Source of the DNA: Dolomedes plantarius
Taxonomy: Eukaryota > Arthropoda > Arachnida > Araneae > Dolomedidae
Reading direction: 5' to 3'
Assembly: GCA_907164885.2 (NCBI GenBank)
Contig: OU015490.1
Location: forward strand, 231,802,741 to 231,866,740
DNA: 64,000 nucleotides
The position numbers and the translations under genes are program-made. The notes beneath the pieces were generated by a model. It was not told where the DNA came from, did not search any database, and was given only the letters and a program-made list of their open reading frames with translations. Within the stretch, counting starts at the first letter, position 1. Every line of letters starts with the position of its first letter. Positions 1 to 64,000 of the stretch are shown in pieces.

Positions 1-819
1 AAACCTTTAGTTTTCAATTTAAACTTCTGATAATATCGAAGATAATCTATATAAATAGGTAAACTTTTAGATTTAAAATACAAACACATTTAAAATCTCT
101 AAGGCTAGTACATTCTTTTGGGGATAGCAATTGCAATCATTATCTTAATGATGTATGGACACATTTCGGAATTATCTGTGACAAACTTGACTAATTACAT
201 ATAGTTAAAATTTTATGTAAGGATTATTTTTCAGTCCAAAAACAATATAAATAGGTCCCTTATTTATAAATATTTTAATCATGCTATATTTATGCGATGT
301 TAAAAATTATGTATTTTAAGATTAAACAAAAATTTCTAATTAAACGCTTTAAATTTTCTAAAAGTAGAAAAATATTACTAATTATTTTCTAATTCCGTTT
401 TTTTTTCCTGTTTAATACCATTTTACTTATAAGAGTAAAATAAGTAACTAAATCTATAGTTATTACCTGTAACTAATTTGACTGTGAAAGGCACATATCT
501 TAAAGTTACATAGAAAATGAGGATGTGAAATACATTAAGAATTACTGAAATTTTATTAAATAATTTATCGATATTTTTCATTTTATTATAATTTAATTAA
601 TCTGGAAACAGGCGGGTAATATTAATTTAGATATTAATTTCAATATTAGTTGTAGATACGTGAATATAATATCCTTTAATTAGATTTTAATTCCTGTGTC
701 TGTAAACCTTAATAAAATTCAATTGTCTGGATAAATTTATAACGTTAGCCCATCCGTATCTAAACAGTGTTAAGATGTGCGCAGTCAACTTTTTTTTCAG
801 CAAGTGAAAATATTTGTTA
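1..819. other. AT-rich non-coding stretch upstream of gene 1
   Basis: No coding frame, RNA gene or repeat with clear ends is visible. If gene 1 has a non-coding first exon like that proposed for its paralogue, this stretch would lie in its first intron, with the promoter outside the window. That placement is inference. Confidence 0.4.
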
Positions 820-823
820 TTAA

Positions 824-1541
824 GGGGATAGTGGACTTTCAAATTACAAAAAATCGAGCAAAAATTGGAATTTTTTTTGGGGGTGTATTAATATTTTAAA
901 AACATGTAAATATTGGAATGAAATGCATTTAAAATGTGTAGTGCAAAGAAAAATGAAAAATTGGTGGCTTTAGAGTAGTAAGTATTGAAGGTAGATAAAA
1001 AATTATCTTTTAAATGACTTTTTCTCAAAATGAGAAATTTCCAGATTTGCAAGTCTTTAAAATGCTCCTCGCGTCATAATTTTTGACGAAATTTTATGAA
1101 ATTTATAATAAAGATTCCTGTAATTCGTTAAAATGAAGTTATGTATCCATTTTAGGATTCGAGGTCATTTAGGTTATAAAAGTTTAACTTTAGTGTAGAA
1201 AAGTAAAAAAATTTCGCGAAAATTCAGAGTACAAGCATAAAAATATTTTCTAAAAATTAACTATTCAACGAAAGTACAAAAAAATACATAACTTTGTTCA
1301 GAAAGTATTTATAAGCAATATAAATGCAAAATTAAGGGGAAAAGTTTAAAATTGAGTCGCCAAGAGCATTTTAAAGAAGGGTAATTTAATTTAAATTTTT
1401 TAATTATAAAATATTTTTTTTAAATATTTATAAAATTTTATAAGGTGTTTAATATTTTTATACCTTAATGAATATATATGCAAAATTTCATATCTCTGTG
1501 GTAAAAATTTCAAAAATCATTTTGAAAGGTCCACCATCCCC
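824..1541. mobile_element. Non-autonomous piggyBac-like MITE (TTAA target)
   Basis: A 718-bp AT-rich element is bounded by inverted repeats beginning GGGGATAGTGGACTTTC on the left and, read on the minus strand, GGGGATGGTGGACCTTTC on the right. Both ends abut TTAA (820-823 and 1542-1545), the target-site signature of piggyBac-superfamily transposons. There is no transposase frame, so any movement needed a transposase from elsewhere. It lies just upstream of the splice acceptor of gene 1, so probably within an intron. Confidence 0.72.
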
Positions 1542-1566
1542 TTAAAAATGAAAAACGCATTAGCGA

Positions 1567-1593
1567 TACTAACATAATTTTTCTTTCTAACAG
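1567..1593 (+). promoter_or_regulatory. Branch point and 3' splice site before gene 1 coding exon
   Basis: TACTAAC, a perfect branch-point consensus, lies at 1567-1573. A pyrimidine-rich stretch ending in AG at 1592-1593 follows. The exon would start at 1594, five bases before the ATG at 1599. This implies a 5' untranslated exon further upstream, possibly outside the window. The paralogue at 36941 has an acceptor in the same place, which supports a conserved 5'-UTR intron. Confidence 0.7.
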
Positions 1594-1598
1594 CTGTC

Positions 1599-2426
1599 AT
1601 GGCTTCAACACGCAAAACCCTCACTGTTATTTTTGCATCGCTCCTGGTGTTATCCGGAAATCATGTCGATGCCGGCATGCACAGACGAGGTGGAGGACTA
1701 GCAGATCTCTTCGCAGGAGGACTGCTTACCTTACTGTTCACAGAAGTAGCTGGAGGAGGAGGAGGAGGCAATCTCCTTAGTCTTGGAAGTGGTAGAAGCG
1801 CTGGAGGACACGGACAAGGTATTGGTAGTCTTCTTGGTCTTGGAAGTAGTAGAAGTGCAGGAGGACATGGACAAGGTCTCGGCGGGTTGGGAAGTCTTCT
1901 TGGTCTTGGAATAAGTGGAAACGCCGAGGGACGGGCGGATCACGGTGCTCCCGCTGCCCCGGCTGTTCCTCCTTTCATGCCTAACTTTGCATTAGGAGGA
2001 ATGGGCCCTGTGCCACCTATGCTAGGTTTCGGCCATGATCTCAGCATGTTAGGTTATGGTATTTCTCCCCATATGTTACCTCTCGCGTACCACTTGGGAA
2101 TGCTTGGACAAGGTCGTAATTTTGGAAATTTTGGACCAGCTATGGATGGCCTCGGACAAGGTTTCAATTTCGGACCTATGTTCGGTTTAAATGGCCTCAT
2201 GAGCGGTTTAGGAGGTTATGGTCCTCTCAACATGATGCATGCTAATGCTCTTGGTCCAATGTTTAAAGGGCTTCCTGATGCTCAAATTCCTGGACATCCC
2301 GTACAAGAAAGGACCCCAATGCCTGAAATCCCAAATATGAACTTTGCTATGCCCAACGTGCCATCAATTGAAAACTCACAAGGGCCTGAAAATGATAGAA
2401 GATCTGGCGCTTCTTTCACGGATTAA
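1599..2426 (+). CDS. Secreted glycine-rich protein, paralogue 1
   Basis: The 275-residue product begins with a signal peptide: basic residues R5-K6, a hydrophobic core around residues 8-18, and likely cleavage after the V-D-A at 23-25. Mature residues 31-47 hold G-G-G-L-A-D-L-F-A-G-G-L-L-T-L-L-F, which matches the same position in the paralogue at 36941-37708. Residues about 50-110 repeat a Gly/Ser/Leu unit (S-L-L-G-L-G with G-G-H-G-Q-G). Residues about 125-230 are rich in Gly, Met, Pro, Phe and Leu. The last 40 residues are more acidic and polar. No cysteine is visible in the mature part. The whole coding sequence is one exon entered by an acceptor at 1593. Function is not recognised; composition fits a structural secreted protein such as a silk-gland, glue or cuticle component. 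A glycine-rich antimicrobial peptide precursor is less likely at this length. Confidence 0.85.
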   Translation: MASTRKTLTVIFASLLVLSGNHVDAGMHRRGGGLADLFAGGLLTLLFTEVAGGGGGGNLLSLGSGRSAGGHGQGIGSLLGLGSSRSAGGHGQGLGGLGSLLGLGISGNAEGRADHGAPAAPAVPPFMPNFALGGMGPVPPMLGFGHDLSMLGYGISPHMLPLAYHLGMLGQGRNFGNFGPAMDGLGQGFNFGPMFGLNGLMSGLGGYGPLNMMHANALGPMFKGLPDAQIPGHPVQERTPMPEIPNMNFAMPNVPSIENSQGPENDRRSGASFTD

Positions 2427-2640
2427 ATATTCATTATAAATATGTAAATATAATACCATTACCTGTATGAATCATTATTTTGTATTATAGCTTCATTTAT
2501 TTCGAATATTCATGATTTACTGTGAATAATGCAATATTCATTATAAATGTGTAGATCTAATACCAGTACCTGTATAAATCATTATTTTGTATTATAGTTT
2601 CATTAATTTTCAATATGCGCGATTGTGAATAATGTAAATA
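2427..2640 (+). repeat. Tandem duplication in the 3' UTR of gene 1
   Basis: Two copies of a 107-bp unit lie head to tail (2427-2533 and 2534-2640), starting just after the stop codon. Both carry ATATTCATTATAAAT at the start and ATCATTATTTTGTATTATAG in the middle. Divergence is moderate. A usable AATAAA is seen only at the end of the second copy. Confidence 0.8.
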
Positions 2641-2642
2641 AA
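2637..2642 (+). terminator. Polyadenylation signal of gene 1
   Basis: AATAAA lies 211 bases after the stop codon and is followed within about 30 bases by T- and GT-rich sequence (GAAGTTTGTGAC). This is the expected arrangement for cleavage and polyadenylation. Confidence 0.7.
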
Positions 2643-4619
2643 ATTCTTGTTAACCAACATTGAAGTTTGTGACATTTTATACATACAGATCCTTAGAATC
2701 GTATAGCAGTTTAATTTTTTATGCTCAAAATAAAACCTTAGTGTTTTAGTATAGGGAATGTTATTATACACTATAAAAATATATAAATAAATGGTAAAAA
2801 TCTATTAGAATTCAATAAAAATATACAGGTGCCTCATTAGGATTCACCCCAATGTGTTTCACCCGAATTCCGCAATTTTGTGTTTACTTTATTCTACGTT
2901 CTTCCGAATAAAAAAAAAATGAGTCATGTAAAAATTTCATTGGAATTTATATCAGGGGTCGCACGTAGTTCAAGTACAACAGAACACTGCAAATGTTATC
3001 AAATTTACTTGTTTGTAACCACAAATACCTAATTTTCCTTAACATAATAAAGTTTCTAAAAAGATATTTAACATTTCATTGGAACGATATTCTTTACATG
3101 CTTTAACCAATAAAATGAAACTGTTAATAACGGAAGTAATGATATCTCACACTAAGAAATATTTATATGACTTGTTTTCTAAGGATCATTATCGTATGAC
3201 TTAAAACATCATTTTAAGATGGTCCAAGACATATTTTATTTTTTTTTTTTTATTTATTGAGTTAAAATCAGAAATTTTTGTTGTGATGGTTAACCATATA
3301 ATTTGCAAACAAAATCACATGGTAAAACTTCTCATAACGTTTTTAAAAAATCTTAAAATTTAATTTTTTGTAAAGTGGGGTAAATTAAAACCGTTATAAA
3401 TCAAAATATTATTTGTCGAATTTCAATTTTTTTTTTCATTTAAGCAAACAGAAATATATAAGCTTTAAATTTGATTTAGCCCTGTTTAAAATATTAATTA
3501 AAAAAATTTAAATATTTAGAGTAAAAAATAAAATAAAAATAATAAAAAGATGTAACTTATTTTTAAAAAATCATATTTTTAAAAGCAAATATTTTTTTCA
3601 AATTTACTGACACAAAATTAAAGAAAAATAATTGAAAAAGACATGTTCCAAGTTTGAACTATTTATCTTTAACGGTTCTTGACTTATATCAATTTAAAGA
3701 CGAGAAATGGTGAAAAAACAATCATGCAGAAAAACGAATTTAAAGTTTTCAACAAAGATTGGATGCTATTATAATGTTGCAAAAAGAATAATATCTCCTA
3801 TTTTAATTAAGATAGAAACATGATTTAAACGTCATTTTAAGCCGAAAACACATAAAAAAATTTAATGCAATAAAGTGTTTTTCGAAAATTTGACGAATTT
3901 TGCTTCCTGGACTCCCTTAAATAAGTGACAAATACCATATGATACAACAACATGCAAAATAAATATAACTCTCTCTAGCGTAAGAATTTATCCCTTTTGG
4001 TGTAACGATTCATAAAAATATTGAAGATAAATTTTATCAAACTGAAATTTCACGTGTGCATTATACTACCAACTCTCGATATTCAATCTACCCTGTGAAA
4101 TTATATCTTCTCCGAAATATCTACAACCTAAACATAAAAAATTCACAAATAATCACTGAAAAACCATAAAGATACGGTTTACATGGTGATGCACACCATA
4201 AAACTTACCCTAATGTATAAATATTTAAGAGATATTATAAAATAAGTTCTTTTGGATTTCTAATGTATCAAATATTTTCTTTCCAAGTGTGTGCATGTAA
4301 CAGATAGTCGTAAAAATACCGTTAAATTGCATAGAGTGAGCACGTAAAAGGTTTTACGATTGAGTGTCATTATTGCATCACTGGCATATTCAATTCTAAA
4401 TCACCAGGTATAATATAAACAGCACACTACAATAAAGCATTTTGAAAGCATTTCATGAATGATGAAGAGAATATTCCGAGATTCCGAGAATATATTTTCG
4501 GAACTTAGAGATACCACATTATATAAATCTCTGTTTTTTCAGGTTTTGCATTTTTAATTATCTTGGCTTTGTCTTGATGTGAACTTGAATTTTTATAATT
4601 ATAAACAAACATATAAATC
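2643..4619. other. AT-rich intergenic stretch, nothing recognised
   Basis: No frame of useful length, no tRNA-like structure and no bounded transposon is visible. Poly-A and poly-T runs are frequent, for example near 3238-3250. Confidence 0.4.
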
Positions 4620-4975
4620 TTTATTTTCTGAAGGCAATGAACTATTATTTTAAAAATTACTCAAATTTACTTTATATTTTGTTGAAAATAATAAGTTAAT
4701 TTATATTTTATTAAAAATAATTTCTTTCTCATAGACATGTAAAGAACATCCAAAAAATTTCAATAGGAATTTATTTATAGGGTAAAAAATAACTTATATG
4801 TAATGATAAAGGTTATGAAATATTACTTTAACAATTACTGAAATTTATTTTCTATTTTATTGAAAATAATAATTTAATTTATATTTTATTAAAAATAATG
4901 TCTTCCTCACAAACATTTAAAGAACATCCAGAGAATGTTAATATGAATTTATAGGGAAAAATAACTTTAAAGAAT
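4620..4975 (+). repeat. Two-copy tandem repeat, about 178-bp period
   Basis: AAAGAACATCC recurs at 4741 and 4919, each time after a T-rich block with TTATATTTTATTAAAAATAAT and before AGGAATTTAT or ATGAATTTAT. The copies are diverged, with small indels. No coding potential. Confidence 0.6.
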
Positions 4976-5431
4976 TTTTTGAAAGGTTTTGATAGCCAAA
5001 ATATATTTATCTCAGTGATATAATTTTAATACTATCTCAATAAAGAAAAATGAAAACTAATGTGTTAAAATTAAATATTTAGTCGTGTAGTTAGATGCTT
5101 AATACATGTTAGATATATGGTCAGAATATTTATCAATTTTTTTCAAATTTTATTTTTATTAAAACATTATAGAAAAAAAAATGCTCTAAAATATTACCTT
5201 TCGTTCCGTAAATTTTACAATAAAGCTACATATTCATTATAGTATCTCTTTTGTTAATATAAAGTAATAATAGACATTTCCAAGAACGATAAGCTATTCA
5301 TATAATAAAGAAAAATAATTTTGCCATTTAAAATTTTTAAGATATATATGATTTTAGTTACGTTTCACCTGGAAATGAAACCCTCTTGAAAATGCAAGAA
5401 TGCTCGATAATGCTCCTGTAATTTCCCCAAA
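4976..5431. other. AT-rich stretch, nothing recognised
   Basis: No gene or bounded repeat is seen between the 178-bp tandem repeat and the 272-bp array. Confidence 0.4.
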
Positions 5432-6230
5432 AGTGGTTTAGTTCTTCATTCGTGTGCTTTGCAATTGTTTCTAAACATGTATCACTAATTCCCTATAACA
5501 GTGGTGCGAAAACTGTAGATTGTGACCCACAAAGGAGTCGCGATATGAATCGGAGGGGTCGCGGCGAATAGTCAGTTTATGTCACGTTGAATTATTTAAT
5601 AAAATATTTTTAAATTTTTTATAATTACATATTTTTAATTACTTTTATGTGTTAAAAAATATATGATAATACTGTTAAATAAGATTTCTGTAGTATCCCA
5701 GAAAGTGGTTTAGTTCTTCATTCGAGTGCTTTGCAATTGTTTCTAAAGGTGTATCACTAATTCCCTAGAGCAATGGTGCGCAAACTGTAGATCGTGACCC
5801 ACAGAGGAGTCGAGATATGAATCGGAGGTGTCGCGGCGAATAGTCAGTTTATGTCACGTTGAATTATTTAATAAAACATTTTTAAATTTTTTATAATTAC
5901 ATATTTTTAATTAGTTTTATGTGTTAAAAAATATATGATAATACTGTTAAATAAGATGTCTGTAGTATCCCAGAAAGTGGTTTAGTTCTTCATTCGTGTG
6001 GTTTGCAATTGTTTCTAAAGGTGTATCACTAATTCCCTAGAGCAGTGGTGCGCAAACTGTAGATCGCGACCCTCAACGGAGTCGCGAAATGAATCGGAGG
6101 GGTTGCGGCGAATGGCCAGTTTATGTCACATTGAATTATTTAATGAAACATTTTTAAATTTTTTATAATTACAAATTTTTGATTATTTTTATGTATTAAA
6201 AATATATGATATAATACTGTAAATTAAATG
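5432..6230 (+). repeat. 272-bp tandem repeat, about three copies, containing a hAT end
   Basis: AGTGGTTTAGTTCTTCATTCG starts at 5432, 5704 and 5976, an exact 272-bp spacing twice. Each unit contains a hAT-like left end (CAGTGGTGCGCAAACTGTAG or close variants near 5502, 5772 and 6043) with its upstream flank. The third unit runs directly into the hAT element whose right end is at 7467. Copies one and two hold only the left end, so flank plus left terminus was multiplied as a block. Confidence 0.75.
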
Positions 6231-7467
6231 TCGAACAGTCTTACAATCAAAACTCCATCATCAAAACAATATTTCCTGTTTTTGGACTAGAGCAAAAAGG
6301 GTTTCGGTTAGATTTTCTTCTAAATGTATAACTCTTTCAGACCCAATAATTCAATCCGAAACTTAACTTCAAGAAACATTTATTTACAGAAGCAAAGTAT
6401 TTACTTTTTATTTATATCAATGAATTTTATAATCCCACTGTTTTAATACAAAGCTATTTTGAAATCATGTTTATTTTATAATTTTTCATAATCTATATGT
6501 ATAAAACAGTTCCGTAACTGACTGACTGACTGACGGATAACGCACAGAGCAAACCGCTGGACCTAAAGGGTAGAAATTTTGCATGGCGATTCTTCTTATA
6601 ATGTAGGGTATTTACTTCTTATAATGTAGGGTATCTTCTTATAATGTAGGGTAGAAAGATTTTTGAAAAATTCATTTTAGATTTTTTTAATTAAATTTTT
6701 AAGCTGTTTTTGTAACATTCGTTTAAGTTTGCATTTAAAATAATAATTTGAGGGTTATATCTTTTATATGATAAGAAAGCTCTTAAAAATTCCTTTAAAA
6801 TGAAATTTTTTCGAATCTTTACCTCCATTTTCTGATTTTGGGTGAATTTTTAAACATAGATTCTTAGAATATAATTTATTAAATGCTGATCATGTGGTTT
6901 CTTTTATTTTGTGATAATTTAAAATAATTTTGTGTCACGTGCATAACAACGAAATAAATTGAGAAAAATATATATATTTTTTCTTTCGAATATGGCAGAT
7001 GATGTGACTTTATCCACAAAAATATTAAAATAGAGTAAAAGAATTTTTTTTTTGGCATTAATTGGATCCATTGACCTTTGTATTTAATTTGAATGTACTC
7101 CGTAGCGAAGTAGGGGTATTCAGGTAGTTTTAAATAAAAGAAATACAGATACATATTAATATTTAAAAATGATTTTTTAGTCATCTGAGATTCACCAAAA
7201 ACATGTGCAAAAGGTAAGCAACACATTTTTTTTATTATTATACAAAGTTAATATAAACCGGCAGTCTACAGATAATTGATTTAAATTTTTTTTCAATTCG
7301 TAAAATTTTTCTATTCATTAATTTTTTTTTCTATTAAGTTTTTTCTATTCTTTTTAATATTTTTCTGCATAAAAAAAGATTGCTACTACCAAAGATTTTT
7401 AAAAGGGGTCGAGGGATTTTTTATTGAAAGAAAGTGGGTCCCGTTCGAAAATATTTGAGCATCACTG
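6043..7467 (+). mobile_element. Non-autonomous hAT-like element with nested Helitron
   Basis: The left end CAGTGGTGCGCAAACTGTAG and the right end, minus strand CAGTGATGCTCAAATATTTT, are imperfect inverted repeats of hAT type. The flanking 8-mers CCCTAGAG (6035-6042) and CCCTGGAG (7468-7475) match at 7 of 8 positions, as expected for an old hAT target-site duplication. No transposase frame is present. A Helitron at 6492-7127 accounts for almost half the length. The right third is homologous to 33530-33803, which identifies a second, older copy. Confidence 0.75.
6492..7127 (+). mobile_element. Non-autonomous Helitron, family A
   Basis: The element begins TCTATATGTATAAAACAG after an A and ends CCGTAGCGAAGTAGGGG...CAGGTAG before a T. 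Helitrons start with TC, end with CTRR after a short hairpin, and insert between A and T. Here the 3' end reads GTAG rather than CTAG, a point change from the copies at 20603 and 24897. The head carries GACT repeats and CGCACAG..CAAACCGCTGGACC, shared by all copies. It has no Rep/helicase frame. Confidence 0.78.
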
Positions 7468-7475
7468 CCCTGGAG

Positions 7476-8112
7476 TTAGTCTCATGTCAGGCACTATATC
7501 CTCATGAAACACTATTAGTTCAGTTGTGTGATTGGTAATTAAAATAATTACAAGGTAAAAAAACTTTTTATATACCATGTTTTTAAATTTTCTGTTGAAT
7601 CATATAAACTGCACAATTCTATGTATTAATAAATACTTAAAAAAAATTTTTCTTGATGATTTATCCTATCAACACGAAAGAAACTGAAATTATTTGGAAG
7701 TTAACTTGTGTTTAACTTTTAGTTCCCGTCATGGTCGATAGATGGCTGCACCAGTCTACAAAACAAATGATTATACTGAAAATAATTTCAATACTGCTTA
7801 AAGATAGCTAAAAGTATTAAAATAATGCATTGTCATCGTATTCTGAGCTATTATAAAAGTTTCAAATGTGTACCTAGTCGGGAATTTAATTAAAAATCGA
7901 TTGCAAGATTTGTACTGGACAAACACACACACAACCAAGAAATCGAGTTAATAAAAACATGGTAACAACAGCTGACTAGTAGGACAGAAGGATAATTTAT
8001 TTATCAGGGCATCTTGGAGCAAACACTTAAAAAACGAATTATCACATATTTTCACTCAGGTTAATATTGCCACATTCCAAAAGTAACTGCAATTAGCTTT
8101 ATTATTATTTTT
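7476..8112. other. Intergenic stretch, nothing recognised
   Basis: AT-rich sequence between the hAT element and a minus-strand SINE. No supported gene or bounded repeat. Confidence 0.35.
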
Positions 8113-8290
8113 TTTTTGTTTGGACGGCTACGGTCAACTTTTGCTACTCGAGGGCTAATTATACTGGGACCTACTGCTTAAAGCCCATTCCGAACGGTTA
8201 CAAACGACCATGCCAAGAGCAGAATTCGAACCCACAGACTCCGGTACTGAATGCCAGTGCCCTAGCCATTCGGCCATCGTCCGGCCCTGC
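8113..8290 (-). mobile_element. tRNA-derived SINE
   Basis: On the minus strand from 8290 the sequence reads as a tRNA-like head: GATGGCCGAATGGCTAGGGC fits an internal RNA polymerase III A box and GGGTTCGAATTCTGC fits a B box, at roughly tRNA spacing. The body continues with CTTGGCATGGTCG and ends near poly-T (plus strand) at about 8105-8118, which would be the A-rich tail on the minus strand. A tRNA pseudogene is less likely because the conserved part runs well past a tRNA length. Confidence 0.7.
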
Positions 8291-8605
8291 AAGTAGCAGT
8301 ACGGATAAATGGTTTAAAGCAACGGACTGCTTGCGTCGGTTCCAATCCAGTCAGTAACTTCTAGTCTTACTTTCAATCTAATTTATGTTACCTTTCTCAA
8401 ATTTCGAGAACGTTCCTGTTAATTTACCTTATGTTAATTTGCTATGCTAATTTATCTTATTTCTAGAAAGTTCTTAAGTTATATGTAAGATACATCCCTC
8501 AGGCTAAGGGCAGGTAATTAGTGTGATTGCATCCTGCTAATAAACTTCTTTGACCGTAATAGCGTGTTGGTTTATTCGGTATATCTCACACATTTACGTG
8601 ACAAT
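8291..8605 (+). other. LTR-like fragment, uncertain
   Basis: The stretch has AATAAA near 8540 followed by TTGGTTTATTCGG and ends ACATTTACGTGACA. That polyadenylation-plus-ACA arrangement is common at LTR 3' ends. No matching partner LTR, clear TG start or target-site duplication could be found, so the assignment stays weak. Confidence 0.25.
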
Positions 8606-8607
8606 AT

Positions 8608-8970
8608 ACAGGGTGATTCAAAACGAATATAGCGATTACAAACGGCTATAACTGTTTAATCGAAAATAATTTATTAATAAGAATTACACACAATGTAAAA
8701 GGAAGTTCAAGATTCTGTTTACATACTTCATAAATTTTCTATGCGAATCCCCTTGGTCACACGGACAACATCAAAGCGGTAGTCCATTTCACGCCATACA
8801 TTCTGAACAATATGTAGAGTCACCAACGCAAGCGCATTAAATATGCGCATTTCGAGTTCTGGAATTGTTTTCGTCAAAGGAAGCACATACATAAAGTCCT
8901 TCAGATAACCCCATAGAAAGAAATCGCAGGGTGTCAAGTCCGGAGATCTAGGTGGCCAAGAGCAGACCAC
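8608..8970 (-). pseudogene. C-terminal fragment of a DDE transposase (mariner-like)
   Basis: The minus-strand frame 8970-8728 encodes W-P-P-R-S-P-D-L-T-P-C-D-F-F-L-W-G, the signature around the third catalytic acid of DDE transposases in the IS630/mariner group, here S-P-D-L-T-P-x-D. It ends V-T-K-G-I-R-I-E-N-L, typical of the C terminus of a family that is very common in arthropod genomes and is often annotated with DUF4817. The N-terminal two thirds is absent. The putative transposon end is ACAGGGTGATTC at 8608. A second fragment of the same family lies at 31716-31907. It is one arm of the inverted repeat at 8928-9270. Confidence 0.72.
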
Positions 8971-9270
8971 GTCATCGGCATCTCCAGTTCAACCTAGCCA
9001 ATGCTTTGGAAGATTTTTGTTTAAAAATGTACGAATCTCCATACCCCAATGTGGAGGGTATTCAATCTTGCTGAAAGATGTAATCCGTATGCCACAGCTA
9101 GATGCGGATTGCACGGATTACATCTTTCAGCAATCTGGAATACCCCCACATCGGGGTATGGAGGTTCGCACATTTTGAAACCAACATCTTCCAAAGCGTT
9201 GGCTCAGTCGAACTGGAGATGCCGACGATGTGGTATGCTCTTGGCCACCTAGATCTCCGGACTTGACATC
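8928..9270. repeat. Long imperfect inverted repeat of transposase sequence
   Basis: Left arm about 8928-9103 and right arm about 9108-9270 are reverse complements with scattered mismatches. Landmarks are CCGGAGATCTAGGTGGCCAA on the left against TTGGCCACCTAGATCTCCGG on the right, and GCTGAAAGATGTAATCCG against CGGATTACATCTTTCAGC at the centre. The loop is only a few bases. The duplicated piece encodes the segment just before and through W-P-P-R-S-P-D. A transcript crossing it would fold into a hairpin of roughly 170 bp. Confidence 0.85.
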
Positions 9271-9317
9271 CCCTACTTTAATGACAATAGGAGAAATGTT
9301 ATATATATATATATATA

Positions 9318-10260
9318 TCTTTATATATAAAAGGCAAAGTCTGTGTGTGTGTGACCGAGTTTTTGTCTGCTCGCGGCGCAGCGCAAAGACGGTAGGTCGG
9401 ACAGTCTTGAGATTCGACACGAAGATGCCTCCCGAGGTCTCATTATGCACCTCGAAGCCCTTTTTTCGATTTTTTAATTAGATTTTCCGTAATTAAATAT
9501 TTAGTCGTGATTTGGAGCTCCCGGGCGAGTAAAAGTTCCGTAAATCCTAACGTATCCGTCCAAGAATTTTTTTTTTCGGACGAGCCTATACGGGAAAGAT
9601 GACACTATACGGAAATCACAATTAAAATTGTCTGTCTTAATTTATCGATTAATTGTGATTTTTTTTCGATCGCCTGTACGCACCCGTTTTTCGGAAAAAA
9701 ACGCGATTTTGTCCGTGACAATTTTTTCCAAATTGTCGAATCGATACGTAAATATCGTTACCTTTTTACGAAATTTTTATCTCAGAGACCCTAGACATCA
9801 CAGTTTCGAAAGCCAGAACCAAAATTAATTTACAAATTGTAGTTATTTTTTAATAATTTATTTTATGATTCGGAAACTCTTGCGAGAAATCTCATTTTGG
9901 AGATTTCGTTCATTTCCGGACGAAGGTACAGCGGGTGAAAAATAGGAGAAAAACCAGTTTTTCGACGTACACGAATGCACGTGAATGCACGTGACGAATG
10001 CACGTGATGTGTTGGGGCGTTTGTTTTCTATGAGGGATTGAGTGGTTAAAGGAAATCGATTACTATTGCAGTGATATTCGATTAGTAATCCTATGTCAAA
10101 AATTTTGCCAAAATGTGCCAGAAAGGATTAAATTTATATGGGTAAAATAATGTATCGTGGTGAGGAAAAGGATGACAGCGACGCCCATTAACAAAGGGTT
10201 AAGGCTACTAAAAAATTGGTAATTACATTACCCGAGCAACGCCGGGACGGGTACAGCTAG
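9318..10260 (+). mobile_element. Non-autonomous Helitron, family B
   Basis: It starts TCTTTATATATAAAAGGC and ends CCCGAGCAACGCCGGG (a hairpin of CCCG/CGGG) then ACGGGTACAGCTAG, flanked by T on both sides at the left microsatellite and by T on the right. The TC start, 3' hairpin and CTAG end fit a Helitron. A longer relative, 1259 bp, lies inverted at 50965-52223 and shares both ends and most of the interior. The short frames inside (for example 9628-9828) also occur in the other copy but contain no recognisable domain. Confidence 0.8.

Positions 10261-10289
<29 letters not shown>
10261..10289. repeat. (TA)n microsatellite
   Basis: A pure TA run directly abuts the CTAG end of the Helitron, so the element inserted into or seeded a TA repeat. 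Confidence 0.9.
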
Positions 10290-10290
<1 letters not shown>

Positions 10291-10292
<2 letters not shown>

Positions 10293-11400
10293 GGTGGGTC
10301 GAAAAAAATAAATATTTATTTTCGGAATGCTTTAGTGAGGAAAAGTTGTCTATTGTAATAAGAAGTAAAACGGCATGAAAAAAATTAAAATTTATTAATA
10401 TCTTCTGTTCGCGCATCATACCGAAAGTTTATGAAAAGTTGCAAAAATCACGATATTTTTGGAATTTTTTTCTCTTAGTTAAAACTTTTAAAACAAACAC
10501 GCTTTAGTTTTTATGTTTGTTTCATGGTTTAAAGAACCTAAATAAATTAAATTCTGATCAATAATCTAATTTTTTCCATTCGCTCAACGTCTTAGAAAAA
10601 CAGAAACTTATCAATATTTTGCAAGTTCCACTGTACTACTCTTCGTTCCTTCTGCTAGAACAAAACACAAATTCTTCCTATGTGGTTGATAAGTGTAAAA
10701 TAAGAAGAGGCAAGAGTTGTGTTAGGACGGATTTGAGAAGTCAATTCTCACCTCCTGAAGTTAGTCGGGGTCTTTTCTTTGACGGACGAGAATATGATAC
10801 TTTGTTCGTCGAAAAATTTAATTCCAAGCAATTTCGCAGGAATGTGAAAGAAGAACTCTATTATCTTATCCAGGAACCTGGGTCAACTTATAATGGACAT
10901 GCATCTGTTTCCTCTAGTTCATCAAATGATAATTCAAAACATTATATCGTTTGTCTGAACTATTAATATCACTAGATAAACTAGAAGTAGTGGGTTGTGA
11001 TGGCACTGTAACCAACACTGAATGGAAGAACGGTGTCATCCACAGACTAGAAAATCATGTAGGACCCCCGCTACAGTGGAGCATATGCATCCTGCATTTT
11101 AACGATCTTCCTTTTTGCCACATTTTCCAACATACTGATGGTCAAACTGCAGGACCTAATTCTTTTAGTGGGCCAACAAAGCAGCAGATCACTTGCTGTG
11201 AATATCTCCCTGTTGTCTATTATGAAACCATAGAATGTTCGATTTCTGATATAGGCAGGACTTTTTTAAGACCAAAAGTATTTGTTAGAATTTCAAATGT
11301 AAACACCTTGGGACATTGTCCAGAAGACTTGGCAAATAGGGTTGGTTTGGGTTTTTGGAGTTTAATGGCGCAAGGTCCATAGAGGACATGCTGCGCCACA
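10291..11400 (+). mobile_element. Decayed DNA transposon, family not identified
   Basis: The stretch starts AGGGTGGGTCG, a plausible transposon terminus directly after the TA run, and contains a broken transposase-like gene (10619-11382). No matching terminal inverted repeat could be found at the right side, so the 3' boundary is approximate. Confidence 0.4.
10619..11382 (+). pseudogene. Transposase-like protein with RNase H-like motifs, frameshifted
   Basis: Two overlapping frames (10619-10963 and about 10954-11382) together read as one protein with a frameshift near 10955. The first half has L-F-F-D-G-R around residue 58 and E-P-G-S-T-Y-N-G-H near its end. The second half has V-V-G-C-D-G-T-V-T-N-T and then W-S-I-C-I-L-H-F-N-D-L-P and G-P-N-S-F-S-G-P. 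Asp in D-G-T-x-x-N followed by W-x-x-C-x-x-H recalls the central D and CxxH of hAT-type RNase H-fold transposases. I recognise the set from many uncharacterised arthropod proteins but cannot name the family securely. No ATG is convincing as start. Confidence 0.5.
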
Positions 11401-11404
11401 CACA

Positions 11405-11820
11405 TGGTAAAACCCTAAAACTCACATATAAGTCAGCATTTTAAAACCTTACACCATTCAAATGATGATAAATATATATAGATATGGAAATACAGTTGTC
11501 AAACCAGTTAAAAGCTATATTAAAAGAAAAAGCGACTAAGTAGCCATAACGTACTACAGAGGTAATAAAGGTTACACGAATAGAGAAAAAGTTGCCATCA
11601 TAGAACGAATACATGAACGAATACATGCCATCATACACGAATAGAGAAAACACCATTTATATACAATATAAAAAATTGTATATAGATGGTGATAAAAATT
11701 AGTATACATAGTAGGTGCTAAAACCACTCATAAAAAAGGTTATAAAAAGTCATATAAAATGATGAAGTAACAGTAATACAAAAAGGGTGAAGTGTAAATA
11801 TGGAAACACCAATCACATAC
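11405..11820. other. AT-rich stretch, nothing recognised
   Basis: The only landmark is just before it: GTTTAATGGCGCAAGGTCC...GCTGCGCCA near 11355-11395, which resembles the 56-bp insertion at 16050-16105. No gene is supported. Confidence 0.35.
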
Positions 11821-11824
11821 GAAG

Positions 11825-12760
11825 AGTTAAAAGGTCCAGATAAAAACCAAACCCTTTGCGTGAAGAAATTCCCATCCAGATACAGTCAAGTGCAAGAAAA
11901 CAAATGAAACGAAAGAAGGACAGACATTAACATAAAAGAGAAAAGCAAGGACAAAACAAGAAAAAAAAGAGGAGTTAAGGCTCCTCAAAAACGACAGTAT
12001 TGTCCGAGTCCTCGGACAGAATAATTTTAAATCCATATTGTCCGCGATCCTGTGGACATATTGATTGTTCTTCAGAATATATTGAGGATCTTTTGCTTTC
12101 CTAGAGAGGCCAACACACTTTCTAGGAACAACAATTTTTTTCTTATTTCGGTTTGGAGCGAATGGTCGGTTTTCAATAACAATTTGATGAGCGGAATTTG
12201 GCAAAGAAGGTCTGGCGTTCTTGCCATACGCAGGAGGTGAATGATTCGGATTAGGAGAAATAGGATTATCTGGAGTGAAATGTGTTGGGACTTCTTTCGA
12301 CTTAGTAGCTTTTTGGGTAGTCGTCTTGGAGTTAGAATTTTGAGAAATTTTATTTTGTTGAGAAACTGATAATTTTTCAAATGAGGTTATTGACTTTTGT
12401 GGTTTATTGGTGGTGGAGTTAGGTTCTGTCTGAGTTCAGGCTGTGCATATAACTGTTTTGGAAGCCATAACAGAAGAATATGAAACTCCCAATCTGGCGC
12501 TTCTAGCTCCGATTTGTTTTTTCGCTTCTATGTACGAAATACCCTTATGGGCTATGAGAGTCTAAACCTCCTTTTCCATGATCCACTTTCTACAAGAACG
12601 TGAGTAGGATGTATGGTCGCCTTGGCAGTTGACGCATTTAGATGGCTTACTGCATGACTCTGAGGTATGGTCACGCTGGGGACAACGGGCACAAACCGCG
12701 GACCCACGACACTGCGCTTTCGAGTGTCCAAAAGTCAGTTAAACAAACCGAGTTCCTCTT
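11825..12760 (-). pseudogene. LINE (Jockey-like) ORF1 remnant with zinc knuckles
   Basis: Read on the minus strand from about 12735, the translation gives G-H-S-K-A-Q-C-R-G, then C-A-R-C-P-Q-R-D-H-T-S-E-S-C (CX2CX4HX4C) and C-V-N-C-Q-G-D-H-T-S-Y-S-R-S-C (CX2CX3HX6C). That run of knuckles followed by R-K-W-x-x-E-K-E and K-G-I-S-Y-x-E-A-K is typical of the nucleic-acid-binding ORF1 (Gag-like) protein of Jockey-clade LINEs. The downstream part (minus-strand frame 12204-11827) still reads P-K-K-K-type basic sequence. Stops and frame changes break it, for example near 12563. No endonuclease/RT ORF2 follows, so the copy is truncated. Confidence 0.72.
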
Positions 12761-13345
12761 GCGAGGCTAAATCTCCTTCAGGAAGATTTCATTCTTTAAT
12801 AATTACGAATGGTCAGAATAAAAAAAATGTTATTTGCTCGTCATTAAATTTTATTATAGCCTTACAGCGATATATATTGATAGTTTTTGTCCTATTGATA
12901 TAAAGGAAGAAAATAAAATCTTAGTTAACAAAACGAACTCCTCCTGCGACGTTAAAAGTTATTTAGTAAGATTTCATTTTTTAGTAATAACGAATGATCA
13001 GAATAATAAAAAAAAATTATTGCCTTTCACTAAATTTTATTGTATCCTTATAGTGATGGATACAGACGAGAGGATAAAATCTCAGTTTAAATAAACATGT
13101 ACATCTTGCAGGCTAAAAGTCCTTTGGTAAGATTTCATTCTTTTAATAATTGCGAATGACCCAGAAAAAAAATATCATACTCCCTTCAAAAAATTTTATT
13201 ACAGTCCTAGATTGATACATGTTAATCATTTTTCTCCTATTAAAATAAAGTAAGATGATAAAATCTAAATTAAAAAAGCGAGTTCCAGCTGTGAGGTTAA
13301 AAGACTTTTAGTAAGATTTCATTCTTAATTACTAAAGAATGATCA
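12733..13345 (+). repeat. Diverged tandem repeat, about 180-bp, four copies
   Basis: Units begin near 12738, 12924, 13085 and 13268. Each has an A-rich start, CGAGTTCC or CGAACTCC, a GAGG/GACGTTAAAAG motif, AAGATTTCATTCTTTAATAAT and ATTTTATTATAG. Indels change the spacing (186, 161, about 183). It may be a decayed minisatellite; frames across it are meaningless. Confidence 0.7.
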
Positions 13346-13755
13346 AAATGCATAGTTTTTCCCCGGAAATTCTTTCCTCTAAACAATAACATTTCTGCTG
13401 TATTAGAAAATAGGTTAATCGTCAACATAAAACTAGTTAGAAGCTTTATTGATTAAAAAGAATTAATTTCACTGATTGGTCGATGAGATTAAAAATGCAC
13501 TTCAATGGTGCATTTGAAGTGTTGTTAAGCTATATTAATCTCAACTGCAGGTTGAGTAATCTTAAAATAAAAGTTCAGGAAATCTATTTGTAATTCCACT
13601 AACTTTGGGAACTGGTACTGTTATCACATGTATGCAAATAACATTTTTAAAACTGATATAAATATTCCGTGCGTGAGGCTCACCTTTTTTCTAAAAATAA
13701 TTAGAACATATACACATCAATAGATGCAAATAAAACAAACATACGTACACACACA

Positions 13756-13793
<38 letters not shown>

Positions 13794-14088
13794 GAGTTTG
13801 GAGGAATAGGTGTAATTAATGAAAAGTTCAACTTTATTAGGCAGTTTCGGAATTTTTACTAACAGTCATAATTAAATAAATTTCCAATTTCTATGTGTAA
13901 TTATAAGAACTACAAATGAATTAACGTTGATGAAGGGCAAAAGTCTCTTTTCTGAATTTTGTTTTTCATTCAGGAAATCAGGTCGTTATGAAATAATTCA
14001 CCAAACATAAAAATAACAAACTGATACATCTACCTTTTATCGTATAGGGCCACCGCGAACATGCAGAAATGTCAAAAGACGACGTGGC
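13346..14088. other. AT-rich stretch with a TA microsatellite
   Basis: A TA run lies at about 13758-13791, flanked by ACACAC. Otherwise no gene or bounded repeat is visible. Confidence 0.4.
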
Positions 14089-14119
14089 ATGAACTCGACT
14101 AATGTCTGGAGGTATCCTG

Positions 14120-14235
14120 GAGGCAATTCACACCATCCTGCAATCGTGCGGAAATTTCATAACAAAACTTTTCCTCAGCGATGGGTCAGACGAGAAGGGT
14201 GGATATTCTTGCCTCTGCGGTCTAAAGAGACCGTA
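14120..14235 (+). pseudogene. Possible DDE transposase fragment
   Basis: The translation contains N-S-H-H-P-A-I-V-R-K-F-H-N-K-T-F-P-Q-R-W-V-R-R-E-G. This resembles the stretch just upstream of the W-P-P-R-S-P-D motif in the transposase family seen at 8608-8970 (H-x-x-V-R-x-F-L-N-x-x-F-P-x-R-W-x-G-R). The catalytic motif itself is not recognisable after it. The call rests on one short motif. Confidence 0.35.
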
Positions 14236-14585
14236 AGCACCGATGAGCTTGACAAAAGTTATATTACGCACATGATAATAATTTTGCTTCGAATAGTTTC
14301 ATTTGTATATGATAATAACATTGTGCCAAAATTTACATTTCCTTTCTACATTACATTTCTTTTTACATTAAATCCCCCCACACCACACCTTAAAAACTAT
14401 TTTAATGTAACAGCCAAACAATTTTTACATATTTCAAAGTTTTAATTCACATGTCATTATATAAAATAGTTAAAAAGTAAAAATGCAAAAAAATTCAAAA
14501 AATCACCTCTGACGGATACCTTAACAATAAAACAGTATTTCCAATATTATTAAAGATCTGATCTTGCTTAATTTTAATAATTATG

Positions 14586-16345
14586 CAAAGCTATGGTGAA
14601 TTTTTCTGTCTGTAATTTGGTAATTGAACCCAATGGGAGATTTCTGAATTTTATTCACATAAAAATAGGTCATTATATGCAAAGCCATGATTTTTTCAGG
14701 AATATTTGTACACTTTTTTCTTTAATTTTACTTTGAAGCCTAAATTAAATATTCAGGGACAATGAAAAAAACGAAAAATTAAGATTCATACAAAACTAAG
14801 CGCTCTTAATTTCTCGACGCCTAATCTCTAGACGCGTACTTTCACAGGTAAATAAAAAAAGAATTAAAACAAATAAGCACTAACATATCTGTGGTAAGAA
14901 AAGTGACCTCGCAGAATTTTAATCTTGATACAAAGCTATGGTGACTTTTTCTTTCTGTAATTTGCTAATTGCACTTAATAAGATATTTCTGAATTCTATT
15001 TACTTAAAAATAGGTGATAATATGCAATGCCACGATTTTTTTAGGAATAATTCTAAACTTTCTATTGTAATTGCATTTTGAAGCATTAATTAAACATTCA
15101 GTGAAAATGAAAAACCGAAAAATTAAGAATCCTACAAACTAAGCGCTCTTAATTTCTCGACGTCTAATCTTCTAGATACTTACTTTCCCAGGTAAATAAA
15201 AGATAATTAAAACAAATAAGCACTAACTTATCTGTGCTAAGAAAAATTAACTCGCAGAATTTTAATCTTGATGCAAAGGTATGGTGAATTTTTCTATCTG
15301 TAATTTGCTAATTGCATCTAATAAGAGATTTCTGAATTCTATTCACTATAAAATAGGTGATAATGTGCAAGGCCATAATTTTTTCAGGAATATTTCTACA
15401 TTTTCTTCTTTAATTTTATTTTGAAGCCTTAATTAAATATTCAGTGAAAATGAAAATCCGAAAACTTAAAAGTCATATAAACTAAGCTCTGTTAATTTCT
15501 CGACGTCTAATCTATAGACCCGTACTTTCACAGGCAAATAAAAAAGCATTAAAACTAATACGCACCAACTAGTCTGTGGTAAGAAAAATGACCTCGCAGA
15601 ATTTTAACCTTGATGCAAAGCTATGGTGAATTTTTCTTTCAGTAATTTGCTGATTGCACCCAATAAGATATTTCCGAATTCTATCCACTCAAAAATAGGA
15701 CATAATATGCAAAGCCCTGATTTTTTCAAGAATATTTCTACACTCTCTTCTTTAATTTTATTTTGAAGCCTAAATCAAATATTCAGTGAAAATGAAAAAC
15801 CGAAAAATTAAGAATCATATAAAACTAAGCGCTCTTAATATCTCGACGTCTGATCTCTAAACCCGAACTTTCGCAGGCAAATAAAAAAGAATTAAAACAT
15901 ATAAGCACAAACTTATATGTGGTCAGAAAAATGACCTCGCAAAATTTTAATCTTGAAGCAAAACTATGGTGAATTTTTCTGTCTGTAATTTGCTAATTGC
16001 ACCGAATTAGATATTTCTGAATTTTATTCATTTAAAAATAGGTCATTATCTGGTTGGTTGTTTGGGATTTAATGGTGAAATGTCCGGAGACGACATCCTG
16101 CGCCAGTCATTATATGCAATGCCATGATTTTTTCAGGAATATTTCCACACTTTCTCCTTTAATTTTAAGCGGAAACAATAATTAAATATTCAGTGAAAAG
16201 GAATCCAAGAAACCGTATAAGTCATATAAACTAATCTTTCTTAATTTCTCGGGGTCTATCTATAGACGTTTACTTTCACGGGGAAATTAAAAAGGAATTA
16301 AAAACATAAGCACTAGCTAATCTGTGGTAAGTAAAGTACAAAGGA
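14586..16345 (+). repeat. Satellite-like tandem array, 343-bp unit, five copies
   Basis: CAAAGCTATGGTGA or close variants occur at 14586, 14931, 15274, 15616 and 15959: spacings 345, 343, 342 and 343. Other shared landmarks are TTCTCGACGTCTAATCT, TTTCACAGGTAAATAAAA and GACCTCGCAGAATTTTAAT. Divergence between copies is roughly 5-10 % by eye, so the array is not recent. The fifth copy carries a 56-bp insertion. Confidence 0.9.
16050..16105 (+). mobile_element. 56-bp insertion with 8-bp target duplication
   Basis: GTCATTAT occurs at 16042-16049 and 16106-16113 around a 56-bp segment that the four other 343-bp units lack. The segment contains GTTTGGGATTTAATGG and ends CATCCTGCGCCA. A related sequence lies near 11340-11395 (TTTAATGGCGCAAGGTCC and GCTGCGCCA). 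It is probably a short retroposed fragment of a SINE; its family is not certain. Confidence 0.65.
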
Positions 16346-17838
16346 AATTTCCTTACAGATTAACACTGACAGTGAAGATGTGTAATACCAGATAGTTCCC
16401 AAGACTATGCCAAAACTAAAAAAAAAGAAAAGAAAGAAACATAATTACATTTTCTGACCTAAATGAATGGGAAATTCCGCTGCCATTTAAATCATCAAAA
16501 GAACTTATATGCGCTTCCTGAACTAGCGAAGTTAAGCTTTATGCAAGCGTTACACCTCTTTTCTCCACATTAGCCAGACCTTACAAATCAGCAATATACA
16601 AGTTTAGTTATATTATTGCAATCATATAATAATAACCTTTTTTTCTTTCGTACTCACTTCTATATTACTTTCACTATACTTTATATATGTTACCTGATTA
16701 CATGTTCCTGGTCCATTTTAAAAGGTACAGATTCAGCGTTACATAATATTTTTTAAGGCTGCTGTGTATTAACACTAACGCTCACTTCAATGTATAGCTA
16801 TGTAGGAAATTTGTTTACTATTTACATCTACATAAATGCTAATAATACAAAAATGGCATTTTCAGTTAGCGTAAACTTTTCTGTATCTTGAAACAAGATT
16901 CATTTTATAAATTTTGTCCACCAAAGAAATTTATAAGCGATTAAAATACACTATACCAGATTTTTATTCCCGAATAATTTACATTTTAAAGGACTTTTTG
17001 CATTTATTCTTTAAAAAAACAAAAAAAATGCCCCAAAGTGTAAAATTTCTTTCTCTACTACGGAGTAATTTTTCTTTTACTCTTTGAATCCAAGTCGGCA
17101 ATCCTTGGACACATTTTCTTCATCGGTTTACATTGAAGCGAGCGAATCCAGCAGGGTTTTTACACAACGGCCTTAACTTGTGTTTAAAAGCATTATTTCA
17201 GATTACATACTTCCCAAAGCTATTGAATGCATGTATTCTCTGGAATACGGGACATTAGTATGTATATAAATTTAAATTTATTTTTCCCACTCTCCACTTC
17301 TGAAATTCCGAAAAGCCTTCATCGCGAAATGTGCTTCTAACTGAAGTTTTAATTAAATTACTCCAAAAGCTTAATATGTTACGCGGAAAGTACAATTAAT
17401 GTGTTAAAATATTTATAGTTCGAAATCCAGAAAAATCTTGAAATTGTAATCAAGTTTACTAGTCAAAACAAATAATTTGATTCACATCCTTAGATTTTAT
17501 CTCGTTGGTGATATTTTTGTCATAAGTATAGCTATATTAAGACTGAAATAGGACAGTGCATAATTAATAAGATTTGTTTTAATTTCAACCCTATTAATTC
17601 ATAAAAATGGAAAACTGGAATCGTAGATTGAAAGAGGATAAATGTATTATATCATTTCAAAGCATCAATACCCTCTTAGACCACCTTCCATTTGCAATCA
17701 TTGCTTCGACTCATCTGGGCAAGTTTTCGGCAAATCTGTGGTCCGCTGGTATGTGTCTTCATTCCTCGATTAAAACCACTGCCAGAAATCTGTAACCCCT
17801 TAGTGTTCAATAGGATTGCGATAGAGACACATTGCTGG

Positions 17839-17841
<3 letters not shown>
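16346..17841. other. AT-rich stretch, nothing recognised
   Basis: Two short overlapping frames at 17607-17922 run into a TA microsatellite (about 17842-17872) and have no recognisable domain. No gene is supported. Confidence 0.4.
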
Positions 17842-17874
<33 letters not shown>

Positions 17875-17875
<1 letters not shown>

Positions 17876-20598
17876 CTATACTAATATATAAAGAGAGAGG
17901 GGATTTTGTACGTGGAGGGTAATCTTCAGAACCACTGTACCTATTTGAAAAATTCTTTCACTGTTTGAAAGGTACATTATTCCAGATGGACATAGGCTAT
18001 ATATTATGTATATCTAATCAGTAGAAATAAAGTTAGGGGCTTAATCCTAACAATCTCCATTGTTACCGCTACTGTCCTCTACCGCTTTTTGTATCTTTAA
18101 CGATCCTTAGCGTGGTGCTATCTATACTAATATATAAAGAGAGAGGGGATTTTGTACGTGGAGGGTAATCTTCAGAACCACTGTACCTATTTGAAAAATT
18201 CTTTCACTGTTTGAAAGGTACATTATTCCAGATGGACATAGGCTATATATTATGTATATCTAATCAGTAGAAATAAAGTTAGGGGCTTCATCCTAACAAT
18301 TTCCATTGTTACCGCTACTGTCCTCTACCGCTTTTTGTGGCGAAGTCTTCAACGATTCTTAGCGTGGTGCTATCTATACTAATATATAAAGAGAGAGGGG
18401 ATTTTGTACGTGGAGGGTAATCTTCAGAACCACTGTACCTATTTGAAAAATTCTTTCACTGTTTGAAAGGTACATTATTCCAGATGGACATAGGCTATAT
18501 ATTATGTATATCTAATCAGTAGAAATAAAGTTAGGGGCTTAATCCTAACAATCTCCATTGTTACCGCTACTGTCCTCTACCGCTTTTTGTATCTTTAACG
18601 ATCCTTAGCGTGGTGCTATCTATACTAATATTTAAAGAGAGAGGGGATTTTGTACGTGGAGGGTAATCTTCAGAACCACTGTACCTATTTGAAAAATTCT
18701 TTCACTGTTTGAAACGTACATTATTCCAGATGGACATAGGCTATATATTATGTATATCTAATCAGTAGAAATAAAGTTAGGGGCTTAATCCTAACAATCT
18801 CCATTGTTACCGCTACTGTCCTCTACCGCTTTTTGTATCTTTAACGATCCTTAGCGTGGTGCTATCTATAGTAATATATAAAGAGAGAGGGGATTTTGTA
18901 CGTGGAGGGTAATCTTCAGAACCACTGTACCTATTTGAAAAATTCTTTCACTGTTTGAAAGGTACATTATTCCAGATGGACATAGGCTATATATTATGTA
19001 TATCTAATCAGTAGAAATAAAGTTAGGGGCTTAATCCTAACAATCTCCATTGTTACCGCTACTGTCCTCTACAGCTTTTTGTATCTTTTACGATCCTTAG
19101 CGTGGTGCTATCTATACTAATATATAAAGAGAGAGGGGATTTTGTACGTGGAGGGTAATCTTCAGAACCACTGTACCTATTTGAAAAATTCTTTCACTGT
19201 TTGAAAGGTACATTATTCCAGATGGACATAGGCTATATATTATGTATATCTAATCAGTAGAAATAAAGTTAGGGGCTTAATCCTAACAATCTCCATTGTT
19301 ACCGCTACTGTCCTCTACCGCTTTTTGTATCTTTAACGATCCTTAGCGTGGTGCTATCTATACTAATATATAAAGAGAGAGGGGATTTTGTACGTGGAGG
19401 GTAATCTTCAGAACCACTGTACCTATTTGAAAAATTCTTTCACTGTTTGAAAGGTACATTATTCCAGATGGACATAGGCTATATATTATGTATATCTAAT
19501 CAGTAGAAATAAAGTTAGGGGCTTCATCCTAACAATTTCCATTGTTACCGCTACTGTCCTCTACCGCTTTTTGTGGCGAAGTCTTCAACGATTCTTAGCG
19601 TGGTGCTATCTATACTAATATATAAAGAGAGAGGGGATTTTGTACGTGGAGGGTAATCTTCAGAACCACTGTACCTATTTGAAAAATTCTTTCACTGTTT
19701 GAAAGGTACATTATTCCAGATGGACATAGGCTATATATTATGTATATCTAATCAGTAGAAATAAAGTTAGGGGCTTCATCCTAACAATTTCCATTGTTAC
19801 CGCTACTGTCCTCTACCGCTTTTTGTGGCGAAGTCTTCAACGATCCTTAGCGTGGTGCTATCTATACTAATATATAAAGAGAGAGGGGATTTTGTACGTG
19901 GAGGGTAATCTTCAGAACCACTGTACCTATTTGAAAAATTCTTTCACTGTTTGAAAGGTACATTATTCCAGATGGACATAGGCTATATATTATGTATATC
20001 TAATCAGTAGAAATAAAGTTAGGGGCTTAATCCTAACAATCTCCATTGTTACCGCTACTGTCCTCTACCGCTTTTTGTATCTTTAACGATCCTTAGCGTG
20101 GTGCTATCTATAGTAATATATAAAGAGAGAGGGGATTTTGTACGTGGAGGGTAATCTTCAGAACCACTGTACCTATTTGAAAAATTCTTTCACTGTTTGA
20201 AAGGTACATTATTCCAGATGGACATAGGCTATATATTATGTATATCTAATCAGTAGAAATAAAGTTAGGGGCTTAATCCTAACAATCTCCATTGTTACCG
20301 CTACTGTCCTCTACCGCTTTTTGTATCTTTTACGATCCTTAGCGTGGTGCTATCTATACTAATATATAAAGAGAGAGGGGATTTTGTACGTGGAGGGTAA
20401 TCTTCAGAACCACTGTACCTATTTGAAAAATTCTTTCACTGTTTGAAAGGTACATTATTCCAGATGGACATAGGCTATATATTATGTATATCTAATCAGT
20501 AGAAATAAAGTTAGGGGCTTAATCCTAACAATCTCCATTGTTACCGCTACTGTCCTCTACCGCTTTTTGTATCTTTAACGATCCTTAGCGTGGTGCTA
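17875..20598 (+). repeat. Tandem array of 11 units (246/252 bp) with Helitron-like edges
   Basis: Units start TCTATACTAATATATAAAG at 17875, 18121, 18373, 18619, 18865, 19111, 19357, 19609, 19861, 20107 and 20353. Eight are 246 bp and three are 252 bp; the 252-bp form has GGCGAAGTCTTCAACGAT in place of ATCTTTAACGAT near its end. Most units differ at only a few positions. Each starts with TC after an A and ends with the small palindrome TAGCGTGGTGCTA, so a unit may be a miniature Helitron/Helentron-type element repeated head to tail. Units 5 and 10 share two private changes (a G in TATAGTAATAT, and TCTTTTACG), suggesting blocks of several units were duplicated. A 65-bp piece of a unit recurs at 24828-24892. 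Confidence 0.92.
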
Positions 20599-20602
20599 TC
20601 TA

Positions 20603-21251
20603 TCTATATATATAAAACAGTTCCGTAACTGACTCATTCATTCATTCATTCATTCATTCATTCACTGACTGACTGACATACAACGCACAGACCAAACCGC
20701 TGGACCTAAAGGGCTGAAATTTTGCATGGCGATTTTTCTAATAGTGTAGGGGTGCACTAAGAAAGATTTTTCAAAAATTCTTCTTAGATTTTTTTAAATT
20801 AAATTTTTAAGCTGTTTTTTAAACTTTTTTTACGTTTGCTTTTAAAATAATGCATGGGGGGTTATAAAATTTATATCACGAGAAAGATCATAAAAATTCC
20901 TTCAAAATGAAATTTTTTTCGAATTTTTACCTCCATTTCCTGATTTTTGGTGAATTTTTAAAGATTAATTTTTAGAATTTAATTTATTAAATGTTGATCA
21001 CGTGATTTCTTTTTCTGGTACTTTCAATAAATTTATCGTCACGTGCGTAACAATTAAATAGACAAAAAAAATACTTTTTTCCCTTGCTAATACGGCAGAC
21101 GATTGGACATTATCCAAAAAAATATTGAAATACAATAAAAGATATTATGTTCCTCAAACTGTAGTATATTCTTTCGTAGGCATTAATTGCATACATGGAC
21201 CGCTGTATTTAATTTGAATGTACTCCGTAGCGAAGCGCGGGTTTTCAGCTA

Positions 21252-21252
<1 letters not shown>
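20603..21252 (+). mobile_element. Non-autonomous Helitron, family A (copy A)
   Basis: It starts TCTATATATATAAAACAG after A, has an ATTC repeat (six to seven copies) in the head, and ends CCGTAGCGAAGCGCGGG then TTTTCAGCTAG before T. TC start, short 3' hairpin and CTAG end fit a Helitron. It has no Rep/helicase gene. It sits directly at the end of the 246-bp array. Confidence 0.85.
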
Positions 21253-21321
<69 letters not shown>

Positions 21322-21346
21322 GTGTGTGTGTGTGTGTGTGTGTGTA
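21253..21346. repeat. (TA)n(TG)n microsatellite, copy A
   Basis: TA repeats grade through TATG into TG repeats immediately after the Helitron CTAG end. The copy-B counterpart (25547-25649) is about 10 bp longer. Confidence 0.9.
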
Positions 21347-21924
21347 TTATTCTTCAAATCATGGATTCAAACCATTCCACACATCTCGAAGTAGGGAATG
21401 GAGTCTTGACATGAATCTGTTAGGAATTACTACTTCATTGTAGGATGTGTAAAATTATTTTAACTTTTTATATACATCTCAGTGTGAGGGTCCGAGGTAG
21501 TCGAATTGTAGCGCGTTGGCTTTCGGTGCGGAGGGTGCTCGGATTGTATCCCTGCAAGAGCCGTTAACCCATTTAAGAATGGCGTTGAGAAAACGAGCAT
21601 TAATGTCTGTATTTTTTAAAGGCATGTTCTAAGTTTTGTACGTCTGAAGTAACATTTTTATTTTATTCTCTATACTTTAATTTATCATAATAATTTTGTT
21701 GTTTCCACATTTGCCCGCTTTTAGCAATTGCAAAATATTGATTTTTGCTGGTGTTTTGAAAGGGAAAAAATGACTAATTTCAAATAATAACCTTAGATAG
21801 CAGCACATGTTAAATTTCCAATTTGATGCTTGTTCCGAGTTTACTAGAGACTAAAGAACAAAATGGCTTCAACAGGTAAGGCATAATTTTTTTTTTTATG
21901 TTTCTCAATTCATGTTTTTAAAAA

Positions 21925-21942
21925 TGTTGCGAAAACGCAACA
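21925..21942. repeat. Internal hairpin palindrome, left (copy A)
   Basis: TGTTGCGAAAACGCAACA is a perfect 7-bp stem with an AAAA loop (8 bp with the outer A and T). Its mate at 22706-22723 is identical. Flanks on the two are reverse complements (CATCAGTCC right of one, GGACTGATG left of the other), so the pair forms an internal inverted repeat. Confidence 0.85.
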
Positions 21943-22044
21943 TCAGTCCTATGTGTATTACTGAATTCCAATGTCTATTATTAGTGCTGCCTAGTTTTTA
22001 TGCTGTAGATTGGTATTTTTTTCATTTGAGATAAGTTTGTCTCT

Positions 22045-22675
22045 AGAAAAAAGCAATTTTTGACATTGAAAGAGACATTGGAGTATTTTTATGGGCTAGA
22101 TGATGATGATATTTCAGAATCGTGTTCAACAGAGGCTAATGATGAACCATAATTCGTCATTGTCCCTCCTGATCCGGATGATTTGACGGATGAAGAAGCT
22201 ATTGATGATAATATTTTATGTGAAAATGTCGAATCACCTAAAGACATTGCAGGTGAAATCGACATTTTTTCTAATAAATGTAAAAGTAAGCAATATAGTA
22301 AGAAAAGGAGCATATTGTATGGGAAAAATGGATACTCTACATGGATGTAATGAATTCTAAAATAAGTTTATTAGAGTTTCAGAGATCTATATCTTTGAGA
22401 GAGCCATATCTTTGATAAAAAGGCTTGCAGAAATGCAGATGAATTCTGTTTTACCTGAAACTTCACATATTGGAAAACCATCTTCAATTCAAAATGCAAT
22501 TCTCAACGAAACTCGGAAAGACCGTATGGGCCATATTATTACTAAAAATAGGGAAAATAAACAAAAAAATGTAAACACTGAAAAAGTCAAACAATTACTG
22601 TATGTAATAAGTGTAATGTATCTCTTCATTCGAAATGTTTCAATAATTTTTAAATTTTTTTTAAAAAATTTATAA
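22045..22675 (+). pseudogene. piggyBac transposase remnants, N and C ends only (copy A)
   Basis: The N-terminal piece reads L-D-D-D-D-I-S-E-S-C, then after one stop V-I-V-P-P-D-P-D-D-L-T-D-E-E, an acidic segment typical of PGBD-type transposases. The second frame (22412-22675) carries S-I-Q-N-A-I-L-N-E-T-R-K-D-R-M-G-H, and in a shifted frame C-N-K-C-N-V-S-L-H-S-K-C-F-N-N-F, the C-terminal cysteine-rich zinc-binding end; its preceding C-x-x-C is disrupted by a stop. The DDD catalytic domain is missing. An ATG with a GTAAGG donor at 21863-21881 may be the old first exon. Confidence 0.7.
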
Positions 22676-22705
22676 TTTTAAAATTTTTATACCGTTTTGG
22701 ACTGA

Positions 22706-22723
22706 TGTTGCGAAAACGCAACA
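22706..22723. repeat. Internal hairpin palindrome, right (copy A)
   Basis: The mate of 21925-21942, lying about 130 bp inside the right end of the piggyBac derivative. The left one lies about 360 bp inside the left end. Confidence 0.85.
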
Positions 22724-23055
22724 TTTTGTAACTCTTGTAAAAATAAATTTAATTTTATGGAAACAACTTATTTGTGTAATTAATGTTCTAAGAAGTGTTA
22801 AAAAACTGGTGCATATCCAACAAAGGAAACATAGAGCGGTCCTAAATGGGTTTAACACCTCCGTGTCTAGATCGAATATGGACATGTTAAATCCTTAGAC
22901 CGAAAAGTGCCTGTATGAGAGGGTGGGAGAGGGTACGATCTCCCCCAGATATCGCCTCTGGGGGGTGCTCGGTCAAAATTGAGGTGGCACTTGGCTAAAT
23001 CGGACTCAGACTCTTGTGGTACCATTATAAATCGGAGCCATATTTTATAGTTAAA

Positions 23056-23548
23056 GACAAATCAATTAAATGAATCAGCTATTTCCAGCAGAAACAGGCA
23101 TAGAGTATGTTAGAACCCCCTCCCACATGAACAATAAGTGTGATAGTGAAGTCGGAAACAAAACGCTTCCCAGGAAAACGCCATACTCGGGCACCTCCAT
23201 CCCATTGCAAAAGTTAGAAACGTTATTCCTCGCCAAGTATAACATTTTTGAACTTTTCTGTTGAAAATGAAACATGGGTTTAACACCACTGCACTCTCCT
23301 TCTAACAATGGGCCGGAAATATAATGTTTAACAGCTCCCCATCTGAGGTGATATCTGATATTGCGCAGTTCCCAACCAATTGTAAGGGAACTATTTGTTA
23401 TTGTGGCTTGTGACACCGCTGAAGGCAATGCATATACAGTGAAATGGCTATTGTTCTTAATCTTTAGCTTACGGGGCCCATTTTTCTGATTCCCTCTTTA
23501 GAACAGAAAATTTCATATCCCTTTTGTAAGAACGGCCACTAAGGGGGT

Positions 23549-23551
<3 letters not shown>
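23056..23551. other. Non-coding stretch between SINE and AT repeat (copy A)
   Basis: No domain is recognisable in the short frames on either strand (for example 23075-23428 minus). Sequence is identical to 27360-27855. It may be the body of another repeat, but no ends are visible. Confidence 0.35.
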
Positions 23552-23758
<207 letters not shown>

Positions 23759-24049
23759 TCATACTTGGGCCCGCATTCTTGGGATACATGCTATCCCACC
23801 CCGTAAGGAAAAGGTTAACAGTAATCACTATGACTCCTTTGCATCAAACGTCGAAACTGTGTGCAAAATTATACAAGCGCGCACACACACACACAAACAT
23901 TAGATTTATTTATTCCGGTAACAAAACGATGACACTATGGAGAACATTTCAGCAGACATCAAAGTACACGTAACTTGACCAAAGGATGAAAACACACTAG
24001 CCCGGACCTGCCGGAACTTGAATATACTGGAAACCACATAATGGAGCGG

Positions 24050-24052
<3 letters not shown>

Positions 24053-24142
<90 letters not shown>
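24053..24142. repeat. (AT)n microsatellite (copy A)
   Basis: An uninterrupted 90-bp AT run lies between GGAGCGGACA and AGGGGGTGTTTG. It is about 6 bp longer in copy B. Confidence 0.95.
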
Positions 24143-24144
<2 letters not shown>

Positions 24145-24149
24145 GGGTG

Positions 24150-24827
24150 TTTGTTTATGTGTATAACTCTGAAAAGTAAGCGTTTCTTTCAGGAATAAGT
24201 TCGTATTTTGATGAAAATGTATACCCTGCAAAAATGTTTTTATATCGGGGAGCAAGTGTTTGTCAGAGGGCGCCAAATCTAGAGAATGCGGAGGAAAGAG
24301 AACAATTTCATAGCGTAATTATAGCAGTATCGTCACCGCAATCAAAGATGATTGAGATATAGCGGTGGCATGAACGAAAATAACCTTGTTTTCCGCTAAA
24401 TGGGATCTTTTTCATAACAACATTATTTAAATAATAAAATAATAAATATTGTACCATGGGAATAGCAATATACGGTGGATATAATCTTTCCTGCAGATTG
24501 ATCCTTTACCATTTTATTTGGAATAGGTAAGCGTTCTTCAACTTAATTTTTAAAGTTCTTCATTTTCTGTCTGGTAATGATGTATCTATATTTTAACTAC
24601 CTGTTACGAAACTACTTTAAAACTCATACTGATTTATTTGAAACAGCTCCAAATTGTGGTTCTCAGTGTTCACGTGTTCACGTTTTATATCCATAATCTG
24701 CAAGCATGGAAACCACCTTGCCGATAGCTTTCTCATATCGAAATACTGATGCAAAATACTACGTACTATTTCTTACGACCCGGTCTCAGAAATCTCTCTC
24801 TTAATCTTCTCCCTTTAAGTATATTAT
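24150..24827 (-). pseudogene. mariner transposase remnant, truncated (copy A)
   Basis: On the minus strand one frame reads K-V-I-F-V-H-A-T, then [23 protein letters not shown]. This matches the second and third catalytic regions of mariner transposases (H-Q-D-N-A and P-P-Y-S-P-D-L-A-P-S-D). The first D region has lost its aspartate here. Further upstream on the minus strand, M-R-K-L-S-A-R-W-F-P and N-L-E-L-F-Q match the linker and N-terminal half. Many stops and frame changes show it is dead. The left part of the duplication stops inside it at 24827. Confidence 0.72.
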
Positions 24828-24896
24828 TCCATTGTTACCGCTACTGTCCTCTACCGCTTTTTGTATCTTTAACGATCCTTAGCGTGGTGCTATCTA

Positions 24897-25545
24897 TCTA
24901 TATATATAAAACAGTTCCGTAACTGACTCATTCATTCATTCATTCATTCATTCATTCACTGACTGACTGACATACAACGCACAGACCAAACCGCTGGACC
25001 TAAAGGGCTGAAATTTTGCATGGCGATTTTTCTAATAGTGTAGGGGTGCACTAAGAAAGATTTTTCAAAAATTCTTCTTAGATTTTTTTAAATTAAATTT
25101 TTAAGCTGTTTTTTAAACTTTTTTTACGTTTGCTTTTAAAATAATACATGGGGGGTTATAAAATTTATATCACGAGAAAGATCATAAAAATTCCTTCAAA
25201 ATGAAATTTTTTTCGAATTTTTACCTCCATTTCCTGATTTTTGGTGAATTTTTAAAGATTAATTTTTAGAATTTAATTTATTAAATGTTGATCACGTGAT
25301 TTCTTTTTCTGGTACTTTCAATAAATTTATCGTCACGTGCGTAACAATTAAATAGACAAAAAAAATACTTTTTTCCCTTGCTAATACGGCAGACGATTGG
25401 ACATTATCCAAAAAAATATTGAAATACAATAAAAGATATTATGTTCCTCAAACTGTAGTATATTCTTTCGTAGGCATTAATTGCATACATGGACCGCTGT
25501 ATTTAATTTGAATGTACTCCGTAGCGAAGCGCGGGTTTTCAGCTA

Positions 25546-25546
<1 letters not shown>
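24897..25546 (+). mobile_element. Non-autonomous Helitron, family A (copy B)
   Basis: Identical in ends and length to 20603-21252, shifted by 4294 bp, with one seen base change near 25146. It was duplicated as part of the 4.3 kb segment, not by independent transposition. Confidence 0.85.
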
Positions 25547-25627
<81 letters not shown>

Positions 25628-25649
25628 GTGTGTGTGTGTGTGTGTGTGT
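25547..25649. repeat. (TA)n(TG)n microsatellite, copy B
   Basis: Counterpart of 21253-21346, longer by about 10 bp. Confidence 0.9.
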
Positions 25650-25871
25650 ATTATTCTTCAAATCATGGATTCAAACCATTCCACACATCTCGAAGTAGGG
25701 AATGGAGTCTTGACATGAATCTGTTAGGAATTACTACTTCATTGTAGGATGTGTAAAATTATTTTAACTTTTTATATACATCTCAGTGTGAGGGTCCGAG
25801 GTAGTCGAATTGTAGCGCGTTGGCTTTCGGTGCGGAGGGTGCTCGGATTGTATCCCTGCAAGAGCCGTTAA

Positions 25872-27155
25872 CCCATTTAAGAATGGCGTTGAGAAAACGA
25901 GCATTAATGTCTGTATTTTTTAAAGGCATGTTCTAAGTTTTGTACGTCTGAAGTAACATTTTTATTTTATTCTCTATACTTTAATTTATCATAATAATTT
26001 TGTTGTTTCCACATTTGCCCGCTTTTAGCAATTGCAAAATATTGATTTTTGCTGGTGTTTTGAAAGGGAAAAAATGACTAATTTCAAATAATAACCTTAG
26101 ATAGCAGCACATGTTAAATTTCCAATTTGATGCTTGTTCCGAGTTTACTAGAGACTAAAGAACAAAATGGCTTCAACAGGTAAGGCATAATTTTTTTTTT
26201 TATGTTTCTCAATTCATGTTTTTAAAAATGTTGCGAAAACGCAACATCAGTCCTATGTGTATTACTGAATTCCAATGTCTATTATTAGTGCTGCCTAGTT
26301 TTTATGCTGTAGATTGGTATTTTTTTCATTTGAGATAAGTTTGTCTCTAGAAAAAAGCAATTTTTGACATTGAAAGAGACATTGGAGTATTTTTATGGGC
26401 TAGATGATGATGATATTTCAGAATCGTGTTCAACAGAGGCTAATGATGAACCATAATTCGTCATTGTCCCTCCTGATCCGGATGATTTGACGGATGAAGA
26501 AGCTATTGATGATAATATTTTATGTGAAAATGTCGAATCACCTAAAGACATTGCAGGTGAAATCGACATTTTTTCTAATAAATGTAAAAGTAAGCAATAT
26601 AGTAAGAAAAGGAGCATATTGTATGGGAAAAATGGATACTCTACATGGATGTAATGAATTCTAAAATAAGTTTATTAGAGTTTCAGACATCTATATCTTT
26701 GAGAGAGCCATATCTTTGATAAAAAGGCTTGCAGAAATGCAGATGAATTCTGTTTTACCTGAAACTTCACATATTGGAAAACCATCTTCAATTCAAAATG
26801 CAATTCTCAACGAAACTCGGAAAGACCGTATGGGCCATATTATTACTAAAAATAGGGAAAATAAACAAAAAAATGTAAACACTGAAAAAGTCAAACAATT
26901 ACTGTATGTAATAAGTGTAATGTATCTCTTCATTCGAAATGTTTCAATAATTTTTAAATTTTTTTTAAAAAATTTATAATTTTAAAATTTTTATACCGTT
27001 TTGGACTGATGTTGCGAAAACGCAACATTTTGTAACTCTTGTAAAAATAAATTTAATTTTATGGAAACAACTTATTTGTGTAATTAATGTTCTAAGAAGT
27101 GTTAAAAAACTGGTGCATATCCAACAAAGGAAACATAGAGCGGTCCTAAATGGGT
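25872..27155 (+). mobile_element. Internally deleted piggyBac element (copy B)
   Basis: Counterpart of 21568-22851, with TTAA at 25868-25871 and 27156-27159, the same transposase pieces (about 26349-26614 and 26716-26979) and the same hairpin pair (26229-26246 and 27010-27027). Confidence 0.85.
26349..26979 (+). pseudogene. piggyBac transposase remnants (copy B)
   Basis: Duplicate of the pieces described at 22045-22675, with the same internal stop after E-A-N-D-E-P and the same missing catalytic domain. Because the lesions are shared, the decay came before the duplication. Confidence 0.7.
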
Positions 27156-27359
27156 TTAACACCTCCGTGTCTAGATCGAATATGGACATGTTAAATCCTT
27201 AGACCGAAAAGTGCCTGTATGAGAGGGTGGGAGAGGGTACGATCTCCCCCAGATATCGCCTCTGGGGGGTGCTCGGTCAAAATTGAGGTGGCACTTGGCT
27301 AAATCGGACTCAGACTCTTGTGGTACCATTATAAATCGGAGCCATATTTTATAGTTAAA

Positions 27360-27852
27360 GACAAATCAATTAAATGAATCAGCTATTTCCAGCAGAAACA
27401 GGCATAGAGTATGTTAGAACCCCCTCCCACATGAACAATAAGTGTGATAGTGAAGTCGGAAACAAAACGCTTCCCAGGAAAACGCCATACTCGGGCACCT
27501 CCATCCCATTGCAAAAGTTAGAAACGTTATTCCTCGCCAAGTATAACATTTTTGAACTTTTCTGTTGAAAATGAAACATGGGTTTAACACCACTGCACTC
27601 TCCTTCTAACAATGGGCCGGAAATATAATGTTTAACAGCTCCCCATCTGAGGTGATATCTGATATTGCGCAGTTCCCAACCAATTGTAAGGGAACTATTT
27701 GTTATTGTGGCTTGTGACACCGCTGAAGGCAATGCATATACAGTGAAATGGCTATTGTTCTTAATCTTTAGCTTACGGGGCCCATTTTTCTGATTCCCTC
27801 TTTAGAACAGAAAATTTCATATCCCTTTTGTAAGAACGGCCACTAAGGGGGT

Positions 27853-27855
<3 letters not shown>
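27360..27855. other. Non-coding stretch between SINE and AT repeat (copy B)
   Basis: Duplicate of 23056-23551; nothing recognised. Confidence 0.35.
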
Positions 27856-28032
<177 letters not shown>

Positions 28033-28323
28033 TCATACTTGGGCCCGCATTCTTGGGATACATGCTATCCCACCCCGTAAGGAAAAGGTTAACAGTAATC
28101 ACTATGACTCCTTTGCATCAAACGTCGAAACTGTGTGCAAAATTATACAAGCGCGCACACACACACACAAACATTAGATTTATTTATTCCGGTAACAAAA
28201 CGATGACACTATGGAGAACATTTCAGCAGACATCAAAGTACACGTAACTTGACCAAAGGATGAAAACACACTAGCCCGGACCTGCCGGAACTTGAATATA
28301 CTGGAAACCACATAATGGAGCGG

Positions 28324-28426
<103 letters not shown>

Positions 28427-28431
28427 GGGTG

Positions 28432-29330
28432 TTTGTTTATGTGTATAACTCTGAAAAGTAAGCGTTTCTTTCAGGAATAAGTTCGTATTTTGATGAAAAT
28501 GTATACCCTGCAAAAATGTTTTTATATCGGGGAGCAAGTGTTTGTCAGAGGGCGCCAAATCTAGAGAATGCGGAGGAAAGAGAACAATTTCATAGCGTAA
28601 TTATAGCAGTATCGTCACCGCAATCAAAGATGATTGAGATATAGCGGTGGCATGAACGAAAATAACCTTGTTTTCCGCTAAATGGGATCTTTTTCATAAC
28701 AACATTATTTAAATAATAAAATAATAAATATTGTACCATGGGAATAGCAATATACGGTGGATATAATCTTTCCTGCAGATTGATCCTTTACCATTTTATT
28801 TGGAATAGGTAAGCGTTCTTCAACTTAATTTTTAAAGTTCTTCATTTTCTGTCTGGTAATGATGTATCTATATTTTAACTACCTGTTACGAAACTACTTT
28901 AAAACTCATACTGATTTATTTGAAACAGCTCCAAATTGTGGTTCTCAGTGTTCACGTGTTCACGTTTTATATCCATAATCTGCAAGCATGGAAACCACCT
29001 TGCCGATAGCTTTCTCATATCGAAATACTGATGCAAAATACTACGTACTATTTCTTACGACCCGGTCTCAGAAATCTCTCTCTTAATCTTCTCCCTTTAA
29101 GTATATTATCATGATTTTTTTCAGTTATTTCTGGATAATTAATCTCAGCAAGGCGACCAGATAGTTTAGCATCATTTGTGCTCATTTGGCCGAAATGGTA
29201 ATCAACAAACCGATTGTAAATCCATCCGATCGAAAGTGCATACTTTCCATAAAATTTATCCAGTCTATATTTACTTTCTGCCGAAGTTTTGTGTCATACA
29301 ACTTAAAAGTTTTACCAACATTCGGCACTT
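28432..29330 (-). pseudogene. mariner transposase remnant, longer copy (copy B)
   Basis: It has the same catalytic-region relics as the copy-A remnant ([11 protein letters not shown]) and continues past the duplication edge into unique DNA. There, at about 29130-29280 on the minus strand, it reads F-Y-G-K-Y-A-L-S, then S-G-R-L-A-E-I-N-Y-P-E-I-T-E-K-N-H-D. This matches the mariner N-terminal DNA-binding region (Y-G-x-x-A, G-R-P, T-P-E-x-x-x-K-x-H-D). No complete frame survives. Terminal inverted repeats were not found. Confidence 0.72.
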
Positions 29331-30490
29331 GTTTATCTGCATTATGTAAGGAGTAAAACCAGTTGACCGACTAAAAAATTCTGTCAATCTCAGACTGGCT
29401 TCGAAACAATTTCACATACTTTCCATTGAAACATGCTAAATATGAAGAGCGAAGAATTCTAGTGCAGTGGCTCCATCTCTCGGAATTTGCACGGACTTCA
29501 CAAACGACCATCCTGTAAACTCTTCATCCAGTCGCGATAACCAAACTTGCTGGCTTAAATGTTTATAATACCTATTATTTCTTTTAATTTAAGTCAATAG
29601 TTCATTATTCACGTTAAAGTATAATTTTATATTTAATATTTAAAACGATGATTTGTGTATTTGTGAATATTTCGGTACTCTTTGATCTCACCGACAACAG
29701 ATATCTTCGGAAATGCCTCATTGCTATGTCTGGCCCAATCAAGTTCCCTGAAGTACTCAATAATTCATTTAAGTGTATAGGTACTATAATGAAAGTATTT
29801 TCCGCACTATTCTTAAAAACGATATTGCTGTTTGTTAGTTTCATTAGAAATGAAAAAAAACACATAAATATTCTATTTAAAAAGATCAAATTTTCTCCAT
29901 TCTTATATGAGTGAAAAATTTAAAATATCCCCCTGGCAATTTACATTTCATGGCGGTAGTATTATTATACTCGATTTTGGAATTGCGCATGGATAAATAC
30001 ACCTGTAAAAAAATATAGATGTAAATCTCTAAGCGTCATCTATACACACTGAATCTCAAATTCTCAAACCATGAATAAATTTCATGTAGAAAATATATTT
30101 TTATTCTTATGCTTCTAGAAAAACTCACTTTTCGTTCATATACTACTACACCAAACTGTTTTAAGAAAAGCATAATTTGGGTTTGTTTAAGAAATATTTT
30201 AATTTTAAGCAATAATTTTCTCAAGAAGATAAAAGTAATGCAAATTAAAGACAGCTTTTCGTAAAGGGCTCTTTCCATATAATTTCCTGAATCAAGCGTT
30301 TTGATAATTAGATCAATTCTCTTCCTTTTCTATAACAGCTTAAGAGAGATTTACTTGAGCTTTTGAGCTGTGACTAATGTCATTTCTTTTGAAGATCTTC
30401 GTTAGTCTTCATAATTCAATACTGCAAGATCAATTTTAGGAAATAATCTGCTTCGGAAGTAACATGTTTCCTCTTAAATAATCACAAAAG
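29331..30490. other. Intergenic stretch, nothing recognised
   Basis: Overlapping short frames at 29614-29914 on both strands cover the same DNA and have no domain. AT-rich. Confidence 0.4.
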
Positions 30491-30575
30491 TATAAAAGAC
30501 ATTTAGTTACGAGAAAATCGTCACAATACAAATATCTTTCTTGAACACTACTTTGCAAAGAAACTGCAGGTGAGT
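30491..30575 (+). promoter_or_regulatory. Candidate promoter and non-coding exon 1 of gene 2
   Basis: TATAAAAG lies at 30491-30498. About 30 bases later is CGTCACAAT, an initiator-like site near 30521. A short purine/AC-rich exon would end in AAACTGCAG at 30569, followed by a strong 5' splice site GTGAGT (30570-30575). No ATG lies in the proposed exon. The first acceptor that makes sense downstream on this strand is at 36938, two bases before the ATG of gene 2, giving a 6369-bp intron. The link is inference from spacing and from the similar acceptor in gene 1. Confidence 0.5.
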
Positions 30576-31446
30576 ATTGTTTATTTATTCAAAGGTTAAA
30601 TTTTAAAACGTGTTTTTATTTCTACTACATATTAAGATGCCCTTAAACATACATACATCATGAAAGATAAACTTTTTTTGTATAGTTATCTCAAAATAAA
30701 TTTCTTAAATATTTCAAATTTATTAAGAAAGTATTTAACTTCATAACCTTATTATAGATAATTTTAATAACCTTAACCTTCCCCCCCTCTTTCTCTCTCT
30801 CTGCATATATATATATATATATATATGTGAATTCTGAATGGCTGTAATTAACTTTACTTGAGAGTTTCAAATTTCTCTGTCTGTAATCACACGAACTACA
30901 TATAAAGGAATTAAACTGTCTTCTTAAGTGTATTCTACAAAGAATTTTTCCATTGAATTGATGAAATAAAGTCGTGATGAAATAACATTTATGAAAAATT
31001 CATGGAGATAAAGTTTTAAAGAGTAAACACTCTTTAAAACTTTATCTTAGTATGATTATCCTGGAAATTATGTCAGCATGATTTTTACTTAATTAAAAAC
31101 TTTTTCATTTATTTTAGCATTTTTAATTCGTTTGTGCTATCATACTTTCCATTTTTTTCATCTGATAGGCCAATCATTGCGTGAATTTTTCTGCCATACG
31201 TGTTCCTTACATGTGTCTTTTCTTTGTCTTTGAAATCTCACGGAAGGAGAAAAAATACATATTTAAGGAAAAATGAAAAACATTTCATATCCCGATTTAT
31301 AAATCTAAATTTAGATTTCTTTATTCTAGTTGTTTTTAGTTTTTAGTTTCTGTTCAGAAACGAAAAAAATTATTTCAGGAAAATTTTTATGTGCGGCTAA
31401 AATAGCAGTTCTCTACAGTTATGAATATACAAGTCTGCATTCCATA
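30576..31446. other. Non-coding stretch, presumed intron of gene 2
   Basis: It contains CT-rich and TA microsatellite sequence near 30782-30826 and a short perfect inverted repeat near 31010-31045 (AAAGTTTTAAAGAGT and its complement). No gene. Confidence 0.4.
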
Positions 31447-31447
31447 T

Positions 31448-32012
31448 AGAGGGTGCCCGGGCTAAAGGTATCCAAAATTCAAGACTTATTTTTATGGAAC
31501 TACCCAATAGAATTTTGAAAATTTATTTAATAAGAAAGAACATCTCACCAAGTTTTAATATCAATCATAGCTTTCGATCATAGTTACATAGATTTCGATG
31601 TGGGCACCTTTTGTAGCACGACTAACGTCTAAATGGTAATCCAGTTCTTTACAGGTGTTTCTTAGCATATCAGGAGTTATTAGACTTTTTTGCTTGGGTA
31701 TTCATTAAATCCGTTGTGGATAAACAAATAATTGAAACTGTGGATGACTTGAAGAAGCGTATCATTCAAGCAGTTCGTGTAATATCTCCTGATATGCTTC
31801 GAAACACTTGGAGAGAACTGGATTACCAGTTAGACGTTTGTCGTGCTACAAAAGGTGCACACATCGAAATCTATGATACTATGATCGAAATCAATGACAA
31901 ATATTAAAACTTGGTTAGATGTTCTTTCTATTAAAATATTTTTTTTAATTCTAATTGGTGATTCCGCAAAAATAAGCCATGACTTTTGGATACATTTAGC
32001 CTATGACAACCT
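31448..32012. mobile_element. Fold-back element made of transposase 3' ends
   Basis: Left arm about 31448-31690 and right arm about 31785-32012 are inverted repeats. Landmarks are GAGGGTGCCCGGGCTAAAGG..ATCCAAAATTC on the left against GACTTTTGGAT..ATTTAGCC on the right, and CTAACGTCTAAATGGTAATCCAG against CTGGATTACCAGTTAGACG. The right arm and centre encode the C terminus of a DDE transposase (31716-31907); the left arm is the same sequence reversed. The arms are imperfect, so the structure is not recent. Confidence 0.78.
31716..31907 (+). pseudogene. C-terminal fragment of a DDE transposase
   Basis: The 63-residue frame reads V-D-D-L-K-K-R-I-I-Q-A-V, then M-L-R-N-T-W-R-E-L-D-Y-Q-L-D-V-C-R-A-T-K and G-A-H-I-E. 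That is the conserved C terminus of the same arthropod transposase family as 8608-8970. All catalytic residues are upstream of what is kept. It is only a relic inside the fold-back element. Confidence 0.75.
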
Positions 32013-32323
32013 GTATTACTAAATATATATAATACTACGTGTTCACATTTTTATGTCGGGAAAATACAAAAGAGGTGATGCAAAGGTTATTCCCTATGAC
32101 TCTATATTACGTCATGGACTAGGGCGTGTCCGATTATTCTTATCGGTTCAAGCTCCCGAGACAAGGGTTGAACTAAGTCTGGAAGGATACTTCTCTGTCT
32201 ACAGTGGAACGAAGGGATTAAGTACTGCAAACTTTATGAGCTATTACATCATCTTTAGAAATCGAATAAATTATGTTTTACAGAAACATGGAGAAGTCAG
32301 ATTCTTAATATAAAAATTAATTT

Positions 32324-32328
<5 letters not shown>
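32013..32328. other. Short stretch with one unrecognised frame
   Basis: The frame 32053-32313 (86 codons) starts M-S-G-K-Y-K-R-G-D-A-K-V-I-P-Y and has no recognised domain. It lies inside the presumed intron of gene 2 and has no splice or polyadenylation signal that I can support. I do not call it a gene. Confidence 0.3.

Positions 32329-32400
<72 letters not shown>
32329..32400. repeat. (AT)n microsatellite
   Basis: About 70 bp of uninterrupted AT repeat. Confidence 0.95.
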
Positions 32401-32402
<2 letters not shown>

Positions 32403-32899
32403 ATACTTAGCATATAATCCTTTTTACCTACGTATGATACTATTTTTTTATTTCCATTTCCTTATTTAGCTTATATTAAATCATTTTTATTCTATATCCG
32501 TCGGTACATGCTTTAAGAAAATAACTATGAGTAACATATATCATTGCTTTTTCATTCATTGGAATAATGTCAGTTACTTGATTTTATCTAAGAGCATTGT
32601 TAAAAAAAGTTTCCCATAGAGAAAAAAACAATCGGTTTCAGTGATAGTATTTTCCACACCGAGTGAGCAGACAGCAGATGATGGATAGTCGAGTGAGGAA
32701 AGAAAATGTAACATCTACATTCACTTTTTTTTTTTTTTTTGCGCATGAGTTTCGACATTGAAGATTAGACGAAAAAAAAATAAACAAAAAACATTGCGTC
32801 TAAAAATAAAATGCTTAGATAAGGTAAATAAATAACGGGATTAAATGATAACTCTTTCCTTGTAATTTTCTGTCGAATAAATTGATTAGGAATTACCAG

Positions 32900-33803
32900 A
32901 GAAGAATCGTTCGAGAAACAGAAAAGATTATCCATATTAGTATTTAACACTAAAAAGATGGCTACCGTCATTTTGACGGTTTCGGACATACTATTGAGCG
33001 CTATGTCTGTATTTATGTTCTCAAAAATAATGACTTTTTCTAATATGACACGAAATATGTACACACATTTACAAAATTATATTCGATAGTAAAGAGGGGG
33101 AGAAAATGTGTTGTATAAATACTAAGATTGAAAGTCGTCCATTTGACGGCAATATAGAAAACAGGCAGAAATCTTTAAAATAATACTGGAGAAATGCTAG
33201 TTGCTTTTCGTATCTTCCCCCTTTTGCAAATAACAGAAATATTGGCTCTTCGGAAATATTGGTGTTGAAAATTAAGGACTACACAAACCATGCATATATT
33301 TTTACGGATAAACTATGCCGGGTTGTCAGCTCGGCATACCTGCATAAAAGTATATCTAAATATATACGAATGTATTATATATTTGTATGAAATAGTTCAA
33401 AATTTAAAGTATTTAACCAATTTTTTTAAACATGGAATATTTTAAATTCTGGATTTAATTTTTTAACATCCAAAATGATGGCATTCAGTCTTTTTATTAA
33501 GAAAAAAATCCCCGTCTTTGTAGTGTTAAATATGAAGTAACATGAGAATTACCAAAAACTAGTGCAGAAGGTATGCTAGACATTTTTTAAACGTTAAAAT
33601 ACAAAGTAAATAGATACATAAAATCTATAGTTCTTTAATATTTGAAACAGTTTGTCAAAAATTGCTTTTTTCTTCTTTCTATTTGTTTATTAAAATTTTA
33701 CTAGTTTTTTAAAATATGTTGCTATTATGAAAGAATTTTTTCACTGAAGGGTGTGTGTGTGTGTGTGTGACTTTTTATTGAAAAAGAAGTTTGCACACCA
33801 CTG
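32900..33803 (+). mobile_element. hAT-like remnant, right part, split by a TTAA MITE
   Basis: 33530-33803 aligns with 7170-7467 of the hAT element (GAATTACCAAAAACTAGTGCAGAAGG against GATTCACCAAAAACATGTGCAAAAGG) and ends GTTTGCACACCACTG, the hAT right end. Left of the MITE, GATTATCCATATTAGTATTTAA matches GATACATATTAATATTTAA at about 7148-7165. The two flanks are contiguous in the first copy, which gives an empty site for the MITE. A GT microsatellite interrupts at about 33752-33769. The left end is lost or not recognisable. Confidence 0.7.
32948..33525. mobile_element. TTAA-flanked MITE, family C (piggyBac-like)
   Basis: A 578-bp element starts CACTAAAAAGATGG and, on the minus strand, CACTACAAAGACGGGG. 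TTAA flanks both sides (32944-32947 and 33526-33529). Near each end is a small palindrome of the type CCGTCATTTTGACGG. A related copy lies in the opposite orientation at 59938-61773. No coding capacity. Confidence 0.8.
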
Positions 33804-33961
33804 AATTAAATCATGTATTTATTAAATACATGTTTTCATATTCAATCCAATTTTTAAAAAAAATCATAACACTGATTTCAAGCATGTTTGAACGTTTAAG
33901 TAAACAAGAAAATTCGTCTTGAACGCATTTCTACTCACGATTTCGATTCATCTCACATATA

Positions 33962-34134
33962 CAGTGGAATCTCGATTTATCGTTTTTCAATTGACCGATT
34001 GGAATGAACGATAAATGCGGGAAAACGATAGATGCGGAAACATTACAAAGCAGTATGATCGTTGGGACTGTATAAAATGAACGACACATACGGAAAAACG
34101 ATGGATCCAAAAACGATCGATCGAGATTCCACTG
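33962..34134. mobile_element. pogo/Tigger-like MITE
   Basis: A 173-bp element with inverted ends CAGTGGAATCTCGATTTATCG and, on the minus strand, CAGTGGAATCTCGATCGATCG, flanked by TA (33960-33961 and 34135-34136). TA targets and CAGT..ATCG ends fit Tc1/mariner-superfamily pogo elements. The interior repeats CGATA/CGGAAAAACGAT motifs. A close copy is at 43771-43945. Confidence 0.85.
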
Positions 34135-34305
34135 TATATATATTTATAATAAATACGGCGATCAATGTATACAATTGATGTAAAAAAAAACATATATTTA
34201 TAAAAAAAATCGTAAAGGGTATTTTTATAGACAAAATAATGGAAAAAAAAATATTCAAATTAAATGAAATAGGACATACTAAAGAATATTGTACAGTTAA
34301 TAGAG

Positions 34306-36530
<2,225 letters not shown>

Positions 36531-36745
36531 TCTAAAAAATCTTGCAAATTTTTGTAACCTAAAAAATCTTGCAAATTTTCAAATTAAAGGTTGTAAAATG
36601 ATTGTACATCTTTAAACTGATAAAGGATGGCAGCACAAGCCATTTTTCCCTTTATTTAACTGGAATACATTGAATCAAGTGAAAGAAGGACGAGAAAAAT
36701 CGCGATCCAAAAATGGACCATCTCCCCTGAAAGTGTTAACTTATT
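36531..36745 (+). repeat. Dispersed repeat, copy 1
   Basis: Shared with 45889-46065: landmarks are CCATTTTTC, GGAATACATTGAATCAA, GAAAGAAGGACGAGAAAAAT and CCCCTGAAAG. An internal 30-bp direct repeat (AACCTAAAAAATCTTGCAAATTTT) is present here only. Family unknown; probably an old transposon fragment. Confidence 0.6.
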
Positions 36746-36930
36746 AACACAACACACACTGCAGACTTTTATACGGGTGAAAAAATTTAAAAAATTTAGT
36801 GTGCCTTCTTTTTTATGAATCAGACAAACATTTTTTATTCTTAATACTACTGTTTTAATTTATTAACACTAAATTTTTGTGTGAAAACTTTATAAGATAC
36901 ATGTGCATAGATATTCATGTAAAATTTCTC

Positions 36931-36938
36931 TAATTTAG
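36931..36938 (+). promoter_or_regulatory. 3' splice site before gene 2 coding exon
   Basis: TTTCTCTAATTTAG ends at 36938, with the ATG at 36941. This mirrors gene 1, where the acceptor lies five bases before the ATG. Confidence 0.6.
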
Positions 36939-36940
36939 CG

Positions 36941-37708
36941 ATGGTGTCTACAAATAAATTACTTGCTCTTTGGACATCTCTACTATTGTTTGCATCCAGA
37001 AACCTAGTACAAGGTGGTGGACATGGAGGAGGTGGCAGTGACCTACGAACACTTTTGGGAGGTGGCGTTCTCACTTTACTACTTGCAGGACATCATGGAC
37101 AGAGCTCTGGAAGTTCAGGACACCATCATGGTCATGGTCATGGTCGTTCAAATTTGCCCCACAGTCAAGGGCGCAATGCAGGATTGATGCATGGTCAAGG
37201 ACATAATTTTGGTGGTTTTCCTTACGGTCATGGACTGGGTATTCACGGGCTAGCACATGGTCATGTACCAAGTATTCATGGTCCAGCACAAGGTCTTGGA
37301 CTAGGTTTTCATGGGCCTGCACATATTCATGGGCTAGGTGTTCTTGGGCGAACACACGGTCATGGACTCATTGGAGGCATACCACAAGGTTATGGTTTAG
37401 GTGCCAGTGGGTCTTTATACGGTGGTTTAAATGTCAGAGATTTGGCTTACACTCATGGACTTTATGCTAGTGGTTTTGGAAATGGCAATAAGTTTTCTGG
37501 ATTGCATGGACTAGGCGGCCATGGGTTGGAAGGTCTTGGACATAATTTAGGCTATTCTTCAATACAAAGTCTTGGAGGACATCATATTGTTTCAAGTGCA
37601 GGAGGTTTACAACACATAGGAATTCCATTAAGTGGCATTCATTCCCCGCTCGAGGGATTACCCTACGTTCCTCTACATAGTGACGCTTTACAAAAGCGGA
37701 CACTCTAA
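36941..37708 (+). CDS. Secreted glycine/histidine-rich protein, paralogue 2
   Basis: The 255-residue product has a signal peptide (K6, hydrophobic core about residues 7-18, likely cleavage near G25). The mature start has G-G-G-G-S-D-L-R-T-L-L-G-G-G-V-L-T-L-L-L-A-G at residues 29-50, matching D-L-F-A-G-G-L-L-T-L-L at residues 36-46 of gene 1; both proteins also share M-x-S-T-x-K at the very start. The rest is Gly-, His- and Leu-rich. Residues about 95-150 contain loose repeats of G-L-x-x-H-G-x-A-H-x-H-G. No cysteines are visible, and the C terminus ends basic (Q-K-R-T-L). The His content could bind metal or change charge with pH, but that is speculation. It is probably a structural secreted protein; the exact role is not recognised. 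Confidence 0.85.
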   Translation: MVSTNKLLALWTSLLLFASRNLVQGGGHGGGGSDLRTLLGGGVLTLLLAGHHGQSSGSSGHHHGHGHGRSNLPHSQGRNAGLMHGQGHNFGGFPYGHGLGIHGLAHGHVPSIHGPAQGLGLGFHGPAHIHGLGVLGRTHGHGLIGGIPQGYGLGASGSLYGGLNVRDLAYTHGLYASGFGNGNKFSGLHGLGGHGLEGLGHNLGYSSIQSLGGHHIVSSAGGLQHIGIPLSGIHSPLEGLPYVPLHSDALQKRTL

Positions 37709-37828
37709 AATCTTTTCACTCTTGAAATTTCCATAAGTCCAGTGTGATCAGCCAAACATTGTGACCTATGTACTTATCTGTGATTTTGCTTGACAATCTA
37801 CAAACTGAATACTGTACAATCGTTTGTA

Positions 37829-37834
37829 AATAAA
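37829..37834 (+). terminator. Polyadenylation signal of gene 2
   Basis: AATAAA lies 120 bases after the stop codon, followed within 30 bases by TTTTGTTATAG and then TTGTTTGTCC, a GT-rich downstream element. Confidence 0.7.
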
Positions 37835-38112
37835 TCAATTTTGTTATAGAAACATGAATTGTTTGTCCTTACTGTCATTTTTCTTGTTATCGAAATTGCC
37901 ATGATAATAATTTGCATTTTTGTCTTGACTCAAGCATGAATATACAATTAAGTTACCTAAATGAGTTATTATAGAAAATTATAAAGAATGTTTTTCTTTA
38001 TTCTGAGATTTAATATTCTAACAAAGTACAGTAAAAATATCAATGACACTTGAATTTTTCTAAATAAGTAATAATACGTACATAAAAAAGTATATAAAAT
38101 ATAATATATATA

Positions 38113-38413
38113 TGTGACATACAGAGCTGTGGCAACAGCATCCACAGCACCCGTGACGAATCACAAGAGTTCCCGCGGGACAGAGAGCTTCGGCGTGCTA
38201 CGGGGAACGCACAACGAGACAGAGGAAAGGACGTTGGGAAAGAGAGAGGTTATGAATAATAACGTGGTGGCAGACGGCTACCGCAAATACGTAAAATTGT
38301 CTATAGGTTTTTTTGTTAATTGTACCGTTTTTTCGTCCTGTGACCTGTCAACGAATAAATTGGTGTTAGTGTGAACCGCTGTATTAATTTAGAATGACGG
38401 ACACCAATTTACA
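38113..38413 (+). repeat. 5' LTR
   Basis: It starts TGTGACATACAGAGCTG and ends CACCAATTTACA. AATAAA is present near 38355 (GAATAAATTGG). It is matched by the 3' LTR at 41697-41997, the same length. Confidence 0.92.
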
Positions 38414-38431
38414 TGGGACCTCGGACGAAGC
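38414..38431 (+). promoter_or_regulatory. Primer-binding site
   Basis: TGGGACCTCGGACGAAGC directly follows the LTR. TGG at the start is expected for pairing to the CCA end of a tRNA. The tRNA cannot be named from the sequence alone. Confidence 0.6.
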
Positions 38432-38750
38432 ATTTTTCTCAAAGTGAGTTCTGGGCCACTATTCCATATCCCCTAGCAAGCCATCCTACGACGTTATTAA
38501 CGAACTGGATTACTCTTGATTTCCTTCTAGATTACTCTGGATTATTCCGATTTATTTCTTGCCCATCTACGACGAACCTGTGAGCTTAATTTAATTTGTC
38601 AATTGAAGATATATGAACATATTTAAGAAATATTTAAAAAAGAAAGTATGTTTTTCTAACAAATGATTGCATTTTTAATTCCGATACAAGAAGTGTTTTG
38701 TTTTTCAAGATATATTTGCATATTTATATTTTGTGCTGTTTACTTTCAAT

Positions 38751-40253
38751 ATGAGTACTCTAAATGATATCCCGCATATTTCAAAAGCCCTTAAATCAGG
38801 GTCCAAAAAAGCAATTAGATTATTACATCAGTTTATATTTGAAACTGTTGCTGGGAGAGATAATCGTAAAGAACTCCGCATTTTTTCTGGTTTCCCTAAA
38901 ACTTTTCATGTCGCTGACGAACGGGATAAAAGACTTAAAACATTCCACAGCACAGATTTAATTTGTATTGCTAATTTCCTATATCTTGAGTGTTCAACGG
39001 ACCCAGCGCAGAGCTGTGAAACTATTTTCAATGATTTAAATAACTTTGCATTATTTCCCCCTGTGCTCTCGGATACGAGTGAAACCGAAAATGATTTACA
39101 CGACTCCAACAGAAGCTCTACGGTTTTGGCTACTAGCCAGGTACCAGTTCAAAGTTCATTTCCAACTGCAGCTTCACATTCTAATATAAACAACTCTTTC
39201 GAGCACAGACAGATAAATCCTTTTTTATCTGTTGTTGATTCGCAATGTTTTCCAGCCTCTAATAGTCGAATACATTTATCGTTACGAGACCTCGCAGAGT
39301 GCATTAAGAATTTTAATGGTTCATCCGATTCTTATAGCGTTAAAATTTTCATACAGGATTTAGAAGAACTTTTTGATCTTAATAGCATCACAAATGACGT
39401 CCACAAAATTGTCTTTACGAAAATAATTTTAGTTGGTTCCGCAAAAACATTTATTAATTCTCTTCATGGCATAACCACTTGGAATTTGCTCAAAGAAAAC
39501 TTATTAGAAGAATTTTCCTCCAAATTAAATAGCGCCGATCTTCATACTATGTTGCTGCAAAGACGGTTACAACCTAATGAATCCTTACACGACTACTTCA
39601 TAGCTATGCGAGAAATCGGTTCAAGAGGTCAAATTGACATTTCTTCAATTTTTGATTATGTTATCAACGGTATTCCCGATTCTACATCTAATAAAATTTT
39701 GTTATATGGTGCTAAATGTGTTTCAGAATTCAAAGAAAAATTGACAGTTTATCAGAAATTTCTTTCAACGTCCAAATTAAGTAAATCTTCTAAGGATATT
39801 AAATTCACATATGATAATCGTCAACGAAGTTATACCTACGATAGAAAACTCCGTAATAATTCTTCAAAACCCCCCGGTTGCTACAATTGTGGTTCCAAGA
39901 GCCACAAAAGTTCCAGTTGCCCGCATACGACTCCAAAATCTTTTTCATGCAATTATTTTGGACATTTATCCTCAACTTGCTCCAAACGCGTTGGACAGAC
40001 AATTCCAAAGAATTCTTCGGACACTACTCCACCTAATGACGCCTTACATGTTCTGACACCATCCATTTATAAGTGTTATCCAATAATGATAAACAATGAT
40101 CTTCATGAGCTTCACGATTCAGATAACGAAGCTACAATGATTACTGACCAAAACCACCAACTCAAAAAATTGCAGAGTCAGGTGAACGATATTCAGGGAG
40201 AAGTGGAAGAATCTCGGTTAGTTAAAGATGGACTCAAAGCTAAAGCGAAATAA
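38751..40253 (+). pseudogene. gag: gag of the LTR element, joined in frame to myosin sequence
   Basis: I start at the ATG of 38751 (M-S-T-L-N-D-I-P); an in-frame GTG 18 bases earlier is not a likely start. The 500-codon frame has a polar linker around residues 110-160, a capsid-like alpha-helical region about 175-345 (D-L-A-E-C-I-K-N-F-N-G, and L-Q-P-N-E-S-L-H-D-Y-F), and then the nucleocapsid knuckle C-Y-N-C-G-S-K-S-H-K-S-S-S-C (CX2CX4HX4C). A second knuckle, C-N-Y-F-G-H-L-S-S-T-C, has lost its second cysteine and is short. After residue about 455 the sequence turns into coiled coil (L-K-K-L-Q-S-Q-V-N-D-I) that belongs with the following myosin part. The frame ends at a TAA (40251-40253), but the same frame continues beyond. 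Confidence 0.85.
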
Positions 40254-40262
40254 GCTAAAAAG

Positions 40263-41063
40263 ACGCAAAAAGCTTTGGAATCTGAACTGATTCACTTAAA
40301 AGAAGATTTAACACTTTCTGAAATGCAGAAAAGAAACTTAAATGAGGAGTTAGAAGATTTGAGGAATGGACTTCTTGATTATATGGATTCAACAGCTACA
40401 CAACAAGCTTTGCGAACTAAAATGGAGGAAGAACTCAATATTTTAAAGAGAAACTTGGAAGATGAAACTGCTGCACATCAAAACCAGATTCGTAATTTGA
40501 AACAGAAACATACAATTGCGACGGAAAAATTCACTGAACAGTTAGATTCAGTGCAAAAAGCTAAAATTGATCCAGAGAAGACTAAGCACAATCTTGAACG
40601 TGAACGTGAGAGTTTGCAAGAGCAAGTATTTGAAGAAGTAGAAGCATGGAAGAACATAGAGAAAAAGTTAGATATTGCCGAAATCCAGATTGCAGAATAT
40701 AAAAAGAAAACTGAAGAGGAAGCAGATGCTTCTGCTCTGTTAAAAGAACAAACGAAGACAATGTCGAAAGATATTGATATACTGCAATACAAGTTAGATG
40801 AATTACAGATGGTTCATGAAAAGCTGAATAAATCAATGAACAAATTCCAATGAAATCTTGAAGATCTTAACATCGAATTAGACAACCAAATTGAAGAACT
40901 TGAAGATGAATTACAGTTAACTGACTATTCCAAATTACGTTTCGAAGTGAACATGCAAGACTTAAAGACTCAGTTAGAAAAAGACTAGCCAGCTCGAGAT
41001 GAACAAAATGAAGAAAAACGACTAGATTTGATAAAACAGGTTTCTGACCTGGAAGACGAGTTT
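40263..41063 (+). pseudogene. Captured non-muscle myosin II heavy-chain tail (coiled coil)
   Basis: The translation follows the conserved rod of non-muscle myosin II heavy chain (zipper/MYH9-10 type). Markers in order: N-L-N-E-E-L-E-D-L, M-D-S-T-A-T-Q-Q-A-L-R-T-K, L-K-Q-K-H-T-I-A-T-E-K-F-T-E-Q-L, and I-E-E-L-E-D-E-L-Q with L-R-F-E-V-N-M-Q, then A-R-D-E-Q-N-E-E-K-R. The D-S-T-A-x-Q-Q-x-L-R block is typical of non-muscle, not striated muscle, myosin. Against family order, two internal deletions are apparent, near 40611 (at E-R-E-S-L-Q-E-Q) and near 40887 (at L-D-N-Q-I-E-E-L). No introns are present, pointing to a spliced mRNA source. Stops TGA at 40851 and TAG at 40986 interrupt it. The same frame carries gag before and integrase after. 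Confidence 0.85.
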
Positions 41064-41369
41064 ATCAACATCACATTTCAAGCCACAAATCATCTTCGCA
41101 ACGACGCAAAAAACAACATTTTGAAACTGCAAGAGCAGAACAAGCGACAGTATAACAAACGTCGTAAACACCCACCGACTTATCATGTTGGTGACAAAGT
41201 AGCAATTCAACGTACCCAATTTGGGTCTAGGCTCAAGTTGCGCCCCAAATTCTTTGGTCCTTACGAAATCATAAAAGTTCGACCACATGACCGATATGAC
41301 GTCCGAAAAGTTGGTCTGCACGTTGGTCAAAACTTGACATCTACAGCCGCTGATCAACTCAATAGTTAG
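41064..41369 (+). pseudogene. Integrase C-terminal tail (GPY/F-type) of the Gypsy element
   Basis: It reads N-K-R-Q-Y-N-K-R-R-K, then Y-H-V-G-D-K-V-A-I-Q-R-T-Q-F-G, then L-K-L-R-P-K-F-F-G-P-Y-E-I and D-R-Y-D-V-R-K-V-G, ending T-S-T-A-A-D-Q-L-N-S. That is the C-terminal chromatin/DNA-binding tail of Ty3/Gypsy integrases, with the G-P-Y motif. The zinc-binding HHCC domain and the DDE core are missing. It joins the myosin segment in frame after D-L-E-D-E-F. The stop at 41367-41369 is probably the original pol stop. Confidence 0.88.
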
Positions 41370-41680
41370 CGAAACATCTAGTGACTATACCTAAAGATCC
41401 TTTACGATGACGACTTGGACTTGAACAATGTACATTCTCTCATGATCCTGAACTATTGTTCATGACTTTCTTTTTTTTTCTTTTCTTTTCTCTTTGTTTT
41501 GTGTAAAGTTTCAATGACGGCAAAGACTATGGCACCTATGACGAACAATTGCTAAACAACGACGATGATGTAGCTTTAAGACGACCATGTCATGTTTTTG
41601 TTTTGTTTGCTTTCTCCCATTTCTTGTTTTTTTTTAGGTTTGGTTCCTTTGATTTTCTTCGGCAACAGGAGGACCTGTCA

Positions 41681-41696
41681 AGCCAGGATGCCCGAG
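41681..41696 (+). promoter_or_regulatory. Region of the polypurine tract
   Basis: A purine-rich run (ACAGGAGGACC, 41665-41675) and AGCCAGGATGCCCGAG lie directly before the 3' LTR. The exact plus-strand primer cannot be fixed. Confidence 0.45.
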
Positions 41697-41997
41697 TGTG
41701 ATATACAGAGCTGTGGCAACAGCATCCACAGCACCCGTAACGAATCACAAGCGTTCCCGCTGGACAGAGAGCTTCGGCGTGATACGGGGAACGCACAACG
41801 AGACAGAGGAAAGGACGCCGGGAAAGAGAGACGTTATGAATAATACCGTGGTGGCAGATGGCTACCGCAAAGACATAAAATTGTCTATAGTTTTTTTGTT
41901 AATAGTACCGTTTTTTTTGTCCTGTGACCTGTCAACGAATAAATTGGCGTTAGTGTGAACCGCTGTATAAATTTAGAAAGACGGACACCAATTTACA
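41697..41997 (+). repeat. 3' LTR
   Basis: It starts TGTGATATACAGAGCTG and ends CACCAATTTACA. About 18 substitutions or small indels separate it from the 5' LTR by eye. Confidence 0.92.
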
Positions 41998-42012
41998 CAC
42001 ACACACACACAG

Positions 42013-42053
<41 letters not shown>

Positions 42054-42059
42054 CACAAA

Positions 42060-42128
<69 letters not shown>

Positions 42129-42271
42129 CTACGGAGGTGTACGATGTTGAGCAAAAAAGCAAAATGGACTGTAAATAAAATAAAAGTTTAATAGCGTGGC
42201 ATTGTTTGCGAAAGGAAACTCCGCTTGTTGCGTTAGTGTGAACCGCTGTATAAATTTAGAAAGACGGACAC

Positions 42272-42354
<83 letters not shown>

Positions 42355-42359
42355 AACAA

Positions 42360-42440
<81 letters not shown>
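41998..42440. repeat. AC/AT microsatellites with a duplicated LTR tail
   Basis: AC repeats (41996-42110) grade into AT (to about 42128), then about 100 bp of unique sequence, then a second copy of the last 52 bases of the LTR (42228-42279, GTGAACCGCTGTATAAATTT through ACCAATTTACA), followed again by AC and AT repeats to 42440. The block LTR tail plus microsatellite is thus present twice in tandem. Confidence 0.85.
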
Positions 42441-42443
<3 letters not shown>

Positions 42444-43660
42444 TGAAGTGACACTGAATTAGGGATAGCAAAGCCTATGCAAATTGTGTAGTGCTGCGCA
42501 TCATGTATGCGCAAGTGAGGACGCTGTGGTAACTGCATATATAGAGCGTACTGTGGTTGTTCTGAATTAGTTGTTGGAATTGCCAGTATGGGTAAACTGC
42601 CTGATTTAGACGCCTTCGATCGCGGTCAAATCGTAGGTGCGCGACGCATGGACCATTCAATTTCCGAAATCGTCAGACAGCTAGGATTTTCAAGGTCGAC
42701 AGTGTCAAGAGTTTACCAAGAATGCATGGATGGTGGAAAAAAAACTAGCGATCGGGCAAACTGCAAAGGACAATTTGCCTTGACAGTGCGCGGTGAGAGA
42801 CGGCGCAGGCGTATTGTACGTAGCCAGCGAAGTCAAACATTAGCTCAAATTACCACCCAGTTTAATGACAGTGCCAGTCGTACAGTCAGTAAACGGACTG
42901 TGCAACACTCGCTTCACCGTATGGGTTTCGGGAGCCGTGGACCTACGAGAGTACCATTGCTCTATACTCGCCATCTGGCTGCACGTCTTGCCTGGGCAAG
43001 AGAGCACAGAGACTGGAGTGTAGAGGATTGGAAACGTGTAGCATGGAGTGATGAGTTTCGATTCCGACTACTTAATACCGACGGGAGGCTCAGAATATGG
43101 CGTCAGGCTCATGAAGCCATGGATAATGCAATCCTGGCTGGAACTGTACAAGGGCATGGTGGCTCAATCATGGTCTTGGGTGTTTTTTCATGGCCCAGTT
43201 TGGGATCTTTGGTTTGAGTACCAACCTCCCTGAAAGCAATTCGGTACGTAGAGTTGCTGGGTGATCACCTCCATCCGTTTATGCTGTTCTGTTAACCGCA
43301 CGGTAATGGAGTTTTCCAGCAAGACAACTGTACCTCTCACAAGTCCCGGTTGGCTACTGGCTGGTTGCATGAGCATTCCTCTGACTTCTCAATCATGAAT
43401 TGGCCACCTAGAAGCCCAGACTTAAATCCTATTGATCATCTTTGGGATGTTCTAGAACAAGGCGTGAAAGACCATCACACCACACCAAAGAACCTTACTG
43501 AATTATGGACAGCTTTAGCCAATATTTGGCAAGCCATTCCCGTGGAACGTTTCCAGAAACTTGTTGAATCTATGCCTCGTCGTGTGGCAGCCGTTATCAA
43601 GTCCAGAGGAGGCCCAACTCGTTACTAGGTAGGTATCCCTAATTCAGTGGCACTTCAGTA
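42441..43660 (+). mobile_element. Tc1-like transposon
   Basis: A 1220-bp element with TA on both sides (42439-42440 and 43661-43662) in AT repeats. The ends are inverted repeats: CACTGAAGTGACACTGAATT and, on the minus strand, TACTGAAGTGCCACTGAATT, each followed by AGGGATA. A transposase frame (42588-43628) fills most of the interior but has two stops. Confidence 0.92.
42588..43628 (+). pseudogene. Tc1-like transposase with two in-frame stops
   Basis: One continuous frame of 346 codons is interrupted by TGA at 43215 and TAA at 43293. N-terminal paired-type helix-turn-helix regions cover residues about 10-110 (R-Q-L-G-F-S-R-S-T-V-S-R-V-Y-Q near residue 30, and S-K-R-T-V-Q-H-S-L-H-R-M-G near 105). 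The first catalytic Asp is in A-W-S-D-E-F-R-F near residue 155. The second is in F-Q-Q-D-N-C. The third position is in N-P-I-D-H-L-W-D, where Tc1 proteins normally have Glu. The second and third are separated by 36 residues. The C terminus is R-G-G-P-T-R-Y. Length is as usual for Tc1. Apart from two stops it is well preserved. Confidence 0.92.
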
Positions 43661-43662
43661 TA

Positions 43663-43690
43663 TATATGTATATATATATATATATATATA

Positions 43691-43770
<80 letters not shown>
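43663..43770. repeat. (TA)n microsatellite
   Basis: About 108 bp of TA repeat with a few TATG and TAGA interruptions, joining the Tc1 element to the pogo-like MITE. Confidence 0.93.
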
Positions 43771-43773
<3 letters not shown>

Positions 43774-43945
43774 TGGGATCTCGATCTATCGTTTTGCAAG
43801 GGACCGATTGGAATGAACGATAAATGCGAGAAAACGATACATGCGGAAACATAACAAAGTAATAGGATCGTTGGGCCTGGATAAAATGAACGATACATAC
43901 GGAAAAACGATGGATCCGAAAACGATTGATCGAGATTCCACCGTG
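43771..43945. mobile_element. pogo/Tigger-like MITE, copy 2
   Basis: A 175-bp relative of 33962-34134, with ends CAGTGGGATCTCGATCTATCG and, on the minus strand, CACGGTGGAATCTCGATC, between TA and TA. It shares GACCGATTGGAATGAACGAT and GGAAAAACGATGGATCC with the other copy. Confidence 0.85.
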
Positions 43946-44519
43946 TATACATATAATTATTATATTATAAAATAGATGTAATTTTATAAAAAGAAAATTT
44001 CTATGGTATATACGGATTCAAGAACCATGCGGTTACGTTATAACAGGAAAACAATCTCAGAGAAATACTTAATATGTTGAGAGTAAGGCACTGATTGTTT
44101 AAATAAAAAATAAGATTTAATCGGTTAGTTTAACGTTACACAGACAATTAAATAAACATAGGAATAAAGAAATTCATTGTTCATTAGTCTGCTTTAAATA
44201 ACTCATACATTTTGATTGTGTTTATTTTCGAAATAACTTTCTAGATTTAACGAATGGTATGCCTGATATGTGATATTTTTTACAGTTAAAAAGATTATAG
44301 ATCATTGATATCTCTAAAAATTTGTATAGTAATTGAATTATTTGTGTGTGTTATTTTCGAAATGAATAAACTATTTTATGTTAAATTACATTTCTCTGAT
44401 TTACATTTAATATAAAAATATACTGCTAAACTCCCCATCCTTGCCTTGTTATATTATACCGTTATACCGTACGCATATCAACAAGATATACAGATGTAGA
44501 TAATCCGTGAAAGTGGTGT
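43946..44519. other. AT-rich stretch, nothing recognised
   Basis: No gene or bounded repeat is visible. Confidence 0.4.
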
Positions 44520-45336
44520 CGTCAGGTCATCGAAATTTCCGACATTTCCGCTACCGATCGGTGATACCGCAAGGTACTCGAAATTGCGCGATTTTTAAGA
44601 TATTGAGCCTGGAAAATCTTTAACCGATATATAGCCCGAGGAGAACGGGATGATACTTTCTCAGCCACGTCCGCGAAATGAGTGATTTGGCCGTATGACG
44701 TCATACCACTAAAGACTTCATGAAAGTACTTCCTAAAGTTCTATTTAGTCCTACACAACTATGATATGCCAAATGCATCCAAAAACGAACACGGGGGAGC
44801 AGGTTTGAACTTACTCCTGAAAGAGACGATGTCACCGAAACCGCCGTACGCGTTTATCGTTTTTCTGCACCTTACTGGCAAAATGTAGCACTAGATACGC
44901 CATTAATTCATCCTAAAAATATAAAACTGAAATCGACCACTGTCCAGAAAGCCTGAAATATAGTGTTGGCGCCGATTCTGTATTAACCATGAAAGCGGTT
45001 GCTTCAGATTATAGAAATTTCCAATTTTCCCGCTACCGATCGATGGAACACGGAGTTTTCGGGACGATTCCCCGTGCTTCTCACGCGTCGGGTGTCCCAG
45101 AGCCGCAAGGATCCTCGAAATTGCGAGATTTTTAAAATCTCGAGGAGAGTGGGGCGATATGGTCCCCGCCGAAACCACCAAAACCGTTGTACGAGTTTAT
45201 CGTTTATCCCGCACCATACTTTCAAAATGAAGCACTAGTGACGCCATTAATTCATCCTAAAGAGACATATAACTCCAATAGATCTCTGCCAAGAAACCCG
45301 AAAATAGTGAGGTGCTGATTCCGTAGTAAAGAAAGA
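44520..45336 (+). repeat. Two diverged tandem copies of a GC-richer repeat
   Basis: Copy 1 about 44520-44993 and copy 2 about 45000-45336 share TTTCCGCTACCGATCG/TTCCCGCTACCGATCG, CTCGAAATTGCG, GTTTATCGTTT..CTGCACC/CCGCACC, and GACGCCATTAATTCATCCTAA-like blocks in the same order, with large indels. Base composition is higher in G+C than the surroundings. No frame with a recognised domain; probably part of an unknown transposon. Confidence 0.6.
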
Positions 45337-45888
45337 TACCTTACCAATATCCGTTTATTTCGCCTTGCCATGCTGTGTCTTATAATTTTTTTTAGTATTT
45401 CATCCTTCTGCATGCATTTTATAATTTTCACGATTCATCAACGTGTTATTTTAGCTTTAATTATTATTTGGATTTTCTCATTTCTTTAACCTTGTGATTT
45501 TTTTAACTTGCGTTTTATTTAAACGCACTGTTATGTAATTTTTCGCATGGTCTGTCAGTTAACACAACTGTCAGTTTGATTTAAGTTTAATTTGAATTAA
45601 GGGAATCCTTCATATCAAAACTTTGTTGTTGTTGTTTTTGATGTTGTTGTCGTGTCTACGAATAGCGCAGGAGTCTTAAATAGAACCAAAAGCCTGGATA
45701 ACAACAGCTGCCAGATCAGGTGCACGTGGGCTGTAATGGATGGAGTTCTTATGGCGACAAAACAAGGTTGAAAAGGGCAGCCACAGTGGCTGGACAATCA
45801 AAGATATATTCTGGAGAAAGCTGGGTTTCTATAGACTATAAAGGATCTTGTGCCGTCAGGTGCACATTTTTTCTCATTATTTTTTAAC
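45337..45888. other. Non-coding stretch, nothing recognised
   Basis: A short GTT-repeat lies at 45623-45650. The stretch 45640-45800 is GC-richer and could be a retroelement tail, but no family is recognised. Confidence 0.35.
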
Positions 45889-46065
45889 CTAAAACATCTT
45901 GAAAAATTTCTCAATTAAAGATTGTAAAGTGATTTTACTTCTTCAAACTGACAACAGATGGCAGCAATAGCCATTTTTCTGCTTATTTCACAGGAATACA
46001 TTGAATCAATGAAAGAAGGACGAGAAAAATAGAGGTCCAAGAATGGACAACCGCCCCTGAAAGGG
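45889..46065 (+). repeat. Dispersed repeat, copy 2
   Basis: Partner of 36531-36745, with GGAATACATTGAATCAA and GAAAGAAGGACGAGAAAAAT in the same order and orientation. Confidence 0.6.
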
Positions 46066-48210
46066 TAAATGTGATAAGTTCTTAGTCTAGCAATTGTCAA
46101 ACTTTAAAAATCCTTAGACATTTAGGGATACATATTACATACATTTAAAATTTACTAGATTCTGTTAATAATTTTTCGTCAGCTGCCATTTTCAAGACAA
46201 AATTATGAAATAATTTTCATAAAGTCCCTTTAAAAGTTTCTTCAAAATCTGAATTAAAAATAAGTATTCTAATCAGTATTTTATACTTGGTATATCAGAT
46301 TAATTTTAAAGATAATTTGTTTGTTTTTACTCTTCAAATGATTTCTTCAAACGAAGAAATTTCACTAAACTCATTTAACTTTATACAGCGTATTTTGATG
46401 CTTATTTACAAAAATAACGGACCTGTTTCTCTCGAGAAATCTTTTAATTTTTTTAACAATGTTACTATACATGCATAAAAAACAGTTTCTATAATTATAC
46501 AATAAGCTCTTAAAGCTGACAGATATCGTCTCTCTTTTAATGTTAACAAATGAATTTCTCTATTTTTTCCTTATTGCGAATACATATGGTTATAAACAGC
46601 TAAAAAGCTGTGGTATAAAAAGAAATTTAATTGAGACAAAATGATTTCATAAAACAAATAGTCATAACATTCTTAATAAAAAACGAATTAATTTGTAGAT
46701 CAATAACAGACATACACAGAATAAATTGATGAATTTCTGTCAGATGAAACTAAATCATATACTGCTTTCATAAATTATAATTTATGATACTAATATTTCT
46801 GAAAAATTATTTTATGTTTCATCTAAGATTATAATACTTTATTTAGTTTTACTTTTCAGCGTGTTTAATTTTTGTGTAAATATTTTTACAGAAAAAATCA
46901 ATGAATTAAGAAGATGCAGGTAAAATAGAAAACAGCCAGATAAAACCGCAAAACCTGGAATCAACAGAAGATTTTAGTTCTTTATTAATGCTGAATTTTT
47001 ATCTGAAATGTTTGCCAAAGTTTTTGCTGAATTTTTATTCCCACAATGTATCCTATACATCTGATTAAAAAGAAAATCTTATTTTTATACTTGTGGATAA
47101 AATTTGAGAATAGTTTCTACAGTTGTCAAACGTTTGATTATTTCTTTTCACCCTCTAGATTAAATATTAGATAAAGTTTTTTTCTGTATGATACAACATA
47201 CCTTTTAAAACAAAACAATTCAGTAATTCAGACTACATTTCACTTCTCGTGTTTCCTTGTTTGAATTGAAAGAAATTCGTATATATCCTTTATTTCCTGC
47301 TATTCAATTCCTTGCAGGAAAAGAGCAAACTCTGTCGAAACACATTTACCGTCTTACATTCCCAAAAGTAAACTCAAGATCTGCTTCTATTTACTCTCCT
47401 TTGGTACATGGCACCTTAACACAAGATTTCTGATCTCTCAATTATACTAATGCAATCGGGGGCACTTCCTTTATCCTCTCTGTTTTACACAAAGCAAATG
47501 TAATTTTATTTTACTTTTCAGTACGCTTTTTCTTGCGTCGAATTGTTATTTATTGAGGAGCAGAATGTCGATCGGAGTTAAGAGCTTTTACTTTTGTGTA
47601 ATTTAACTTCAAGAATTATAATTGAAAGAACATATACAAACTTGAAATCTCCTGTATTGTAGTTAAATATATGCAAAGTTGCAGTAAAATATATGCAAAG
47701 GGAATATTTCAGAAAAAGATTACTCTTTGAAACTGACTAAGTTTCAGAAACTATATATTAAACATATAAAGCCAAAGATAGCATGCATAATTTGGGTGGG
47801 TCAAAGACAAAGGGAAGTAAGTCAGTGAAGAGAGATAATTGGACTTTCTCAAGCTATGAAATCTACATATGTCTCAAAAATGTTTTTGTCTGCTTAATTG
47901 CATTAAGGAAATCCTATTTTCATACTTTGATGATGTTTTAGGCAGCTTAACCAAAACAAAACAATTTTTTAAACACACATGATAAGCATTTTTAACACAC
48001 ATATACTATTATTACTACTGCCCTCTGTTGACCCTAGAGATAGATTAAAATTTACCTAACTTTGCCATAATCTGAAAAATACATCTAAGACTACAGAACA
48101 CATCCTAGCCCGATTTTGCCGAAAATTGACTTACTTGACTTTACTTTTGACCGTCCTCTTGAGAAAATAACACATTTTGATTTCTGGGCACTATCCAAAG
48201 AGGAAAAGTA
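46066..48210. other. AT-rich stretch, nothing recognised
   Basis: Two kilobases with no supported gene, repeat ends or RNA gene. Short frames (for example 46287-46478) have no recognisable domain. Confidence 0.4.
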
Positions 48211-49150
48211 GCTGCGTTTACATGGACAACAATAATACCCGGGATTTACCCGCTAATAGGGAAAACCTTCGAAGCCCGTTTACATGGGACCACATTTTCA
48301 CCCTGCTTTTACCCGTCTTACCGGAAGTCACATGATTCGGCGGAAATGATCCTCATACACCATCATTCCTTGTAAATCACGTTATGGGTTCGATCCCAGC
48401 CAGTGTCATACTTTTCCAAATTCACTGTATTGCTATTTTTAGCTTTCCAACTTCGAACTCCGCATTTATCTCGTTACGAAGTGCATGGTCCTTATTACTT
48501 ATTGTTTTAATAAATCCTTTTATAAAATCAAAATGTAATTTTGATTTCAATTTTGTTTCAGTAATTTTTAGTCTTGTATAAATAAAAAAATCATAAATAG
48601 ATATAAATAAATTTTTATCTGTGAATTCTAAAATAATTAATTTATAAATAAATTTTAATGTTACTTTTAATTATAGATAATACTTATTAAATTTATTAAT
48701 TTTACCATAACACTTTAAATGAAAATGTTACTGAAATTTTATTGAAATGAAATTTTATTTCTTATTTTACATACTAGATGGCAGTACCATTCTATTTATA
48801 ATGCAATTGGAGATGGTTTTTTTTTTTTAAAACTAGGTGGTCAGATCAAGAAATAAATGAAATCCTCCGGAAAAAATAGGCACTTTTCTACTGTTTTCTT
48901 GAAAATTATGCGGTCGTTAAGGGGTTCCAGATCCTTCCATCGATCATTTAGCTGCATTTTCATGGATTCACACAAGTTCAAATCCGCCATGTTATTTACT
49001 CCCAGCTTCGAAATGCATCATGGGTAATTAGCGGGTTTTATCCTGGGTCGAAGCAGGGTCGAAAATCAACCCTGCATTTTTCCCTATCGTAGGGAAAAAG
49101 TAAGAAACGACCCTGCTTTTACCCGGGTTTTTGGCACATGTAAACGGCAC
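48211..49150. mobile_element. Non-autonomous DNA transposon with GTTTACATG ends
   Basis: The left end GCTGCGTTTACATGGACAAC..ACCCGGGATTTACCCGC is mirrored on the right, which on the minus strand reads GTGCCGTTTACATGTGCC..ACCCGGGTAAAAGCAGGGT. The inverted repeats extend imperfectly to over 100 bp with CCCTGCTTTTACCC motifs. A TAG on both sides (48209-48211 overlap and 49151-49153) could be a 3-bp target duplication. The superfamily is uncertain. The interior is AT-rich with no transposase; one short frame (48384-48581) is unrecognised. Confidence 0.65.
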
Positions 49151-49189
49151 TAGTGAAGACTTTTAAATGCTTTTGGTTGAGAGAACTCG

Positions 49190-50964
49190 AAGAAATTAAG
49201 GCAAAGAGAGATCTTTTAAGAAGAAAAGCTGAATAGTCTAAACAACCAAGAGATGCAATCCTCTGGAGCAGACAAATGGCGGTATTTAAGAAAACTGTCT
49301 TGCAAGCTAAACGGAAAGCTTTTACTGGGTTTATCTCGGATATGAATTACAAGCATGACAGTTTGAGAACGTATAACTTTTTATCAACTCTTCAAAATAA
49401 AAGACCTACACCTAAAAGAGAACCAATTTGATTCAATGGAAGAAGTCTATTTTCAGACAAAGCTGTGGCAAATGTCTTTGGCCAAAGCTACTCAAAAACA
49501 CAGAGAGAAGGACCTTTCGCCCGAAAAATGCCAAGACAAATTAAAAAGGAATTTAAGCAGTCTGAGTTATAAGTAAACAACTCAGATGAGGTTCTTGATA
49601 ATTTTATTGCTCAATTTACAATTGAAGAATTAAAGTTGTACCTTGAGCGTCCGAGAGTAAAGAAATCACCAGGAGATGATAACATACATACGGAATTTTT
49701 AATGCACTTGAGTGAAACAGCGAAAAAATCATTTCATGTGTATTTATTAGGATTTGAGAGACAGGACTTGTACCTGCGCAATGTAAGAGAGCTGGGATCA
49801 TCCCTATTCTGAAGAAAGATAAAGATACAAGACAACTCTGTAATTACCTCCCAATATCCCTCACTAGTAAACGTGGAAAGTCTATAGAGAGATTAATTGT
49901 AAATAGGATAAATTGGTATTTAGAAAAATAATAATAATCAAAGAACAGAATTCTTCGAAATGTTGTTGAACGATTTCGAAGAAATCGTTCAACAACAGGT
50001 CAGGTTTACTTTCTTCAGCCAAATTGTTAAGGATGCATTGGACAATCAAAATATTCTAACGGCAGTCTAAATTGATTTTGAGGACGCATACGATTTGGTA
50101 CAGATAGATAAAATGTATCAAAAACTGCATGGTTTTAGAATTTGTGGTAACGTGCTTAAGTGGATAAAATACTTTACTGATCAACGTATTTGTAGGATCA
50201 AATATAGAAATTTCTACGCGAGATTTTATAATTTCCAAATAGGATAACCACAAGGTACAGTTAGTGGTTGCACATTATTTAATTTGTATCTTAATGATTT
50301 AATTCCTGCTTTAAAGTCTATAGACGATGTCCACTGTCTGCTTTTTTGCTTATGATCTTCTCATTCGGACTCAGGCTCCAAAGCAAAAAGTGAAATCTAC
50401 TATAGAACATACACTTAATCGGGTGCCTCACTAACTTTCAAAATGGTGTTCCGAAAATAATATGATTGCAAATTTGGAAAAGAGTTCTGTATAGTCCTTT
50501 TCGCTCACCAATTGGGAAATCACTGACCCTCAAATGCAGAAATGATGCTCTTACCCCCACCAACAAGTTTAATTACCAAAGGAGTGACTTTTGACAACAA
50601 GCTAAGCTGGAAGTCACATATAGAATCAATATCAAATCTATATTTAAATAGGGTAACTTTTTTGAAGCGCTTGGTGGGATCCTAATGGGGAAGTAATAGA
50701 TCAGTTTTAAATATTACCTACATAACGTTTTTACTACCTTTAATTACTTGTAATTACTAATATCTTTACTACTAATTACTGCTATGAACCACTTATAATG
50801 GCAAGCGGTCAAGCTTTAAAGAGATTGGAAACTTTAAAAAATTAATCACTGATGCTCATAATCGGAGCAGTTACATCGACACCGATCGATAATATATTCT
50901 TATTAAAAACAAAAAATCTATTTAAGCTATTATCGAAGAAAAGGTTTTGTTTCTTTATGAGAAA
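49190..50964 (+). pseudogene. LINE reverse transcriptase, broken
   Basis: Motifs appear in order. I-A-Q-F-T-I-E-E-L-K and K-K-S-P-G-D-D-N-I match the region before RT motif 1. I-D-F-E-D-A-Y-D-L-V matches motif A. P-Q-G-T-V-S-G-C-T-L-F-N-L-Y-L-N-D-L matches motif B. F-F-A-Y-D-L-L-I lies where motif C (F/Y-A-D-D) should be, so the first catalytic Asp of that pair is lost. K-G-V-T-F-D-N-K-L-S-W-K-S-H-I matches the thumb region of Jockey-type RTs. Stops lie near 49429, 49570, 50067 and elsewhere. Confidence 0.85.
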
Positions 50965-52223
50965 CTAGCTGTACCCGTCCCGGCGTTGCTCGGGTAATGT
51001 AATAACCAAATTTTAGTAGCCTTAACCCTTTGTTAATGGGCGTCGCTTTCATCCTTTTCCTCACCATGATACATTATTTTACCCATATAAATTTAATCCT
51101 TTCTGGCACATTTTGGCAAAATTTTTGACATAGGATTACTTAAAACGTACAAATTCCTGTTCAATAAAATAAAATTATCAAACAAATCAAAACTACTAAA
51201 CAAATGAAGTCATTGTTTAAATTCTTCACACATTTTTTCAAACAACAAAGCGCAAGTTATATGAGAATAAGTAACTGTTGCCAAAAAAATAAGGCATTAG
51301 GAAATTGGATTTTTTAATCGAATATCACTGCAATAGTAATCGATTTCCTTGAAAGCGAATATGTCACATCCTCCACATGCTGAAATTCTTTGAAATCTTC
51401 ATAGATTTTTTCCACAAACACACCACAAATTATATGATATTAACTAAGTGTTGGCCAAAAAAATTACGGCATTACTAAATGCGATTTTTTAATCGATTAT
51501 CACTGCAATAGTAATCGATTTCCTTTAACCACCCAATCCCTCATAGAAAACAAACGCCCCAACACATCACGTGCTTGACGTCGAAAAAGACACGCCCATT
51601 TTCCCCCTCTTTACCTTTGTCCGGAAATGAAGAACAAAATCTCCAAAATGAGATTTCTCGCAAGAGTTTCCGAATCATAAAATAAATTATTAAAAAATAA
51701 CTACAATTTGTAAATTAATTTTGATTCTGGCTTTCGAAACTGTGATGTCTAGGGTCTCTGAGATAAAAATTTCGTAAAAATGTAATGACATTTACGTATC
51801 GATTCGACAATTTGGAAAAAAGGGTCGCGGACAAAATCGCGTTTTTTTCCGAAAAACGGGTGCGTACAGGTGATCGAAAAAAAATCACAATTAATCGATA
51901 AATTAAGACAGACAATTTTAATTGTGATTTCCGTATAGTGTCATTTTTCCCGTATAGGCTCGTCCGAAAAAAAAAATTTGGACGGATACGTTAGGATTTA
52001 CGGAGCTTTTACTCGTCAAGGAGCTCCAAATCGCGACTAAATATTTAATTACGGAAAATCTAATTAAAAAATCGAAAAAAGGGCTTCGAGGTGCATAATG
52101 AGACCTCGGGGGGCATCTTCGTGTCGAATCTCAAGACTGTCCGACCTGCCGTCTTTGCGCCTTGCCGCGAGCAGACAAAAACTTGGTCACACACACACAG
52201 ACTTTGCCTTTTATATATAAAGA
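50965..52223 (-). mobile_element. Non-autonomous Helitron, family B, inverted copy
   Basis: On the minus strand it begins TCTTTATATATAAAAGGC (at 52223) and ends CCCGAGCAACGCCGGG then ACGGGTACAGCTAG (at 50965). It shares both ends with 9318-10260 but is 316 bp longer; the extra piece, about 51140-51500, includes ATTACTATTGCAGTGAT-type sequence present in two copies here and once in the shorter element. It split the LINE. The 5' flank base on the minus strand is G rather than the usual A. Confidence 0.82.
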
Positions 52224-52239
52224 CTAATAATAATGGGCG

Positions 52240-52956
52240 ATCCTTATGAGATTAATTATCCAACAAAGGCTAGAAATTTGAAAACCCAAAACGGCTTTAT
52301 TCAGTTGGTCCAAAATATCAGGAAGGAATATGAGTTACTTGACAATATATAGGAAATTACAATGTCATTAAATCCCCTGGCCTTAGTAAGGATTGAAATA
52401 AATTTGAATCTTGGGGATGTTTACAAGAAAAAAAACATTTCAATATGTTCTAAGGTGTTATGTCTTGGAAACAATTGGCATGACGTACCCGATTCTGAGT
52501 AGTTGCATGTCTATACTGATGGCTCCCTCTGGACATTGGGGAGATACTGGGAACGAACAATCTGATTTCCTTGCAAGGAAGGTCTCGAGATTGCTCCAGT
52601 GAAGATGATCAGCATTATCGTATCATTCCATAAAGCTGTACATTAAACAGATTATACCTCGAAATTTTAAATTACAGCTGCTTGACCGAATACAGACAAA
52701 GGTAGGGAAAGTTGAGGATCTCCTAACCATTCCCAATGGCCCTCGTCGTGAAGCTGTTGCTCAGTTCCGTCTTTTGAAGAGACACGACTGCCTGGGAGAA
52801 CACCTCCATCGTATTGGGATTTTCGACCAACCAAACTGTCTTCTTTATAATATGGTAGAACCAATGAACCGAGCCCACCTCCATCGTTGCTGGTCACTTC
52901 ATGGCGACTCTGAGACGGTGAGGTACTGGCAAGCTAGAGAACTCTTAAGGCAATGA
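52240..52956 (+). pseudogene. LINE RNase H and C-terminal domain, broken
   Basis: Continuation of the LINE after the Helitron. V-Y-T-D-G-S-L-W (near 52510, frame shifted) is the RNase H D-G-S motif. The end reads A-V-A-Q-F-R-L-L-K-R-H-D-C-L, then H-L-H-R-I-G-I, and E-P-M-N-R-A-H-L-H-R-C. That is the typical C-terminal zinc-binding-like end of arthropod Jockey/R1-group ORF2 proteins, with C-P-L-C degraded to C-L-L. Ends Q-A-R-E-L-L-R-Q-stop at 52956. Confidence 0.75.
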
Positions 52957-53045
52957 CTTCGGTCTTTTTCTATTAAACATTTTTTGTTGCGCTATTTTTT
53001 TCATCTTACTTTTGTATTGCCTTACCATTGGTTAAAAAAAAAATT

Positions 53046-53330
53046 CTATGCTCGAGGTAGCCTTATGTTAGCTATCTGACTTTCGGGGCTGAGGGTACTC
53101 TGATCGATTCCCGACACACAATACCTCCTTGTCTAGGCCGTATATGGGCACGTTAAATCCGTAGACCGCAAAGTAACTCTATGAGGCCAGAGAGGGGGGG
53201 GGGAAGTTGTGATCCTCCCAAATGTCACCCCTAGGGTGCTCGGTGAAGATTGAGGTGGCACCTGGCTAAATCGGAATCCAACCCTTGTGGTGTCATCATT
53301 AAACTGGAGCCGCTTCCCTCTACACCATAC
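53046..53330 (+). mobile_element. tRNA-like SINE, uninterrupted copy
   Basis: The head is GCTCGAGGTAGCCTTATG..GGGTACTCTGATCGATTCCC (rough A box and B box, GATCGATTCC). The body is GGCACGTTAAATCCGTAGAC, GGTGCTCGGTGAAGATTGAG and GTGGTGTCATCATTAAACTGG, matching the split SINEs at 21487 and 25791. In this copy the region between CCGACACACAAT and ACCTCCTTGTCTAG is continuous, so it acts as the empty site. It begins right after the LINE poly-A. Confidence 0.75.
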
Positions 53331-54530
53331 CATATATCGACCTGGTCTGAAGTAGATTCTGGCCAGGGGACATTAGTGACAGCAGCAACAACATATTTTG
53401 ATTTTTACAAAATATGCAAAATATATGCATATCTGCTTTTTTTCGAAGATTACATGCTATCTAAAAGAATACGAAAATTTAAATTTATCTTTAATTTAAA
53501 TAGTATGTAGAAGGGGAGTTTTCATGTGTTTATTCTTATTTCATTAGTAACGTGGGTTTCATTTGCTGTAAATCAATCCACCGAGATAGCCAAATTCCAA
53601 AATTAAATTTAAATTCAATTTCAGAACAAAAACAAATCTAACTAAAATAAAATTGCTATTTCTTAACCAAATAACAGCATTACAAGTCATTGAAATGAAT
53701 ATTGTCTTCTCTAAAAATTCATCAGTTTCAAAAAGGGCCTAAAAATAATAATATACACATTCTACAACAAATATCTCTCAAGTATATCGTCATTTAAAAC
53801 GCATCCCACTACAGTATACTATCCTTCTTTCACCTCAAGTTATTCCCACCTTCTTTCAAACACTTTCAGTCGTTCCAAAAACTTAACGCCAGTTTGCACT
53901 GGCAGCTATGAATGGATGAATTTGTAAATTCAAGGTCAGACGTCTCAACTCCATGCTTCAATGATTACCTTTCTTCTTTTACCATGTAATAGAGTCTAAT
54001 GTTATACTGACTCCTGCTCAAGTCCCTTTTTTCACTTATCGTCATAATTACAATATTCTCCTTCATAAAATATGACTACGACATAAAACGGAACCTGGTC
54101 CAGAAATGAAACGGAATCCTTCTGCTACATCATTAAGCGAAAATATTATCTTTATTTATGAGTTTTTTCATCTGTTCCACCTAAAAGAGACGAGGTAAGT
54201 TTTGACGCTCCGTTTAAATTATACAATTTTGCGACTGTGGACGTAATGATCACTTCATCATAACCTCAAATTTTTCGACATTTTCCTCTTATAAAATACG
54301 TCCGATAAGTACGTTAATAAAAACTAAAAACGTTTGCTCTTCGTGGACGATAAACTGATTGTTAGATTTCTCTCAAAGTCTTTATTTTCAGTTATAAGCC
54401 TCTTATTCTCCACAATAAAAAAAGCCAGATGGTGAAACAACCAACTGTAACCTTAGCGAGGCTTTACGGTTCTTTGTTCACACTGTAAAATAGTTAATCT
54501 CAATGATAATTAAGCAGAAATATAGAGCGA
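53331..54530. other. Non-coding stretch, nothing recognised
   Basis: No supported gene or bounded element. Mixed AT-rich sequence. Confidence 0.35.
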
Positions 54531-54534
54531 TCAT

Positions 54535-55069
54535 TGAAATGACTTGACGGTCCCTACGAGTAAATTCCAAGGGACACACGTCTTTGTCATCTAAGCTGTT
54601 TTATCAGTGCAGAAAGGTGACCTTCCGTTTAGTTACACAAAAGCCGTGACGTAGTGACTCTTCGATATACTTCAAGAAAGGAACCTCTTCTGAAACGATT
54701 CCCTAATTGACAATGGAGTCCAAATGAAAGGCTAGTGTTGGCTCCTCAGACGCTTGAAGGCACGGAGCGGCAAGCGGTAACTGAAAAGGAACCCCCACGA
54801 AGAATGAGCGCATATATACTCGACACCTTGATGTAATTGGGGAGCAGTTGACGATTCTTTTTTGCAGGGTGGACACCCCTCGTCGGCCAGACATCGGAGC
54901 TTACCGGTTTCTTGTCGTTTCTCTCATAATATCCTGAACCCGCGAATTATCCTTAGATAATGTTTATTTTGTAATTATTGTATAAAGCCTATATTTAATC
55001 TAGAATGCCAATAAAGCATTTTGTAAATATTAAAGGCTGTCAGTCTTGGTTTTAGGCGAAGTCCTTACA
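54535..55069 (+). mobile_element. Probable solo LTR
   Basis: A 535-bp block starts TGAAATGACTTG, ends GAAGTCCTTACA, and is bracketed by TCAT on both sides (54531-54534 and 55070-55073), as a 4-bp target duplication would be. CATATATACTCG near 54810 could be a promoter TATA box, and AATAAAGC at 55011 a polyadenylation signal, in LTR order. No internal retroelement region adjoins either side. A chance 4-bp match cannot be excluded. Confidence 0.5.
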
Positions 55070-55073
55070 TCAT

Positions 55074-55403
55074 AATAAGAGTGTCGTTATGTTCACCCCG
55101 ACCTTATACAACCTTACATTTATCAATTTTTTTCTGCTGAAGAAATATGACTGACTAGACTATGAATAAAACCAAAACTTCAAATTTTTTGGAGAGTTAT
55201 GCAGATTATTATATTAATATGTTTTCGATGCTGCATATCAATGTTGAATAATGCGACTGCAGGTCTTCAGAGAATATATGACAGTCACGATGTTGCTCCT
55301 AGAGGTATAAAAAGTGATTACTTGATGATTGTAAAGACAATTGAAGTATATTTCTTGAAAAAGAATAGATAAAAATTGCAAATTAACGGACTTTAAGAGG
55401 GGA
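55074..55403. other. Short stretch before a Tc1 relic
   Basis: Nothing recognised; it may hold decayed N-terminal transposase sequence. Confidence 0.3.
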
Positions 55404-55892
55404 ATGATTGAGGATGTTAAGGTTTGGGGGATATTTTCCTGGTTTTGTATGGAGACTTTAATCCATATGGAACAATGTGTGGATGTCAAAAAGTATTTAA
55501 ATATTTTCTTTGACCCAGTACACCTTGTAATATTAATGTTGTACCCCACTCTAGATAGATACTTCCAGCAGGACAATGATCCTTGACATTAAAAGCTTAC
55601 GTTATATACAGATGATTTGAAGAGCATGACGGAGGCTTTACCTAGCTTAGTGGAAACTCCCACAAACACCGGGTCTCTATCTAAATGATAATTTGTGGGA
55701 TGAGTTCGAAAGGAGCATCATATAGCTGGATCCAGAACCATCTAGTCTTCAAGAACTGGAAAGTACAGTTCATCGGATGTGATCTCATATTCTGCAAGCC
55801 ACCTACCAATATATAAAAGTTAGCTCACGTAAACCAAAGAGAATCACAGCTATACTGGGAGCAAAAAGTGGTCCAACTATGTATTGAATAGG
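55404..55892 (+). pseudogene. Tc1-like transposase C-terminal half, decayed
   Basis: Frames here read V-W-G-I-F-S-W-F, then Y-F-Q-Q-D-N-D-P (second catalytic Asp), then after frameshifts N-L-W-D-E-F-E-R and I-T-A-I-L-G-A-K-S-G-P-T-M-Y. This follows the order of a Tc1 transposase from the W-G-x-F-S block to the G-P-T-x-Y end. The segment with the third acid (S-P-D-L-N-P) is not readable. Much older than the Tc1 at 42441. No terminal repeats seen. Confidence 0.75.
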
Positions 55893-56960
55893 TCGGTCAT
55901 AATAAATTGACCCCTCGATTTGTCTACAAAGATGACATGACCAACAGAAGATACAATTATAAATATAATTTCAGTTTTATAGAATATAGGTTCTGTATTA
56001 TAGGTTTATGGAATTATTCAATCCATAACAACCACTGTTTTTTCTGTATCCTTCGATTCTAACCACAGATAAATGCTGTTCAACAATATGGCACTTACAA
56101 TATTTTAACCTTCATTGATAACATACCACTCGATAAATTTATGCAGTTTGTATAAAGCTATACCATTCGGAACCCTTTTTGTAACATACGTAGTAGACTA
56201 CAAAAAGTTTTTGATCTAACAGGATCTACATTTACAAGCATTCTTTATTTATTGTCTTATATAAATTTCCTAGGATGATGAATTTAGGTCGTCACACTGA
56301 TATTATTTTGTATTTATGAAGAATATTGTATATTTGCCAGTTCTTTTCACACATAATTAGTTTGTGCATCAGAACCCATTTTGTCTTAAATGTATATAAA
56401 TTTTTGGGTGACTTTTTAGTTTGTTTCAACATATCATTTTTCAATATCTTTTTTTTGAAATAGCGCTTTTAATAGATTTTGACATATTTTTTAAAGATGT
56501 GATAATAAAATTGCCTGCTTTGTTAGAGCCTGCCAAAATAACTAATAAAGTAGTTGTGAAATTTTTAATTGGTTCTTTTAGGTGAAAGAGGGACATGAAC
56601 ATATTTCTTGTATATTCTGTTAGTTTGATTACGAGGAGACTCTTAGGAGAAAACCTGAAAATACCAGTTATATGCAAAAGAAATTAACGACATATCTCTA
56701 ACAACATATTCTTCAGTCGCAGTCTAAATTTTCTGTCTCTTCATTTTCCAAGTTAATGCGTAAATAACTTTTTCTTAGAGTCTTTTGGTTTTAATCTTCT
56801 TTAATGTTATTTAGGGGAAAACATTTGACGAAGGTAAGTAAGTCCCTTGATATTTCTCTGGCGGATTGCGGAGGATTTTTGTGATTTGTTCATCGAGTTG
56901 TTTATACTGGTTGTGTTAGTCTTACACTTCATCTTCGCTTCAAATAAAAAAAAATAATTC
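55893..56960. other. AT-rich stretch, nothing recognised
   Basis: No gene or bounded repeat is supported. Short minus-strand frames (56441-56677, 56807-57085) have no recognisable domain. Confidence 0.4.
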
Positions 56961-58029
56961 TTGGCATAAATAAGTATTTCAGTTTCTTTTATCATAAAAA
57001 AATCCTTTTTGAGAGTCAAATTTTGATGCATAAAGAATAACGAGAAAAATAATTTCAATTTAAAATACCTCAAATTCAGTTTCAATATATTTGCTTTATT
57101 TTCTTACTATTTGTTTTTTCCACTTCTTACATGTATATTTAATGAATCACTCTAATGTGTACGAATGCATGACATAAGTATTACAGTTTCTTTTATCCCT
57201 AAAATTCCTCTTTGAGAGTCAAATTTCGAATCATCGAAAAAAAATAAAAAATAAACACAATTTAAAATATCTCCTGCTGTGTTGTGATACATTAGTAGAG
57301 AATTCAAACACAATTATTTGTGTTATAATTCTTAAGACAGTGAAAAGCAACGAAACAAGTTGTAATGAAGTTTTCCATCATGAATTTGTAGTCCACCATA
57401 TTTATTCTTAAAATGATATATCGAAGGTATATGAATTTGCTAATGCTACCAGAGAGGGAAGAACTATACAAATATTGTCTCTAAAAAAGCTCACAACTGC
57501 AAACTAAAAAAAACATTAATGTTTGACATAAATTAAAGTATTTAAGTTTCTTTTATCTTTGAAAAACACTTTTTGAGAGTGAAATTTTGATACAGCCTGA
57601 AAAAATGAAAAATAAGCAAAATTAAAAATACCTCCCGCTGTGTTGCGATATATTTGATAATTGAAACACAATGTCTTGTGTATATATACCTTTTTATCTA
57701 ATATATATATATATACCTTTTTATCTAATATATATATATACCTTTTTATCTAAAGAGTCTTACTACTGCAAACTAAAAAAAATTAATGTTTGACATAAAT
57801 TCAAGTATTTAAGTTTCTTTTATCTTTAAAAATCCCTTTTTGAGAGTGAAATTTTGATACATCCTGAAGAGGGAAAAATAAACAAAATTTAAAACACCCC
57901 CTGCTGTGTTGTGATAACCTTTGAGAATTCAAACACAATATATTGTGTTATTAATCTTTAGACAGTGAAAAAGAATGAAATAACCTCGAAGGTGAATGAA
58001 TTTGTTAAAGCTACCACAGAGGGAAAAAT

Positions 58030-58106
<77 letters not shown>

Positions 58107-58640
58107 TAAAGAAGCTTACTGCCTGTTGCAAACTAAACAAAAGAAAAATTACTATTTGACATAAATTAAAGTATTTTAGTTTCTTTTATATTTAAAAAAA
58201 CCCTTTTTTGAGAGTAAAATTTTGAGACATCCTGAAAAATTGAAAAATATACACAATTTAAAATACTTCTTACTTGTGTTTCAATAGATCTGAGAATTCA
58301 AACACAGTGCCCAGTGTTATTACCCTGAAGACAGTTACAGACAATAAAACATCGTACACAATTTGGCATCATTAATTTCTAGTCCCCCATATTAATTTTA
58401 GAAAAGATATATCGAAGATGTATGCATTTTCTTATGCTACCAAGAAGTGAAGAAATTGTATAATATTGTATTTATTGAGATCGAATTTTGCAGCCTAAAA
58501 CAACCTATGATTGCTTTAACCTATGAATGTTTTATACAAATTAAAATTTTATAGTGTTTTACTTTTCAAAAACTTCGATACATGCTGAGAAAGGGAAAAA
58601 CTAACACAATTTAAAATACCTCCTGCCATTTTTCAATTGT
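56960..58640 (+). repeat. Diverged tandem array with 200-365 bp spacing
   Basis: AAGTATTT(A/C)AGTTTCTTTTATC recurs at about 56972, 57176, 57536, 57803 and 58168, with a weaker sixth copy near 58540. Each is followed by CCTTTTTGAGAGT(C/G)AAATTTTGA, an AAATAAACAAAATTTAAAATACCTCC block and CTGCTGTGTTG. Spacings of 204, 360, 267 and 365 reflect loss of an inner block in some copies. A 27-31 bp sub-repeat (TACCTTTTTATCTAATATATA, three copies) lies at 57684-57755. Confidence 0.8.
58032..58104. repeat. (TA)n microsatellite
   Basis: About 72 bp of TA repeat inside one unit of the tandem array. Confidence 0.93.
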
Positions 58641-58649
58641 TTTGAGAAT

Positions 58650-59699
58650 TCAAACACAAAATTTAACACTGATTTATTGCCGAGAAATAAAAATGATTTG
58701 TTCTTACAAAATCATCGTTCAACAAAACAAGAATGTTTCCTGTGTTTGATTACGTAATCTTTTCCGATATCCGTCTAGATAAAGCAGTAAATTTACTCAT
58801 CATACTGTCCTTGACTACCGATATGAACTTTAATCCAAACAGGATAAGCGAAATTTCAAAATTGATAGAATCTAGCAACCGCATTTCTTTCGCTGTCAGA
58901 ATCTGTGTTAACAGGGATTAGAGGCATGGATTTATTTTCCCTTTAAAGTTCCCTTTCTACTTGTTTTATAATTGTAAATATAATATCTCTCAATCAGAGA
59001 AATTTTCGGCTCAAGATCTGCTATCTTCGATTGCAATGCCATTTGAAGGTATTTCGGAATAATTTTTTTTTCCGGATTTCTTACAGAAATGTACCTCATA
59101 TCTTAAACCCGGAGGTCATGTTCCTGATTACAACTATATAGTAAATTATATTACAGGTTTTTTGTTTCTTGTTCGCACTGTTTCTTATTTATCTGATGCT
59201 AGAAAATTTTCCTCTATTCCCGGAAAATTGGCACATTATGACAGAAAGTGTATTATTGTATACTTTCTGTCATTTTTTTCAATCTTAATAGAAATGACTA
59301 CATTTTAATGGAGCAAAAACAAAAAAAAGAAATATTTTCCCCATGGAAAATGAATACTGTTAGTATGTATTTATCACCGACAATAATAGTGTTTAACCAC
59401 ATGTTGTAATGATTTACTCAAAGGAGTCGCTATAGCATGCCTCTGCGTGCAATGTCAATTTATTTTTCCTAAGAAACATTATCAGACTTATAATACTTCT
59501 CTGTTTTCATTCATTTTATAACTGTAAATAGAAATTATATTGTGGTTTTTAAGGGGAAAATTTGGGGGAGCTGTTTGCGGTATCATGCTTTCAGGAATTA
59601 TTACCCAAGCAAAGATACTTTTCTGAAACACCGAGGACTATTTCTGAATACAAATCATGGTATGCACTTTATAAATACTGTGTTACGCAGATTAAACTG
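58650..59699. other. AT-rich stretch, nothing recognised
   Basis: Short frames at 58733-58921 and 59562-59786 have no recognisable domain; the second runs into the MITE at 59703. A perfect inverted repeat, ATGACAGAAAGT with its complement ACTTTCTGTCAT, lies at about 59237-59272. Confidence 0.4.
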
Positions 59700-59702
59700 T
59701 TA

Positions 59703-59873
59703 GGGCCTGTTCACACAGAATCCGCCAGATTCAGCGTTACTCGTATTGAAATATATTTAACCAATCACAAACCTCCAAAATATTAGCCACAAAAATCGAT
59801 AATGTCTGTGACTGGTTTAAAATATGTTAATATGTGTAACGCTGACGTTGATGTACTCTGTGTGAACAGGACC
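59703..59873. mobile_element. PIF/Harbinger-like MITE
   Basis: A 171-bp element with ends GGGCCTGTTCACACAGA and, on the minus strand, GGTCCTGTTCACACAGA, flanked by TTA on both sides (59700-59702 and 59874-59876). A TTA/TAA target and GGGCCTGTTCACAC ends fit PIF/Harbinger-type MITEs. No coding capacity. Confidence 0.82.
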
Positions 59874-60079
59874 TTAATTTAAATGCTATTTTTAAAAGCG
59901 TTAAACCCGTTACTTCCCTATATATGAGGGTGTTTAACACTAGAAACACGGGAATTTTTTTCTTACTCAAACGACTGAACGCCGTCATTTTGACGGTTAA
60001 AAATAAAATCAAGTATTTAAAATATTTAATGTAAAAAATGGTTAAATACTTTAAATTTTGAAATATTTCATACCAATAA

Positions 60080-61337
60080 TATATATATAAAGCTGAAACG
60101 GGAAATGGGTGGTGTGTGTATGTGTGTGTGAGTCACAAAAACCCAAGAACCGTGATCACTACCTTGATGAAATTTACACGGTTTAATGTGCTTGGAAAAT
60201 CAGGATGAATGTGACCATTTTCATCCCTCTACGACGTTCCATTCCCGAATTATGTTAGAACAAGTTTGAGCTGTATCAACGGATATTTTTGTCCAAAGCC
60301 ATTGTAACATCTCATTGTTGCCAATTAAATTATAGCATTTGCGTAAAAATAAATAGACAGGAATTAAAAACGTGATTTATTCAATATTAAAACACAGCAA
60401 ATCTGATAATTATTATAGAAAAAGTATATACACATATTTCATGCTCGGAATTCTCTCTAAAACCAAATCATCTGCTACGTTTCAATGCCACTTTTGGACA
60501 CTTCTTAATTAGAATATACACGTATTTCATGATTGTAATTCTTTCTCAAATCTAAATCGTTTGCTATGTTTCAATGTCACTTCAGTTATATAAATCATCG
60601 CATCTAGGCTAAACGCACGTGTTTCTAGCTAAGTGAACGTGTCCTTTAGTATATATGAGTTTGAACAGGTAGCTTGGGATAGTGAATGATGATGAAGCCA
60701 CAAGCTATCCAGAAGAATTTTTAAATTCTTTGAACCCTAATGGAAGTCCACCACATAAATTGAGATTAAAAGTAGGATCCCCAATTTTGCTGCTTCGAAA
60801 TTTGAATCCTCCAAAGTTGTGCAACGGTTCAAGATTAACAGTTAAAAACACTAAATGCTTACGTAATTGAAACAACAATTTTAATTGGATCGTATGAAGG
60901 GGAGCAAGTTTTCATTCCCATAATTCCAATCATTCTTACAGACTTAGCCATTTTCTTTCAAAATATTACAGTTTCCTGTTCGGCTTGCATTTACAATAGC
61001 CATAAACAAATCGCAGGGACAGTCATTACAAGTTACTGGACTGTATCTGACAGAAGAATGTTTTTCGCATAGTCAGCTATATGTGGGAATGTCTAGAACA
61101 AGGAATTAATCAGAATTATACATTGACGCAGATGATAAAAAAGAAACAAAAAAAGTTGTGTACTGGCTAGTATTAAAATAACAACAAATTAGTTAATAAA
61201 TGAATATTTTATTACTGAAAAATGAAATTAATTTGTTTAAGAATTGTTATAACTTTAGAACATCATAACCTGAGGCTAATCATTGAAAAAAAAATAACAG
61301 AAACTGAATACCGGGCGAAGCTGGGTAATAAATCTAG
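60080..61337 (+). mobile_element. Helitron with helicase remnant
   Basis: The 3' end is CCGGGCGAAGCTGGG (hairpin) then TAATAAATCTAG before T, a clear Helitron terminus. The 5' edge lies near ATATATATATAAAGCTGAAACGGG, but the expected TC is not visible, being blurred by TA repeats. It contains a C-terminal helicase relic and has lost the Rep domain and most of the helicase. Confidence 0.75.
60660..61110 (+). pseudogene. Helitron helicase, C-terminal fragment
   Basis: The frame 60682-60870 reads [13 protein letters not shown] and [19 protein letters not shown], then C-N-G-S-R-L. That is the conserved region just before the last motifs of Helitron (Pif1-like) helicases. After stops and a frameshift, another frame at about 60972-61095 gives F-P-V-R-L-A-F-T-I-A-I-N-K-S-Q-G-Q-S-L, then L-Y-V-G-M-S-R, matching helicase motifs V and VI. 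The Walker A and B motifs and the Rep HUH domain are absent. Confidence 0.85.
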
Positions 61338-61777
61338 TATATAATAAACTAGTATATAGTTAGATATATTCTTATGCAGGTATGCCGAACTGACAACTTG
61401 GTATGGTATATCCGTAATATTATGTGCATGGTTTGTGCAGTTCTTATTTTTCAACACCAATATATCCGAAGAGCCAATATTTCTGTTTTTTGCAAAATGG
61501 GGAAGAGACGAAAAGTAATGAAAATTTTTCCGGTATTATTTTAAACATTTCTGGCTGTTTTGCATATCGCCGTCAAATGGACGGCGATTCAGTCTTAGCA
61601 GGTATACATAACATTTTCTCCCCCCTCTTTAATATCGAATATAATTTTGTAAATGTGCGTGCATATTTCGCGTAAAATTAGAAAAAATCATAAAATTTCT
61701 GAGGACATATACATATATAGCGCTCAATAGTATGTCCGAAACCATCAAAATGACGAAAGCCGTCTTTCTAGTGTTAA

Positions 61778-62600
61778 AAAAGTAACAGCAAATTGATTGT
61801 GTTTCCTGAGACGTAAAAACCGGGTCTTTCAATCCCATGCGCAGGTAAGATTCATTCAGTTAAGATGTTGAAACTGTCGTATAAATAGCACGGTGTCCTA
61901 AATCGGAAGGGCAGCATATAGAAAATGGCATCGCCTTAGCAGTTTGCACCGTAGAGGAGCAGTAACGGTCATCAGATTTCTGTGTAAGACCTCGTAAAAA
62001 TCACAGAAGAATTCTGAAGCATTATAGAGATGCCTGCATTGGCCAGGGTGTGAGTGGGTAGATACGCTTAAAAATGGGTGATGATCAAAGCGTGATGAGC
62101 AACGTTCTGGTCGGCGGATCACGAAAAGTGGTGCATTCCTGGCTAACAACACAACCAAAAACATATTTTCAAATGGATTAAAAAAGTAAGTTCAAAGGCG
62201 TGAGAAGTGCATTCAAAAGAGAGATTACATATACAAAAGGGGTTCACAACCATAGTGGACCAAGTCCATATTTTTAAAAAATGGAGATAGTTCATGTTTG
62301 AGTAACTTAAAAACATGTTCTATTCACTGCCATAGTGAATCATCTGATTAATACGTTTTCTCTCCCAGAAATAGCGCCTGTAGCAACAGTGGGACAAGAA
62401 AGTTCATGAATGATTCACAGCCTTATTAAACCAAGTCCATAGGACATTTTAACATCGAGTACAGTTGAATAATATATTTTGTTTTAGCAAAATGAGTAGC
62501 AATGAAGGAAGGGTCTTCGAGTGAAGAATATGTTCCAGCTTTATCATCTGATTATCTTTGACCCCTGGGAACAAAACTGACATTTCTGATGTTGTGGGAC
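61778..62600. other. Non-coding stretch before the DUF7869-type gene
   Basis: CCAAGTCCATA occurs twice (near 62260 and 62430), within ACC-AAGTCCATA-type sequence. TATAAATAGCACGG at about 61880 looks like a TATA box but has no gene of its own. Could be the 5' part of the element that carries the following pseudogene. Confidence 0.35.
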
Positions 62601-63882
62601 GCATTAAGTCATTTCCTACTTATCAAATTCACTATTTCCAGGAAAGATAATCCTGAGAGAATCTTCATGATCTTTACATTCGAAAAATGTATGACGTATG
62701 CAGAGGAATGCACAGATAAGGATAAGGTCCCCGTGAAAGAAAAATTTTATTATAAAATTTTCACCACGAAGTTCAATTTAAATTTCAAGTTGCCAAGTAG
62801 ATACATGTCGTTTGTGCGATGAAATTTCAACACAGTTGTCAGCAGAGAATGAAGAAAATACCATAAAAAGTCTCGAAACCAAAAAGGAACTCCATTTGCG
62901 AAGAGCAGAGCAGGCGAGAACCGAAATAAAAAGAGACGAGGAAAAAGCTTCAGATGATATAATGCTGTACTTTTGACTTACAGAAAGCACTTCCCTTTCC
63001 TAAACTCACAACATCAGTAGCTTATTATAAACGTAATCTCTGCGTTTATAATTTTGGGATACATTCCTTTAATGATAATATTGGATTCATGTATCTATGG
63101 GATGATACAGAGGGCGGGAGAGGCTCTCAAGACATTTCAAGCATTCTCTTAAGAAATCTTAAAAATAATTCTGCATATCATAAGAGTATTATTCTATAAT
63201 CTGATGCCTGTTGTGGGCAAAGTCGGAACATCAAAGTGGCCCTTACACTGCTGAAACTAGTCAATAGCACATACATTGTAGCACAGAAAATTGACCACAA
63301 ATTCATGGTCTCTGGTCATTCCTTCCTTTCCAATGATGCAGAATTTGGAGTGATTGAAGCAGCAAGTCGTAAGAAAGAACATATTTACGTTCCGAGGGAT
63401 TGGAAGGAAACTATAATAAATGCAAAGGGAAAACATCCTAAATTTACAGTCATTAATATTAAACATTCTAATTTCCTCTCCACAAGATCATTAGAAGAAA
63501 TCATCACAAACAAAAAGAAGGACACCGAGGGAGCTCCTTTAAATTGGCTGAATATTAGATGGTTGCGAGTCATGAGAGGTTGTCCTTTCATTTCACAGTT
63601 CAAAGAAACCTTGAATGAAGATGTACCTTTCCGGGAAATGAATTTGAAAAAGAAGGCTCGTGGATAACAGTTGCTCTCTCTGTCATCTGATACTCAAGAG
63701 ACATTGTACATGGGTAGGAGAAAGATTAGTGTTGCCAAAAAGAAAGATATGATGGAACTCCTATTCATACCACCGATCTATCATAATTTTTCAAGAACCT
63801 TCCAGTGGAAACAAATACTAGTCTCCAGGACATTAGTTCGGTAAAAGAGGAAGATGATGATACTATTGCATACTGTGATTAA
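62600..63882 (+). pseudogene. DUF7869-type protein, broken
   Basis: The pieces occur in family order. 62700-62830 encodes V-P-V-K-E-K-F-Y-Y-K-I-F-T-T-K-F-N-L, then a cysteine pair (C-R-L-C-D-E after a frame change) and a charged helix. 62979-63200 has L-Q-K-A-L-P-F-P-K-L, Y-N-F-G-I-H-S-F-N-D and W-D-D-T-E-G-G-R-G-S-Q-D-I. A stop (TAA near 63198) replaces the residue before S-D-A-C-C-G-Q-S-R-N. The frame 63200-63667 continues H-K-F-M-V-S-G-H-S-F-L-S-N-D, the best-known motif, and ends after V-P-F-R-E-M-N. A tail follows after a further stop and a frameshift, to about 63882. This protein type is widespread in arthropod genomes in many copies and is probably transposon-borne; its function is not established. 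Asp in S-D-x-C-x-G-Q-x-R-N and G-H-x-x-x-x-x-D suggest an RNase H-like fold, as inference. Confidence 0.75.
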
Positions 63883-64000
63883 AAAAAGTCAAATGGCAGC
63901 ATGAGTCGGGTTATTTTTTGTTTGCATAAGAAAAGTGAATCAAGAATTAAATTTTTATTCTTTTTCATTCACATAATGTATATTATTGTAGTTTTCTTTA

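What the first reader, a model, noticed from the sequence alone, without database searches (positions are those of the whole stretch)
38113..41997. LTR retrotransposon that captured a host non-muscle myosin II tail
Between matched LTRs the element reads gag, then about 800 bp of intronless non-muscle myosin heavy-chain rod, then the integrase C-terminal tail. Protease, RT, RNase H and the integrase core are replaced by host coding sequence. This is the architecture of gag-host-gene fusions known from transducing retroviruses, but in a Gypsy-type element of an arthropod genome. I know of no described retrotransposon carrying myosin II, though I cannot search.
Basis: partly seen in the sequence, partly recalled or inferred. 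Interest (0 to 1): 0.92.

Follow-up and report, generated by a model that had tools for sequence, protein, structure and literature searches.

The report
Jumping gene carrying captured spider myosin
A spider retrotransposon lost its copying enzymes, picked up a scrambled piece of the messenger RNA of one of its host's own myosin genes, and then spread through the genome with that piece fused to its capsid gene.

Summary
The finding holds and is larger than reported. Window 38113-41997 is an LTR element of Ty3/Gypsy type: LTR, gag with the start of protease, 903 bp of non-muscle myosin II rod, integrase C-terminus, LTR, in one reading frame with three stops. The myosin is four rod segments in scrambled order. 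Its likely source is a divergent myosin paralogue on host contig C7 (tree support 99). Six intron positions of two host myosin genes are crossed without an intron, so the donor was spliced mRNA. It is not a single accident: 78 places hold the rearranged myosin, some only partly, and the 39 fetched copies share its five junctions (36 to 39 of 39 each). LTR pairs differ by 0.7-7% (23 of 39 copies). Gag shows purifying selection among copies; myosin residues do not detectably, though the frame stayed open. No described element with a myosin rod turned up in the searched library. Nearest known kinds: maize Bs1, TR-GAG elements, LTR-mediated retroposition. The helper supplying reverse transcriptase was not identified.

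The parts
38113..38413 (+). 5' LTR (TG...CA), 301 bp
   Evidence: 94% to the 3' LTR
38414..38750 (+). 5' leader; starts TGGGACC, a putative primer site not tied to any tRNA; part of it is a tandem unit of about 107 bp in some other copies
   Evidence: sequence; (about 10 units in L019)
38751..40157 (+). gag (capsid, zinc knuckles, the second lacking its first Cys) and the first part of protease with a DSD motif instead of DTG
   Evidence: weak fold support
40158..40322 (+). captured myosin rod segment A (P0007 1651-1705); stop at 40251
   Evidence: crosses an intron position seen in the host C2 gene
40323..40601 (+). captured myosin rod segment B (P0007 1144-1236)
   Evidence: crosses two intron positions of the host C7 gene
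40602..40889 (+). captured myosin rod segment C (P0007 1349-1444); stop at 40851
   Evidence: crosses two intron positions of the host C7 gene
40890..41060 (+). captured myosin rod segment D (P0007 1553-1609); stop at 40986
   Evidence: crosses one intron position (clear splice sites in the C2 gene; the C7 match ends at the same residue)
41061..41369 (+). integrase C-terminal end, same frame, with stop codon
   Evidence: sequence present in all 39 fetched copies, in part cut short
41370..41696 (+). 3' untranslated part of the element
41697..41997 (+). 3' LTR

Best explanation
This is one copy of a non-autonomous Gypsy-type LTR retrotransposon family in a spider related to Trichonephila. Shown: (1) most of pol was replaced by rod sequence of a host non-muscle myosin II; (2) the donor was spliced mRNA, most likely of the paralogue on contig C7; (3) rod pieces were joined inside exons, at short microhomologies in the two junctions that could be checked, and left in frame with gag and the integrase end; (4) the chimera itself was then copied many times, because dispersed copies share the same five junctions and have their own LTR pairs. 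Inferred: myosin mRNA was packaged with element RNA, reverse transcriptase jumped several times between templates, and later rounds used reverse transcriptase and integrase from a related autonomous Gypsy element. Also inferred, from the selection on gag: the source elements made their own Gag. The myosin stayed an open frame but its residues drifted, so it is mostly a tolerated spacer or a loosely constrained coiled-coil tail of Gag.
For: Myosin identity. Scrambled in-frame segments. The frame 38751-41366 has 3 stops against 50 and 95 in the other forward frames; the LTR clock predicts 3.5. Copies: at least 40 places, the window's own included, the others at 91-93% to the window's myosin; the 39 others were fetched and each has gag and integrase sequence on either side of the myosin; junctions shared by 36-39 of 39; 19 further places; 19 of 20 extra gag copies run into myosin. 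Spliced donor: segments cross host intron positions near P0007 1151, 1222, 1377, 1434 (C7 gene, splice sites seen), 1604 and 1656 (splice sites seen in the C2 gene), while the element's junctions 1236, 1349, 1444, 1553 are not exon edges of the C7 gene. Donor: five copies + C7 gene 99% support, C7 branch 0.013, family stem 0.21. Microhomology of 5 and 6 nt in host exon DNA at B|C and C|D. Old capture, later spread: dS to the C7 gene 0.42 against an LTR K2P of 0.059; 15 of the window's 21 losses at conserved myosin positions are shared by over 80% of the other copies. Gag: nonsynonymous/synonymous 283/75 in singletons, 34/36 in variants shared by 3 or more of 31 copies, P 4.8e-7.
Against: No RNA or protein data. 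The P0007 genome search scored 24 of 4266 candidates, so a closer myosin paralogue than the C7 gene could have been missed. LTR gene conversion could make insertions look younger. Copy numbers are lower bounds, and some places (C14 and C227) may be duplicates of one locus. Three of the five junctions (gag|A, A|B, D|integrase) could not be checked for microhomology for want of donor DNA.
Confidence: 0.88

Rival explanations
1. The captured coiled coil is functional: a Gag-myosin-integrase-tail fusion is made, the coil helps Gag assemble or interferes with other elements, and selection kept it.
For: No stop among myosin variants shared by 3 or more copies, and one frame across five junctions. 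No gap inside any segment against P0007. Three stops where a neutral simulation gives 7.5 (P about 0.04). Fixed differences from the C7 gene are poorer in nonsynonymous changes (40/32) than singletons (190/59), P 0.001. Stops in the myosin would not truncate Gag itself, so an open frame is not explained by Gag alone.
Against: Shared variants in myosin are not depleted of nonsynonymous changes (38/16 against 190/59, P 0.39). Six stop positions are each shared by two copies. Replacements are only slightly more conservative than neutral (P 0.095) and coiled-coil core positions are not spared (26 of 87 against 68 of 211). 16 of 97 conserved myosin positions were lost in most copies. Part of the fixed synonymous changes belongs to the host branch, so the last test in its favour is biased.
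Confidence: 0.25
2. A processed myosin pseudogene inserted by chance into a dead Gypsy copy, with no role in spreading.
For: The piece is intron-less and degenerate with three stops.
Against: Dispersed copies with their own LTR pairs share the same junctions; five junctions in one frame; scrambled segments joined inside exons.
Confidence: 0.02
3. The scrambled order comes from back-spliced (circular) or exon-skipped myosin RNA rather than from template jumps.
For: A downstream segment (A) stands before an upstream one (B), as in a back-splice.
Against: Where exon edges are known in the C7 gene (near 1151, 1222, 1291, 1326, 1377, 1434, 1532, 1604), none of the junctions 1236, 1349, 1444, 1553 coincides; the edge of B at 1144 lies in an exon not fetched and the edge of A at 1705 lies beyond the fetched exons.
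Confidence: 0.06

Closest known systems
Maize Bs1 LTR retroelement (seen as passages in the review PMC13317346 and in PMC5408686)
   Same: LTR element that carries fragments of host genes in a chimeric coding region; loss of pol functions in Bs1 is recalled, not seen
   Different: Bs1 is a plant element with pieces of three genes; here it is an animal Gypsy-type element, one gene, four scrambled pieces, and dozens of shared-junction copies
LTR-mediated retroposition in animals (Tan 2016, not held; seen only as cited in PMC8277862, which mentions an amplified family CG17604_r)
   Same: template switching in LTR-mediated duplication of host mRNA, and later amplification of a product
   Different: here the host piece is fused in frame between gag and the integrase end, and gag stays under selection
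TR-GAG non-autonomous elements of plants (definition seen as passages in PMC6022998)
   Same: LTR element with only gag, or gag and protease, of its own early genes
   Different: carries captured host coding sequence and an integrase remnant
Crocodilian ERVs that captured KIT-ligand and nectin3 mRNA (passages of PMC4299795)
   Same: mRNA-derived host gene inside an LTR element, present in several copies
   Different: vertebrate retroviruses; host ORFs under purifying selection, in one case without loss of an ERV domain and in the other at the expense of env
Acutely transforming retroviruses with gag-host fusions (recalled)
   Same: gag joined to a host coding fragment in place of pol
   Different: no infectious virus and no oncogene; germ-line family in a spider

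Membership tests
Ty3/Gypsy (Metaviridae-type) LTR retrotransposon | paired LTRs with TG...CA ends | tested here: met
Ty3/Gypsy (Metaviridae-type) LTR retrotransposon | Ty3-like capsid and CCHC knuckle in Gag | tested here: met
   (Ty3_capsid E 3.2e-6, 2 bits under the curated cut-off); weak structural support (dArc1 capsid E 2.5e-3 on a model of mean pLDDT 57.5)
Ty3/Gypsy (Metaviridae-type) LTR retrotransposon | order PR-RT-RH-IN in pol | tested here: inconclusive
   pol core is absent; only the start of PR and the end of IN remain in place
Ty3/Gypsy (Metaviridae-type) LTR retrotransposon | target site duplication | tested here: inconclusive
   flanks are mostly (TA)n/(CA)n repeats, so a duplication cannot be read
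Host-gene-transducing LTR element | host sequence derived from spliced mRNA between the LTRs | tested here: met
Host-gene-transducing LTR element | the chimera was itself copied | tested here: met
TR-GAG non-autonomous element | only GAG, or GAG and protease, between the LTRs | tested here: not met
   carries a host myosin piece and an integrase end besides
Non-muscle myosin II (functional gene) | motor domain and continuous rod | tested here: not met
   only four scrambled rod segments

The most novel reading that the evidence does not exclude
The element is a gag-only parasite whose captured, shuffled myosin coiled coil became a working tail of Gag (a multimerisation or packaging module) that helped it outcompete its pol-bearing relatives and spread to hundreds of copies.
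Probability: 0.2. Interest if true: 0.88.

Novelty: new variant of a known kind. Interest (0 to 1): 0.74.

Why it matters
It is a clear case in which an animal LTR retrotransposon took up host mRNA in several joined pieces and the product became a successful mobile family. Likely donor gene, exon borders, breakpoints and many datable copies are all in one genome, so how reverse transcriptase scrambles mRNA, how long such chimeras last, and whether captured host domains help a retroelement can be tested directly.

Tried and rejected
Rejected: unrelated coiled coil; simple processed pseudogene in a dead copy; exon skipping for B|C and C|D. The '1896 aa open frame' around one copy is a run of N, not a gene. 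Led nowhere: 199-aa myosin query, candidates limited to about 0.55-1.75 times its length, no hit; viral contig scans with myosin and gag, no relative; Pfam-family search of the genome, never answered. The gag poly-C run varies (4-13 C among 31 copies), so the frame counts for gag (2 of 31 without stop or frameshift) are unreliable. Integrase piece, 34 copies: nonsynonymous/synonymous 64/16 in singletons, 12/8 in variants shared by 3 or more; too few to judge, no test run. Of the 40 gag places, 13 were already and 2, 20 were followed up and 5 were not looked at. Of the 20 places, one was already. Rows dropped: 16 of 39 copies had no usable LTR pair; copies not covering the whole piece were left out of the gag counts (31 used) and integrase counts (34 used); 5 of 40 copies were used in the tree.
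Full report
What is there. The window holds an LTR element at 38113-41997. Its LTRs (38113-38413, 41697-41997) differ at 17 of 300 aligned bases plus two 1-nt gaps, K2P 0.059. Gag runs from 38751. It matches Ty3_capsid (E 3.2e-6, just under Pfam's cut-off), has one intact zinc knuckle and a second that lacks its first Cys, and is 32-38% identical to the six gag proteins found, four of them named from Trichonephila clavipes (two), Araneus and Drosophila willistoni. The frame goes on into the start of protease, where five of the six relatives have DTG, one (P0005) DPG, and this copy DSD. Then comes myosin (40158-41060), then the end of integrase (41061-41366). All of it is one frame of 872 codons with three stops; the other two forward frames have 50 and 95.

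The myosin. Pfam Myosin_tail_1 E 1.2e-33; in the PDB the best chains are smooth and non-muscle myosin II, with muscle myosins far behind and the first non-myosin at E 0.01. Of 7993 scored protein candidates the best is a Trichonephila clavata non-muscle myosin, P0007, 252 bits against 180 for the next. Against P0007 the piece is four gap-free segments in the order 1651-1705, 1144-1236, 1349-1444, 1553-1609, with 65-79% identity.

Donor and intron loss. The host genome (2.78 Gb, unnamed) has an ordinary non-muscle myosin gene on C2 (84-88% to Parasteatoda in four exons) and a divergent P0007-like paralogue on C7. C7 matches end near P0007 1151, 1222, 1291, 1326, 1377, 1434, 1532 and 1604. Segments B and C run straight through four of these positions (1151, 1222, 1377, 1434), D through 1604, and A through 1656. 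For 1604 and 1656 the splice sites are seen in the C2 gene; in C7 the match ends at 1604 without a GT at its very end. The donor was therefore spliced RNA. The element's internal breakpoints at 1236, 1349, 1444 and 1553 are not exon edges of the C7 gene. At B|C and C|D the two host exon stretches share 5 and 6 identical bases across the break; by hand calculation with equal base frequencies, runs that long are expected in about 0.5% and 0.1% of random breaks, somewhat more in AT-rich DNA. In a tree of 232 positions five copies join the C7 gene with support 99, P0007 outside; the C7 branch is 0.013 and the family stem 0.21. The tree from the window copy alone, without the C7 gene, gave 100 with P0007 and a branch six times longer than P0007's. 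The P0007 search scored 24 of 4266 candidates, so a closer donor could have been missed.

A family. The myosin DNA matches at least 40 places, the window's own included, the others at 91-93% (321 first-look candidates, 40 scored). The 39 others were fetched: each has gag-derived and integrase-derived sequence on either side of the myosin, and the five junctions are shared by 36, 39, 39, 39 and 38 of 39. The P0007 search gave 20 places with rearranged myosin, 19 of them new. Of 20 further gag copies, 19 run into the myosin, two of them only in part (L068, L071); the exception (L078) is followed by sequence that matched neither the element nor the proteins tested. That makes 78 places; the real number is probably hundreds, though a few (C14, C227) may be duplicates of one locus. 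Ten of the 20 places have a different C-to-D deletion (1437 to 1505), 9 have the window's type (8, one) and 1 is unresolved; L050 has a third form, myosin 1478-1607 between gag remnants and integrase. So the captured part exists in several deletion forms.

Timing. LTR pairs could be measured in 23 of 39 copies: K2P median 0.041, range 0.007-0.071. The window's myosin differs from the C7 gene by dS 0.42 and dN 0.13, far more than its age as an insertion allows. Of its 21 losses at conserved myosin positions, 15 are shared by over 80% of the other copies. Capture is old, the spread more recent.

Selection. Variants seen in one copy look neutral in both pieces (nonsynonymous/synonymous 283/75 in 31 gag copies, 190/59 in 40 myosin copies; random expectation 2.9 and 3.1). 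Variants shared by 3 or more copies are 34/36 in gag (P 4.8e-7) but 38/16 in myosin (P 0.39). Gag was therefore under selection in the source lineage, and myosin residues were not detectably so. For the myosin, no stop is shared by 3 or more copies (six stop positions are shared by two), and fixed differences from the C7 gene are 40/32, poorer in nonsynonymous changes than singletons (P 0.001); but part of those synonymous changes lies on the host branch, and a neutral simulation found no sparing of coiled-coil core positions. 12 of 40 copies have a myosin part without stop or frameshift. I read this as an open frame that was kept while its residues drifted.

How it works. Inferred: host mRNA packaged by chance, several jumps of reverse transcriptase between templates, one product able to spread with enzymes supplied in trans. 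A large Gypsy family with long open pol frames is present (21676 candidates, 90 listed, all 45-47% to the query) and is a candidate helper, but I could not compare its gag or LTR.

Print. Searches with myosin and LTR-retrotransposon terms in the held library listed no report of such an element, judged from titles and abstract starts; spider terms and gene-capture terms gave none either. The library holds open papers only. Bs1, TR-GAG, crocodilian ERV captures and LTR-mediated retroposition are the nearest kinds (passages read).

Noticed in passing
38100-38112, 41998-42110; L009-L047 flanks: Copies sit in (TA)n/(CA)n repeats: 12 of 15 5' flanks and 15 of 18 3' flanks are strongly alternating purine/pyrimidine against 5.6% of background, which suggests a target preference and hides any target site duplication.
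   Followed up: partly
42230-42280: A second copy of the last 51 bp of the LTR, again followed by a (CA)n(TA)n array, lies about 230 bp downstream of the 3' LTR. Unexplained.
   Followed up: no
42588-43628: Broken Tc1/mariner-type transposase (HTH_Tnp_Tc3_2, DDE_3).
   Followed up: no
1578-2426 and 36941-37708: Two open ORFs of glycine-rich, secreted-looking proteins with starts that look alike by eye; no Pfam match.
   Followed up: no
L049, L060 (host C7) and P0007: A second, divergent non-muscle myosin II gene in this spider and in Trichonephila. One exon (1532-1604) is 98.6% identical to T. clavata while the other six seen are 57-85%, which is odd.
   Followed up: partly
window 39050-39060: Poly-C run in gag, 4 to 13 C among 31 copies: slippage, assembly error or a recoding site.
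   Followed up: no
leader 38414-38750; L019, L020, L022: A unit of about 107 bp in the leader is tandemly multiplied in some copies, about ten times in L019.
   Followed up: no
host genome, table: An abundant Gypsy family with many open frames of 1394-1405 codons, apparently young.
   Followed up: partly
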